Shown piece after piece: positions 1 through 41,568 of a DNA stretch of 41,568 bases; the stretch's first letter is position 1, and each line of letters starts with the position of its first letter. The DNA lies in contig DAIDAO010000001.1 in assembly GCA_027310575.1 (NCBI GenBank), positions 1-41,568 of the forward strand, in the 5' to 3' direction. The notes beneath the pieces were generated by a model, which was given only the letters and a program-made list of their open reading frames with translations, had not been told where the DNA came from and searched no databases. The translations under genes and the position numbers were made by a program. The stretch is from a bacterium (lineage in GTDB: Archaea; Thermoproteota; Nitrososphaeria; Nitrososphaerales; Gagatemarchaeaceae).

Positions 1-714
1 GATCAGCCCCTCAGGGCCGGTCACAAGGGCCCCCTCCCAGTCAGCACGCCTCTCATTCTTCCAGGATAGGACGGTCAGGAGCAGGAATGTGATGGACAGC
101 TCGAAAGTCGACGTGACTATCGGCAGGGAGAAGTAGCCGACGAGCATTGTCAGCCCTACTATCCCTGCGACCACAAGCGAGAGGTCCTTTACGAACAGCC
201 ACTTGGTCTTCACGTGCGCCAGTTCATGGCCGATCACCCCGCGGAGATCACGGACCGGGTTGTCGATCCGCCACTGAAGCGGGATGAAGACGTTGTTCGT
301 AAAGGCGTTGGTGAAGGGCCCTTCGATCCACGGGTTGCTGGTCCAGAAGATCCGGACCCTCTTGCTGATCCCCATCTCGTTCAGGATCTGAGCGACACCG
401 TAAGCTGAATACTCCTCGGCGGTGAACTCCGTCGGCTTGTGCTTCCGCCGCAGCCCGTAGTAGATCGACCCTGCCAGCGTCTTGAAAGTGTTGTAGAAGG
501 CTCCGTACATGAAGAAGCCGGTTATCGATATCATCGCACCGTAGAGATAGATAATGTCGAGGAACGCCCACGACGGAAGCTGAATCACGACCCTGAGGAA
601 GGGCCCCAACGCCACGCTCAGCGCCGCCAGCGTAATCAGACACAGCCGCCTGATCGGGAAGGTACCGTAGATGTAGTCCCTGACCGCGCCTAAAGCTGTC
701 ATTAGTCGGCTCAT
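1..714 (-). CDS. M48 family membrane zinc metalloprotease (partial, C-terminus outside window)
   Basis: Translating the minus strand from the ATG at 714 gives 238 uninterrupted codons running off the left edge, so the gene is incomplete. Hydrophobic stretches near residues 22-45, 52-72 and 178-218 suggest several membrane spans. The zinc site is HELAH at residues 163-167, and the third-ligand motif ERRAD follows at 221-225, as in M48 (HtpX/Ste24-like) peptidases, which cleave proteins at the membrane. Family assignment is firm; substrate is unknown. The ATG overlaps the stop of the upstream ArsR-type gene (ATGA), so the two are probably translated as a pair and the regulator may control the protease. 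Confidence 0.85.
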   Translation of the reverse strand, partial: MSRLMTALGAVRDYIYGTFPIRRLCLITLAALSVALGPFLRVVIQLPSWAFLDIIYLYGAMISITGFFMYGAFYNTFKTLAGSIYYGLRRKHKPTEFTAEEYSAYGVAQILNEMGISKRVRIFWTSNPWIEGPFTNAFTNNVFIPLQWRIDNPVRDLRGVIGHELAHVKTKWLFVKDLSLVVAGIVGLTMLVGYFSLPIVTSTFELSITFLLLTVLSWKNERRADWEGALVTGPEGLI

Positions 715-1034
715 GGCTTCGCCCCCGCTTTCGTGCGCTCATGGAAGTACTGCACGACTTCCTTTGCCTTCGGGGTTGCCTTTGCGAGCCTCACGGCGAC
801 TCCACGCTTGGACCCGTTTAAGTCAATCAGCTCGTACCTTGTTTCGATAAGCCCCTGGTCCTGCAGAACGTCGAGGTGGTGGCTTACCATGCGGGGGTGA
901 ATCTTCAGCTCCTTGGCAATCTGCTCCACGTACTTGTCGTCCTTCGACTGCATCAGATACTCGAGGATGGCCCAGCGTGAGGGCTGCGCCACAACTTCGG
1001 CCGTTCCGTTCGCGAAGAAGTCCATGCTCGACAT
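711..1034 (-). CDS. ArsR-type winged-helix transcriptional regulator
   Basis: A 107-residue protein with one winged-helix domain. The recognition-helix region reads KELKIHPRMVSHHLDVL and the wing follows at GLIETRYELIDLNG, as in ArsR/HTH_20 archaeal repressors. No cysteine pair for metal sensing is visible, so the signal is unknown. The ATG at 1034 lies about 26 bases after a TATA-like TTCAAATAG (minus strand, 1052-1060), consistent with a leaderless message. It overlaps the M48 protease gene by four bases (ATGA), which implies an operon. Confidence 0.8.
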   Translation of the reverse strand: MSSMDFFANGTAEVVAQPSRWAILEYLMQSKDDKYVEQIAKELKIHPRMVSHHLDVLQDQGLIETRYELIDLNGSKRGVAVRLAKATPKAKEVVQYFHERTKAGAKP

Positions 1035-1063
1035 GGAGCGTCTGGGTCGCCTCTATTTGAATC

Positions 1064-1083
1064 TAGCGCTCCATTCTGCGCTA
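1064..1083. promoter_or_regulatory. Inverted repeat before the ArsR-M48 pair, candidate operator
   Basis: TAGCGC (1064-1069) and GCGCTA (1078-1083) form a perfect 6-bp inverted repeat with an 8-base spacer. It sits just upstream of the presumed TATA box of the regulator gene. Use as an autoregulatory operator is inference. Confidence 0.4.
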
Positions 1084-1189
1084 CCGAGATGATGTTTCGG
1101 GCGTCAGGCTGGCGCCTGTGTTAGGGCACCATACCCGCGACCCCCTGGCGCATCATACCTGGTGGTGCATCATTCCTGTAAGCTTAAGT

Positions 1190-1286
1190 GCGGTGGCCGG
1201 GATTTGAATTCTCGAGTCATTCGCATGACTTCCCGAGTTAGTAGCGTGGCAGGCTACTGTCCTGGACCAGGCTAGACGACCACCGC
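1190..1286 (-). tRNA. tRNA-Gly(GCC) with an intron in the T arm
   Basis: On the minus strand the acceptor GCGGTGG pairs with CCACCGC, the anticodon stem GTAGC/GCTAC closes the loop CTGCCAC (anticodon GCC), and the T stem is TCGGG/CCCGG. The cloverleaf closes only if 23 bases between the T stem and the T loop are removed, leaving 74 bases. No CCA is encoded. A TATA-like CTTTTAACC lies about 30 bases upstream, near 1312-1320 on the minus strand. Confidence 0.9.
1209..1231 (-). other. tRNA-Gly intron, position 53/54
   Basis: The 23-base insert forms a bulge-helix-bulge with its exons: central helix CTCG/CGAG, 5' bulge GGA, inner helix AGTCAT/ATGACT with loop GCGA, and 3' bulge AAT. Cutting after the second base of each bulge restores a normal T arm with loop TTCAAAT. 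The archaeal splicing endonuclease would be the enzyme; the position is non-canonical. Confidence 0.85.
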
Positions 1287-1336
1287 TCGTTTCAAGTCGC
1301 GTTATTGTGGAGGTTAAAAGGTTGCGGCTGGATTCT

Positions 1337-1666
1337 TCAGCCGACCTTGGTCCCGAGCTTGACAGTCCGCTCGGGGCTCAGGAGAGAGAGCTCGCTCTCG
1401 TTGAACGCGGCGAGGAGCATGCACTCGGAGACCACGCCTGCGACTGGCTTCGGCTCGAGGTTCACCACCGCGACCACGACCTTGCCCTGTAGCTCATCCT
1501 TCGAGTAGCTGTCCTTTATCCCAGCCACACACTGCTTGCCGACGCCGTCCCCGAACTCGACCATGAGCTTGTACATCGGCTTCCGCGCAGTCGGTATGTC
1601 CTCGACCGAGGTTATCCGGCCGACCTTCATTTCGACCTTGGCGAAGTCAGCTATTGAAATGGACAA
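1337..1666 (-). CDS. tRNA-binding OB-fold protein (MetG C-terminal/CsaA type)
   Basis: A 109-residue single-domain protein. The run from IADFAKVEMKVGRI through QCVAGIKDSY to VVAVVNLEP matches the EMAPII-like tRNA-binding OB fold found at the C-terminus of methionyl-tRNA synthetase and as the free protein CsaA. In archaea such small proteins often act in trans with MetRS or as general tRNA binders. Which applies here cannot be told. The start is TTG at 1666, about 26 bases after TTAATTC on the minus strand. The AT-rich segment 1688-1705 appears to serve both this gene and the divergent tRNA-Ala. Confidence 0.85.
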   Translation of the reverse strand: MSISIADFAKVEMKVGRITSVEDIPTARKPMYKLMVEFGDGVGKQCVAGIKDSYSKDELQGKVVVAVVNLEPKPVAGVVSECMLLAAFNESELSLLSPERTVKLGTKVG

Positions 1667-1759
1667 CAGTAGGTCAAGGGATTGATGGCGAATTAAGCCT
1701 TAAAGGCGCACGCGCGCGGCCGCCGAACATCGGGCCGGTAGTCTAGTCTGGTAGGATAC

Positions 1760-1777
1760 AGGCCGAGAGCCGTCTAG
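1760..1777 (+). other. tRNA-Ala intron 1, position 27/28
   Basis: The 18-base insert splits the 5' strand of the anticodon stem. A relaxed bulge-helix-bulge is visible: central helix GGAT/GTCT (with wobbles), 5' bulge ACA, inner helix GGC/GCC, 3' bulge AGC. Excision joins C27 to four further C residues, completing a perfect stem with the five G residues at 1802-1806. Confidence 0.75.
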
Positions 1778-1787
1778 CCCCTTGGCA

Positions 1788-1800
1788 AAGAAATCCAGAC
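1788..1800 (+). other. tRNA-Ala intron 2, canonical position 37/38
   Basis: A 13-base insert. Central helix TTGG/CCAG, 5' bulge CAA, 3' bulge ACT; cutting after the second base of each bulge leaves the loop TTGGCAT. Confidence 0.8.
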
Positions 1801-1910
1801 TGGGGGAGGTCGGGGGTTCGAGTCCCCCCCGGTCCACTTCTCATCCACCCAGACTCCGTCATGTACCACCCGACGGTGGGCTTTCTCAGCAGAAGGGCCT
1901 GACCGGCGCC

Positions 1911-2294
1911 CTAGATCGGTATGAACCGAGCACTCTTCATCTTGTCCTCTCCCTCGAACGCCCTGCTCATCTCGACGACCTTCTGTGCCGGGCCGTGAAC
2001 GAGGAAGATTTCGACACAGACCGAAGAGGTCGTCTTGCTGTGCAGGTGGGTCCTGACTATGTCCTCGAACCTGTGCTTGAGGGAGGTCACCGGCTCCTCC
2101 CGGTCCTGATCGTGGGTCACCACTAGCAGCCCGTTGACCATGCCGCTGAGCCTTGCCTTCTCCCGGTCCTCTTCGAGCATGAGCCTCACGGCCGCCCTGA
2201 CGAGCTCGGACCTTCCTGAGAACCCCCTGGACCTCTGAATCCCATCCATGGCTTCGACCATCTGGTCCGGAAGAGAAAGACTGACGACGGGCAC
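1911..2294 (-). CDS. NikR-like ribbon-helix-helix regulator
   Basis: A 127-residue protein. Residues 1-45 are a CopG/NikR ribbon-helix-helix (VVSLSLPDQMVEAMD, then SRGFSGRSELVRAAVRLML). The rest resembles the NikR ACT-like metal-sensing domain (GLLVVTHDQ, later THLHS and VCVEIFLVHG). In NikR one Cys and three His bind nickel. Aligned on the Cys of VCVEIF, one His matches the first residue of the HxH pair but the second falls on Lys, so the nickel site may be altered. The start is GTG at 2294, about 29 bases after TATATAAG on the minus strand. Divergent from a nickel-permease-like gene, its likely target. Confidence 0.75.
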   Translation of the reverse strand: MPVVSLSLPDQMVEAMDGIQRSRGFSGRSELVRAAVRLMLEEDREKARLSGMVNGLLVVTHDQDREEPVTSLKHRFEDIVRTHLHSKTTSSVCVEIFLVHGPAQKVVEMSRAFEGEDKMKSARFIPI

Positions 2295-2304
2295 GAACTG
2301 GCGG

Positions 2305-2371
2305 CTCTTATTAATATCTTATATACGTTGTGATGGAAGTTATTAGAGGTTAACAAGTACATTAATAAGAG
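2305..2371. promoter_or_regulatory. Divergent promoter region with 11-bp inverted repeat
   Basis: CTCTTATTAAT (2305-2315) and its exact complement ATTAATAAGAG (2361-2371) flank the space between the NikR-like gene and the permease. The right arm looks like the permease TATA box, about 31 bases before its TTG. The left arm lies next to the regulator's TATATAAG (minus strand, 2319-2326). The arms could be paired operator sites bound by the NikR-like tetramer, or simply similar core promoters. Confidence 0.5.
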
Positions 2372-2391
2372 CGGCTCGGGGCGAATCTGCA

Positions 2392-3243
2392 TTGGCTGCG
2401 GAGTGGCTTCTGCTCGTTGGAGGAAGCTTCGCCCTCGGGATGCTGCACGGCGTCGTTCCGGATGAGCATACATGGCCGATCACGTTCAGCTATTCGGTAG
2501 GAGCGGCGACGGGGAGGGGCGGAATCTTGTCGGGGGCGTACTTCGCGACCGCCTTCACCGTGCAACGGGCCGTCATGTCGCAGCTCGTGTACTTCGCAGT
2601 GGCCCCGTTCCTGATATCTGACGAGTCTCTGAACGGCCCAGTATACTTCGCGGCTGGCACGGCCATGGCCGCGGCCGGGTACCTCATGCTGAGGAGAAGC
2701 CTGCCGCACTGGCACCCGCTCATGTGGATATCCAGGAGGGACAGGACCAGGCACGAAAGCGAGATCGGCAAGACTGGCCGCGTCCCGGTTCACTGGGCGC
2801 TGATCCACGGCTTCATAGCCGGCTTCGGAGTCGATGCCGGGCTATTCACCAGCTTCGTGTATCTGGTGGCCGTTCCTGCGGTCCCGCTGGCTGCGCTGGG
2901 CTTCCTCCCGGGCGCCGCATTCGGACTGGGCACCTTCGCCGTCCTGCTCGTGATAGGACTCCTCTTCGGTGGGAGCATGCAGGTTGCGAAGCGGTGGGAG
3001 GCTGAGAGGATGGAGGTGTTCGGAGCGAAGGTGGGGGCGAGAAGCCTGTTCTACGGGGGCCTGCTCTTCGCTGCGGCCGGCCTGCTCTTCATGCTCGGGC
3101 TCAACGGCCTGGTCCCCTTCGACCTAGGGAACCTGCTGGTCTTTGCGTTCATGGTCGCCATAATAGTTCCAGTAATGGTGAAGACCTGGAGCGAGGTCAG
3201 GGAGCTCCCGCTCGACCCCCATGCCCAGCCCCATCATGGCTAA
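2392..3243 (+). CDS. Nickel/cobalt-permease-like membrane protein (NicO/UreH/HupE type)
   Basis: A 283-residue protein with about six to eight membrane segments. The first contains GMLHGVVPDEHTW, resembling the H-x4-D-x-H motif of nickel/cobalt permeases and the wider LysE-like group. A second histidine-rich segment (VHWALIHGFIAGFG) lies near residues 132-145. The C-terminal tail HAQPHHG could bind metal. Start TTG at 2392 follows a TATA-like element by about 31 bases. The divergent NikR-like regulator supports metal transport; direction (import or export) and ion are unproven. Confidence 0.7.
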   Translation: MAAEWLLLVGGSFALGMLHGVVPDEHTWPITFSYSVGAATGRGGILSGAYFATAFTVQRAVMSQLVYFAVAPFLISDESLNGPVYFAAGTAMAAAGYLMLRRSLPHWHPLMWISRRDRTRHESEIGKTGRVPVHWALIHGFIAGFGVDAGLFTSFVYLVAVPAVPLAALGFLPGAAFGLGTFAVLLVIGLLFGGSMQVAKRWEAERMEVFGAKVGARSLFYGGLLFAAAGLLFMLGLNGLVPFDLGNLLVFAFMVAIIVPVMVKTWSEVRELPLDPHAQPHHG

Positions 3244-3327
3244 CCCGGAGGCGGCAGCCGTAGGTAGTGCGCCTCGACCACTCGCCAGAAATCGGCGCTC
3301 CCGGCCGCGGAGCCCATCCAAGCCCCA

Positions 3328-4653
3328 TCACTGTATTCCCTCGTCCGGGCTGGTCGGCTTGGGGATCTGCCCGACGACCACCACCGCGGTGAAGAGGAGT
3401 ATCGCGGCCAGCACGAACGTGGTGTAGTAGCCGGAGTACACGGAGATGAAGCCCGAGACAAAGGAGCCGCCCATCGAGGCGATCCCGACCACTGCAGAGT
3501 AGACCCCCAGCGCCGCGCCCGCGCGCCTGCCGCCCACGGTCGTGAACACCATCGTGTTAGCGGAGGTGTAGTAGATCGCGAAAGCTACTCCTCCTGCGAG
3601 CGGGTAGAACAGGAGCACCGGTAGCACGAAGAGACTTCTGGGGAGGATGTATGCGGCGGCCCCGATCGCGAAGTAGCACCAACCTCTGAGGAGGAGCCCC
3701 TGGACCGAGGTGGTGACGAGGTTCCTCCTGGCTATGAACCCCCCTACCAGCTGGAACGCCACGGTCTGGACGACCATGCCAGCGAGTATGATTGCGAAGA
3801 CCTCTTGGTCGGGCATCGAGTAGAAGTCCATGGCGGGGACGAACGAGGTGTTGAAGAGCCCGCTCGACGCGTAGAACAGGACCGTGGAGATGTAGAAGAG
3901 CGGCACCTGGCGCGTCAGGCTGGAACGGAGGCCCCTGAACACCCGTCTGAAGTCGTTGGCCGTAGGGACGACCACGAAGAAGACCGGGTTCGCCCGGAGG
4001 CGGCTGAAGAAGCTCGGCTTCCGCAGCGCGACCGTCTCCCTCTCCAGCACGAATTCAGGTTCGGGGATTGTCAGCAGCGCCATGGAGGCGGAGACTACGG
4101 CCAGCGCCCCCATGGGGACGAAGAGCAGCACGAGGTCGCTCCTGGGGAAGGCGTCGGCCCATATGGTGCTGAGCAACAGACCCACTACGTTCCCGACGCT
4201 CGAGACCATCGAAAGCTTCGCGAATGCGTTCGCCCACCGGCCCTTCTGCTCCGTCTCCATCACCAGGAGGTTCATGGGAGTGGCGGAGGCGACCGACACG
4301 AAAGATATGACCGAGAACCTGGATATGGTGCCAGCGCTCGACTGGTCGAAGAAGAAGGAGACGAGCGCGACCGCTGTGAGCGCATAGCTCAGGGCGATCA
4401 GCGCCTTCCTCTTGTGGAGCCTGTCGGTGGCGTAACCCCAGAAGAGGGCTGCGGGGATGCTGATCCCGCTGTAGATCGCCGTCGCCAGGCCGAAGTAGAT
4501 GGTCCCCAGCGCTTTGCCGTTCAGGAATATGAGGTAGAGCGACACCATCGTCCCCAGCGGGCCCGTGGCCATCGATATCGGGAAGACAGAGTATATCCAA
4601 GCGCTCTTCCGCCGCTTCGCTGCACCTGCCATCGACCCTACCCTTGTCACCAA
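3328..4653 (-). CDS. Major facilitator superfamily transporter
   Basis: A 441-residue protein with about twelve hydrophobic segments. The loop after the second helix reads GYATDRLHKRK, the MFS motif A. A charged central loop (ERETVALRKPSFFSRLRAN) separates the two halves. It is a cytoplasmic-membrane carrier of unknown substrate. The longest start is TTG at 4653; ATG at 4632 (MAGAAKRRK) is an equally good start and leaves a basic N-terminus. It is divergent from the SPOUT gene; an AATT-rich patch at about 4690-4700 may serve both. Confidence 0.85.
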   Translation of the reverse strand: MVTRVGSMAGAAKRRKSAWIYSVFPISMATGPLGTMVSLYLIFLNGKALGTIYFGLATAIYSGISIPAALFWGYATDRLHKRKALIALSYALTAVALVSFFFDQSSAGTISRFSVISFVSVASATPMNLLVMETEQKGRWANAFAKLSMVSSVGNVVGLLLSTIWADAFPRSDLVLLFVPMGALAVVSASMALLTIPEPEFVLERETVALRKPSFFSRLRANPVFFVVVPTANDFRRVFRGLRSSLTRQVPLFYISTVLFYASSGLFNTSFVPAMDFYSMPDQEVFAIILAGMVVQTVAFQLVGGFIARRNLVTTSVQGLLLRGWCYFAIGAAAYILPRSLFVLPVLLFYPLAGGVAFAIYYTSANTMVFTTVGGRRAGAALGVYSAVVGIASMGGSFVSGFISVYSGYYTTFVLAAILLFTAVVVVGQIPKPTSPDEGIQ

Positions 4654-4720
4654 TCCTTGATGTGTGTTACACTGCGGCGCAGGGACAAAGCTGAATTAGC
4701 TTCGCTGGGCGTCCGCGCTG

Positions 4721-5545
4721 TTGACCCTGCTCGGGCTGAGGCTGGCCGTCGCCATCCCCGACACAGTGTCTGAGGAGAAGGACTCGCTCCGGGACAGGAC
4801 GGTCAAGCTCGGGCTCATCGCGAGGGCGTGCGCGATATACGGGGTCGACCTGATCGAAATCTTCCGGGACCCCAAGGGACATGGGCGGTCAGGCGAGATG
4901 CGCAAGGTCCTGGAGTACCTGGACGCACCGCAGTACCTTCGGAGGAGGCTCTTCCCGCTCGATGAAGCGCTGAAGTACGCCGGACTGCTCCCCCCTCTCC
5001 GGATACCTTCCCACAAGCCGAAGGTCCCGGTCGACCGGGTCTCGGTGGGAGAGGTCAGGGAGGGGGTGGTCAATGCAGACGGGACGGTCGACGTGGGGCT
5101 CGACGCCTCCCCAAAGCTCGTGGCGGGGGCCCAGTCGGGGACGAGGGTGACGGTCAGGGTGTCTTCGCTGGGGCCTTTCACCGCTGAAGCTGTCACGAGG
5201 GACCAGGTTAAGGGGTACTGGGGCTACGACGTGGAAGAGAAGCGCATAGCAGACGTCCTCGCCGACCAGCGATTCAAGGTGAGGATCGCGACTTCGAGGC
5301 TCGGGGTGCCGCTCCCCTCGGCCCTTGCCAGCCTGAGGCCCTTGGTGCGGGGGGCGGGCAGCGTCAAGCTCGTCTTCGGCTCGCCGTCGAGGGGATTGTT
5401 TGAGATGATCGGAGACGAGCTGTCCCGGCGGGTGGACGTCGTCCTCAACCTCTTTCCCGACCAGCAGGTTGAGACGGTGAGGACTGAGGAAGCCCTCTTC
5501 GCCGGGCTGGGGCTTGTGAACCTCCTCTCAACCGAGAAAGCTTAA
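4721..5545 (+). CDS. SPOUT-class RNA methyltransferase (COG2106 family)
   Basis: A 274-residue protein with an N-terminal MTLLGLRLAVAIPDTVSEE and a C-terminal GSVKLVFGSPSRGLFEM...VDVVLNLFPDQQVETVRTEEA, the knot region of COG2106/DUF171 proteins. An inserted OB-like segment lies near residues 108-170. In archaea this family is often next to rpl3, as here (46 bases upstream of uL3, same strand). It is predicted to methylate an RNA, possibly rRNA; the exact site is unknown. Start TTG at 4721, about 26 bases after GAATTAGC. Confidence 0.8.
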   Translation: MTLLGLRLAVAIPDTVSEEKDSLRDRTVKLGLIARACAIYGVDLIEIFRDPKGHGRSGEMRKVLEYLDAPQYLRRRLFPLDEALKYAGLLPPLRIPSHKPKVPVDRVSVGEVREGVVNADGTVDVGLDASPKLVAGAQSGTRVTVRVSSLGPFTAEAVTRDQVKGYWGYDVEEKRIADVLADQRFKVRIATSRLGVPLPSALASLRPLVRGAGSVKLVFGSPSRGLFEMIGDELSRRVDVVLNLFPDQQVETVRTEEALFAGLGLVNLLSTEKA

Positions 5546-5591
5546 GTGCGAACCGTAAAACCGGCCCCCAGAAAGGAAGGTTCAGCGTGAA

Positions 5592-6545
5592 ATGGGTCAT
5601 AGGAAGCATTCTGCACCTCGCAGGGGTAGTCTCGCATACAGGCCTAGGGGACGCGCCAAGAGCTTCGTCCCGAGGGTAAGGACCTGGCCCAGGCTGGAAG
5701 CTGAGAAGCCGACCCTCCTCGGATTCCCTGGCTACAAGGCGGGGACCGCTCACGTCATCACCGTGGATGACAGGGCGAAGACCCCCAACTTCGGGAAGCC
5801 TCTGTTCAACCTCTCGAGCGTGCTCACCATCCCTGACGCCCAGGTGATGGGGCTCAGACTGTACGGCCACGAGAACGGCCAAGACATGGCGATAGCGGAC
5901 GTGAAGGCTGCTGGGCAGACCACCGCGGACAAGCTGCCGCTGGCGAGATCGACGAGAGTCGCAGCCCTGGTGTCGTCGGTCCCCAAGGACGTAGGGCTCT
6001 CCCAGAAGAAACCCGTGGTGCTCGAGGTGGGCGTGTCGGGGGGCGACCTGAAGTCGCAGGCGGAGTTCGTCCTGGGGCTCTTGGGGAAGAAGGTGAAGTT
6101 CGCTGACGTCTTCAAGGCCGGGATGTACGTGGACGTGCTCGGAATCACGAAGGGGAAGGGGTACGAAGGCCCGGTAACCAGGTTCGGGGTGAAGAGGAAG
6201 CAGCACAAGTCGAGGAAGAGCGTGAGGGCGGTCGGAGTCATCGGGCCCTGGCATCCGGCAGCGGTGATGTACACTATCGCGAGGGCGGGACAGATGGGCT
6301 TCCATCAGAGGACGGAGACGGGAAAGAGGATTCTTCTGGTGGGGAGCGCTTCGGCCAACCCAGTCACCCCCCTTGGGGGCTTCCCGCACTTCGGGAACGT
6401 AGGAGGGGACTACGCAGTAGTGAGGGGGTCCGTGCCGGGTCCGGCGAGCAGGTTCGTCATGGTCAGGATGAGGGCGAGAGGGGTGTCGAAGAGCCAGAAC
6501 CCTCCGCAGGTGATTGAAGTGAGCACGATCAGCGGGAGGCGCTGA
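5592..6545 (+). CDS. rpl3: Large ribosomal subunit protein uL3
   Basis: A 317-residue protein beginning GHRKHSAPRRGSLAYRPR, which is the archaeal/eukaryotic L3 start, with the central loop GPWHPAAVMYT reaching the peptidyl-transferase region and TKGKGYEGPVTRFG. Length is normal for archaea. It opens the ribosomal block uL3-uL4-uL23-uL2-uS19. A TATA-like GCTTAAGTG near 5540-5548, inside the end of the SPOUT gene, and GGAAGG upstream of the ATG suggest local initiation. Confidence 0.97.
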   Translation: MGHRKHSAPRRGSLAYRPRGRAKSFVPRVRTWPRLEAEKPTLLGFPGYKAGTAHVITVDDRAKTPNFGKPLFNLSSVLTIPDAQVMGLRLYGHENGQDMAIADVKAAGQTTADKLPLARSTRVAALVSSVPKDVGLSQKKPVVLEVGVSGGDLKSQAEFVLGLLGKKVKFADVFKAGMYVDVLGITKGKGYEGPVTRFGVKRKQHKSRKSVRAVGVIGPWHPAAVMYTIARAGQMGFHQRTETGKRILLVGSASANPVTPLGGFPHFGNVGGDYAVVRGSVPGPASRFVMVRMRARGVSKSQNPPQVIEVSTISGRR

Positions 6546-6547
6546 GG

Positions 6548-7342
6548 TTGAAAGCCGAGATCGTGGGGTTGAACGGCAAGCCGTCTGGCGAGGTCGAGGT
6601 CCCCCAGGTGTTCTCAACGGAGCTGAGGCCGGACCTGGTCAAGCGCGTCTTCTGGCTCGTGGGCTCCCATGGGTTCCAGCCGAAGGGGAGGGATCCGATG
6701 GCGGGAGAGAGAACCACGGCCGAGACCCACAGTCCGCCTACCGGGACTGGCAGATCAAGAATCCCGCGCGTCAAAGGCGAACGCTATTCCCGGGGAGGGC
6801 TCGCCGGCGGAGTGGCCAGCGTCGTCAAGGGGAGGCTGCCGCACCCTCCGAGGTCGGAGAAGGTCATCCACTTTGCAGTGAACAAGAAGGAGAAGCGGCT
6901 CGCCACCGACTCGGCAATCGCGTACACGGCGAACCTCGACGCGGTGAAGGGCAGGGGGCACAGGGTGAAGAAGCAGTCGCTGCCGATGGTGGTCGCAGAC
7001 GACATCGAGACGGTTGAGAAGACAGCCGAACTCGTGTCCTTCCTGGAGAAGGTCGACCTCAAGGACGAGCTCGAAAGGGTCGACGGACGTACGAAGCGAA
7101 ACACCGGGAAGAGAAGGCTGAGGGGGAGGGCGTACAAGGTCGGCGTGGGACCTCTGATAGTGGTCACCAACGACAGGGGGGTGGGAAGGGCCGCAGGAGG
7201 GATCCCCGGCGTCGGGGTCGCGAGAGTCCAGGACCTGAGCGTGCTTGACCTTGCGCCGGGCGGTGTCCCCGGCAGGCTCACGCTCTGGACCGAGTCTGCC
7301 ATGAGCGCCCTCGAAGGGAGGGAGAAGGGGGTGGCGTCGTAG
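6548..7342 (+). CDS. rpl4: Large ribosomal subunit protein uL4
   Basis: A 264-residue protein. The extended loop contains TGTGRSRIPRVKGERYSRGG and GRLPHPPRSEK, typical of archaeal L4, which lines the exit tunnel. Starts with TTG two bases after the uL3 stop and ends directly against uL23 (TAG then ATG), so it is translated within the operon. Confidence 0.96.
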   Translation: MKAEIVGLNGKPSGEVEVPQVFSTELRPDLVKRVFWLVGSHGFQPKGRDPMAGERTTAETHSPPTGTGRSRIPRVKGERYSRGGLAGGVASVVKGRLPHPPRSEKVIHFAVNKKEKRLATDSAIAYTANLDAVKGRGHRVKKQSLPMVVADDIETVEKTAELVSFLEKVDLKDELERVDGRTKRNTGKRRLRGRAYKVGVGPLIVVTNDRGVGRAAGGIPGVGVARVQDLSVLDLAPGGVPGRLTLWTESAMSALEGREKGVAS

Positions 7343-7609
7343 ATGAGGCTCGAGGACGCGCAGAAGATTCTGAAGCGGCCGTACGTGACGGAAAGGACGT
7401 TCGACCAGATAGAGAGGGAGAACAAGCTGTGCTTCCTCGTCGACGACAGGGTCTCGAAGACGCAGATAGCGAACGCAGTCACGGCGCTGTACGAAGTGCA
7501 AGTGGACGCGGTGAACACGTCGAGGACGAACAGGGGGAAGAAGGCTTTCGTGAGGCTGACCGAGGCGGGCAAGGCCGCGGAGCTGGCGACGAAGCTGGGG
7601 CTGGTGTAG
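7343..7609 (+). CDS. rpl23: Large ribosomal subunit protein uL23
   Basis: An 88-residue protein of the usual archaeal length. KRPYVTERTFDQIERENKLCFLVD is followed by KTQIANAVTALYEVQVDAVNT and a basic loop TSRTNRGKKAFVRL, the L23 fold at the tunnel exit, where SRP docks. The ATG starts immediately after the uL4 stop. Confidence 0.96.
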   Translation: MRLEDAQKILKRPYVTERTFDQIERENKLCFLVDDRVSKTQIANAVTALYEVQVDAVNTSRTNRGKKAFVRLTEAGKAAELATKLGLV

Positions 7610-7612
7610 GAA

Positions 7613-8347
7613 ATGGGCAAGAGGATACTTCAGCGCAGGCGGGGAAAGGCAGGGATACAGTTCAGGGCGCCGAGCAGAGGGAAGGTGGCGCCTGTGAGAT
7701 ACCCGAGGGCGGAGGGCCCAGCGACGGTCACAGCCATACTCGACGAGAGGGGAAGGAGCGCGCCTCTGGCGCAGATCAGGCTCGAACGGGACAGGTACAG
7801 CTACCTGCCGGCGGTCGCGGGGATGACTGTGGGACAGCAGGTGTCCCTCGGGTCGGGCGCCCAGTTGGCGGAGGGGAACGTCATGCAGCTTTCGAGCGTC
7901 CCGGAGGGGACGAGGGTGTGCAACATCGAGCTGCGGCCCGGAGACGGAGGGAGGTTCGTCAGGGCGTCGGGGACTTCGGCAGTGCTCTTCTCGAAGGCGA
8001 ACGGCAGGGCCATCCTGAAGCTTCCTTCGGGGAAGAACATCCTGATCAGCGACCGGTGCAGGGCGACCATCGGCGAGGTGGCTGGCGGAGGGAGGAGGGA
8101 GAAGCCGTTCCTCACCGCGGGCGCGAGGCACCACGCGATGAGGGCTTCCGGAAGGGTCTACCCGAGGATGAGAGGGATCGCGATGGCTGTGGTCTACCAC
8201 CCGTTCGGCGGAGGAAGACACCAGCACCCAGGCAAGTCGACGAGCACGTCGCGCAACGCTCCGCCTGGCAGGAAGGTAGGATTAATAGCGCCTAGGAAGA
8301 CCGGGAGGAAGAGATTGGCCAGGGCTAGCGCGGAGGTATCAAAGTAG
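7613..8347 (+). CDS. rpl2: Large ribosomal subunit protein uL2
   Basis: A 244-residue protein, usual archaeal length. MGKRILQRRRGKAGIQF is the archaeal L2 start, and the C-terminal MAVVYHPFGGGRHQHPGK contains the conserved histidine-bearing loop that reaches the peptidyl-transferase centre. Starts three bases after the uL23 stop and abuts uS19. Confidence 0.97.
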   Translation: MGKRILQRRRGKAGIQFRAPSRGKVAPVRYPRAEGPATVTAILDERGRSAPLAQIRLERDRYSYLPAVAGMTVGQQVSLGSGAQLAEGNVMQLSSVPEGTRVCNIELRPGDGGRFVRASGTSAVLFSKANGRAILKLPSGKNILISDRCRATIGEVAGGGRREKPFLTAGARHHAMRASGRVYPRMRGIAMAVVYHPFGGGRHQHPGKSTSTSRNAPPGRKVGLIAPRKTGRKRLARASAEVSK

Positions 8348-8743
8348 ATGCCGAAAGAGTTCAGGTACAGGGGGAAGTCGCTGGACGAGCTCAACGCGAT
8401 GTCGACCGAAGCCCTGCTTGCGCTCCTTCCGTCCAGGGCAAGGCGCTCCCTGAACCGCGGGGTGTCCGAAGAGAAGAGGAAGCTCCTGGAAGACGCGAGG
8501 GCGAAGAAGGACGGCAAGCTCGAGGGGGAGATCAAGACTCACGCGAGGGACATGATCATCCTGCCGACGATGGTCGGCCTTACGATCGCGGTCCACAACG
8601 GCAGAGAGTTCGTCAACCTGGAAGTGAAGCCGGAGATGATCGGGAGGTATCTGGGCGAATACGTGATAACGAACAAGAAGGTCGTGCACGGGACGCCCGG
8701 CATAGGAGCGAGCCGCTCCAGCCTCTACGTCCCCCTGAAGTAG
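8348..8743 (+). CDS. rps19: Small ribosomal subunit protein uS19
   Basis: A 131-residue protein with an archaeal N-terminal extension ([17 protein letters not shown]). The S19 core is [20 protein letters not shown] and [21 protein letters not shown]. It is the last gene of this ribosomal block: the expected uL22-uS3 genes are absent, and a convergent aldehyde dehydrogenase gene ends on the very next base. Confidence 0.97.
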
Positions 8744-10324
8744 CTAGACCACGGTCGTCTGGGACTGGTCGCGCAGGAAGTTGAGCAGGTAGTACGGGCT
8801 CCCAACCCCCCTCCCTGTCACCCCGCTCGCCTTCCATCCTGTGAACGACTGCGCGCCCGGCCAGGCCCCTGTCGTGGAGCCCCCTGCCCTGTTGGCGTAG
8901 GTGACCCCGAACCTGATTCCGTCGAAGAACTTCCTCTGCTCCCTCTTGTCCCTGGAGAATATCCCAGCGGTCAGGCCGTACTCCGTGGCGTTGGCCTTCT
9001 GGAGCGCGTCCTCGACGTCCTCAGCTTCGTTCACCACGACGAACGGGACGAAGAGCTCCTCAGTGACCAGCTTGTGGTGTTCGGGGAGCCCCACGACGAC
9101 GGTCGGGGCCACGTAGTAGCCGTTCCTCATGGAGCCCTCGCGCAGGACTTCGCCTCCAGAGAGCAGCTGAGCCCCAGCGCTCTTCGCTTCTGCGACTGAG
9201 GCCTCGAACTTCTCGACCGCCTTGTCGTTGATCACGGGTCCCATGAACGTCTGCTTCTCCCTCGGGTCCCCGACCACGATCTTGTCCACCCTCTCCTTGA
9301 GGGCGGAGAGGAACCTGTCCTTGACCTGGCGCTGGACGTAGACCCTCGAAGTGGCGCTGCACTTCTGCCCTCCGTAGCCGAACGCGGCCCTCACGGTCCC
9401 TTCGACCGCCTCGGGGATGTCAGCCTTGGAGGTGACGATGGTGGGGTTCTTGCTCCCCATCTCGAGCAGGATCGGCTTCGGGTAGGGCTGCTCAGTGTGG
9501 AACCTGCGGAACAGGCGCATGCCCACGTCGCGCGAGCCCGTGAAGGCTATCCCGGCGACGTCCGGGTTGGACACGAACTCGTCTTCGTAGTTCCCCCCCG
9601 GGCCTGTGACGTAGTTGACGGCCCCGACCGGGACCCCGGCGTCCACGTAGAGCTGGTACAGCATCAGCCCGGTGAGGGGTGCCTCGCTGGTCGGCTTCAG
9701 TATGACCGAGTTGCCCGTTATCAGGGCCCCCATCGCCATCCCGTTGGCCAGCATGAAGGGGAAGTTGAACGGGGAGATCACCGGCCAGACCCCGAACGGC
9801 TTGCACACGTCGAAGGTGCGCTCGCCCGGGCCGCCGGGACCCATCTTCGTGGAATACCCCTTCTCCTTCTTCATGACCCCCACGTAGTACTTCACTGCGT
9901 CGATGGCCTCCCAGCACTCTGCGAGCGCCTCGAGCCTGTTCTTCCCGACCTCGTACGTTATCGCGACCGCGATGTCGAACTTCCTCTCGTCCACGAGCTT
10001 CGCGTACCGCTCGATCGCCCTGACCCTCGCCTGCCAAGGCCTTCCGCTCCACTCGCCGAAGCCGGCCTTCGCCGCCTCGACGGCCTGTCTCGCGTGCTCC
10101 CTCGTCCCCACCTGGAACCTCCCCACCACGATGGACGTGTCCAGGGGGCTCCTGTGCTCGAACTCCCCAGCCTCAGACCTGATTTCGCGCCCCCCGATGT
10201 ACATCGGGTAGGTCTGGCCGAGCTTCGGCTGGAAGCGCTTCAGCGCAGCCTCGAACCTCGGGTTTACGCTCTCGTCTGCGAAGAGCGTGGTGTAAGTAAT
10301 CTTGCGCATCTGCTTCTTGGGCAT
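8744..10324 (-). CDS. Aldehyde dehydrogenase, likely 1-pyrroline-5-carboxylate dehydrogenase type
   Basis: A 526-residue NAD(P)-dependent aldehyde dehydrogenase. Visible motifs are PFNFPFML in the Rossmann part, FTGSRDVGM (cofactor loop), the general base Glu in LLEMGSKNP and the catalytic Cys in GGQKCSATSRVYV. QKCSA and GSPYYLLNFLRDQSQTTV at the C-terminus resemble L-glutamate-semialdehyde (P5C) dehydrogenases of the RocA/PutA group, so oxidation to glutamate is the best guess; other aldehydes are possible. A TATA-like CATTTTAGC (10349-10357) suggests its own promoter, though it lies 39 bases after lipB on the same strand. It converges on uS19 with no spacer. Confidence 0.85.
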   Translation of the reverse strand: MPKKQMRKITYTTLFADESVNPRFEAALKRFQPKLGQTYPMYIGGREIRSEAGEFEHRSPLDTSIVVGRFQVGTREHARQAVEAAKAGFGEWSGRPWQARVRAIERYAKLVDERKFDIAVAITYEVGKNRLEALAECWEAIDAVKYYVGVMKKEKGYSTKMGPGGPGERTFDVCKPFGVWPVISPFNFPFMLANGMAMGALITGNSVILKPTSEAPLTGLMLYQLYVDAGVPVGAVNYVTGPGGNYEDEFVSNPDVAGIAFTGSRDVGMRLFRRFHTEQPYPKPILLEMGSKNPTIVTSKADIPEAVEGTVRAAFGYGGQKCSATSRVYVQRQVKDRFLSALKERVDKIVVGDPREKQTFMGPVINDKAVEKFEASVAEAKSAGAQLLSGGEVLREGSMRNGYYVAPTVVVGLPEHHKLVTEELFVPFVVVNEAEDVEDALQKANATEYGLTAGIFSRDKREQRKFFDGIRFGVTYANRAGGSTTGAWPGAQSFTGWKASGVTGRGVGSPYYLLNFLRDQSQTTVV

Positions 10325-10363
10325 GGGGACCGCCGCCCCGCGCCGCGCTAAAATGTTTGTCGC

Positions 10364-11002
10364 CTAACTCGAGGCTACGAGGCGCTGGTGAGAGAGCTGC
10401 GTCCCGGTCACAGACGACCATTCCTTTGCGACCCTGGCCTTCACCTCGCCGAAGGGGACCTCCCTGCCCGAGAGCTTCTGCATCGACGTCATTGCGGAGG
10501 GGTCGAGCCCGCAGGGGCGGATGAGCTCGAAGCGGGACAGGTCGGTGTTCACGTTGAGCGCGAAGCCGTGATAGGTGACCCAATCCGTGACCGCCACGCC
10601 TATCGAAGCGAGCTTCTTCCCCCTCACCCAGATCCCTGGATGCCCCTCGAGCCTCTCGCCCTCTATCCCGTAGGTCCCGACTGCCCTGATCACCGCCTCC
10701 TCTATGTTCCTGACGTGGCGTCTCACGTCGTGGTCCGCGAGGAGGACTATCGGGTATCCCACGAGCTGCCCTGGGCCGTGGTAGGTGGCGTCCCCTCCGC
10801 GTTCGACCTCGAACACAGGGATCTCCTGCGGCCTGAAGTTCGCAGGGGTCGTCTTCCTCCCGAGGGTGATCACGTGCTCGTGCTCAACGAGGATCAGGGA
10901 GTCCGGGATCTCCCCCCTGGCCCGCTTCGCCGCCAGCTCCCGCTGAAGCCCCAGAGCTTCGCCGTACTCCATCCTGCCGAAGTCTAGGAGATACCCGTTC
11001 AT
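10364..11002 (-). CDS. lipB: Octanoyl-[carrier protein]:protein N-octanoyltransferase LipB
   Basis: A 212-residue cofactor transferase that places octanoate on the lipoyl-domain lysine of E2. Diagnostic segments are RGGDATYHGPGQLVGYPI, the catalytic Lys in RGKKLASIGVAV and the catalytic Cys in LIRPCGLDPSAM. Full length for the family. Its ATG overlaps the stop of the E3 gene (ATGA), so it is co-translated with the dehydrogenase complex it serves. The partner lipoyl synthase is at the other end of the cluster. Confidence 0.94.
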   Translation of the reverse strand: MNGYLLDFGRMEYGEALGLQRELAAKRARGEIPDSLILVEHEHVITLGRKTTPANFRPQEIPVFEVERGGDATYHGPGQLVGYPIVLLADHDVRRHVRNIEEAVIRAVGTYGIEGERLEGHPGIWVRGKKLASIGVAVTDWVTYHGFALNVNTDLSRFELIRPCGLDPSAMTSMQKLSGREVPFGEVKARVAKEWSSVTGTQLSHQRLVASS

Positions 11003-12438
11003 GTCCTGAGCTGGTGAATCGGTCGCCCGGCTGCAGACTCCGAGGCTTCCATGATCCCTTCAGGGAGGGTTGGGTGGGGGTGCACGGTCAGGGCTATGTC
11101 CTCGACTGTGGCGCCCATCTCGATGGCCAGAGCGACCTCGCTGATGAGGTTGGACGCCTCAGGCCCGACGATCTGGACCCCGAGCACCAGCCCGTCCTCC
11201 TCGTTCGAGACGACCTTGACGAACCCGTCCGTCTCGCCCGCAGACAGCGCCCTGCCGAGAGCGGCGAACTGGAACCTGCTCCTCTTGACCTTGTACCCCG
11301 CCTCGGTCGCCTTCGCCTCCGTCAAGCCTACGCTCGCGACTTCGGGGTCGCAGAAGATGGCGTCCGGGATTGCCTTCCAGTCGGCGGCCGAAGGCAGGCC
11401 CGCGATGCATTCGGCTGCCACGATGCCCTCCTTTGACGCCTTGTGGGCGAGGAGCGGCGGCCCGCGTACATCACCGATGGCGTAGACCCCAGGGACGTTC
11501 GTCTGCATCTTCTGGTCCGTGACGACGTACCCCCTCGAGTCCGTCTGGACCCCAAGCGCTGCCAGGTTCATCTTTTCCGTCCTCGGCTTCCGGCCGACGC
11601 TGACGAGGATCTTGTCGACGACGACCATCACCTTCCCGCCTGGCGTCTCCACCTCGACCTCGGCTTCCGAGCCCTTCTTTGCCACCCGTACGACCTTCGA
11701 CTTCAGGTAGACCTTCGCCCCCCTCCCCTCGAGCTTCCGCTGGACGACCCGCACCACCTCAGGGTCGCTCCCTGGGAGGAGCTGCTCCATTATCTCGACT
11801 ACAGTGATCTGGCTCCCGAACTTCTGGAACATGGACGCGAACTCTAGCCCTATGGCGCCCCCGCCGACGATCATGAGCCTCCCAGGCGCGCCCTTGAGCT
11901 CGAGCCCCTCCTTCGAGCCTATGATGAGGTCGCCGTCGAACTCCAGCCCAGGGAGACTGGAGCTCCTGGTCCCGGTGGCTATGACGAGGTTCTTGAAGGA
12001 GACCTCCTCCTTCCCTGTGGAGGTCACTACAGACAGCCGCCCCTTCCCCGCGACTTCAGCCTCCCCCATTAGGACTGTCGCGTGGTAGCCGCGGAGGAGC
12101 ATCTCTATGCCTCCGACCAGCCTCGAAACAACTTCCGACTTCCACTTCTGCATCTGGACGAAGTCGACAGAGGCCCCGGTGACCCTGAGGCCGTACCTCT
12201 CTGCGTCTCTCACCTTGTCGAGGAGCTTGGAGACCGTTATCAGGGACTTCGAGGGGATGCACCCGTAGTTCGTGCACTCCCCGCCCAGCCTGTCCGCCTC
12301 GACGACCACGGCCTTCAGTCCCAGCTGGGCTGCGCGGATCCCGCAGACGTACCCGCCCGGTCCTCCCCCCACGATGGCTACGTCTGCTTCAATCAACTGA
12401 TTTCCTCGAGCTTCGGGTGGCGGTATCGGCTTAAACAT
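10999..12438 (-). CDS. lpdA: Dihydrolipoyl dehydrogenase (E3)
   Basis: A 479-residue FAD flavoprotein that reoxidises dihydrolipoamide with NAD+. It shows an FAD-binding GGGPGGYVCGIRAAQLG (near residues 24-40), the redox disulfide in GGECTNYGCIPSKSL, an NAD-binding GGGAIGLEFASMFQ, the second FAD motif VYAIGDVRG and the active-site His-Glu region VHPHPTLPEGIMEA. Residues 1-17 are an extra N-terminal stretch before the flavin domain. It follows E2 by about 20 bases and overlaps lipB. Confidence 0.95.
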   Translation of the reverse strand: MFKPIPPPEARGNQLIEADVAIVGGGPGGYVCGIRAAQLGLKAVVVEADRLGGECTNYGCIPSKSLITVSKLLDKVRDAERYGLRVTGASVDFVQMQKWKSEVVSRLVGGIEMLLRGYHATVLMGEAEVAGKGRLSVVTSTGKEEVSFKNLVIATGTRSSSLPGLEFDGDLIIGSKEGLELKGAPGRLMIVGGGAIGLEFASMFQKFGSQITVVEIMEQLLPGSDPEVVRVVQRKLEGRGAKVYLKSKVVRVAKKGSEAEVEVETPGGKVMVVVDKILVSVGRKPRTEKMNLAALGVQTDSRGYVVTDQKMQTNVPGVYAIGDVRGPPLLAHKASKEGIVAAECIAGLPSAADWKAIPDAIFCDPEVASVGLTEAKATEAGYKVKRSRFQFAALGRALSAGETDGFVKVVSNEEDGLVLGVQIVGPEASNLISEVALAIEMGATVEDIALTVHPHPTLPEGIMEASESAAGRPIHQLRT

Positions 12439-12443
12439 TGCTG

Positions 12444-12459
12444 AGGCGCGAAAGCGCCT
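12444..12459 (-). other. Stem-loop at the E2-E3 junction
   Basis: AGGCGC and GCGCCT form a perfect 6-bp stem with a 4-base loop. It overlaps the E2 stop codon and lies just before the E3 start. It could be a processing or attenuation element in the operon RNA; no U-run follows, so a terminator is unlikely. Confidence 0.4.
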
Positions 12460-13672
12460 AGAGGACCTCTGCCAGCAGCTTCTTCGTGTCCTGGATCGTC
12501 TCGACGACGCGCGAAGTGAACCTTGCGGCGTACGCTCCGTCGATGACCCTGTGGTCGAACGACAGGGACAGGTACGTCGTGTCCCGGATCTCTATCTTGC
12601 CGTCGCGGACGACGGGCCGCTTCGCGATCTTGTGCAGCCCCAGAATCGCGACCTCGGGGATGTTGATGATCGGGGTCGCGAAGAGGCCGCCTATCGCGCC
12701 GACGTTGGTGATAGTGAACGTGGAGCCGTGCACTTCGTCGAGCGCGAGCTGGCCGCTCCTGGCCTTCGCGGAGAGTCTCTCGATCTCCCCCGCGAGCTCG
12801 AATATGTCCTTCCTGTCCACGTCCTTCACGACGGGCACGACCAGCCCCTGCTCTGTGTCCGTGGCGATCCCGATGTTGTAGTACTTCTTCAGAACGATGC
12901 TCCCAGCCTGCTCGTCCAGAGCCGAGTTGACGTATGGGAACTCCTTCAGGGCTGGGACCAGGGCCTTCATGATGAACGGGAGGTAGGTCAGGCGGACCCC
13001 CCTCTTCTCGGCGCTCCCCTTGAACGCCTCTCTGAGCAGGACGAGCTCGGTCATGTCTGCCTCGTCGACATGCGTGACCTGGGCTGTCGTCCTGAGGGAC
13101 TTCGCCATCCTTTCCGAGATGGTCCTCCGGAGCCCCCTGAGCGGGACCACTTCCTCCCTTGGCCCTCCATGCTGGGGAGCCGCCTGAGGCGCCTGGACGG
13201 TTACGGTCGACGCGCCCGACGCCGTGGCGGATCGTCTGACGTCCTCGTCGGTGATCCTGCCCGCCGGACCGGACCCCCGGACGGAGGCGATGTCCACCCC
13301 CAGTTCCCTCGCCAGCCTGCGGGTCGCAGGGGTGGCAAGCACGCTCTGCGCCGCTGTCGGCGCTTGTGCCTGCAGGGGGGGCGCCGCCATGACAGGCTTC
13401 GCTGCGGCAGGCGCGGGCGCGGGCGAAGGACCTGCTCCGCCCCCGTCATCGATCACCATGATGGTCTGCCCGACCTTCGCGACGTCCCCCTCCTTGACGA
13501 GTATCCTGGAGACCTTGCCGCTCCTGGGCGACGGGATCTGGACGTTCACCTTGTCCGTCATGACCTCCACTATGGGCTGGTCCTCCTTCACCTGGTCCCC
13601 CTCCTTCGTCATCCACTTGATGATCTCCCCCTCTGTGATGCCCTCCCCCAAGTCAGGGAGCTTGAACTCCAT
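12458..13672 (-). CDS. 2-oxoacid dehydrogenase E2, dihydrolipoamide acyltransferase
   Basis: A 404-residue protein. Residues 1-77 are one lipoyl domain with the modified lysine in EVMTDKVNVQI. An Ala/Pro linker follows (near 80-108), then a peripheral-subunit-binding domain (TPATRRLARELGVDIASVRG, about 115-150) and a catalytic acyltransferase domain ending in SFDHRVIDGAYAARF, with the HxxxDG motif. It forms the core of the complex and passes the acyl group to CoA. A TATA-like TTTTTTAA about 30 bases before the ATG suggests an internal promoter within the cluster. Confidence 0.94.
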   Translation of the reverse strand: MEFKLPDLGEGITEGEIIKWMTKEGDQVKEDQPIVEVMTDKVNVQIPSPRSGKVSRILVKEGDVAKVGQTIMVIDDGGGAGPSPAPAPAAAKPVMAAPPLQAQAPTAAQSVLATPATRRLARELGVDIASVRGSGPAGRITDEDVRRSATASGASTVTVQAPQAAPQHGGPREEVVPLRGLRRTISERMAKSLRTTAQVTHVDEADMTELVLLREAFKGSAEKRGVRLTYLPFIMKALVPALKEFPYVNSALDEQAGSIVLKKYYNIGIATDTEQGLVVPVVKDVDRKDIFELAGEIERLSAKARSGQLALDEVHGSTFTITNVGAIGGLFATPIINIPEVAILGLHKIAKRPVVRDGKIEIRDTTYLSLSFDHRVIDGAYAARFTSRVVETIQDTKKLLAEVL

Positions 13673-13732
13673 TGCGATTCGGCGATTGGACTGGAGGTTA
13701 AAAAACTCTGTAGGAGGAGGCAGAGGACGGCC

Positions 13733-15883
13733 CTAGTAGCTGACCAGCTCGAGTGCCGCTTTCATCACTCTGTCCTTGTTGGGTATGTAGTTGTCTTCGA
13801 GCCGTGCGAGCGGGATGGGTATGTCGAACCCGGTCACCCTCCTGATCGGCGCCTTGAGGTAGTCTAGGGCCCTCTCAGCCACGGTGGCGGCCACCTCCGC
13901 TCCGATCCCCACGTTTCGGGGGGCCTCGTGCACGACCACGAGTCTGCCGGTCTTCTGAACGGAGCCCAGGACCGCGGGGTAGTCGATCGGAGAGACTGTC
14001 CGCAGGTCGATCACCTCGGCCGAGACTGACTTCTCGCTCGACAGCGACTCCGCGGCCTGAAGCGTCGGGACCATCATCGCGCCGTACGACACGAGCGTTA
14101 CGTCTGTCCCCTCCCTTACCATCTTGGCCTTGCCGATCGGCACGCGGTATTCTGCCTCGGGGACCTCGGTCTTGGGGGAGTCGTACAGCTTCTTGGGCTC
14201 CATAAAGACGATCGGGTCTGGCTCGTCCAGCGCAGACGCAAGGAGCCCCTTCGCGTCGTACGGGGTCGAAGGAATCACTACCTTCAGTCCGGGAGTATGG
14301 GCGAAATGCGCCTCTGGGGACTCGGAGTGGAGCTCAGGTGGCCTGATCCCCGCCCCGTACGGGAACCTGATCACGCCCCGCGGGGCGAACCTCCCTCTGG
14401 TCCTGTTCCTCATCCTCGCGATGTGGCTGAATATCTGATCGAAAGCGGGGAGCGAGAAGTTGTCGAACTGGAACTCGGCGACAGGGACCAGCCCTCCGAT
14501 GGAAAGTCCCACGAAGATTCCTGCTATGCTTAGCTCCGCCAGCGGGGTGTCGAAGACCCTGTCGGCCCCGAACTCGTCCAGGAGCCCCCTCGTGACCTGG
14601 AAGACCCCACCGTTCTTGCCCACGTCCTCGCCGAAGACGACCACGTTCTTGTCCCTCTTCATCCCCTCTCTGAGCGCCATGTTGACCGCGTTCCTGATGT
14701 TCACGCCGGGCTTGCCGCCAGAGACCGTGGGCTCGGGCGCCGCGGGCTGAGGCGCCCCGCCCTCCCCGAAGACCTCCGACCTTTCCGCGATCAGGTTCGG
14801 GGTCGGGGAGGAGTAGGTGAAGTCGAATATCGTTGTCGGGTCAGCGGGAGGGGTCGCCCGAAACTCGGCTATGGCTTCGTTCATCCTGCTCTGCGCCGCC
14901 TCCACAACTCCGTCCCTGATCCTGTCGTCAACCAGGCCCCTCGAGCGGAGGTACTTCTCGAACCTCGTCAGCGGGCTCCGCTTCTCCCATTCCGCAACTT
15001 CGTCAGGCGCCTTCAGCTTGTTGGAGACCAGCTCTGCGGTGGTGTGGGGGCCCATCCTGTATGTCGAATACTCGATCAGCGTCGGGCCGCCTCCCCTCCT
15101 TGCCTTGTCGACCGCATACTTCGTCGCTTCGTAGCAGGCGATCACGTCGTTCCCGTCGACCAGTATCCCCTCGAAGCCGTAGGCGACGGCCTTCTGAGCG
15201 ATGGTCTTCGAGGCGGTCTGTGCGTTCCTCTTTACAGACAGGGCCCACTGGTTGTTCTCCACGCCGAAGACGACCGGCAGGTCGTACACGCCGGCGAAGT
15301 TCATGGCCTCGTGGAAATCGGCCTTCGACGTCCCGCCATCCCCCGTGACGACGTACGTGACAGAGTTCTCGCCGAGCAGACGCTTGGCGTAGGCGAGTCC
15401 CGCTGCGTGAGGGAGCTGGGTCGCGACAGGGACGGCCAGCGGGAGCATGTTGAGGCCTTCCGGCATCTGCATCCCTCTTTCGTCCCCGCCCCAGTAGAGC
15501 AGGAGCTTGGACGCGGGCATGCCAAACGCCAGCATCCCTGCCGAGTCCCTGTACATCGGAACATACCAGTCCCCCCTTTCGAGCGCGTCGACAGGGCCGA
15601 TCTGGCAGGCCTCCTGCCCCTTTCCCGGCGCATAGGTCCCGATCTCTCTCAGGGTGGAAAGGTTGGTCGCCTTTTCGTCGAAGAGCCTCCCAAAGACCAG
15701 CTGCTCGTACATCCTTCGCAGGACTTCGGGCGGGAGGGCCGGGTCTTTGCCCCTCAGGGTCCCGTCGGGGGTGAGCCGCTGGAAAAGGACATCCTTCGGT
15801 TCTGTGAACCTGAGGTCAGCCTCGCTGAAGATCCTGGGGACCGCGTCTGACCCCGCACTCTTCATGAAATCCGCTTGGGTCAA
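13733..15883 (-). CDS. 2-oxoacid dehydrogenase E1, alpha and beta subunits fused
   Basis: A 716-residue protein combining two normally separate subunits. The alpha part (about 1-370) carries the thiamine-diphosphate motif from GDGGTSKADFHEAMNF to VENNQWALS. A Pro/Ala-rich linker (about 375-395) follows. The beta part (about 396-716) starts INIRNAVNMAL-like at VNIRNAVNMALREGM and has VFGEDVGKNGGVFQVT, GAGIRPPELHSESPEAHFAHTPG and VVHEAPRNVGIGAE. It decarboxylates a 2-oxoacid; pyruvate and branched-chain substrates cannot be separated by eye. Its ATG overlaps the lipA stop. No stop codon or frameshift is seen at the junction, so the fusion is real in this sequence. Confidence 0.93.
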   Translation of the reverse strand: MTQADFMKSAGSDAVPRIFSEADLRFTEPKDVLFQRLTPDGTLRGKDPALPPEVLRRMYEQLVFGRLFDEKATNLSTLREIGTYAPGKGQEACQIGPVDALERGDWYVPMYRDSAGMLAFGMPASKLLLYWGGDERGMQMPEGLNMLPLAVPVATQLPHAAGLAYAKRLLGENSVTYVVTGDGGTSKADFHEAMNFAGVYDLPVVFGVENNQWALSVKRNAQTASKTIAQKAVAYGFEGILVDGNDVIACYEATKYAVDKARRGGGPTLIEYSTYRMGPHTTAELVSNKLKAPDEVAEWEKRSPLTRFEKYLRSRGLVDDRIRDGVVEAAQSRMNEAIAEFRATPPADPTTIFDFTYSSPTPNLIAERSEVFGEGGAPQPAAPEPTVSGGKPGVNIRNAVNMALREGMKRDKNVVVFGEDVGKNGGVFQVTRGLLDEFGADRVFDTPLAELSIAGIFVGLSIGGLVPVAEFQFDNFSLPAFDQIFSHIARMRNRTRGRFAPRGVIRFPYGAGIRPPELHSESPEAHFAHTPGLKVVIPSTPYDAKGLLASALDEPDPIVFMEPKKLYDSPKTEVPEAEYRVPIGKAKMVREGTDVTLVSYGAMMVPTLQAAESLSSEKSVSAEVIDLRTVSPIDYPAVLGSVQKTGRLVVVHEAPRNVGIGAEVAATVAERALDYLKAPIRRVTGFDIPIPLARLEDNYIPNKDRVMKAALELVSY

Positions 15884-16803
15884 GTGCCGGTTTCAGGCTC
15901 CGCGGCGATATAAAACTGGCGTCGGCCCGCGGCCTCTTCGATCGCCGTCCGGACGAAGAACTCCCCCGCGCGGTAGCTGCTCCGGACAAGCGGGCCGGAC
16001 GCAACGTAGAGGAAGCCCATGCGCTCCCCCATCGCCCTGTAACTGGCGAACTGGCTTGGACGCACATACTCGACCACCTTCAGGTGCCTGGACGAGGGGC
16101 GCAGGTACTGGCCAACGGTCAGGAAGTCGACCCCCGCCCGCCTCAGGTGGGCCATCGCCTGGCCGACCTCCTCCTCCGTCTCTCCCAGCCCCACCATGAT
16201 CGACGACTTCGTGAAGATGGTCGGGTCGAGCTTCTTCACGTTCCTGAGTACCGAGAGCGACTGCCAGTAGTTGGCCCTGGGGTCACGGACCTTCGAGGTA
16301 AGCGCCATCGTGGTCTCGATGTTGTGCGCGATCACGTCGGGCCTCGCGTCGACCACCTGCTTCAGGTCTGCAAGCTCGCCCTGGAAGTCTGGGATGAGGA
16401 CCTCCACGAGCATACCCGGGTTCTTCTCCTTCACGAGCCTGATCGTCTTCGCGAAGTGGGAGGCGCCGCCGTCGGGGAGGTCGTCCCTGTCCACGGAAGT
16501 CAGCACGACATAGGTCAGCCCCATCTGCGAGAGGGCGAACGCCACGTTCTCCGGCTCGTACCCGTCGAGAGCCCCGTTGGGTCTCCCGGGCGTCACCATG
16601 CAGAAGCGGCAGGCCCGCGAGCACACGTCCCCCATCAGCATGAGGGTCGCGGTCCCGCCCCCCCAGCACTCCCCGACGTTGGGGCAGTGGGCCTCTTCGC
16701 AGACAGTGTGAAGGTTGAGCCGGTTGAAGAGCCCCTTGAGGTCCTCGTAGCTTCTGCCTCGAGGCGATGACACGGTCAGCCATTCGGGCTTTTCGGCGAG
16801 CAA
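15880..16803 (-). CDS. lipA: Lipoyl synthase
   Basis: A 307-residue radical SAM enzyme that inserts two sulfurs into octanoyl-E2. It shows the auxiliary cluster motif C-x4-C-x5-C in CEEAHCPNVGEC, the radical SAM CxxxCxxC in CSRACRFCMV, and the LipA-specific LTSVDRDDLPDGGASHF and C-terminal VRSSYRAGEF with the RSSYxA motif. Full length. Start TTG at 16803 is two bases after the stop of the HTH regulator, and its stop overlaps E1, so it leads the lipoate/E1/E2/E3/lipB cluster. Confidence 0.96.
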   Translation of the reverse strand: MLAEKPEWLTVSSPRGRSYEDLKGLFNRLNLHTVCEEAHCPNVGECWGGGTATLMLMGDVCSRACRFCMVTPGRPNGALDGYEPENVAFALSQMGLTYVVLTSVDRDDLPDGGASHFAKTIRLVKEKNPGMLVEVLIPDFQGELADLKQVVDARPDVIAHNIETTMALTSKVRDPRANYWQSLSVLRNVKKLDPTIFTKSSIMVGLGETEEEVGQAMAHLRRAGVDFLTVGQYLRPSSRHLKVVEYVRPSQFASYRAMGERMGFLYVASGPLVRSSYRAGEFFVRTAIEEAAGRRQFYIAAEPETGT

Positions 16804-16805
16804 GA

Positions 16806-17240
16806 TCAGCTGCCGACTAGTATCTTGAGCCTGTCAAAATCCTTTCCGGAGAAGGTGCCTTCGCAGGCGTAGCACCCCTCGACCTGGAAGCTCGGCTCCA
16901 GGTCACCGTGGAGCAGGCACATCAGCTTGTTGAAGCGGATGTAGTCTAGGACCTCTGTCATCTCTCTCAGCGCCTCTCTCGTGTCGGGCTCGTCGGTGGA
17001 GAGCTCCTTCGCTATCTTGTCGGCGGCCTTCGACACGATCCTGTCGTTCTCCAGGTTGACCATCATCCCCCTGGTCTTCCTGGCATAGTTGCTCACGGAG
17101 GCCTGAGTCACTCCGAGACACTTCGCCACCTGCTGCTGCGTCATGTGGTAGTCTTCCTGAAGCCGCCTGGCCACCATCGCGCGCAGGGCAGGAAGAGCGG
17201 ACTTCGCGACGATTTCGTAAGGGCTGATCAGCTTCGACAA
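16806..17240 (-). CDS. Helix-turn-helix regulator at the head of the lipoate/2-oxoacid dehydrogenase cluster
   Basis: With a TTG start at 17240 the protein has 144 residues. This start is preferred because a TATA box TTAAATATT (17267-17275) lies about 30 bases upstream; a longer frame to 17318 would run through the promoter and into the transposon. Residues near 10-55 (SPYEIVAKSALPALRAMVAR, then MTQQQVAKCLGVTQASVSNY) are a Cro-type HTH typical of COG2522 archaeal regulators. The C-terminus has CLLHGDLEPSF followed by GCYACEG, a Cys/His cluster that could bind metal or an iron-sulfur centre. Tight linkage to lipA suggests control of lipoate synthesis; the signal is inferred only. Confidence 0.8.
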   Translation of the reverse strand: MSKLISPYEIVAKSALPALRAMVARRLQEDYHMTQQQVAKCLGVTQASVSNYARKTRGMMVNLENDRIVSKAADKIAKELSTDEPDTREALREMTEVLDYIRFNKLMCLLHGDLEPSFQVEGCYACEGTFSGKDFDRLKILVGS

Positions 17241-17247
17241 GCTTTCG

Positions 17248-17275
17248 ATAACGTATGTTATACTCCAATATTTAA
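17248..17275 (-). promoter_or_regulatory. Promoter of the lip/2-oxoacid dehydrogenase operon with palindrome
   Basis: A TATA box (TTAAATATT, minus strand, 17267-17275) is followed by the palindrome ATAAC-4-GTTAT (17248-17261) near the expected transcription start and then the TTG at 17240. The palindrome is a likely autoregulatory operator. The mobile element's target duplication begins only five bases behind the TATA box. Confidence 0.6.
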
Positions 17276-17279
17276 GCCG

Positions 17280-17287
17280 ATAGCCAC
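17280..17287. repeat. 8-bp target-site duplication, left copy
   Basis: ATAGCCAC, identical to 19786-19793 at the other end of the element. An 8-bp duplication is the usual size for IS6-family insertions. Confidence 0.85.
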
Positions 17288-17301
17288 GGTTCTGGTAACT
17301 T
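17288..17301 (+). repeat. Left terminal inverted repeat
   Basis: GGTTCTGGTAACTT, the exact reverse complement of 19772-19785. Confidence 0.88.
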
Positions 17302-17310
17302 GATTGGCGA

Positions 17311-18471
17311 CTACTCATCCTTCTTTTTCTCCCTGTTAACCGCTTGGAGATGCCCCGCGTTCTGGATTAGCGTCAGCCACTTGTTAGCGCCCTCGACCCT
17401 GATACCCGCCCTCTCTGAAGGGGTTTGACCGTCTAGGCTCTCGTGTGGCCGGATGTAGTTATGGTAGATTTGGAGCCCCTTCAGGATGGGCGTGTCCATG
17501 TTCTTGAGCCCACGCATCACCCGCTCCCTGTCCCTGACTTCGCCGTTCATGCGCTCCATCTTGTTGTTGTGGACTTGGCCCGCGAGGGCAATTTCCCTGA
17601 CATGGACGGGAACCTTTTCGGGGGTAGTCCTCCAAGCGATTTCCTTCTTGAAGGCCGAATGATAGGAGGGGAGCCCGTCCGTTATCAGAGTCTTTGGCGC
17701 TCGCCCGTTGGTGATGTCGATTCCCCGATGGAACAGGCCGCGTGGGTTGTGCCTCTCCTTGCTGTCCGCCACCTCTTGAGCAATCCAGAACCTAGTCTCG
17801 TCGTCCATCAGCGAGAACAGGTATCGCATATCCCCCTTGAATTTGACATACATCTCGTCGGCCCGCCAAGTCTCGCCTAGTTTCGGCTCGAAGTCCTTCA
17901 GGTATTCGTCCATGATTCCGACATACTTGCGAATCCACTTCAGGATAGCAACGTGGGAAACACTCACTCCTTGGAGTCTCAGAGCCTTCTGCGTGTTGCG
18001 AAGGCTCGCCCCTCCAAAGTAGATTTGCATCGCCATCGTTATCGCCTCTGGGCTCGTCCTCATCCGCTCGAAGCCGATGTTCCGAGAGAACCGTTTGCCG
18101 CACACATGACAGAGATACCTCTGGATGTCCCCGCCCTTGTGGTGGATTAGCCCGTCCTTGACAATGGCCTCCGCTCCGCAAGCGAAACAGGTCTGGTAAT
18201 CCAGAGGCACGACGCGCCTCGCGTTCTCTATTCGCCGACGAATCTGAAGCGAGAGTTCAACCGCAAAGGCGTGCTTACACTTCACGCCTCGGAACTTGAA
18301 GTCGGGGCATTCGCAGAGCCAACCGGACTCGGTTGAGAGGACGACGTATTCCCCGCTCCCCGACTGAGACCTCACGCGGTATTCGTTCTGGTCGAGCCTT
18401 CGGACGTTGGACTCGACCTTCGCAATCTCAGCGCCCCTTGAGGCGCGATAATCAAAAGCGGGGGAGTTCAA
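17311..18471 (-). CDS. IS6-like DDE transposase with SWIM zinc finger
   Basis: With TTG at 18471 the product has 386 residues. An in-frame extension to 18750 exists but crosses the promoter and operators, so it is rejected. Domains: SWIM finger C53-x-C55...C65-x-H67; zinc ribbon C95-x2-C98...C121-x2-C124; a helix-turn-helix-like region (GGASLRNTQKALRLQGVSVS, about 153-172); catalytic core with D205 (WRADEMYVKFKG), D265 (LITDGLPSY) and E306 (HNNKMERMNGEVRDRE). IS6 transposases are usually about 230 residues; the SWIM module is extra. The TTG overlaps the stop of a 29-codon upstream ORF (TTGA), pointing to translational coupling. Confidence 0.88.
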   Translation of the reverse strand: MNSPAFDYRASRGAEIAKVESNVRRLDQNEYRVRSQSGSGEYVVLSTESGWLCECPDFKFRGVKCKHAFAVELSLQIRRRIENARRVVPLDYQTCFACGAEAIVKDGLIHHKGGDIQRYLCHVCGKRFSRNIGFERMRTSPEAITMAMQIYFGGASLRNTQKALRLQGVSVSHVAILKWIRKYVGIMDEYLKDFEPKLGETWRADEMYVKFKGDMRYLFSLMDDETRFWIAQEVADSKERHNPRGLFHRGIDITNGRAPKTLITDGLPSYHSAFKKEIAWRTTPEKVPVHVREIALAGQVHNNKMERMNGEVRDRERVMRGLKNMDTPILKGLQIYHNYIRPHESLDGQTPSERAGIRVEGANKWLTLIQNAGHLQAVNREKKKDE

Positions 18472-18557
18472 TCGGACTGCCCCCTGAACGCTCGCTGATT
18501 GGCTTGGAACTCCTCGAAGTCCGCGCCCATCTCGAACCGTGCTTGTTCGGAAGTCAT
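18468..18557 (-). CDS. 29-residue leader ORF coupled to the transposase
   Basis: ATG at 18557 to TGA at 18468 encodes 29 residues, MTSEQARFEMGADFEEFQAN and a short basic-acidic tail. A TATA box (TTATATTG, minus strand, 18583-18590) places transcription start near 18560, so the ATG would be at the very 5' end of the message. The stop overlaps the transposase TTG. It may be a coupling leader that limits transposase synthesis or a small protein in its own right; no known family. Confidence 0.5.
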   Translation of the reverse strand: MTSEQARFEMGADFEEFQANQRAFRGQSD

Positions 18558-18566
18558 GTGTCCATA

Positions 18567-18609
18567 GGTGTAGATTGACACCAATATAACCCTTGTGTCT
18601 ATTGACACA
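18567..18609. promoter_or_regulatory. Twin palindromic operators between transposase and RHH gene
   Basis: GGTGT-6-ACACC (18567-18582) and TGTGTC-4-GACACA (18594-18609) share the core GTGT-N-GACAC type with ATTGACAC in both. Their centres are 27 bp apart. They overlap the transposase TATA box (18583-18590) and lie ahead of the TATA-like TTAAATAC (18623-18630) of the RHH gene. They are good candidates for binding by the adjacent ribbon-helix-helix protein. Confidence 0.65.
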
Positions 18610-18653
18610 CATAAGCACAGGGTTAAATACCGCGCCTGTCCGAGGGGGAGCCG

Positions 18654-18788
18654 ATGCAGAAGCGATACAATGTCGCAATGACAGAGGAGATGGAGAGGCG
18701 ATTGGAGGGAGAGCGGAAGAAGCACGCTCTTGACTCGATACCTGAGACAATCAGATTCATCCTCTCTGAGTATCTGGCGAAGGGCTAG
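18654..18788 (+). CDS. Small ribbon-helix-helix protein, probable transposition repressor
   Basis: A 44-residue ORF from ATG 18654 to TAG 18786-18788. The beta strand KRYNVAMTEEMERRLEGERK and the second helix SIPETIRFILSEYLAKG match the CopG/Arc fold, which is just this long. It is divergent from the transposase with two palindromes between them, so autoregulation and repression of the transposase is the likely role. Its 3' end overlaps the convergent passenger gene by 32 bases. A TATA-like TTAAATAC lies about 27 bases upstream. Confidence 0.75.
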   Translation: MQKRYNVAMTEEMERRLEGERKKHALDSIPETIRFILSEYLAKG

Positions 18789-19679
18789 GCTCCTGAGACA
18801 GGGCTTCCTCGGCAATGGTCTTCAGGAACTTGGCGGGCTCCTCTTCTAACTTCGAAAGAACAGGGCTCCGCCAGTCCTCGTCGATGCTAAGCAGAAAGTC
18901 CCTCGAATAGAGTGGATTTTGGAAGCGGTTGGAGGCACGTGCGGACAGGTTGACCATGAGCAAGGTTCCCTTCAATGGAATTGCGAGCGGTGTGTCCGTC
19001 GCGAGAAAGAACTGGCCTCTTTCCTCGAAACTGAACCCGAACGCGAACTTCTCTCCTCTTCTCGGTTCTATCTCTTCAATCTGCGGTAACGCTTCCTTCA
19101 TGAACGCCCTCGCGAGTATCACCTCTCTCCTATCCCCCTCAGCACGGATAGGAGCCTCTATCGGCTCCACGTCCATTACTGTCCTTCGGAGGTTGAGAAC
19201 CGAAGGCCAAGCCTCCCTCTTCTCATTCGGTTGCCATATGTGGAAAGAAATCTTCGGACGCGTGGCTGGCAACACGCCGTCATTCCCAATCGTGATGAAG
19301 AGGACGCGGACGTGCTTCGGGTCGGTAGTCGAGCCGTTGGCGAACTCTACTTCGTAGGTTATCTCTTTGGTTTCGATGAATACGAGCTTCGGGCGGTGAT
19401 ACCAGTCGATAAAAAAGAGAAAGCCCCCGTGAACACCGTCGCCACTATCAGAATCACCAGTAGAATCGCATTCGACACTCCTGAGCCGAATCCTTCGGGG
19501 CTGAAGACCGCTACTAGCGCGGCAATCTCTATCGGAAGCGCGACCATCACCAGAATCCATAATCGGTCGGGCATGTTTGGCGGATTGCCCCGATACTTCG
19601 CCCAGAACAACCCGAATACGACCGCCACGCCAATCGCGACCCAATAGGCGAAGTCGAGACCGAGGAAGTTCAAGCGCAA
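18757..19679 (-). CDS. Membrane passenger protein encoded in two frames joined at a T TTT TTA site
   Basis: Frame 0 starts at TTG 19679 and gives 106 residues ending at 19359, with three hydrophobic segments (about 10-27, 41-60 and 70-90). Before it stops it crosses T TTT TTA at 19416-19410, read in frame as TTT TTA. A one-base backward shift there continues as IDWYHRPKLVFIETKEITYE to a stop at 18757, for 307 residues in total. The second part is soluble and has no recognised family. Either this is a programmed -1 frameshift giving short and long products, or a single-base deletion in the T run has broken the gene. A TATA-like TTCAAATAA lies about 30 bases before the TTG. Confidence 0.6.
19410..19416 (-). 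promoter_or_regulatory. Slippery heptamer T TTT TTA, candidate -1 frameshift site
   Basis: The heptamer is in the correct register with the upstream frame (codons 89 and 90 are TTT and TTA) and has the classic X XXY YYZ form. No strong stem-loop or pseudoknot is obvious in the next 50 bases, which weakens the case. Confidence 0.45.
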
Positions 19680-19771
19680 TCGCCCCGACCCTCGTGTTAT
19701 TTGAAGCGTGGGCTGTTAACCGCGTGGAGATGGGAGAACCCGCACTTGCAAGATTTGCAGGATTCGGGGTT

Positions 19772-19785
19772 AAGTTACCAGAACC
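19772..19785 (-). repeat. Right terminal inverted repeat
   Basis: AAGTTACCAGAACC, the exact reverse complement of 17288-17301. Confidence 0.88.
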
Positions 19786-19793
19786 ATAGCCAC
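19786..19793. repeat. 8-bp target-site duplication, right copy
   Basis: ATAGCCAC, identical to 17280-17287. Confidence 0.85.
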
Positions 19794-19816
19794 GTTCGCG
19801 CATCAGTTTCGCGAAC
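19794..19816. promoter_or_regulatory. 7-bp inverted repeat flanking the insertion point
   Basis: GTTCGCG (19794-19800) and CGCGAAC (19810-19816) are perfect complements with a 9-base spacer. The repeat touches the right target duplication. Before insertion it lay between the lip-operon promoter and the first Lhr gene, so it could be an operator for either. Confidence 0.45.
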
Positions 19817-19864
19817 CCCCCTGGACGCTGGCGTGAAAGACCGCAAGCTTATTGGAGCGGGTAG

Positions 19865-22786
19865 GTGAAATCGGTTCATTCCCGTCATGTTCTCCTTTGC
19901 CGAGAGGTCGAGATAGACACGGCCGCAGAGAACGCGTTCAGCCTGCTTTCTCCTCCGCTCGTGGCTGCGCTGAGGGAGCGGGGATTCGACGCGCCGACCG
20001 ATCCGCAGGAGAAGCTCGTGCCGATCGTCCGGGAAGGGAAGAACGCCCTGCTGATGGCGCCCACGGGCACAGGGAAGACCGAGGCTGCGCTCCTCCCGAT
20101 ACTCGACGCGCTGGTGAGGGAGGGGGGCTCGAGGGAGAAGGGGACGAAGCTGCTGTACATCACCCCCCTCAGGGCGCTGAACAGGGACATGCTCGACAGG
20201 ATGCAGTGGTGGTGCAAGCGCTTCGACATCAGGCTCGGTGTGAGGCACGGAGACAGCTCGCAGGCAGAAAGGACGAACCTGAGCTTCGCCCCCCCTGACA
20301 TCCTGATCACTACCCCGGAGACCCTCCAGATCATGCTCGTGGGTAGGAGGATCAGGCAGAACCTGGCGAAGCTGCGGTGGGTCGTCGTCGACGAGGCGCA
20401 TGAGCTTTCGGAGGACAAGAGGGGGAGCCAGCTCAGCGTCGGCCTGGAGAGGCTGAGGGACGTGGCAGAGAAGGAGTTCCAGGTCGTGGGGCTCTCCGCC
20501 ACTGTGGGGTCCCCGGAGAAGGTGGCCCAGTTCCTGGTGGGAGACGGGAGGCCTTGCGAGATCGTCAGGGTGCCTGTCGAGAAGAGCCTCTCGCTGAAGG
20601 TCGTGGCTCCCAGGGCGACCGGGGACGACAGGGTCCTGGCGGAGGCGATCTACGCGTATCCCGAGGTGGCGGCGAGGCTGAGGACGGTCAGGGAGCTGGT
20701 GGAGAAGTACAGGTCAGTGCTCGTCTTCACGAATACCCGCTCCGAGGCCGAGGCGCTTTCGAGCAGGTTCAGGGTCTGGGACCCCGAGTTCCCGATCGCG
20801 GTCCACCACAGCTCGCTTTCGAAGGCGACCAGGGAGGCTGTGGAGAGGAACCTGAAGGACGGGAAGCTCTTGGGCGTCATCTGCACGAGCAGCCTGGAAC
20901 TCGGGATAGACATCGGGTTCCTGGAGTACGTGGTCCAGTACAACTCGCCGAGACAGGTGACCAGGCTCATCCAGAGGGTGGGACGCAGCGGACACAGGGT
21001 GGGAGAGGTGTCCAACGGGCTGGTGATCACGCAGGACTCGGACGACACGCTCGAGGCCGCAGTGCTCTGCAGGAAGTCTGTCATGGGGGAGCTGGAACCT
21101 CTCGAGCCAGTCTTCAAGCCGTACGACGTCGCGATTCACCAGGTCGCGGGGCTGCTGATCGAGCAGAGCAACTGGAACTTCGACGACATCCTGGCGCTGC
21201 TGAAGAGGAGCTACGCGTTCGCGGAGATGGACGGCGAGCGGCTGAAGAAGGTCCTGACATACATGAGGGAGAGGTACCCTCGGCTGGCGTACTACAGCGA
21301 GTCGGATGGGAAGGTGTTCCGGGCCAGGGACGTGAAGCCTCTCTTCCAGTACTACTTCGACAACCTCTCGATGATCCCGGACGAGAAGCAGTATCTCGTC
21401 CTCGAGGGGGACAACTTCGTCGGGACCCTCGACGAGGCGTTCGTCTCCGAGTACGGCGAGGTGGGGGTGAAGTTCGTCGAGGCCGGGAGGTGCTGGAAGG
21501 TGGAGCAGATCTACGGGAACAAGGTGTACGTGAAGGCAGAGGAAGACCCCACGGGCGCGGTCCCCCACTGGGTCGGGGACGAGATACCTGTGCCCCGCGA
21601 GGTGGCAGCCGAGGTCGGGGCTGTCAGGAGGAAGTACGCCGAGGAGCTCGAGAAGGGGACCGAGGACAGGCACCTAGACGAGCTGGTCAGGACCTACCCT
21701 GTCCCGAGGGACGCGCTGCTGGAAGCGCTGAAGGAGGTCGCCGAGCAGCATGCCGCGAAGCTCCCCATACCGTCGGAGAGGCTGATCACAGTGGAGAAGT
21801 GGGACAGGTACCTGGTCATCCAGGCTGCCTTCGGGCATCGGGTGAACAGGCTCCTGGCCAGGGTGATGGGGCACATGATCTCCGAACGGATCGGCCAGTC
21901 GGTGGCCGTGCACCAGGACCCCTACCGGATCGTGATCGAAGCTGACGTGTCCCCTCCCGCCGTGCTTTCGGTGATCGAAGAGCTCCACAAGCTCGACCTC
22001 AGGTCTGCCACGGAGAAGGCTGTGGAGCGGAGCGGCATTTTCAAGAGGCGGCTGATTCACGCTGGTAAGAAGTGCGGAGCCATAGCGAAGGACGCAGACT
22101 ACGCGAGCGTATCCATAGCGGGCATAATCGAAGCGCTGCGAGACACACCGGTGTACGAAGAGGCGATGAGCATGATCTTCCACGACGACTTCGACCTCGA
22201 AGGCGCGGTTGACGTCGTGGAGAAGATCAACGCGGGGGCCATCGAAGTCAAGCTCGTGGACTATGAAGCGCTGACCCCCATCGCGCGCATCGGCGTGGAG
22301 GAGATCAGCAGGAGGGGGGAGATAGTATCCCCGGAGAGGCTCAGGGCCCTTCTGAGACAGTCGACGAGGGCCAGGATAAACGAGACGTTCGTCGTGGCAG
22401 TCTGCACCAACTGCTGGAACTTCCTTGAGCTGAGGAAGGTGGGAGACCTGGAGGGCCTCGGGAGCTGCCCAGCCTGCGGGAAGCAGGCCCTCGGGCTCTC
22501 CACCGACTCCTACGAGAACGTCTTCTCGCTGGCCATGAAGGCGCGGAGCAGGGCGGACCTCCGTGGGAGCAAGCTGAAGCTCGTGGAGGCGCTTCGGAGG
22601 TCCTCGGAGCTGAGGAAGGAGTACGGCCACGCGGCGGACATGCTGATGGCGGGCAGGGGGATCAGGCTCGCAGACGCGGCCGCGCTCGCTGCGAAGATGA
22701 GGAAGGAGGGCACGGATGTGGTCGAGCTGATAATCGAAGGCGAGAGAGAGGCGCTGCGCAGGCGCTACTTCTTCGCCGCTTCCTGA
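19865..22786 (+). CDS. Lhr-type superfamily 2 helicase, first paralogue
   Basis: A 973-residue helicase. RecA domain 1 has the Walker A APTGTGKTEA (about 65-74), motif Ia ITPLRALNRDML, TTPETLQ, and DEAH in VVVDEAHELSEDKRG. Motif III is GLSATVGSPEK. RecA domain 2 has VFTNTRSEAEALSSRF, CTSSLELGIDIG and the motif VI region QRVGRSGHR. A winged-helix and the Lhr-specific core follow, and near residues 843-877 four cysteines (CTNC, CPAC) form a probable zinc knuckle. Lhr proteins unwind DNA or RNA and are linked to repair and RNA turnover. Start GTG at 19865 is the only usable codon before the conserved region. The 3' end overlaps the convergent MAGE-domain gene by 22 bases. Confidence 0.92.
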   Translation: MKSVHSRHVLLCREVEIDTAAENAFSLLSPPLVAALRERGFDAPTDPQEKLVPIVREGKNALLMAPTGTGKTEAALLPILDALVREGGSREKGTKLLYITPLRALNRDMLDRMQWWCKRFDIRLGVRHGDSSQAERTNLSFAPPDILITTPETLQIMLVGRRIRQNLAKLRWVVVDEAHELSEDKRGSQLSVGLERLRDVAEKEFQVVGLSATVGSPEKVAQFLVGDGRPCEIVRVPVEKSLSLKVVAPRATGDDRVLAEAIYAYPEVAARLRTVRELVEKYRSVLVFTNTRSEAEALSSRFRVWDPEFPIAVHHSSLSKATREAVERNLKDGKLLGVICTSSLELGIDIGFLEYVVQYNSPRQVTRLIQRVGRSGHRVGEVSNGLVITQDSDDTLEAAVLCRKSVMGELEPLEPVFKPYDVAIHQVAGLLIEQSNWNFDDILALLKRSYAFAEMDGERLKKVLTYMRERYPRLAYYSESDGKVFRARDVKPLFQYYFDNLSMIPDEKQYLVLEGDNFVGTLDEAFVSEYGEVGVKFVEAGRCWKVEQIYGNKVYVKAEEDPTGAVPHWVGDEIPVPREVAAEVGAVRRKYAEELEKGTEDRHLDELVRTYPVPRDALLEALKEVAEQHAAKLPIPSERLITVEKWDRYLVIQAAFGHRVNRLLARVMGHMISERIGQSVAVHQDPYRIVIEADVSPPAVLSVIEELHKLDLRSATEKAVERSGIFKRRLIHAGKKCGAIAKDADYASVSIAGIIEALRDTPVYEEAMSMIFHDDFDLEGAVDVVEKINAGAIEVKLVDYEALTPIARIGVEEISRRGEIVSPERLRALLRQSTRARINETFVVAVCTNCWNFLELRKVGDLEGLGSCPACGKQALGLSTDSYENVFSLAMKARSRADLRGSKLKLVEALRRSSELRKEYGHAADMLMAGRGIRLADAAALAAKMRKEGTDVVELIIEGEREALRRRYFFAAS

Positions 22787-23328
22787 GCCCGCGAGAGGAT
22801 CAGCGTCATCAGCGTCTTCTCGTCCACCTCGGCGTGCGTCCTCCAGCCTATGTGGAGCATGCCGCGGTCGTCCTGCTCCAGGTACCCCCTCTTGGCGTAC
22901 CTGTCAAGCGAGTAGTCGACCCGCCACTTCGGGAACTTCTCCCTGAGGAACTGCTCGACTTCGCGGCGCGCCACGCGGCCCTGCTTGGAGTTGATGAAGG
23001 CTATCGTCGCCGCAAGGACTGCCAGGTCGTCTATCCTGATGCCCGAGGTCTCCGCTTCGCTTATCGTGGGAGGCTCTTTGAAGCGCAGCAGGAAGCGGGA
23101 GGAGTCGTCAGTCCCGTCGGGCCCCTTGACCTCGAACACCTCGAGCCCCATCGGGGCCACGTCCTCGGAAAGGACCTCGATTATCTTCCGGTATTCCCTG
23201 CCGAGGTGCCTCTTCATCTCCCACCCCTTCACCCCCGGGTTGCGTCCGCGTTGCAGCACGAGGACCTGGAAGGCCCTTCTTACCTTCCTCTCCAGGAGCG
23301 CCTTGTCTGCGGTTTCTGATTCCATCAA
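22765..23328 (-). CDS. Nse3/MAGE-domain-like winged-helix protein (Smc5/6-type kite subunit)
   Basis: A 187-residue protein recalling the tandem winged-helix MAGE domain of eukaryotic Nse3. Matching landmarks, in order: LERKVRRAFQ (MAGE: LARKVNELVQ), YRKIIEVLSE, MGLEVFEVKG (YKLVELEP), RFLLRF (TYILIN), then WH-B with LAVLAATIAFIN...RREVEQFLREKF, KRGYLEQ (RQRYLEY) and GWRTHAEVDEKTLMTLIL (GPRTNLETSKMKVLKF). This was judged by eye from memory of the family. In eukaryotes Nse3 binds the Nse4 kleisin and DNA. Start TTG 23328 (TTGATG) overlaps the kleisin stop, so both are co-translated. A distant ScpB-like kite is the alternative. Confidence 0.72.
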   Translation of the reverse strand: MMESETADKALLERKVRRAFQVLVLQRGRNPGVKGWEMKRHLGREYRKIIEVLSEDVAPMGLEVFEVKGPDGTDDSSRFLLRFKEPPTISEAETSGIRIDDLAVLAATIAFINSKQGRVARREVEQFLREKFPKWRVDYSLDRYAKRGYLEQDDRGMLHIGWRTHAEVDEKTLMTLILSRAQEAAKK

Positions 23329-24083
23329 TCCTCACCCGTTATCGATATCGCGACCGACTTCGGCAGCCCTTTCACCTTCTCCGCGAGCGCCATCGTCCAG
23401 ATGTTCCCGGTGAGCGGCTCCGTCTTCAGCAGAGCCCTTCCTTCGCTGATCAGGAAGGCGAGCAGGTAGGCCCTCCTCACCTTCGACTCGAAGCTGTCGT
23501 CGCCTATGAACGCGCGGTAGTCCACCCACTCCCCGTTGGACTTCTGTAGCAGTTCCTCGTGCAGCTGGCTCAGGCTGCCCTCGAACTCGTCCCTCGTGAA
23601 CACCCCGAGGCTGACGAGGTCGGAGTAGTCTACGACCCCCGGCCTGGTGCCGTAGGTCCCGAACTGGTCCTTGAACCGCTCGGAGATAGGGGTCAGCTCG
23701 CGCCAGTAGACGAACGCCTTCTCGAGCCCCCTGGGCGAAAGCTGGTCCACCTGGGCCACCGGGTGCCAGCTCTTCACGAACGCCTCCGAGAGAGCCTCCT
23801 TCGGGAGGAGCTTCAGCTTGAGCTGGATGAGGAGCGGGTCGATGTAGAGGGCGCTCGCCCTCTGCTTCAGCCACTGGTCCTGGAGCTTGACTATCTGGGC
23901 CAGTTCGAGCATGGCCTCCGAGTCGACGAGGAGTTCGTCCAGGAACTTCAGCTCCGGGAGGCGCTGCTTGAGGATGAGTATCTTCTCCCTTATGTCGACG
24001 TCGAATGGGTTGGCGCTGCTCGTCTCGACGTCACGGCAGAGCTCGATGACCCTCAGGTAGTCGTCGAGCTTGGTCTGCTCCAG
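23325..24083 (-). CDS. Nse4-like kleisin
   Basis: The ATG at 23912 gives 195 residues, but coherent helical sequence continues upstream (LEQTKLDDYLRVIELCRDVE, then IREKILILKQRLPELKFLDE) to a CTG at 24083, one base after the SMC stop. Only CTG is available, because no ATG, GTG or TTG occurs between. That gives 252 residues. The N-terminal helices suit a kleisin that binds the SMC neck. The C-terminal winged helix WVDYRAFIGDDSFESKVRRA followed by AFLISEGRALLKTE and SVAISITGED parallels the Nse4 C-terminus (FDFVVDPHSFPRTVENIF, FIIRDGFARI, IIALSYRDWE). Its stop overlaps the MAGE-domain gene. Assignment is by eye and by operon position. Confidence 0.65.
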   Translation of the reverse strand: MEQTKLDDYLRVIELCRDVETSSANPFDVDIREKILILKQRLPELKFLDELLVDSEAMLELAQIVKLQDQWLKQRASALYIDPLLIQLKLKLLPKEALSEAFVKSWHPVAQVDQLSPRGLEKAFVYWRELTPISERFKDQFGTYGTRPGVVDYSDLVSLGVFTRDEFEGSLSQLHEELLQKSNGEWVDYRAFIGDDSFESKVRRAYLLAFLISEGRALLKTEPLTGNIWTMALAEKVKGLPKSVAISITGED

Positions 24084-24084
24084 G

Positions 24085-26121
24085 CTACTTCAGCTCCTTT
24101 ACTTCGGAGGAGCCGTGGACCGCCTGTACTGTGATGACGTGGGCGCTCCTGTCGAACACAGTGAGGATGGATGGCGTTATGACAAGGTACTGGGACGCTT
24201 CCCTCTGTTTCATCTGCGAGAGTATCATCCTGAACATCGCCTCCCTGTTCTTGGGGTCCATGTGGATGTCGAACTCGTCCATGGCCCTCAGAGGGGAGAC
24301 GATCCGCGCCTGGAGGGACAGTATGAACGCCATCAGCGCCACGGACCTCTCGCCCCCGCTCTGCGTGAACGGGTCCAGCGTGGTGGGGGCGCCCCCCCGG
24401 AAGCCGACGTATAGGTCGAGGCCGGCATCCTCGATGGCGTCAGCCTGCTCGAACTTGATGAAACCGCTCGCGTCGGCGGCGGAGAGCACAACCTGATAGG
24501 CGGGATCCACCGCCTCCACCAGGTCTTCCATGGCCCTCCTCCAGACGTCCTTTCTGGACCCCAGCTCGGAGAGCATCGACTTCTTGTTCTCCTGGAGCTT
24601 CGCGAGCTTCACCTTCAGCTCCTCGATGTTTCCAGAGTAGTCGTTGTAGATCTTCTCGGCGTCGTCTGGGACGTCCTGCATCTTCTGGATGTGGGCCGAG
24701 ACCAGCTTGAGCTCCTCGGACACCTCGTAGGGCTGGCGGGCGGTCTCGATCCTGGGACCGGCCTTCTCCAAGTCAGGGGCCATCTTGTCCAGCTCCGCCC
24801 TGTACTCCCTGGCGCTTCTCTCGAGGTCGTGCAGGTCTGACTCGGTCACCCTGATGCGGTAGGACAGGACCTCGGCCTTGACCCTGAACGAGACGTAGCC
24901 TTCTATGGTGCGCCTGATGAGGTCTTCCATCTTCGATATCTCGGGCTGGAGGGACGAGACCTCCCTGTCGAGCTCCGCCTTGCGGCGCTGGGCGTCCTCT
25001 TCTGCTGACCTTCCCTTCTGCTCGATGTACGTCGCGAGCTCCTTCAGCCTCTTCGCGGTCTTGTCCCCGCTCCCGGCGAGCAGCTCGTCTAGGGTCCCCG
25101 ACAGGCCTCCCAGGTCCTCCCTGATCGAGCGGTAGGCGTCCCTCGCCGATTCGTCCTTGGCCTTCTCCGACTCGGCCCTCACCAGGGCATAGTACAGCTT
25201 GCGGAGCTCGACCTGCTTGTCCAGGAGCGTCTGGTGCGTCTGCTCGGCGTCCTTCGTGACCTCCTCCTGCTGGGACTTCAGGTCCTCGAGGGCCCGCGTC
25301 TTCGACATGATCTTCTCCTCAGCCCCCTGCAGGGCTTTGCTCAGCTTGGCCTCTGTGCTCCACAGGAGCTCTTTCGACAGGAGGTCCCTGTGCTCGGTCA
25401 GCCTCCTCTTCTCCTGATAGCGGTCGTAGACCTGCTTCCAGTACTCAAGGGCCTGGTTGGCGTTGTCAATGAGCTGGAGCAGGGAACTCTCCTCGCCCAC
25501 GAGGCCGCTCAGCTCCTGCTCCGCCAGGACGATCCTCTGCCTGTACTCGGAGAAGCCGACCGCCTCTTCCACCATCCTCAGCCTCTCCTGAGGGGTGACG
25601 GCGCCGAGCTCCTCGATCATCCCCTGGTGCATGATTATCAGCAGGTTGTCCGGGTTGATCCCGAATTCGTGGAGCAGCCTCACCACCTCGCTCTTGTCGA
25701 TCTCCTTGTAGTCAGCCTCGAACCAATAGGACCCGTCGCGCCTGAGGTACCTGCTCAGCATGAAGGTGTCCGACTTCGAGTACGGGATGGGGCGCCTCCC
25801 TGACTTCGCGGAGTTGTCGAAGACGAGCGAGACCCGGGCGATGTCCTTGCCCCTGCGGATGAGGTCGGAGAGCTTCCTGGAGCGTTCGGTGTACGCCTGC
25901 CCGAAGGCGACCGAGATCGCAAGCAGGACGGACGACTTCCCCGCGCCGTTGGGCCCCACGATGAGGTTCAGCCCCTCGCGCAGGGGGATCCTCGCGTATT
26001 CGTAGCTCATGAAATTCTCTAGGATTATCTCCTTGACAGTCGTGAGGTGGGAGAGCCTCTCCTGAGAGACTTCTCTGACACTGCGTGACAAGCTTCGAGG
26101 CCTCGCGGACTGGAGGCGCAT
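24085..26121 (-). CDS. Short SMC ATPase with Smc5/6-type signatures
   Basis: A 678-residue SMC/Rad50-type ATPase. Walker A is GPNGAGKSS at residues 56-64; SDLIRRGKDIARVSLVF follows as in Smc5/6; the Q-loop is MHQGMIEEL (164-172); ABC signature SGGERS at 588-593; Walker B AMDEFDIHMDP (613-623); and QYLVITPSIL at 644-653, recalling the QYFLITPKLL of Smc5. Coiled coils fill about 195-335 and 373-535. Between them is only about 35 residues (GGLSGTLDELLAGS onward), where a normal hinge has about 150. It has no zinc-hook CxxC, so it is not Rad50. It probably works as a homodimer with the kleisin and MAGE-domain protein. The true start may be slightly downstream of ATG 26121. Confidence 0.8.
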   Translation of the reverse strand: MRLQSARPRSLSRSVREVSQERLSHLTTVKEIILENFMSYEYARIPLREGLNLIVGPNGAGKSSVLLAISVAFGQAYTERSRKLSDLIRRGKDIARVSLVFDNSAKSGRRPIPYSKSDTFMLSRYLRRDGSYWFEADYKEIDKSEVVRLLHEFGINPDNLLIIMHQGMIEELGAVTPQERLRMVEEAVGFSEYRQRIVLAEQELSGLVGEESSLLQLIDNANQALEYWKQVYDRYQEKRRLTEHRDLLSKELLWSTEAKLSKALQGAEEKIMSKTRALEDLKSQQEEVTKDAEQTHQTLLDKQVELRKLYYALVRAESEKAKDESARDAYRSIREDLGGLSGTLDELLAGSGDKTAKRLKELATYIEQKGRSAEEDAQRRKAELDREVSSLQPEISKMEDLIRRTIEGYVSFRVKAEVLSYRIRVTESDLHDLERSAREYRAELDKMAPDLEKAGPRIETARQPYEVSEELKLVSAHIQKMQDVPDDAEKIYNDYSGNIEELKVKLAKLQENKKSMLSELGSRKDVWRRAMEDLVEAVDPAYQVVLSAADASGFIKFEQADAIEDAGLDLYVGFRGGAPTTLDPFTQSGGERSVALMAFILSLQARIVSPLRAMDEFDIHMDPKNREAMFRMILSQMKQREASQYLVITPSILTVFDRSAHVITVQAVHGSSEVKELK

Positions 26122-26179
26122 TTAGACCTTGCTGGCCGTGAGGCCGGGAAACACTTTCGGCGACCCCTCTCTCACCACT

Positions 26180-26190
26180 CCTTAAATCGG
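26180..26190 (+). promoter_or_regulatory. TATA box of the second Lhr gene
   Basis: CCTTAAATCGG lies about 25 bases before the ATG at 26207, predicting a leaderless message. It is in the 85-base divergent space shared with the SMC operon, for which no equally good TATA box is seen. Confidence 0.5.
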
Positions 26191-26206
26191 CGGCGGGAGC
26201 ATTCAG

Positions 26207-29053
26207 ATGCAGTTGTCTGGCGAGACCGCGTTTGAGTCCCTCGCCCCGGCTGTGAGGGGTTTCCTTGCCGAGACCGGGATCGCTGCGCCCACCCCTCCGC
26301 AGGTGAAGGCGTGGCCCCTGGTCGCCAGGGGAGAAGACGTGCTCGTCATCGCTCCTACCGGTTCAGGCAAGACAGAGGCGGCGCTGCTCCCGCTGCTGAG
26401 CAGGCTGGTGCAGGAAGGGCACGAAGGCATTTCGCTTCTCTACATCACCCCCATGAGGGCCCTGAACAGGGACATGCTGAAGCGGCTGCAGACCTGGTGC
26501 GCCAAGCTCGGGCTCACGGTGGACATCAGGCACGGGGATACCCCGCAGTCGCAGCGGGCGAAGCAGTCGGCCCACCCGCCCGACGTCATGGTCACCACCC
26601 CCGAGACCCTGCAGGCCATCCTGCCCGGGAGGAGGATGAGGGAGAACCTTTCGCATCTGAAGGCGGTCGTCGTGGACGAGCTTCACAACCTGGTAGAGAG
26701 CAAGCGAGGGGTACAGCTCTGCGTGGGGTTGGAGCGGCTGAGAAAGGTGGCGCCCGGGTTCCAGCTGGTCGCCCTCTCGGCGACGGTCGGGACGCCCGAA
26801 GTCGCCGCAGGGTTCCTCTTCGGCAGAAGAGAGATGTCCATAGTGACTGCCGAGGCTCCGAAGGAGTTCACCTACGCAATCGAATACCCGGTCCCCGACC
26901 CCTCTAGCCAGACCGCAGCGAAGGAGACCTACTCCGCGCCGGACCTCGCCGCCCGCCTGTCGAGGATGAACTCTCTGATCGAGAGCCACGCCTCGACGCT
27001 GATCTTCGTCAACAGCCGGACGGTCGCGGAGATGCTCGGGGAGAAGCTGGCAAGGCTCAGGAAGGACGTCGGCGTCCATCACGGGTCCCTGCCGAGGGAG
27101 GAGAGGGAGCGGGTCGAACATGCCTTCAAGGCGGGGGAGCTGAAGGCGCTCGTCTGCACGAGCACGCTCGAGCTCGGGATCGACGTCGGTTCCGTGGACC
27201 TCGTGGTGCAGTACATGTCGCCCAGGCAGGTGACCAGCCTCGTCCAGAGGGTGGGGAGGAGCGGGCACAGGCTGGGAAGGGTCTCCAAGGGGGTCCTGGT
27301 GACCGTCTCCGCTGACGACGTACTCGAATCGGCTGCCAGCGTCACCTTTGCGGCCCAAGGGAGGATAGAGCCGACCCGCCCGTACTCCAACTCCCTCGAC
27401 GTGCTCGCGCATCAGATAGCCGGGTATCTGATGGACTTCGAGACCATGGACGCCGACAAGATGCTCGGCGAGCTGAGGAAGGCGGCCCCTTTCGCCAGCC
27501 TGAGCGAGGGTGCGTTCATCAGGACGGCCAGGTACCTCGCAGACCTGAGGAAGATCAGATTCGAAGGCGGGACGATGGCGAGGACGAGGCTCACGAGGGA
27601 CTACTACTACGAGAACCTGTCGATGATCCCGGACGAGACGCGGTACCTGGTCGTCGACGTGTCGTCGAACCAGACGGTCGGCATCCTGGGGGAGGAGTTC
27701 GTGCTTCTGAAGGCCAAGCCGGGGATCCACTTCGTCATCAAGGGGAAGGTGTGGCAGGTGGAGCAGATAGCCGAGGACAGGAAGATCTACGTGACCCCGG
27801 TCGAGGACCCGCTCGCAGCTGTGCCCGGCTGGGACGGGGAGATGCTCCCCATCCCCTACGACCTGGCGACGGGGACTGGGAGGCTGAGGAGGGACATCTC
27901 CGAGGCTCTCGACTCGGGGAACGAGGCAGTCGAGGCGGTCGAGGGGCGCATCCCTGCCGACGGCGCGGCGCGCGCGCTCGTCGTGGACCAGATCGCCGAG
28001 CACAGGAGGATGGGGGCGCCGGTCCCTTCGGACAGGCTGATCCTCTTCGAGGGGTTCGGCAAATACCTCATCGTGCACCTCTGCTTTGGGGAGTCTGTCA
28101 ACAGGACGTTCGCCTATGTCTTCGAGGAGATTCTGTCGAGGCGGGGGCTGGTCAGGGTCTGGTGGCTCGACGGGTACAGGCTGCTGATGGAGCTCACCAC
28201 GGACACGGAGGAGCTCGACCTGAAAGGGCTCGCAGCGGAGCTGATGGGGATCGCCCCGGACGAGCTGGAGAGGACGTACGCAGTTGCTGCGCAGAGAAAC
28301 TTCCCGTTTCCTGCACGCGTGAAGTGGGTGGCCGAGAGGTTCGGCGCCCTCAAGCGCGGGAAGCTCATCGCCCACCCGAACCTGTGCTCGCTCCCGACCA
28401 GGTTCGAGAAGACGCCCATCTTCGAAGAGGCCCTGCAGGAGACCGGCAGGGACCTCATCGACATGGAACGCGGGAGGCAGGTCCTGATCTCGGCCGCGAA
28501 AGGGGACATAGCGGTCGAGACCTTCCAGGCGGGGGACAGACCAACTCCCATAGCCTACAACCTCCTCTACAGGTACCTCGAGGTCCCCGAGGCCGTCGCG
28601 CCGGACTCCCTGGGGAAGTCGTCGTACCAGCGGATGAAGGCGAGCATCTTCGGGACCGAGGTGAGCCTGCTCTGCGTGAAGTGCGGGGCGGACCAGGGCC
28701 AGTCGACGGTCGGCGACCTCCCGGAGGAGCCGAAGTGCGGGGCCTGCGGCTCCGGCCTCCTGGTGCCGTGCTACTGGGGGACGGCGAAGCTCGCCGACCT
28801 GCTCAGGCGGAGGGGGGCGAAGGCCCAGCTCAACGACGAAGAGCGCGCCGAGCTTTCGAAGGCGAGGCGGAGCGCAGACCTGGTCCTGTCCTATGGAAAG
28901 AAGGCGGTGGTGGCGCAGACGGTGTACGGGATCGGCCCCCAGACCGCCTCCAGGATCCTGGCCGAGATGCACGACGACGAGGAGGCTTTCTACAGGGACC
29001 TGCTTGAGGCCAAGATACGCTTCGTCACCACCAGGCAGTACTGGGGGAACTGA
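26207..29053 (+). CDS. Lhr-type superfamily 2 helicase, second paralogue
   Basis: A 948-residue paralogue of the helicase at 19865. Walker A is APTGSGKTEA (about 49-58), motif II is DELH (VVVDELHNLVESKRG) rather than DEAH, followed by ALSATVGTPE, IFVNSRTVAEML, CTSTLELGIDVG and QRVGRSGHRLG. A four-cysteine knuckle (CVKC, CGAC) is near residues 824-848 and a helix-hairpin-helix-like VYGIGPQTASRILAEM near the C-terminus (about 905-920), which the other paralogue lacks. Divergent from the SMC operon and followed by an unknown gene and a phosphoesterase, which fits DNA repair. Confidence 0.92.
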   Translation: MQLSGETAFESLAPAVRGFLAETGIAAPTPPQVKAWPLVARGEDVLVIAPTGSGKTEAALLPLLSRLVQEGHEGISLLYITPMRALNRDMLKRLQTWCAKLGLTVDIRHGDTPQSQRAKQSAHPPDVMVTTPETLQAILPGRRMRENLSHLKAVVVDELHNLVESKRGVQLCVGLERLRKVAPGFQLVALSATVGTPEVAAGFLFGRREMSIVTAEAPKEFTYAIEYPVPDPSSQTAAKETYSAPDLAARLSRMNSLIESHASTLIFVNSRTVAEMLGEKLARLRKDVGVHHGSLPREERERVEHAFKAGELKALVCTSTLELGIDVGSVDLVVQYMSPRQVTSLVQRVGRSGHRLGRVSKGVLVTVSADDVLESAASVTFAAQGRIEPTRPYSNSLDVLAHQIAGYLMDFETMDADKMLGELRKAAPFASLSEGAFIRTARYLADLRKIRFEGGTMARTRLTRDYYYENLSMIPDETRYLVVDVSSNQTVGILGEEFVLLKAKPGIHFVIKGKVWQVEQIAEDRKIYVTPVEDPLAAVPGWDGEMLPIPYDLATGTGRLRRDISEALDSGNEAVEAVEGRIPADGAARALVVDQIAEHRRMGAPVPSDRLILFEGFGKYLIVHLCFGESVNRTFAYVFEEILSRRGLVRVWWLDGYRLLMELTTDTEELDLKGLAAELMGIAPDELERTYAVAAQRNFPFPARVKWVAERFGALKRGKLIAHPNLCSLPTRFEKTPIFEEALQETGRDLIDMERGRQVLISAAKGDIAVETFQAGDRPTPIAYNLLYRYLEVPEAVAPDSLGKSSYQRMKASIFGTEVSLLCVKCGADQGQSTVGDLPEEPKCGACGSGLLVPCYWGTAKLADLLRRRGAKAQLNDEERAELSKARRSADLVLSYGKKAVVAQTVYGIGPQTASRILAEMHDDEEAFYRDLLEAKIRFVTTRQYWGN

Positions 29054-29088
29054 AAAGCCATTAACAGGAGACGCCGGGGCGACACAGG

Positions 29089-29772
29089 ATGGTCCTAGCA
29101 GGCAAGGTCTTCCTCGTGAGGGAGAACTACGAGATCGACACGCTCGCAGAGAAGCTGAAGTCGTTCAGGATCGAGACCGAGACGAGCGTCGAGGAGAAGG
29201 AGTTCAAGCTGGTCACCGAAATAACCGACCTCAGCGTCGGGAAGGGGACCCTTGAAGGGAAGTTCTCCTTCGACACCGTGTTCGTGGTCCCGCACAGGGG
29301 GGAGCCGGTGCCTGTGCCGCGGACCTACGAGGCCCCGTTCACTTTCAACATGCACAAGGACAGGATGTTCCTCACGGTCTACGACAAGAAGAACAGGGCC
29401 AACAGCATCGCCAACGAGATGAGCAAGGCGGTGTTCATGAGCCTCGGCCAGGTCGTCGAGGCGAGGATAGACCCGGAGACTCTGAGGAAGTTCCACGAAG
29501 CGAACTTCGAGGACACGAAGGTCATATTCTACTCTGACGTGGACCTGCCGAACATAACGAAGCTGTCGCTCTACGGCGCGGAGCTGGGCAACACCAGCCT
29601 CTACAGCGACTACCTCACCCATGGGAAGCTCTGGTACATAGTGTTCAAGAGCAAGGCCTACGGTTACGTCTTCGGACTGACGAGGAACTGCATACTCACG
29701 GGCTTCAGCAAGATGGAGCTCTCCGAATTCAGGAATTTCGTAAATAGCCAGGTCCTCCCTCTCGTAGCCTAG
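29089..29772 (+). CDS. Conserved-looking protein of unknown function between Lhr and phosphoesterase genes
   Basis: I do not recognise this 227-residue protein. It has no signal peptide or membrane segment. It looks like a mixed alpha/beta soluble protein with a long beta-rich first part (EKEFKLVTEITDLSVGKGTL) and a regular second part (VIFYSDVDLPNITKLSLYGA, then GYVFGLTRNCILTGFSKMEL). The gene starts 35 bases after the Lhr stop and ends one base before the phosphoesterase TTG, so it is probably co-transcribed with both. Codon use matches its neighbours. Its place suggests a role with the helicase or nuclease. Confidence 0.75.
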   Translation: MVLAGKVFLVRENYEIDTLAEKLKSFRIETETSVEEKEFKLVTEITDLSVGKGTLEGKFSFDTVFVVPHRGEPVPVPRTYEAPFTFNMHKDRMFLTVYDKKNRANSIANEMSKAVFMSLGQVVEARIDPETLRKFHEANFEDTKVIFYSDVDLPNITKLSLYGAELGNTSLYSDYLTHGKLWYIVFKSKAYGYVFGLTRNCILTGFSKMELSEFRNFVNSQVLPLVA

Positions 29773-29773
29773 G

Positions 29774-30532
29774 TTGCTCAGGATCGTACCCGGAGAGGCG
29801 GCCCTGGTATTCTCGACGGCCGGGTCGAGCACCCTGCTCATATCCGATCTGCACCTCGGCCTGGAAAAAGAGATGGCCAAGAAGGGGTTCCGCCTCCCCG
29901 CCTATTCGGTGAGGATGGTGGAGAGGGTGAAGCGGATAGCCGAGAGCTGCGGGGCGAGGAGGCTCGCCGTCCTGGGGGACGTCAAGCACACGGTGGGGAA
30001 GGTCGAGGACATCGACTGGGGGGTGATCCCCTGGTTCTTCGACACCATGCTCGACCTCTTCGAGGCTGTGGAGGTGGTCCCCGGGAACCACGACGGCAGC
30101 ATCAAGACCGTCCTGCCGCAGCGCGTTGTGCTGCACCCTTCCCAGGGGGCGGTCCTCGGGAAGGGGAAGGGGAGGATCGGGGTAGCCCACGGCCACGCCT
30201 GGCCCTCGGAGGAGGCGATAGCGACGCGCAACCTCGTGATAGGGCACTCGCACTTCACCTACGAGATGAAGGACGCGCTGGGTTCCAGGACGAGGGAGGC
30301 GGTGTGGGTGACTGCGGACTACGACGTCGCCGAGCTCATGGAAGGAGCGGGCTTCAGGTCGAAGCTGGCCGGGAAGGGGAGGCTGACCGTCATGCCGCCC
30401 TTCAACAGGCTGGTCGGAGGGCAGCCCATCAACAGGAGCAGGTCATTCCAGTTCGGGCCCGTGCTGTCCTCCCGGTCGGTGAGCCTGGAGGATGCCGACA
30501 TATTCCTGACCGACGGGACGAGGGTGGAGTAG
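29774..30532 (+). CDS. COG1407-type metallophosphoesterase (ICC-like)
   Basis: A 252-residue calcineurin-like phosphoesterase. The metal-site motifs are in order: SDLHLGLE (about 24-31), GDVKH, PGNHDGS, HGHAWPSE and IGHSHFTYE. Archaeal COG1407 proteins and the bacterial MPE family are often encoded next to Lhr helicases and act on nucleic acids, so a nuclease or end-processing role with the upstream Lhr is likely. Start TTG at 29774 is one base after the preceding stop. Confidence 0.88.
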   Translation: MLRIVPGEAALVFSTAGSSTLLISDLHLGLEKEMAKKGFRLPAYSVRMVERVKRIAESCGARRLAVLGDVKHTVGKVEDIDWGVIPWFFDTMLDLFEAVEVVPGNHDGSIKTVLPQRVVLHPSQGAVLGKGKGRIGVAHGHAWPSEEAIATRNLVIGHSHFTYEMKDALGSRTREAVWVTADYDVAELMEGAGFRSKLAGKGRLTVMPPFNRLVGGQPINRSRSFQFGPVLSSRSVSLEDADIFLTDGTRVE

Positions 30533-30542
30533 ACGCGGGGAG

Positions 30543-30884
30543 CTACCCTTCGATCGCGCTCTTCACGAGACGCTCGAGAGACGCCTCGCCCACAGCCCCG
30601 ATGACCGCGTCCATCGGCTGGCCGTTCTTGAAGACCATGAAGGTCGGAATCGAGAACACCTCGTAGCGCGAGGAGATGTTCATCTCTTCGTCGACGTTCA
30701 CCTTCCCGAAGAGCATCTTGTCCGAGTACTTCACAGCCAGCTTCTCCACCACCGGGTCCATGATCCTGCACGGGCCGCACCAGGTGGCCCAGAAGTCCAC
30801 GAACATGGGCCTGTCGGAATTGCTCAGGGCGTCGAAGTTCGCCTCGGTCAATCTTACGGTCGAATCTGCATGGCTCATCTCCAT
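30543..30884 (-). CDS. Thioredoxin
   Basis: A 113-residue protein from ATG 30884 (ATG 30878 also possible). A long in-frame extension to 31358 lies over the divergent Nudix gene and is rejected. The active site FWATWCGPCRIM is at residues 31-42 and the cis-proline is in SIPTFMVFKNG. It is a cytosolic disulfide reductase. The TATA element is shared with the Nudix gene on the other strand. Confidence 0.94.
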   Translation of the reverse strand: MEMSHADSTVRLTEANFDALSNSDRPMFVDFWATWCGPCRIMDPVVEKLAVKYSDKMLFGKVNVDEEMNISSRYEVFSIPTFMVFKNGQPMDAVIGAVGEASLERLVKSAIEG

Positions 30885-30915
30885 CGCGAAATCAGCGCCG
30901 TCGTCCCGCGGTGCG

Positions 30916-30926
30916 TATTTAAAATT
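30916..30926. promoter_or_regulatory. Shared divergent TATA element
   Basis: TATTTAAAATT reads as a TATA box in both directions. It is about 35 bases before the thioredoxin ATG on the minus strand and about 28 before the Nudix TTG at 30951 on the plus strand. No other TATA-like sequence lies between the genes. Confidence 0.55.
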
Positions 30927-30950
30927 GGGGCCTTGTCGCGGCAAGTTGAC

Positions 30951-31502
30951 TTGGACGAGATATTCAAGAGGCTCACGAGGAACCTCGCGGCCTACGAGCC
31001 GATTTCCAAAGGACAGAGGCTCGCAGCGGTCTCGATCATGGTGCGCGGCAGGGAATCCCCGAGCGTGCTGCTGATCAAACGCGCGGAGCGTATTGGGGAT
31101 CCGTGGTCGGGGCAGATAGCATTCCCCGGGGGCAAGATGCAGCCGGAGGACAAGACCGCGAAGGACACGGCAGTCCGTGAAACGCGCGAGGAGGTGGGGG
31201 TCGACCTCAGCAGGGCCGCGGAGTTCCTCGGGTACGGGACGGTCGCCACCACCCATACCGGGGCGATGGATGTGATTCCGTCGGTGTTCGAGTTGAAGGA
31301 AGGGGTGGAGATAAGGCCAAACGAGGAGGTGGCGTCCTACCGGTGGGTCGAGCTCCAAGACCTGCTGTCCCCGGCGGCGCAGTCAAGCTACAGGTTCGAC
31401 CTGCAGGGGAAGCCGGTCCAGCTGCCCGCCTTCACGGTGGGGGACTACGTAGTGTGGGGACTAACCCACCGCATACTGTCTTCCATGCTGGAGTCAGGAT
31501 GA
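30951..31502 (+). CDS. Nudix hydrolase, CoA-pyrophosphatase-like
   Basis: With TTG 30951 the protein has 183 residues; this start fits the TATA box, whereas a start at 30870 would overlap the thioredoxin gene. The Nudix box is GGKMQPEDKTAKDTAVRETR followed by EEVGV, matching G-x5-E-x7-REVxEExGU. The preceding SGQIAFPGGK resembles the CoA diphosphatase signature, so hydrolysis of CoA or a related dinucleotide is the best guess. Its stop comes a few bases before the convergent metal regulator. Confidence 0.88.
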   Translation: MDEIFKRLTRNLAAYEPISKGQRLAAVSIMVRGRESPSVLLIKRAERIGDPWSGQIAFPGGKMQPEDKTAKDTAVRETREEVGVDLSRAAEFLGYGTVATTHTGAMDVIPSVFELKEGVEIRPNEEVASYRWVELQDLLSPAAQSSYRFDLQGKPVQLPAFTVGDYVVWGLTHRILSSMLESG

Positions 31503-31508
31503 GCTCGT

Positions 31509-31946
31509 TCACGTCTCCTCGACGAACTCCCTGACCGCCTTCAGGGTCTGAGGGTTCTTCCGGAGGTACTCGGCCAGGCGCTCGAACCTCCGGACGGTGC
31601 TCGGGTGCACGTGGTGCTCGATTCCCTCCGTATCCACGTACGCGGTCTGCTCGTCGACCCCCAGCATGGAAATGAGCTCCGAGATCACGTGGTGCCGCCT
31701 GATGACCGACCTTGCCACCTTCTCTCCGGAGGTGGTCAGCCTCATCCCCCTGTACCGCTCGTGTTCAAGGTACCCTTTCTTTGCAAGGTTCGCCACCATG
31801 CTCGAGACGGTCGGAGGCTTCACGCCGAGCCTGTCAGAGATGTCCGCCGCGCTGACGTAGCCCTTCTCTTCGTTGAGGTTGTAGATCGCCTCGAGGTAGT
31901 CCTCAAGGCGCGAGATGTCCTTCCTCGACTGGAGCGACGCCGCCAA
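31509..31946 (-). CDS. DtxR/MntR-family metal-dependent repressor
   Basis: With TTG 31946 the protein is 145 residues, the normal two-domain length; the longer frame to 32048 adds a Pro/Arg-rich stretch unlike the family. Residues about 12-70 are the winged helix (RLEDYLEAIYNLNEEKGYVS, KPPTVSSMVANLAKKGYLEHE). The dimerisation and metal domain has RRHHVISELISMLGVDEQ and EGIEHHVHPSTV, containing the usual His/Glu ligands. It lies divergent to an NRAMP transporter with a palindrome between, so it very likely represses manganese or iron uptake when the metal is plentiful. Confidence 0.9.
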   Translation of the reverse strand: MAASLQSRKDISRLEDYLEAIYNLNEEKGYVSAADISDRLGVKPPTVSSMVANLAKKGYLEHERYRGMRLTTSGEKVARSVIRRHHVISELISMLGVDEQTAYVDTEGIEHHVHPSTVRRFERLAEYLRKNPQTLKAVREFVEET

Positions 31947-32053
31947 CCCCGCCTTTTCCCCATGGAACGGCCGGGCTCTGCGGATAAAAGGGTTCTCAGG
32001 CTCGGAGCGGGCCGAGTTTGGCAAGCAGAGCTTTATGAGGCACCCCAACTGAA

Positions 32054-32069
32054 GTTAGAGATGTCTAAC
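32054..32069. promoter_or_regulatory. Operator for the DtxR/MntR-type regulator
   Basis: GTTAGA-4-TCTAAC is a perfect 6-bp inverted repeat whose TTAG...CTAA core resembles DtxR-family sites. It directly precedes the TATA-like CTTAAGTAG (32070-32078) of the transporter gene, so binding would block TBP/TFB. Confidence 0.7.
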
Positions 32070-32102
32070 CTTAAGTAGCCGAGGCGCCCCACGCTGCGAA
32101 GG

Positions 32103-33362
32103 TTGAGAGCCACTTCCGTGCGCGAGTTCCTCGCCTACCTTGGTCCCGCGCTCATCGTGAGCATGGCATACATGGACCCAGGGAACTATGGGACGGCCAT
32201 CCAGAGCGGTGCGATCTTCGAGAACTCCCTCGTGTGGACGGTGTGGCTCGCAAGCCTGATGGCCATGGAGCTGCAGTACCTTTCAGGGAAGCTGGGCATT
32301 GCGACTGGAAGGAGCCTCCCTCAGCTTGTGCGGTCGACGCTGAAGTCGAGGTACTACACGTTCGCATACTGGCTGGCAGCCGAGGCCGCCGCCGCTGCGA
32401 CGGACCTTGCGGAGTACCTCGGCACTGTCCTCGCCCTCAACATCCTGTTCGACATCCCCCTGCCCATAGCCGGCGTGCTCGGGGTGCTCGACGTGCTGAT
32501 CATCCTCGCGTTCGCCAACAGAAGGTTCAGGGTCATCGAGTACATCTTCATGCTCTTCGTGTCCATAATCAGCATCGGCTTCCTCTATGAGATCGCTGTG
32601 CTCGGCCCAGACCTGGAGGGGGTCGTCACCCACACCTTCCTCCCCAGCCTGACCCCCAGCAACGTCCCGTTCGTGGTCGGGATCATCGGCGCTACAGTCA
32701 TGCCGCACGCGCTCTTCGTGCACTCTCACCTCGCCAAGGAGAAGCTCAGGAACGACACGGTCGAGGAGAAGAGGCGCGTCAGGAAGCTCCACCTCTACGA
32801 GTGCGTCTTCACGCTGTCGATAGCTGCGCTGGTCAACGTCGCCATCCTGGTGACCGCTTCGACGGTCCTCTATCCGGGGTACGGGGCGCACGCCAGCTGT
32901 TCAGCGGACGTGACTGCGTGCGCCAACGGGCTGACGGTGCAGCGGGCTGCAGGCACCATGGGGGCGCTCTACGGCGCCGCTGCGGCAGCCGTGTTCGCCG
33001 TCACCCTGCTCTCCTCTGGGCTGGCGTCCTCCACCACCGGGACGCTCGCCGGGCAGGCAATAATGGAAGGGCTGCTCGGGACGAAGGTCAACGTCTACCT
33101 TCGAAGACTGGTCACCAGGTTCATCAACGTGGTCCCGACCGAGGCCGCCATACTCCTCGGGCTGCAGCCCCTCCTCCTCCTCGTGTACAGCCAGGTCATC
33201 CTGAGCATAATGATCCCGCTGCCGATGATACCGCTGTTGTACTACACAGCGAACAGGAACCTCATGGGGGAGTTCGTGAACAGGAAGGCCACCACCCTGC
33301 TCGCCGTCCTGATCGGGGTGACCATCGTGGTGCTGAACGGTTACCTACTGCTGAGCCTTTAG
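32103..33362 (+). CDS. mntH: NRAMP-family divalent metal transporter
   Basis: A 419-residue protein with about eleven membrane segments. The metal-binding helices are recognisable: YMDPGNYGT (DPGN motif, about 25-31) and ATVMPHALFVHSHL (MPH motif, about 200-211). It imports Mn(II) or Fe(II) with protons. Start TTG at 32103, about 30 bases after CTTAAGTAG. The 3' end overlaps the convergent phosphoribosyltransferase gene by 18 bases. Confidence 0.93.
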   Translation: MRATSVREFLAYLGPALIVSMAYMDPGNYGTAIQSGAIFENSLVWTVWLASLMAMELQYLSGKLGIATGRSLPQLVRSTLKSRYYTFAYWLAAEAAAAATDLAEYLGTVLALNILFDIPLPIAGVLGVLDVLIILAFANRRFRVIEYIFMLFVSIISIGFLYEIAVLGPDLEGVVTHTFLPSLTPSNVPFVVGIIGATVMPHALFVHSHLAKEKLRNDTVEEKRRVRKLHLYECVFTLSIAALVNVAILVTASTVLYPGYGAHASCSADVTACANGLTVQRAAGTMGALYGAAAAAVFAVTLLSSGLASSTTGTLAGQAIMEGLLGTKVNVYLRRLVTRFINVVPTEAAILLGLQPLLLLVYSQVILSIMIPLPMIPLLYYTANRNLMGEFVNRKATTLLAVLIGVTIVVLNGYLLLSL

Positions 33363-33854
33363 CTTCTGCTCCATTTCGGCCCTCTGGCGCCCCACCTCTC
33401 CCAGCTCGAAGGGGAAGACGACCCACTCTGATACGCTCTCCAGATAGTAGTCAGGCTCTGTCTTGCTCCACGGCTTCTTGAACATGACAGCGGTCTCCAG
33501 CGACCTCGGCTTCTGATCGCTCAGGTACTTCGCCATGAAGCTCATCGTGTCCCCCTGGTCGACGAGGTCGTCCACGAGCAGGATGTCCTTGCCCGCGACC
33601 GCTTCGGTCAGCGTCGAGAGGATCCTGGGGGCTGTCCTCTTGCCGATGTCGTTGTAGGACTTCACATTGATGAAATCGATCTTCACGTTCAGGTGGTCCG
33701 AGACCACCATCGCCACCGGTATGCCGCCCCTGGCGATGCCGACCACGAGGTCGTACTTCTTGCCGTTCGCGCGCACCTTCTCGGCAAGAGCCTCAGCCAG
33801 GTTCCCGTACTCGGACCAGCTGATGTACCTGAAGTTGGGCATCTGCGCTGCCAT
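33345..33854 (-). CDS. Purine/xanthine-type phosphoribosyltransferase
   Basis: A 169-residue type I phosphoribosyltransferase. The PRPP loop is KDILLVDDLVDQGDTMSFM, preceded by LVVGIARGGIPVAMVVSDHL. The C-terminal hood (KKPWSKTEPDYYLESVSEWV) resembles archaeal and bacterial Gpt-like enzymes of purine salvage. Substrate not resolved. Start ATG 33854, about 25 bases after AGTTATCTAG on the minus strand. Confidence 0.88.
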   Translation of the reverse strand: MAAQMPNFRYISWSEYGNLAEALAEKVRANGKKYDLVVGIARGGIPVAMVVSDHLNVKIDFINVKSYNDIGKRTAPRILSTLTEAVAGKDILLVDDLVDQGDTMSFMAKYLSDQKPRSLETAVMFKKPWSKTEPDYYLESVSEWVVFPFELGEVGRQRAEMEQKLKAQQ

Positions 33855-33909
33855 TTGGCAAACTCTAGATAACTCTTCGAGGGGGAATTGACGAGGCGAT
33901 GTGAAGTGG

Positions 33910-34001
33910 TGGGCCGGAGCGGATTCGAACCGCTGACCATGGCGCGCCTGAGCGATTCGCCGTGTAAGGGCGACGTCCTAACCATGCTAGACGACCGGCC
34001 C
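33910..34001 (-). tRNA. tRNA-Val(TAC) with an intron at the start of the variable loop
   Basis: On the minus strand: acceptor GGGCCGG/CCGGCCC with A73, anticodon stem TCGCC/GGCGA around CTTACAC (anticodon TAC), T arm AGCGG-TTCGAAT-CCGCT. The variable region is 22 bases unless a 17-base intron is removed, which leaves the 5-base AGGTC and a 75-base mature tRNA. Confidence 0.9.
33939..33955 (-). other. tRNA-Val intron, position 44/45
   Basis: Central helix GGCG/CGCC, 5' bulge AAT, inner helix CGC/GCG with loop TCAG, 3' bulge ATG: a bulge-helix-bulge that, cut after the second base of each bulge, removes 17 bases. Confidence 0.82.
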
Positions 34002-34105
34002 GATTTGCGCGCTCCGGCGACATGTAATAAGCAGTTAGAGCTCCTTCGGCGGCGAATCGGATTTAACGTGCCTCCCCGGACGAACCCGGGAGGAAGGATC
34101 AGGGC

Positions 34106-35377
34106 GTGGAGCGGGCGATAGTCAAAGTCAGAGCAAGGCAGATCCTTGATTCGCGGGGCAACCCGACCGTGGAGACCGAGGTCGCTACTGGCTCGTCGAG
34201 GGGGAGGGCGAGCGTACCTTCAGGGGCCTCCACCGGGACCCACGAAGCCCTTGAGCTACGCGACTCGGACGCGAAGAGGTTCCACGGGAAAGGGGTCTCG
34301 AAGGCCGTTTCGAATGTGAACAGGATCCTGGGCCCGGCGCTGAAGGGGAGGGACTGCACCGACCTGGGGAGCATTGACGCCGCAATGATACGTCTCGACG
34401 GCACACCGAACAAGAGGAAGCTCGGCGCCAACGCCATCCTCTCCGTCTCAATGGCCGCGGCCAGGGCGGCTGCGGAATCTCGGCGGCTGAGCCTCTTCGC
34501 ACAGCTCAGGTCCTCGCGGAGCTACACGCTCCCTGTTCCGATGATGAACGTGGTGAACGGAGGCGAGCACGCGGGCAACGAGCTTGCAATCCAGGAGTTC
34601 CACATCGAGCCGGTGGGCGCCCGGTCGTGCTCCGAGGCGATCAGGATGGGGGCCGAGGTGTATCAGTCACTGAAGTCGCTGCTGACCTCGAAGTACGGCA
34701 GGGGGGCCATCAACGTCGGGGACGAAGGAGGTTTCGCCCCGCCGCTAAAGATGACCCGCGACGCGCTGGGCTCGATAGCCGAGGGGGTGAAAAGAGCGGG
34801 ATACGGGGAAGGGGAGATCAGGTTGGGGATAGACGCTGCCGCGTCGACCTTCTACGGCAAGAAGGACGGCAGGTACACCCTGGACGGCAGGTCTATGAGC
34901 CCGGACGAGCTGGAGAACTTCTACTCCTCGCTGAGAGACGAGTTCGGTCTCCTGACCATCGAAGACCCATTCGAGGAGGAGGCCTTCGAATCTTTCGCGG
35001 CGGCGACGAAGAGGCTGGGCAGCGGCACGAAGATCATCGGCGACGACATCTACGTTACGAACGTCGAGAGGATGAGGAAGGGGATCGAGATGGAGGCTAC
35101 GAACGCCGTCCTGATCAAACTGAACCAGATCGGAACGGTGTCTGAAACCGAGGACGCGATCAGCCTCGCCCAGAAAGAAGGATGGACGGTGGTGGTGTCG
35201 CACCGCTCGGGGGAGACGGAGGACCCGTTCATCGCCCACCTCGCGACAGCCTTCGGGTCCGAGTTCATCAAGACGGGCGCTCCCGCCAGGGGGGAGAGGG
35301 TCGCGAAGTACAACGAGCTTCTGAGAATCGAGGAAGAGCTCGGTTCGAGAGCGAAGTTCGCGGGAAGGAAGCTCTAG
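34106..35377 (+). CDS. eno: Enolase
   Basis: A 423-residue glycolytic/gluconeogenic enzyme (2-phosphoglycerate to phosphoenolpyruvate). It shows the N-terminal RQILDSRGNPTVETEV and SGASTGTHEALELRD, metal and catalytic segments NVVNGGEHAGN, VGDEGGFAP, TIEDPFEEEAF, catalytic Lys in LIKLNQIGT and VSHRSGETEDPF. Length is normal. Start GTG 34106, with GGGAGG about 15 bases upstream and a TATA-like ATTTAACG near 34070. Confidence 0.97.
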   Translation: MERAIVKVRARQILDSRGNPTVETEVATGSSRGRASVPSGASTGTHEALELRDSDAKRFHGKGVSKAVSNVNRILGPALKGRDCTDLGSIDAAMIRLDGTPNKRKLGANAILSVSMAAARAAAESRRLSLFAQLRSSRSYTLPVPMMNVVNGGEHAGNELAIQEFHIEPVGARSCSEAIRMGAEVYQSLKSLLTSKYGRGAINVGDEGGFAPPLKMTRDALGSIAEGVKRAGYGEGEIRLGIDAAASTFYGKKDGRYTLDGRSMSPDELENFYSSLRDEFGLLTIEDPFEEEAFESFAAATKRLGSGTKIIGDDIYVTNVERMRKGIEMEATNAVLIKLNQIGTVSETEDAISLAQKEGWTVVVSHRSGETEDPFIAHLATAFGSEFIKTGAPARGERVAKYNELLRIEEELGSRAKFAGRKL

Positions 35378-35383
35378 GAAGAG

Positions 35384-35484
35384 CGCAGGGGGTGGGATTC
35401 GAACCCACGAGTCCCGTGAGAGACACAGGCTTAGCAAGCTTGCGCCTATCTTGTCTGCGCCTTACCAGGCTAGGCTACCCCTGC
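35384..35484 (-). tRNA. tRNA-Ser(GCT) with an intron in the anticodon stem
   Basis: Minus strand: acceptor GCAGGGG/CCCCTGC with G73 (serine discriminator), D arm GCC...GGC, T arm GTGGG-TTCGAAT-CCCAC, long class II variable arm with stem GTCTC/GGGAC. After removing 15 bases the anticodon stem is CAGGC/GCCTG around TTGCTAA, anticodon GCT; mature length 86. Confidence 0.9.
35440..35454 (-). other. tRNA-Ser intron, position 29/30
   Basis: Central helix GCGC/GCGC, 5' bulge AGA, loop CAAGATAG, 3' bulge AAG. Cutting after the second base of each bulge joins CAG to GC and restores the 5-bp anticodon stem. Confidence 0.8.
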
Positions 35485-35512
35485 GCAATCGCCCAGCCGT
35501 TTTCTGGCCGAT

Positions 35513-35517
35513 AAAAA
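35513..35517 (-). terminator. T-run terminator after the SRP RNA
   Basis: TTTTT on the minus strand directly after the 3' strand of SRP helix 1; archaeal terminators are typically such T-runs. Confidence 0.5.
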
Positions 35518-35522
35518 CGTAA

Positions 35523-35846
35523 GCGGCGGCGGACCCCCCGGCGTTCACCATCACTCTCCGCCCCCATCTCGTCGGACTGGGAATCCCCCACGTAGACGAG
35601 GCAGCGTGGCCACGTCGCCATAGGGCTGCTCCCTCCCGGACCTCGCCCGGTTCGGCAATCAAGAGTCAGGCCCTCTCCTTCGAGAGGGCTGCCCTTCATG
35701 ACCGCCCACCTCGGCGTGAGTTCGCCTTCCCTGCCCGGCGCGGGTGACGAGGAAGATGGCTTTACCCGGAGGTTGCTGGCCTCTGCGTGAAGCCTGTTTC
35801 AGCACTCTGGGCAAAGGCTACCTGCCCGGCCCTACCCACCGCCGAC
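35523..35846 (-). ncRNA. Signal recognition particle RNA (7S)
   Basis: This 324-base stretch between NcsA and tRNA-Ser has no convincing protein. On the minus strand it contains the SRP54-binding helix 8 (35623-35646: AGGTCC-GGGA-GGG then AGCAG, the conserved asymmetric loop with a GNRA tetraloop), helix 6 as a perfect 8-bp hairpin (35670-35689), and ends pairing as helix 1 (GTCGGCGG with CCGCCG near 35524-35532), which is typical of archaea. Ends are approximate. A TATA box TAAATATGG at about 35866-35874 lies inside the upstream NcsA gene, and the RNA start overlaps its last codons. Confidence 0.87.
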
Positions 35847-36788
35847 GCTTCGTGAGTTTCTCTCCATATTTACGTGCTCCTCGACCGCGGCCCTCATCCT
35901 GCACACGTTGCACAGCCCGTTGGAAGAGGGCTTTCCGCAGGCCGAGCAGGAGACGAACTGCTTTCCGGAAGAGCTCGAATAGCGTGAGATCAAGTCGAGG
36001 CCGGACCTGAGGAGGACATTCTTCATGCCTGGGTGGTTCGCTTCCATCGTGTTGAGGTAGTCCCTGACTTCGCTCCTGAGCCCTTCATGCATGTAGGGGC
36101 AGCTCACGCTCTGGAAGGGGATGCGGTCCTGGTAGGCGAAGAGGGCGACCTCCTCCTCGTAGATCTCCATGAACGGCTTCACCCTCCTGATTGGGAACGA
36201 GCTGTCGGTGCGGGCGGGGTCGAGCCATCCCAGGCGCGCGACGTCGCCGTGCATCAGGTTCATCAGGAACGTCTGGACGAAGTCGTCCAGGTTGTGCGCG
36301 GTCGCGACCACGGAGGCCTTGACCCTGACCGCCGCTTCGTCTATGGCGCGGCGGCGGAAGACCCCGCAGAAGCTGCAGGACGAGACGTCACGCTCCTCCT
36401 TCCAGTCGAGCGCCTCGTCCAGGGAGAACCCGAACAGCTCCTTGTACGAGACCACGACATGCTCCACCCCCAGGTCCCTCGCGGCCGAGCGGGCGTGGTC
36501 CAGGGCTTCGTCGCGGTACCCTGCGACGCCCTCGTCGACCGAAACGGCCAAGACGTGGTTCGGACGGCGAGAATAGAGGCCGGCGAGCACCTTGAGCAGG
36601 GAGAGGCTGTCCTTCCCCCCCGAGACCGCAACCGCAATCCGGTCTCCCGGCGCGATCATCTGGTACTTGGCGACGGTCCTCCTGGTCTTCTCCACTATCG
36701 AGTCCCTGAAGCAGGACGCGCACAGCGTCTCGCCCGAGTACCTCCTGGTGTAGAAGGGTCTGCCGCCGCAGCCGGCACACACGGCCAT
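35832..36788 (-). CDS. tRNA 2-thiolation enzyme, NcsA/Ncs6 (TtcA-like) family
   Basis: With ATG 36788 (27 bases after TTTATAG) the protein has 318 residues. It has an N-terminal zinc ribbon (CAGC, CASC), the PP-loop VAVSGGKDSLSLLKVL that adenylates tRNA, an active-site pair CSFCGVFRRR and HNLDDFVQTFLMNLMHGD, and a C-terminal CSAC...CNVC zinc pair. The group thiolates U34 (Ncs6/NcsA) or other uridines. The first 13 in-frame codons of a longer frame would lie across the TATA box. Its 3' end overlaps the SRP RNA start. Sulfur would come from a ubiquitin-like carrier. Confidence 0.88.
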   Translation of the reverse strand: MAVCAGCGGRPFYTRRYSGETLCASCFRDSIVEKTRRTVAKYQMIAPGDRIAVAVSGGKDSLSLLKVLAGLYSRRPNHVLAVSVDEGVAGYRDEALDHARSAARDLGVEHVVVSYKELFGFSLDEALDWKEERDVSSCSFCGVFRRRAIDEAAVRVKASVVATAHNLDDFVQTFLMNLMHGDVARLGWLDPARTDSSFPIRRVKPFMEIYEEEVALFAYQDRIPFQSVSCPYMHEGLRSEVRDYLNTMEANHPGMKNVLLRSGLDLISRYSSSSGKQFVSCSACGKPSSNGLCNVCRMRAAVEEHVNMERNSRSVGGG

Positions 36789-36861
36789 GATCGTGGCAGG
36801 ACGGCCCCATTCGCTATAAAGTCTCAACCCTTAAAGCGACAACGCTGTCGGCGAGTCGGAA

Positions 36862-38136
36862 ATGGAGGAGCAGCCCAAGAGGTTCGAGCTACACTACGGC
36901 GTAGTCCTGATGGTGAGGACCAAGAGGTTCCTTTCAACCATGGACCGCCTGGGGAGGAGCAGCATCTCCAGGCCGGTGGGATGGCTCCTGCTCTACCTGA
37001 TGCCCGTCGCCGCGGCAGCTGGGTTCCTGCTCTTCGTCAACGTGTTCAGGGCGCTCGTGTCGTCAAGGGGTCCGCAGGTGGCCACGGGGATCGTGAACCT
37101 GGGGCCGCTCGCCAACCTCGGCATCCCGGGACTCAACCCGTACATCCCCCTGCTCTACGGGTGGATAGCCCTGGTCATAGGGATGGTGGTCCACGAAGGC
37201 GCGCACGGCATCGTCGCGAGGAGCCTTGGCCTCCCGGTGAAGAACTCCGGGCTCATCCTGTTCCTGTTCGTCATCCCCATAGGGGCGTTCGTTGACATAG
37301 ACGAGGCGGTCCTCAAGCAGGCGCCGAGATCTCATTCGGCGCGTGTGCTTGCGGCCGGGGCCGGTACGAACTTGGTGCTCGCCCTCATCTCCCTGCTCCT
37401 CCTCACGAGCATCGTCGGGAGCATGACGCCGGCGGCCAATGGGGCGGGGATCACCACCGTGAGCCAGGGTTCGCCCGCCTACCTGAAGGGGGTGCTGCCA
37501 GGCGATATCGTGACCGCGGTCGACGGGAAGCCTGTCACCGACCTGAACACGGTCCTTGGCCCGAACACCACGCTCACGGCGGGCCAGTCGGTGAATTTCA
37601 CGATCTACAGGGACGGGCAGAATCTGGAGATCGACAACATCCAGCTGGTCTGCTGCGAGCGGATCATCAACGTGCAGACGAACCAGACGATAAAGACCTA
37701 CCCCTACATTGGGATAGGGCAGATTTCCCTGGCCAGCCTTCAGTCTGCCGTCTCGACCTACTCCAACCCGCTAAGCAATCCGCTCCTGTACATCGGGTGC
37801 ATCCCCACGATAAACCTAGGGAACTGCCAGCAGGCAGTCCCGTTCTCCAGCTCCTCGTCTGTCTTCTACAGGTCGCCCCTGGGAGGAGGCCTGATACCGG
37901 TCACAAACGTGCTCTACTGGATCTTCTTCCTGAACTTCAACCTTGCAATCTTCAACTCACTCCCCATCTACCCGCTTGACGGCGGCCAGGCGTTCAGGGT
38001 AGGGGTCGAAGCCCTGGGCAGAGGTCGGTTCAGCGAGGAGAGGGTCATGAAGATAACGAGTGCCGTCACAGCGGGGGTGCTCGTATTCCTGCTCGGGATA
38101 ATCGTCGGGCCTTACATCTACGTCCTTGTGGGTTAA
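36862..38136 (+). CDS. Site-2-type intramembrane metalloprotease (M50) with PDZ domain
   Basis: A 424-residue membrane protease. Membrane segment at about 40-62; zinc motif VVHEGAHGIVAR with HEGAH at 111-115; helix near 127-143; a PDZ domain at about 200-265 (GVLPGDIVTAVDGKPVTDL); and the third ligand in PIYPLDGGQAF (LDGG at 372-375). Between PDZ and LDGG is an extracytoplasmic stretch with four cysteines (VCCERI, GCIP, NCQ). S2P enzymes cut membrane-bound regulators inside the bilayer. Divergent from NcsA; TATA-like CCTTAAAGC about 32 bases before the ATG. Confidence 0.92.
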   Translation: MEEQPKRFELHYGVVLMVRTKRFLSTMDRLGRSSISRPVGWLLLYLMPVAAAAGFLLFVNVFRALVSSRGPQVATGIVNLGPLANLGIPGLNPYIPLLYGWIALVIGMVVHEGAHGIVARSLGLPVKNSGLILFLFVIPIGAFVDIDEAVLKQAPRSHSARVLAAGAGTNLVLALISLLLLTSIVGSMTPAANGAGITTVSQGSPAYLKGVLPGDIVTAVDGKPVTDLNTVLGPNTTLTAGQSVNFTIYRDGQNLEIDNIQLVCCERIINVQTNQTIKTYPYIGIGQISLASLQSAVSTYSNPLSNPLLYIGCIPTINLGNCQQAVPFSSSSSVFYRSPLGGGLIPVTNVLYWIFFLNFNLAIFNSLPIYPLDGGQAFRVGVEALGRGRFSEERVMKITSAVTAGVLVFLLGIIVGPYIYVLVG

Positions 38137-38160
38137 ATACGAATCACCGATGAAGACTGG

Positions 38161-38427
38161 ATGTCGGGCGCCCAGACCCCTCAGGGGGTCGACAGTCTGG
38201 TTCAGCAGTTCGCCCAGCAGTTCACCTCGACCGTAACGTACCTCCTCGCCACGATAGACTCGACGGTGGTCGACGTAGCGAGGGCGGCCTATGTCACACT
38301 CCTCTTAGTGGGCATACTCCTCTACTACACCCACGCTGCCCAGCGTCTCGGCAAGGACCTCATCAAGGGAGGGGTGGCCCTGGCTATCATCTCTGAGTTC
38401 GTCTTCCCCTGGCTGATCAAGGTGTGA
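38161..38427 (+). CDS. Small two-helix membrane protein
   Basis: An 88-residue protein not recognised as a known family. A polar N-terminal part (residues 1-25) precedes two hydrophobic helices (about 43-58 and 68-86, including YVTLLLVGILLYY and VALAIISEFVFPWLI) joined by a short charged loop HAAQRLGKDL. It follows the site-2 protease by 24 bases on the same strand and could be its partner or an unrelated small protein. A TATA-like GTTAAATACG lies about 28 bases before the ATG, across the protease stop codon. Its 3' end overlaps Pelota by 11 bases. Confidence 0.7.
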   Translation: MSGAQTPQGVDSLVQQFAQQFTSTVTYLLATIDSTVVDVARAAYVTLLLVGILLYYTHAAQRLGKDLIKGGVALAIISEFVFPWLIKV

Positions 38428-39472
38428 AGGCGTACCGCAGCAGGGCTACGATTCCACCGAACGAGGACACCTGCTTCCCGAACTCCATCGACGCGTCCGC
38501 CAGATAGACCGAGCCTCCCTTCTCCTCCACCGCGTTGAGCACGCCGACCACCTCCTCCTCGTCTAGTCCGGCAGCGAAGACGTCGTCTGACACGACGCAC
38601 GCCTCGACCGCCCCCGCGGCGGCGGCGGGGCCGACCCTTCGCAGGGTGTATGCGACCTTCTGGTTGGAGCCAGAGATTCTTCTCACCGCCTCTGCTACGA
38701 CCCCCTGCATCTCGACCATGATCGAGTCCTTCGCCAGGTCCTGGAACGACTTCGCCTTGATCATGCCGCGGACGCCGTCGGCCCCTGTGAGGTCGAGCCC
38801 CTCGACGGTCGCGATTGGGACATCCTTCACGCGCTCTCTGATCTGGTTCGAGATCGAGTTCTTGAAGTTCCCAGGGCCTGCGACGACGACCCTGTCCCCC
38901 TTGATGGAGATCTGGGCGACGAGGTCTGCGACCTTCGCTATGTATGGGCGGGGGCTCTGCTCCTCCCCCTGCTTCCCTCCCAGCCCTGACTCGACCGTCG
39001 CCGCGACTGCCAGGTGAGAGCCGCCCAGCGTCCCTATCCCAGCCTCCCGCCTGTCCGCTGCGACCAGGACGAAGCGGCCCGAGGCGCCCTTGGGGGGCCT
39101 GATGAGCCGTGTGTCCAGCGGGGACCACGACCGCTTTCGGAGCGTGAGCGAATGACCGGGGGAGAGGGTGACTGAGTGAGAGCCCGCCCTTGTCACGCTT
39201 TCGTCGCTGGCCTCGATGATCGTTCCCTTCACCCGTATCCGCTCTATGCTGCTGTCGAGGTGCACCTCTTCGACAGAGAGCGAGACGGTCACCTTGACGC
39301 GCTCGCCCTTGTCGGGCCTTGAGAACTCGTCCTCCCGCTTCACGACCCTCGAGCTCCGGCTGACCAGCACGTCCCCCTTGGCGATGAGGCGCCTGAGGGT
39401 CCACAGGTCCTCGGCAGACTCGATGGTCAGAGAGCAGTGGCCGTGCTTCGGGCTGAACTCGTTTACTATCAA
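38417..39472 (-). CDS. pelA: Protein pelota homologue (ribosome rescue)
   Basis: A 351-residue archaeal Pelota. Domain A (1-130) is Sm-like: EDLWTLRRLIAKGDVLVSRS and DEFSRPDKGERVKVTVSLSV. The central eRF1-like domain has VVAGPGNFKNSI, and the C-terminal domain has AVEACVVSDDVFAAGLDEEE. With aEF1A or ABCE1 it splits stalled ribosomes. It lacks the GGQ loop, as expected. Start TTG at 39472, eleven bases after the DnaG stop, so the two are probably co-transcribed. Confidence 0.94.
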   Translation of the reverse strand: MIVNEFSPKHGHCSLTIESAEDLWTLRRLIAKGDVLVSRSSRVVKREDEFSRPDKGERVKVTVSLSVEEVHLDSSIERIRVKGTIIEASDESVTRAGSHSVTLSPGHSLTLRKRSWSPLDTRLIRPPKGASGRFVLVAADRREAGIGTLGGSHLAVAATVESGLGGKQGEEQSPRPYIAKVADLVAQISIKGDRVVVAGPGNFKNSISNQIRERVKDVPIATVEGLDLTGADGVRGMIKAKSFQDLAKDSIMVEMQGVVAEAVRRISGSNQKVAYTLRRVGPAAAAGAVEACVVSDDVFAAGLDEEEVVGVLNAVEEKGGSVYLADASMEFGKQVSSFGGIVALLRYAFTP

Positions 39473-39483
39473 AACGGACTCGG

Positions 39484-40653
39484 CTACTCTAGGCCGATGT
39501 CTCTGAAGGTGCCGATCCTCATGTCGTCGGGGACCTGGTTGAGCTCGCCCGTCCTGTGCCCGATTATCCCCTTCACGCCCACTTTGGCCGCGGACTCGAC
39601 CAGCCTCTGGGTTACTATGCCGTCGAAGATCAGGTACTGGGCCCCGCTCGTCCCCTCCATCTTCTGGACGAGCTCGCTGATCGGGAACCTGCCGATTTCT
39701 TGGAGCCCCTGGTCAAGGAGGATCGCCTCGAGCGTCCCGTTCAGGTTGGCGTACAGCTCGCGCGTCTTCGCGACCACAGGCTCGTCAGCCTCCTCCGTCT
39801 TTGGCTGGGGGGCCTCGGCCTGGCGCTGCCTGCGCTGAGGTGCCGCCTCGACCTTCTCCGCCCTGAGCATGTTGATCACGTCTATCGGGGTCAGGTCCTC
39901 GACCTCCTTGCCGGGTGGCGCGTGGATGACCTTCTCGACGTGCATGACCTGGGCTAGCTCCTTCTCGATGAGGTCGCCGCCCCTGTCGCCGTCGAGGACA
40001 GCGATCAGCCTCTTCTTCTTTCCGAGCTCGATTATCGAGTCGGGGACGCTGGTCCCTTCAAGCGCGACCACGTTCTCGATGCCGGCCCTGAGGAACAGCA
40101 CGACGTCTGCCCTCCCCTCTACGAGATAGACAAGCTCAGACGAATACACCCCAGGCCCTGCCGGGAGGTTCTCGATGCCGTAGTTGATGACCTTGGCCCT
40201 CTTCGTCGACTCGGTCACGTCCTTGAGCAGGTTCTCCCCTTCGCTGGAGGTCTTCGAGCTCCAGTCCCGCACTATCAGCTTCGCCCTGTCCACTATCTGC
40301 TTCCGCTTGACCGCCCTCACGTCTTCGATGGCGCCCACGTTGAATCGGGCGCTGCACGGGCCCACCTTGTCTACGCTCTCCACTGCCGCGGCGATGAGTG
40401 CGGCAGTGCCGATGTCAGTGGACATCGGGACGATGACCTCGCCTCTCGTCCTGTCGTTCTTCGACTCTAGGTTGATCTCGATCCTGCCGACCTTCCAGGT
40501 CTTCTGGAGCTCGTTGAGGTTCATCTCAGGGCCGAAGAGGCCCTCTGTCTGCCCGAAGATGGCCCCGATTACGTCAGCCCTCTCGACTACTCCGTCTACC
40601 TCAAACCTCAGCTTGACTAGATACTTTACTATACCTGAACCTGACAATTCCAT
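39484..40653 (-). CDS. dnaG: Archaeal DnaG-type primase
   Basis: A 389-residue protein. The N-terminal helix-rich part starts IVKYLVKLRFEVDGVVERAD and includes DVIGAIFGQTEGLFG. The TOPRIM domain (about 165-250) carries VEGRADVVLFLRAG and VLDGDRGGD with the metal-binding acidic residues. A charged linker (about 275-300) and a C-terminal domain (GTSGAQYLIFDGIVTQRLVE) follow. Archaeal DnaG is associated with the RNA exosome as well as primer synthesis. Full length. Confidence 0.95.
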   Translation of the reverse strand: MELSGSGIVKYLVKLRFEVDGVVERADVIGAIFGQTEGLFGPEMNLNELQKTWKVGRIEINLESKNDRTRGEVIVPMSTDIGTAALIAAAVESVDKVGPCSARFNVGAIEDVRAVKRKQIVDRAKLIVRDWSSKTSSEGENLLKDVTESTKRAKVINYGIENLPAGPGVYSSELVYLVEGRADVVLFLRAGIENVVALEGTSVPDSIIELGKKKRLIAVLDGDRGGDLIEKELAQVMHVEKVIHAPPGKEVEDLTPIDVINMLRAEKVEAAPQRRQRQAEAPQPKTEEADEPVVAKTRELYANLNGTLEAILLDQGLQEIGRFPISELVQKMEGTSGAQYLIFDGIVTQRLVESAAKVGVKGIIGHRTGELNQVPDDMRIGTFRDIGLE

Positions 40654-40863
40654 TCTCCCCGTTCATTTCTGTTTCACTCGCGCTTAACGGTGTTAATCGT
40701 TAATTGAATTCAACCGTTTTTGTCGGGGATATAAACTTCGTGTTTTCCGCCTCTGGATACTTCGCGGTTGTCATGCCAATTTCTCTTGTTGGATACTCTC
40801 GGTTGACGGCTTGGTTCGGTTCCGAAAGATGCTAAATAATCTGCCCCTGAGAGCCAAGAGGCC
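40654..40863. other. Intergenic region upstream of dnaG
   Basis: About 210 AT-richer bases. It holds an inverted repeat TTAACG-8-CGTTAA (40684-40703) and a TATA-like TTTATATCC on the minus strand near 40726-40735, both possible parts of the dnaG promoter. It also holds CTAAATAAT (about 40833) before the small plus-strand ORF and the tail of a minus-strand ORF. No transposon end matching the first element was found. Confidence 0.4.
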
Positions 40864-41115
40864 TTGAAAAGAACTACGAGAGGTTTCCTTTTCATGGTTC
40901 TTGGTGGTGGTGCCCTCGCTGTTACTGCAAGAGCCATTGAGGGGGGAGCGTGGCCCTATGCCGTTCTCCTCGGGCTCCTCGGAATTGGTTCTCTTGCCAA
41001 CGGTCTTGTTCTCCTCCTCGGCATCAAGCCTAGACGATAATCCCCAGACTTCTATCATAGTCGCAAGTTGAAGAAAGACAATCAAGGCGAATGCATAGAA
41101 GAGGTTGTCCGTCAT
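40771..41115 (-). CDS. Single-span membrane ORF behind the second transposase
   Basis: The ATG at 41115 overlaps the transposase stop (ATGA) and opens a 114-residue frame. A convincing membrane helix (NLFYAFALIVFLQLATMIEV) is followed by a charged, low-complexity tail. The overlap argues for a real, translationally coupled passenger gene. The tail lies antisense to the 58-residue ORF at 40864, so at least part of one of the two frames may be spurious. Confidence 0.4.
   Translation of the reverse strand: MTDNLFYAFALIVFLQLATMIEVWGLSSRLDAEEENKTVGKRTNSEEPEENGIGPRSPLNGSCSNSEGTTTKNHEKETSRSSFQGLLALRGRLFSIFRNRTKPSTESIQQEKLA
40864..41040 (+). CDS. Small two-helix membrane protein, 58 residues
   Basis: TTG at 40864 opens a frame of 58 codons ending TAA. 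It has a basic start (MKRTTRGF), a first helix (LFMVLGGGALAV), a loop with WP, a second helix (YAVLLGLLGIGSLANGLVLL) and a basic end (KPRR). CTAAATAAT lies about 30 bases upstream, suiting a leaderless message. It is wholly overlapped by an antisense frame. No known family; perhaps cargo of the mobile element at the right edge. Confidence 0.5.
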   Translation: MKRTTRGFLFMVLGGGALAVTARAIEGGAWPYAVLLGLLGIGSLANGLVLLLGIKPRR

Positions 41116-41568
41116 TCTTTCTGGCGCTCCACGGCCGCGTTCTGAATCAGCGTGAGCCACTTGTTCTCGCCTTGGACTTGGATTCCCGCCTTGTCTGCCG
41201 GAGTCTGGCCGTTCAGCCCTTCGTGGGGCCTTACGAAGTTGTGATAGATTTGGAGCCCTTGGAAGATGGGCGAGTCAATCCGCTTGATTCCTCGCATGAC
41301 CTTTTCGCGGTCTCGCATCTCCCCGTTGAGTCTCTCCATCTTGTTGTTGTGGATTCGCCCCGTCAGAGGCCGGACATCCTTGACATGGTGCGAGTAGTGG
41401 CTAGCGCTGTCGAACTCCTGCTTGAACGGCTTGTTGAAGTGCCTCCCTCCGTCGGTGATTAAAGTGAGGGGAACCTTCCCCGTCCGCTCCTTGGCCTGTT
41501 GGAAGAGGGGCCTTACGTCCGCACCATACTTCGAGTCCGCTATCTGTTGGGCAATCCAGAAGCGGGTT
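41112..41568 (-). CDS. IS6-like DDE transposase, C-terminal part (runs off the window)
   Basis: The frame is open from the right edge to TGA at 41112 (151 codons). It is homologous to the transposase at 17311 but diverged: TRFWIAQQIADSKYGADVRP, catalytic Asp in LTLITDGGRHF, then HNNKMERLNGEMRDREKVMR with the catalytic Glu, and IYHNFVRPHEGLNGQTPADK. It is therefore a different member of the same family, not a second copy. The N-terminus, including any SWIM finger, is outside the window. Confidence 0.88.
   Translation of the reverse strand, partial: TRFWIAQQIADSKYGADVRPLFQQAKERTGKVPLTLITDGGRHFNKPFKQEFDSASHYSHHVKDVRPLTGRIHNNKMERLNGEMRDREKVMRGIKRIDSPIFQGLQIYHNFVRPHEGLNGQTPADKAGIQVQGENKWLTLIQNAAVERQKE

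Follow-up and report, generated by a model that had tools for sequence, protein, structure and literature searches.

The window, the whole stretch of 41,568 nucleotides analysed here, belongs to a genome of 1.58 Mb in 61 contigs and contains a mobile element of 2498 bp. The element is bounded by 14-bp terminal inverted repeats that match perfectly (14/14) and flanked by an 8-bp target site duplication (TSD). An end search that was not given the boundaries beforehand recovers the same ends, confirming the boundaries drawn in an earlier sequence-only reading of this DNA. The description of the locus as an intact IS6-like element with passenger genes likewise holds, given the ends, the TSD, the DDE transposase, and the additional ORFs. 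The features of the element and of the adjacent promoter are as follows.

16806–17240, minus strand: target gene, outside the element, for an HTH-like protein; likely TTG start at 17240
17269–17279, no strand assigned: target-promoter TATA box (TTAAATA on the minus strand) plus the sequence up to the duplication, outside the element
17280–17287, no strand assigned: TSD, promoter side, ATAGCCAC
17288–17301, plus strand: terminal inverted repeat, GGTTCTGGTAACTT
17311–18471, minus strand: transposase with a SWIM finger, a zinc-ribbon-like segment, and a DDE domain; likely TTG start at 18471
17333–17352, plus strand: 20-bp subterminal direct repeat, copy 1
18468–18557, minus strand: 29-residue acidic ORF ahead of the transposase
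18567–18581, no strand assigned: second operator-like repeat, GTGTCAATCTACACC, putative role
18581–18592, minus strand: putative TATA-box region of the transposase operon, GGGTTATATTGG
18595–18608, no strand assigned: operator-like palindrome, GTGTCAATAGACAC, putative role
18654–18788, plus strand: RHH-like regulator of 44 residues, divergent from the transposase
18757–19410, minus strand: cargo frame B, soluble domain, 42% identical to its counterpart in element L096
19359–19679, minus strand: cargo frame A, membrane segments; stop at 19359–19361
19410–19416, minus strand: T TTT TTA heptamer at the change from frame A to frame B, also in L096
19713–19732, plus strand: 20-bp subterminal direct repeat, copy 2 (19/20 match)
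19772–19785, minus strand: terminal inverted repeat, other end, reverse complement of GGTTCTGGTAACTT
19786–19793, no strand assigned: TSD, far side, ATAGCCAC

This is the single full copy in its genome; four further matches are partial and 67–73% identical. At the contig edge (41130–41567) lies a second, truncated transposase relative with 58% identity. The named relatives of the transposase come from archaeal MAGs, several of Thaumarchaeota or Nitrososphaerales, one of Ca. Gagatemarchaeum, and some of Bathyarchaeota.

The transposase matches DDE_Tnp_IS240 (E = 2.3e-17) and SWIM (E = 2.4e-5), with the SWIM zinc finger in the N-terminal part. DDE_Tnp_IS240 is present in 13/13 family members, and the SWIM motif in 46/52 of the elements collected below. 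The window transposase, the only protein scored against the NCBIfam IS6 model, reaches 108 bits, under the cut-off of 125. The window element and most others combine the 8-bp TSD with a 14-bp terminal inverted repeat that has GG at positions 1–2 and G at position 7; some end with GA. DDE_Tnp_IS240, the 8-bp TSD, and the first seven end bases, which resemble the consensus GGTTCTGTTGCAAA, are shared with IS6/IS26 (PMC6807381). However, IS6/IS26 elements have a short format of about 0.7–0.9 kb with one transposase gene, whereas the elements here span 1855–6803 bp (1.9–6.8 kb; median, 3.1 kb) and add a SWIM finger, cargo, regulators, and promoter targeting (PMC7986276, PMC6807381). The available text of one review gives IS6 elements 789–880 bp, one transposase gene, and a sole passenger-carrying member, ISDsp3, in agreement with the sequence-only reading that IS6 elements normally carry a transposase only (PMC7986276). 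One of the IS6/IS26 reviews holds that archaeal members should stay outside IS6/IS26 (PMC7986276 / PMC6807381). The element is best called IS6-like, or IS6-related, and not an IS6 member.

The stop codon of the acidic ORF is overlapped by the likely transposase start at 18471. Similar acidic ORFs of about 30 residues, found by a regular expression, precede the transposase in 13/52 elements, all 13 among the 19 of the window's own family, where the conserved ORF overlaps or abuts the transposase start. The small ORF would be translated first, with translation of the transposase coupled to it, and its product may regulate the transposase or serve as its cofactor.

The RHH-like gene has homologues in 10/19 own-family elements, the window included. 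An RHH_1 match is obtained for 6/11 members (best E = 0.0023) and not for the window's own protein; with the RHH-like profile, MetJ matches at E = 0.01. GTGTCAATAGACAC and GTGTCAATCTACACC flank the transposase TATA box on both sides, and of the nine other RHH elements, most show comparable repeats around this box by eye. Some other elements carry small genes that look AbrB-like by eye. The earlier description of an RHH gene with twin operators thus stands as to the ORF, conserved in sister elements, and the repeats, with weak support for the RHH family itself. The gene recurs in the family. The control circuit proposed with it is plausible, and the element likely has a built-in repressor, as judged from sequence: the RHH-like protein would repress the transposase promoter by way of the palindromes around its TATA box.

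The cargo was previously described as one membrane protein. Membrane segments are indeed present, but the gene is in two frames, with the membrane part running from 19679 to about 19410 and the soluble part from about 19410 to 18757. Its sole relative among the 19 own-family elements is in L096, inside another element. A search of 400 genomes of the class matched the window cargo in two, one of them the window's own, and found it nowhere outside an element; cargo genes without the element, named earlier as a finding that would speak against the element as described, were thus not found in this set. In both homologues the coding sequence passes to the −1 frame between the membrane and soluble parts, at T TTT TTA (position 298 of the L096 element), which has the X XXY YYZ form of programmed −1 frameshift sites in 2/2 cases. 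Between the window and L096, third-position changes make up 8/12 in frame A before the heptamer and 8/13 in frame B after it; over the whole frame-B domain the figure is 134/294.

The simplest reading of the two homologues is that a −1 frameshift, by ribosomal or transcript slippage, may join the frames, in which case the cargo would be a membrane-anchored protein completed by frameshifting. A precedent for −1 frameshifting in archaea is fucA1 (PMC8211752). The gene could instead be simply broken, by an indel or a sequencing error affecting its six consecutive Ts. The homopolymer itself and the small number of homologues fit such an accident, as does the ordinary RNA downstream of the slip site, where pseudoknot-free folding finds no stimulatory structure better than shuffles (z = 0.86 and 0.34). 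However, L096 has the identical heptamer and T count in a one-contig genome, at only 42% identity in the soluble part, and the third-position bias switches from frame A to frame B at the heptamer. We therefore consider a broken gene unlikely. Structure prediction for the soluble domain reaches a pLDDT of only 48.

Cargo is normal for the family and differs between copies. Among 86 scanned proteins, from 110 cargo ORFs of at least 90 residues across the elements, are matches to DNA methylases, a type I specificity subunit, Fic, AbiV-like HEPN, Mrr, HicB-like proteins, and response regulators. An odd freight is the proteasome-subunit family, matched by 4/86 cargo proteins (by eye, among L180, L183, L191, and L194). 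The elements resemble tIS, in which IS ends enclose a transposase and genes dispensable for transposition; unlike in IS6, where ISDsp3 is the only tIS, cargo is here the rule and diverse (PMC7986276). The sequence-only reading was thus right that cargo goes beyond the IS6 norm, but it is a copy-variable trait of the family rather than a special feature of this copy.

The most interesting feature of the element, missed by the sequence-only reading, is its choice of insertion site, which lies beyond its own coordinates. Ends and 8-bp TSDs were sought around 41 own-family transposase loci and 65 loci of the class. A first end search missed weaker ends, and a looser rule was then applied. The end searches gave 61 candidate rows, of which 52 were kept and nine dropped for spurious or off-pattern ends; as detection required an 8-bp TSD, older or odd insertions are missed. 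A TATA word was defined as at least 6/7 matches to TWWAWAW starting 3–7 nt outside the TSD, on the best-scoring side, with controls treated likewise. Such a word is found in 41/52 rows; among 3807 shifted positions the rate is 11.0%, and among shuffled flanks 19.6%. After removal of duplicate flanks, it is present in 38/49 distinct junctions, and in 18/49 it starts exactly 5 nt from the TSD. Several rows have target genes that are orthologous to one another, and these do not sample targets independently. For the own family the count is 14/19 versus 0.8% of control positions; for the other elements it is 24/30 versus 16.3%, a control rate that goes with the frequency of TATA words in AT-rich genomes. 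Two of the 11/49 junctions that depart from the rule, L166 and L174, are ties settled for the wrong side, the other side having a TATA word at about 7 nt, like L192.

An ORF of at least 60 residues starts 22–50 nt past the TATA word in 34/52 rows, versus 7.3% of 7617 TATA words at the same loci. As a control, 15 copies of an IS5-like element from one related genome, with five G043 copies left out, give 4/15 for the TATA word and 0/15 for the ORF start. These copies were scored with 8-bp TSDs, which only 6/15 matched at 7/8 or better; several seem to have 9-bp duplications, and offsets may be off by one base in up to nine of them. Two other control families were rejected: distant transposase relatives (about 30–37% identity), for which the same end search recovered nothing convincing, and IS256 (PF00872), which occurs in only 2/200 genomes.

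With the criteria fixed, a later sample of 20 further loci, 10 of them from outside the class, gave nine loci with qualifying ends, five off-pattern loci, and six without ends. A TATA word is present in 6/9, versus 11.1% of 583 control positions (p = 1.2e-4). The off-pattern loci L302, L303, L304, and L305 have ACTTCYG ends and a TATA word 5–6 nt outside an 8-bp TSD; L295 has no such word there. The comparison suggests that elements with ACTTCYG ends form a sister group with the same insertion habit. Of two Bathyarchaeota elements with ends that were checked, L085 fits the rule and abuts a second end, and L083 falls below the score. The first 50 residues of the ORF downstream of L085 match TBP.

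The HTH gene next to the window element is present in 26/31 genomes of the genus, and its promoter is readable in 26 of 27 rows. In 4/26 promoters (G000, G022, G014, and G024) an element end is located at the identical base, once in inverted orientation. The remaining 22/26, some identical or nearly identical to one another, have no element end; empty sites of the kind that the sequence-only reading proposed to look for therefore exist. In G022, the inverted element ahead of the same HTH gene is a 119-bp form with the same ends. By comparison of the sequences, it looks like the remnant of a deletion that removed the interval from one 20-bp direct repeat to the other. A cargo-less copy with the same ends, which had been named as evidence against the element as described, is thus found, but as an apparent internal deletion. 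G014 has a 65-bp end with 97% identity to the one in the window, and the HTH proteins of the two are only 82% identical, which argues against one old shared insertion. The HTH promoter also contains a palindrome, ATAACATACGTTAT, at 17248–17261, which is kept in close relatives and is perhaps the operator of the HTH gene itself.

Insertions also recur within one promoter. In 17/52 rows another element end is located at a distance of exactly 8 bp, in none of them on the TATA side and in all 17 on the promoter-distal side. Chance abutment of ends, expected at 0.27% per position, was rejected as an explanation. The end–8 bp–end pattern occurs at eight places in 46 genomes, versus one for the reversed pattern, and L178 contains a row of three transposases together with repeats of a single 8-mer. 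If one site at a fixed distance from the promoter were used again and again, the newest element would come to lie promoter-proximal and older ones would be pushed outward. At the radA promoter, six elements in as many f10 genomes that differ in length, ends, and orientation are inserted at the same base. From 40 distinct downstream ORFs listed, 25 were scanned, with matches to RadA (seven), TFB (two), and TBP (one); further matches include ribosomal proteins L3 and P1, aCPSF1, and SufB, among others, and RNA polymerase subunit P falls below the cut-off. The targets are basic cellular genes whose promoters are presumably busy.

Taken together, we consider it highly probable that an archaeal IS6-related family inserts cargo elements at a near-fixed spacing upstream of host TATA boxes with an 8-bp stagger. 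A similar distribution could arise by survivorship if the transposase inserted anywhere and only harmless insertions upstream of promoters persisted; the genomes are compact, and insertions at such positions spare both the gene and the TATA box. Survival alone does not explain a window of a few bases, with 18/49 insertions at exactly 5 nt, nor the use of one identical base across genomes, nor stacks exactly 8 bp apart and always on the distal side, and the IS5-like element in a related genome lacks such a pattern. We regard this explanation as very improbable. A more serious alternative is that the transposase itself reads an AT-rich or bendable sequence, independently of TBP and TFB. AT-rich or bent DNA is preferred by many transposases, and the TATA word is the only shared feature measured. 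However, the TATA sequences at the sites vary, and ORF starts at promoter spacing follow 34/52 insertions but 7.3% of same-locus TATA words, which favours real promoters over mere TATA words. Direct recognition of this kind is possible, though we give it less than an even chance.

The ends, the TSD, the TATA spacing, both orientations, the recurrence at the same base, and the promoter-distal stacking are read directly from the DNA; beyond them, the transposase may be guided by the promoter-bound TBP/TFB complex or by DNA shaped by TBP/TFB. The basal promoter would thereby survive and the host be spared. The narrower proposal, to which we assign an even chance, is that promoter-bound TBP–TFB itself delivers the element, as a counterpart of TFIIIB for Ty3, and that promoters, including those of the TBP and TFB genes, are docks used repeatedly where cargo elements pile up. 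The predicted transposase structure (pLDDT 59) has no PDB match below an E-value of 0.05, and the structure models give no hint of contact with TBP or TFB. The TFIIIB used by Ty3 contains TBP and a TFIIB-like factor, and Ty3, like the archaeal family, integrates just upstream of transcription start regions. However, Ty3 is a retrotransposon of Pol III genes for which contact with the factor has been demonstrated, whereas for the archaeal family we infer contact only.

Yeast Ty3 is mentioned as a case of TFIIIB-directed integration in a study of prokaryotic Mutator-like transposases, in which TnGBS, ISLre2, and part of ISKra4 are described as inserting 15–17 bp upstream of sigma-A promoters (PMC3942029). 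These, too, are DDE elements that insert at a fixed distance upstream of promoters, and the TnGBS authors likewise propose contact with the initiation complex (PMC3942029). They differ in using bacterial sigma-A promoters, upstream of the −35 element, and another transposase family, whereas the family here is IS6-like and uses archaeal TATA boxes. The same source notes that archaeal ISH6 prefers an AT-rich motif, which might lead it to promoters (PMC3942029). In its available text, a survey of thaumarchaeal mobile elements lists IS families without mention of promoters (PMC6563490), and a large IS survey places IS6 copies near genes (<50 bp), within the general trend (PMC9208149). In the literature searched, with most subscription journals outside its scope, we found no archaeal IS described as being directed to TATA boxes.

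Promoter targeting, as in bacterial sigma-A and yeast Pol III systems, would thus gain an archaeal TATA version from an unrelated transposase lineage. With their TBP and TFIIB homologue, archaeal promoters would offer a simple setting in which to study how integrases locate transcription complexes. Integration that spares genes may also be of use in archaeal genetics. In Nitrososphaerota, the family is where diverse cargo, including methylases, Fic, AbiV-like, proteasome-like, and HicB-like proteins, travels.

Follow-up and report, generated by a model that had tools for sequence, protein, structure and literature searches.

SMC locus and its gene content

The window, that is, the whole stretch of 41,568 nucleotides analysed here (contig DAIDAO010000001.1, from an archaeal assembly placed in the Gagatemarchaeaceae), carries on its minus strand a gene for a short SMC ATPase, followed directly by a gene for an Nse4-like kleisin and then by one for a KITE protein, the ATG of which overlaps the kleisin stop codon (Table 1). 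The coordinates, strand, and length that a first-pass annotation had given for the SMC gene were correct; the position of its start codon is uncertain, and residues 1 to 28 are poorly conserved. CTG (24083 to 24081) is the probable start codon of the kleisin gene; close relatives have ATG, GTG, or TTG at this place, and one homologous locus (L016) likewise has CTG.

Table 1. Genes and protein features of the SMC locus, in window coordinates
Feature	Position	Strand	Length, basis, or remark
Second Lhr-type helicase, convergent neighbour	19865..22786	plus	973 aa; 3' end overlaps KITE gene
Nse3/MAGE-like KITE, tandem winged helix	22765..23325	minus	186 aa
Nse4-like kleisin	23325..24083	minus	252 aa
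Hinge-less SMC ATPase, Smc5/6 branch	24085..26121	minus	678 aa, stop included
C-terminal head half (residues 549-678), QSGGERS and DEFDIHMD	24088..24477	minus	Sequence, family alignment A3, AF2
Returning arm (residues 355-548)	24478..25059	minus	AF2; conservation rising again from 441
Arm tip, 7-residue turn at hinge place (residues 348-354)	25060..25080	minus	AF2; no hinge match; no CxxC
Outgoing arm, single helix (residues 191-347)	25081..25551	minus	AF2 model
N-terminal head half with Walker A (residues 29-190)	25552..26037	minus	Pfam SMC_N, AF2 model, 3.26 bits/column
Walker A, GPNGAGKS (residues 56-63)	25933..25956	minus	Sequence
Lhr-type helicase, divergent neighbour	26207..29053	plus	948 aa
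Linked 227-aa gene	29089..29772	plus	No Pfam or NCBIfam match
Linked metallophosphoesterase, PdeM/SbcD-related	29774..30532	plus	

The protein has the bipartite ABC-type head expected of an SMC protein, with Walker A, signature, and Walker B motifs. In an alignment of 38 family members (A3), the G, P, N, G, G, K, and S of Walker A were invariant; the signature SGGER occupies residues 588 to 592, and Walker B ends in MDEFD. The window genome encodes a single copy of this family along with a canonical, hinge-bearing SMC on contig C1.

Arms without a hinge

Between the two head halves, the AF2 model of the protein (mean pLDDT, 82.7; pTM, 0.52) places the antiparallel coiled-coil arm of an SMC protein, made up of helices 191 to 347 and 355 to 548, but the globular hinge dimerisation domain that would be expected at the arm tip was not found there: the chain reverses in a short exposed turn. 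Pfam SMC_hinge (PF06470) matched none of the 38 family members, the window protein included, and in a scan of the whole genome it scored above the cut-off only in the separate canonical SMC. A CxxC zinc hook was likewise found in none of the 38 members, as the first-pass annotation had already stated for the window protein.

That annotation had also described the hinge as nearly missing, reduced to about 35 residues whose start (GTLDELL) recalls the first strand of a normal hinge, and had proposed dimerisation through a minimal hinge, the arms, or the heads. Its core survives, in that there is no hinge and in that dimerisation must differ from the usual mode, since none is present to serve. 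The structure prediction that it proposed for the monomer likewise contained no normal hinge. The 35-residue mini-domain, however, does not survive: residues 337 to 347 (GGLSGTLDELL) lie within the continuous outgoing helix, and the reversal is confined to residues 348 to 354. GTLDELL itself is helical in the model, not conserved, and without similarity to the hinge model, and a minimal hinge at this place was therefore rejected. On the predicted structure, the hinge is absent, not pared down.

At 0.15 nm per residue, the 157 residues of the outgoing helix would span about 23 nm, roughly half of the 49 nm quoted for bacterial Smc (PMC5526789). Two helix breaks in the returning arm of the model (residues 454 to 464 and 480 to 488) resemble the head-proximal joint of SMC arms and may correspond to it. 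The geometry of the arms in the model is not reliable because the models of the SMC and KITE proteins were built on 36 to 38 sequences only (38, alignment A3, for the SMC) and because the pTM is 0.52.

Conservation of the hinge-less architecture

A scan of genome contigs returned 255 relatives, and the best 80 of these 255 were kept. Nearly all of these homologues, from several archaeal phyla, are 580 to 695 aa long; their lengths run from 582 to 694 aa once copies with truncations or frameshifts and a single reading of 810 aa are set aside. The 810-aa homologue (L013) is longer at its N terminus and the frame of another (L021) is broken, both probably effects of start-site choice or assembly. 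Among 300 genomes from the phylum of the window, the gene was present in 128, and all unbroken full-length matches lay in open frames of no more than 762 aa. The short, hinge-free state is a conserved property of the family, the point that the first-pass annotation had suggested checking against homologues.

Conservation averaged 3.26 bits per column in the N-terminal head half and 0.81 at the tip (residues 331 to 385), the lowest stretch of the protein (0.67 to 0.97 for residues 321 to 380). The tip was also the part most variable in length, with 128 to 234 residues between two conserved arm residues, and it was wholly or largely missing in some homologues, e.g., those of about 583 aa in Methanomethylicia.

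Position among SMC proteins

Searched against PDB sequences, the family profile matched Smc6 best (191 bits), followed by Smc5 (175), Smc2 (149), and archaeal Smc (148). Head domains (44 sequences, 342 columns) were also placed in a maximum-likelihood tree (LG+F+R4, with a single Rad50 as the root), where the hinge-less clade joined Smc5 and Smc6 of yeast and human with SH-aLRT and UFBoot support of 98 and 99, and eleven canonical archaeal SMCs and two Smc sequences from the PDB stood apart. The eukaryotic sequences in this tree are few and were taken from PDB alignments. Within the joint clade, support for Smc5 plus Smc6 as the sister group was lower (59.9/88). By this analysis, the heads of the hinge-less SMCs appear to be sister to eukaryotic Smc5 and Smc6 and not to the canonical archaeal SMCs.

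Probable kleisin and KITE partners

The order SMC, kleisin, KITE is no peculiarity of the window: kleisin and KITE genes followed the SMC gene in 56 to 57 of the 81 loci compared (window included), and the operon is kept across phyla. A profile of the kleisin family matched yeast Nse4 (E, 8.8e-5) and human EID3 (E, 2.1e-4) in the PDB and, weakly, the N-terminal domain of ScpA (E, 0.14); 26 of 37 members matched Pfam Nse4_C, with a best E value of 3.5e-7. Assignment of the window kleisin to ScpA was rejected, as a search of the genome with Pfam SMC_ScpA gave no match to it. For the KITE protein, the family profile had a MAGE-domain protein as its best PDB match, at a weak E value of 0.29, and Pfam MAGE matched 5 of 36 members (best, 3.6e-4). 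Its AF2 model (pLDDT, 85.5) most resembled MAGE-G1/NSE1 and Nse1-Nse3-Nse4 among folds in the PDB, followed by JetB, MukE, and ScpB, with TM scores of about 0.6. When scanned singly against Pfam, the kleisin and KITE sequences of the window returned almost nothing (Nse4_C, 0.18), and a genome-wide search for MAGE gave no match, as did its controls; the kinship of both proteins is visible only with family alignments and folds. We assign the third gene to the KITE proteins with confidence, mainly on the match of its predicted fold, and consider it Nse3-like with less confidence.

An adjacent, co-inherited, kleisin-like gene thus probably supplies the kleisin partner of the SMC, and two features of Smc5/6 complexes, heads on the Smc5/Smc6 branch and an Nse4-type kleisin, appear to be present as judged from sequence. 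As for the KITE subunits of such complexes, one gene was seen, with a fold closest to MAGE/Nse3 and Nse1 and a weak sequence match to MAGE, and no second KITE gene recurred among the conserved neighbours of the operon.

Co-inheritance and lineages with apparently a single SMC type

Across the 300 genomes of the phylum, 124 had both SMC and kleisin, 4 had the SMC alone, 2 had the kleisin alone, and 170 had neither, so that the two occurred together in 124 of the 130 genomes having either (Fisher P of 8e-77, a value that ignores shared ancestry and is not readable as a probability). In ANME-1, most SMC loci lacked an adjacent kleisin gene. Loss of the partners was considered for this group and rejected: the kleisin was found in 14 of 15 genomes, always with an adjoining KITE gene, in 13 of them at another locus and in one beside the SMC gene.

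In 15 genomes of ANME-1 and 6 of Methanomethylicia, no hinge-bearing SMC scored above the cut-off, nor did one in any of 21 genomes of one family in the phylum sample (f7), which we equate with Methanomethylicia because genome G022 and that of homologous locus L070 give identical match coordinates. The hinge model alone is no safe test of absence, as the canonical hinge is too divergent for the Pfam model in several of the families that have both SMC types. When a canonical SMC head was used as the query, the 15 ANME-1 genomes and 10 Methanomethylicia entries (some of them duplicates) likewise yielded no SMC other than the hinge-less one, the exception being a weak second match in genome G030 (907-aa frame; E, 1.2e-6), perhaps Rad50. 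Other families carried both SMC types. On the hinge-model and canonical-head searches together, the hinge-less machine seems to be the sole SMC machine in ANME-1 and Methanomethylicia, these absences being provisional in a set composed mostly of draft MAGs.

Three families from the order to which the window genome belongs (f2 to f4), probably ammonia oxidisers, had canonical SMC only (49 carry the hinge model). Neither the hinge-less SMC nor the kleisin was found in the 20 genomes explicitly listed for these families, an absence that would apparently reflect lineage-wide loss.

A proposed reduced Smc5/6-type complex and its alternatives

The reading that we favour, at a probability of about 0.7, is that the three genes encode a reduced Smc5/6-type complex, consisting of a homodimeric, hinge-free SMC with half-length arms, an Nse4-like kleisin, and an Nse3/MAGE-like KITE protein, the assembly of which we infer. 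In SMC complexes generally, ATP brings the two heads together, and the kleisin connects one SMC at its neck with the second SMC at its head. Without a hinge, the ring can be closed only at the heads, by kleisin and KITE, which makes a DNA clamp the simplest working model. In this model, two SMC copies would meet at their heads through the usual ATP sandwich, with the kleisin spanning from the neck of the first to the head of the second; a KITE dimer bound to the kleisin would complete a clamp that holds DNA in the head region. An upper ring closed by a hinge would be lacking, and the arms would serve as short levers or run alongside each other. Given the operon with kleisin and KITE and the position on the Smc5/6 branch, dimerisation is more likely to depend on the heads, the kleisin, and the KITE protein than on the tip. 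Like Smc5/6, the complex would probably act in chromosome maintenance or DNA repair, with which the linked genes for Lhr helicases and a PdeM-like phosphoesterase agree. To the fuller claim, that a complete SMC-kleisin-KITE machine works hinge-free, is the sole SMC complex in ANME-1 and Methanomethylicia, and is the archaeal sister of Smc5/6, we give even odds.

Dimerisation could instead have stayed at the arm tips, with two helical hairpins packing as a small bundle, i.e., a mini-hinge without the hinge fold. The arm tip is where every well-studied SMC, MukB, and Rad50 protein dimerises, and it is exposed in the AF2 model; yet here it is the least conserved part of the protein, has no shared motif or cysteine pair, is wholly or largely missing in some homologues, and offers no sequence feature that looks like a kept interface. 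A dimerising tip would be expected to look different from the one seen, and we regard this arrangement as unlikely.

The protein might also be a repair ATPase of the Rad50/RecF or coalescin (ASRP) kind, working without kleisin or KITE, an idea encouraged by its length of about 680 aa, like that of coalescin and Sph, and by weak but significant scores of the Rad50 and ASRP models. The ASRP score, however, was 44.8 bits against a cut-off of 300, the zinc hook is missing, the head tree excludes Rad50, the kleisin and KITE genes travel with the SMC gene, and the window genome has a separate Rad50 with an Mre11-like neighbour (contig C18), all of which makes this identity improbable.

A Wadjet- or Lamassu-like system for defence against plasmids or phages is similarly improbable. 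PADLOC models of the SMC type did match the SMC protein (mad3, 4.1e-28; LmuB, 7.5e-17; JetC3, 5.5e-11), and the KITE fold also resembles JetB, but no PADLOC model matched the kleisin or the KITE protein, no JetD-like Toprim gene occurred among the conserved neighbours as it would in Wadjet (JetABCD), and near-universal, lineage-wide presence with conserved synteny is unlike the patchy distribution of defence islands. Finally, an ordinary SMC broken by deletion of its hinge would account for a length about half that of the genome's canonical SMC, but it can be dismissed given the same architecture in about 80 loci across phyla and in 128 of 300 genomes, the frame lengths in those genomes, and strongly conserved heads on a different branch from the canonical SMC.

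Comparison with known SMC systems

The proposed reduced Smc5/6-type complex shares with eukaryotic Smc5/6 its sister heads, a signature and D-loop of the type SGGERS and DEFD.HMD, an Nse4-like kleisin, and, less certainly, an Nse3/MAGE-like tandem winged-helix protein. It differs in having one SMC instead of two hinge-joined paralogues, arms about half as long, and a single KITE gene in the operon in place of Nse1 and Nse3; no RING, SUMO-ligase, or Nse5/6 genes were seen adjoining the SMC operon. In the literature searched, no text was found on a missing hinge in the archaeal branch or on its operon with Nse4- and Nse3-like genes. A 2025 study by van Hooff et al. (Cell Rep 44:115855), which concerns the archaeal ancestry of SMC complexes, may cover some of the same ground.

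Hinge-less SMCs and archaeal SMC5/6-related SMCs are each already known. The latter were reported by Yoshinaga and Inagaki in 2021 as branching with SMC5 and SMC6 (as described in PMC9389158) and, matched by description, are probably the same proteins as the hinge-less SMCs studied here; the accessible part of that account mentions neither the missing hinge nor kleisin and KITE partners. An SMC of marine Actinobacteria that has heads and arms and likewise lacks both a hinge and a zinc hook (PMC12153180) belongs to a bacterial metagenomic cluster that is annotated as ordinary SMC (COG1196), with no partner genes reported; the window family is set apart from it, again by description, as archaeal, on the Smc5/6 branch, and accompanied by kleisin and KITE. 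Coalescin and Sph (ASRPs) are likewise short archaeal SMC-like ATPases of similar length, but a zinc hook is present in nearly all of them and they make up a separate clade (PMC9389158), whereas the hinge-less SMC lacks the hook, falls short of the ASRP cut-off, and has partner genes. Canonical archaeal Smc-ScpA follows the same logic of ABC head and kleisin, with SMCs that in the genomes analysed here measure 1130 to 1260 aa and contain a hinge, against 678 aa for the window protein. A functional KITE subunit is reportedly absent from it (PMC7055376), whereas the proposed hinge-less complex has a KITE gene.

The hinge is central to models of how SMC proteins act (DNA entrapment, loop extrusion, gate opening). 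A conserved, hinge-free complex that has both kleisin and KITE would make it directly testable which steps need a hinge and, if it works as proposed, would mean that a hinge-closed ring is not indispensable for SMC-based genome maintenance. It would also offer an archaeal relative, with a simple three-gene make-up, of Smc5/6, the least understood of the eukaryotic SMC complexes, and suggests that Nse4 and an Nse3-like KITE partnered this SMC branch before eukaryotes. The lineages with apparently only the hinge-less SMC raise the question of how their chromosomes are organised.

Neighbouring genes and other features of the window

The operon lies between two genes for Lhr-type helicases, one divergent and one convergent, and loci of Nitrososphaeria, Methanomethylicia, and Hadarchaeota repeatedly have an Lhr gene close to the operon. 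The helicases and the linked metallophosphoesterase showed likeness, below the cut-off, to models of the ligase-associated DNA damage response helicase and of PdeM. This neighbourhood points to DNA repair without proving it, and the linkage with Lhr may be synteny without function. In 44 loci (the window and 43 that were fetched), ANME-1 included, the gene for the 227-aa protein lies close to that for the SMC; its product is a possible functional partner, kept near the SMC in ANME-1 though the kleisin and KITE genes have moved away.

Elsewhere in the window, a transposase gene (17311 to 18750) coincides with a local dip in G+C content (0.56 to 0.60), has similarity to the IS6 family below the cut-off, and carries an apparent N-terminal SWIM-type zinc motif as judged by eye. 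A tRNA-Val gene (anticodon tac; 33907 to 34001) is, at 95 bases, longer than usual and perhaps contains an intron.
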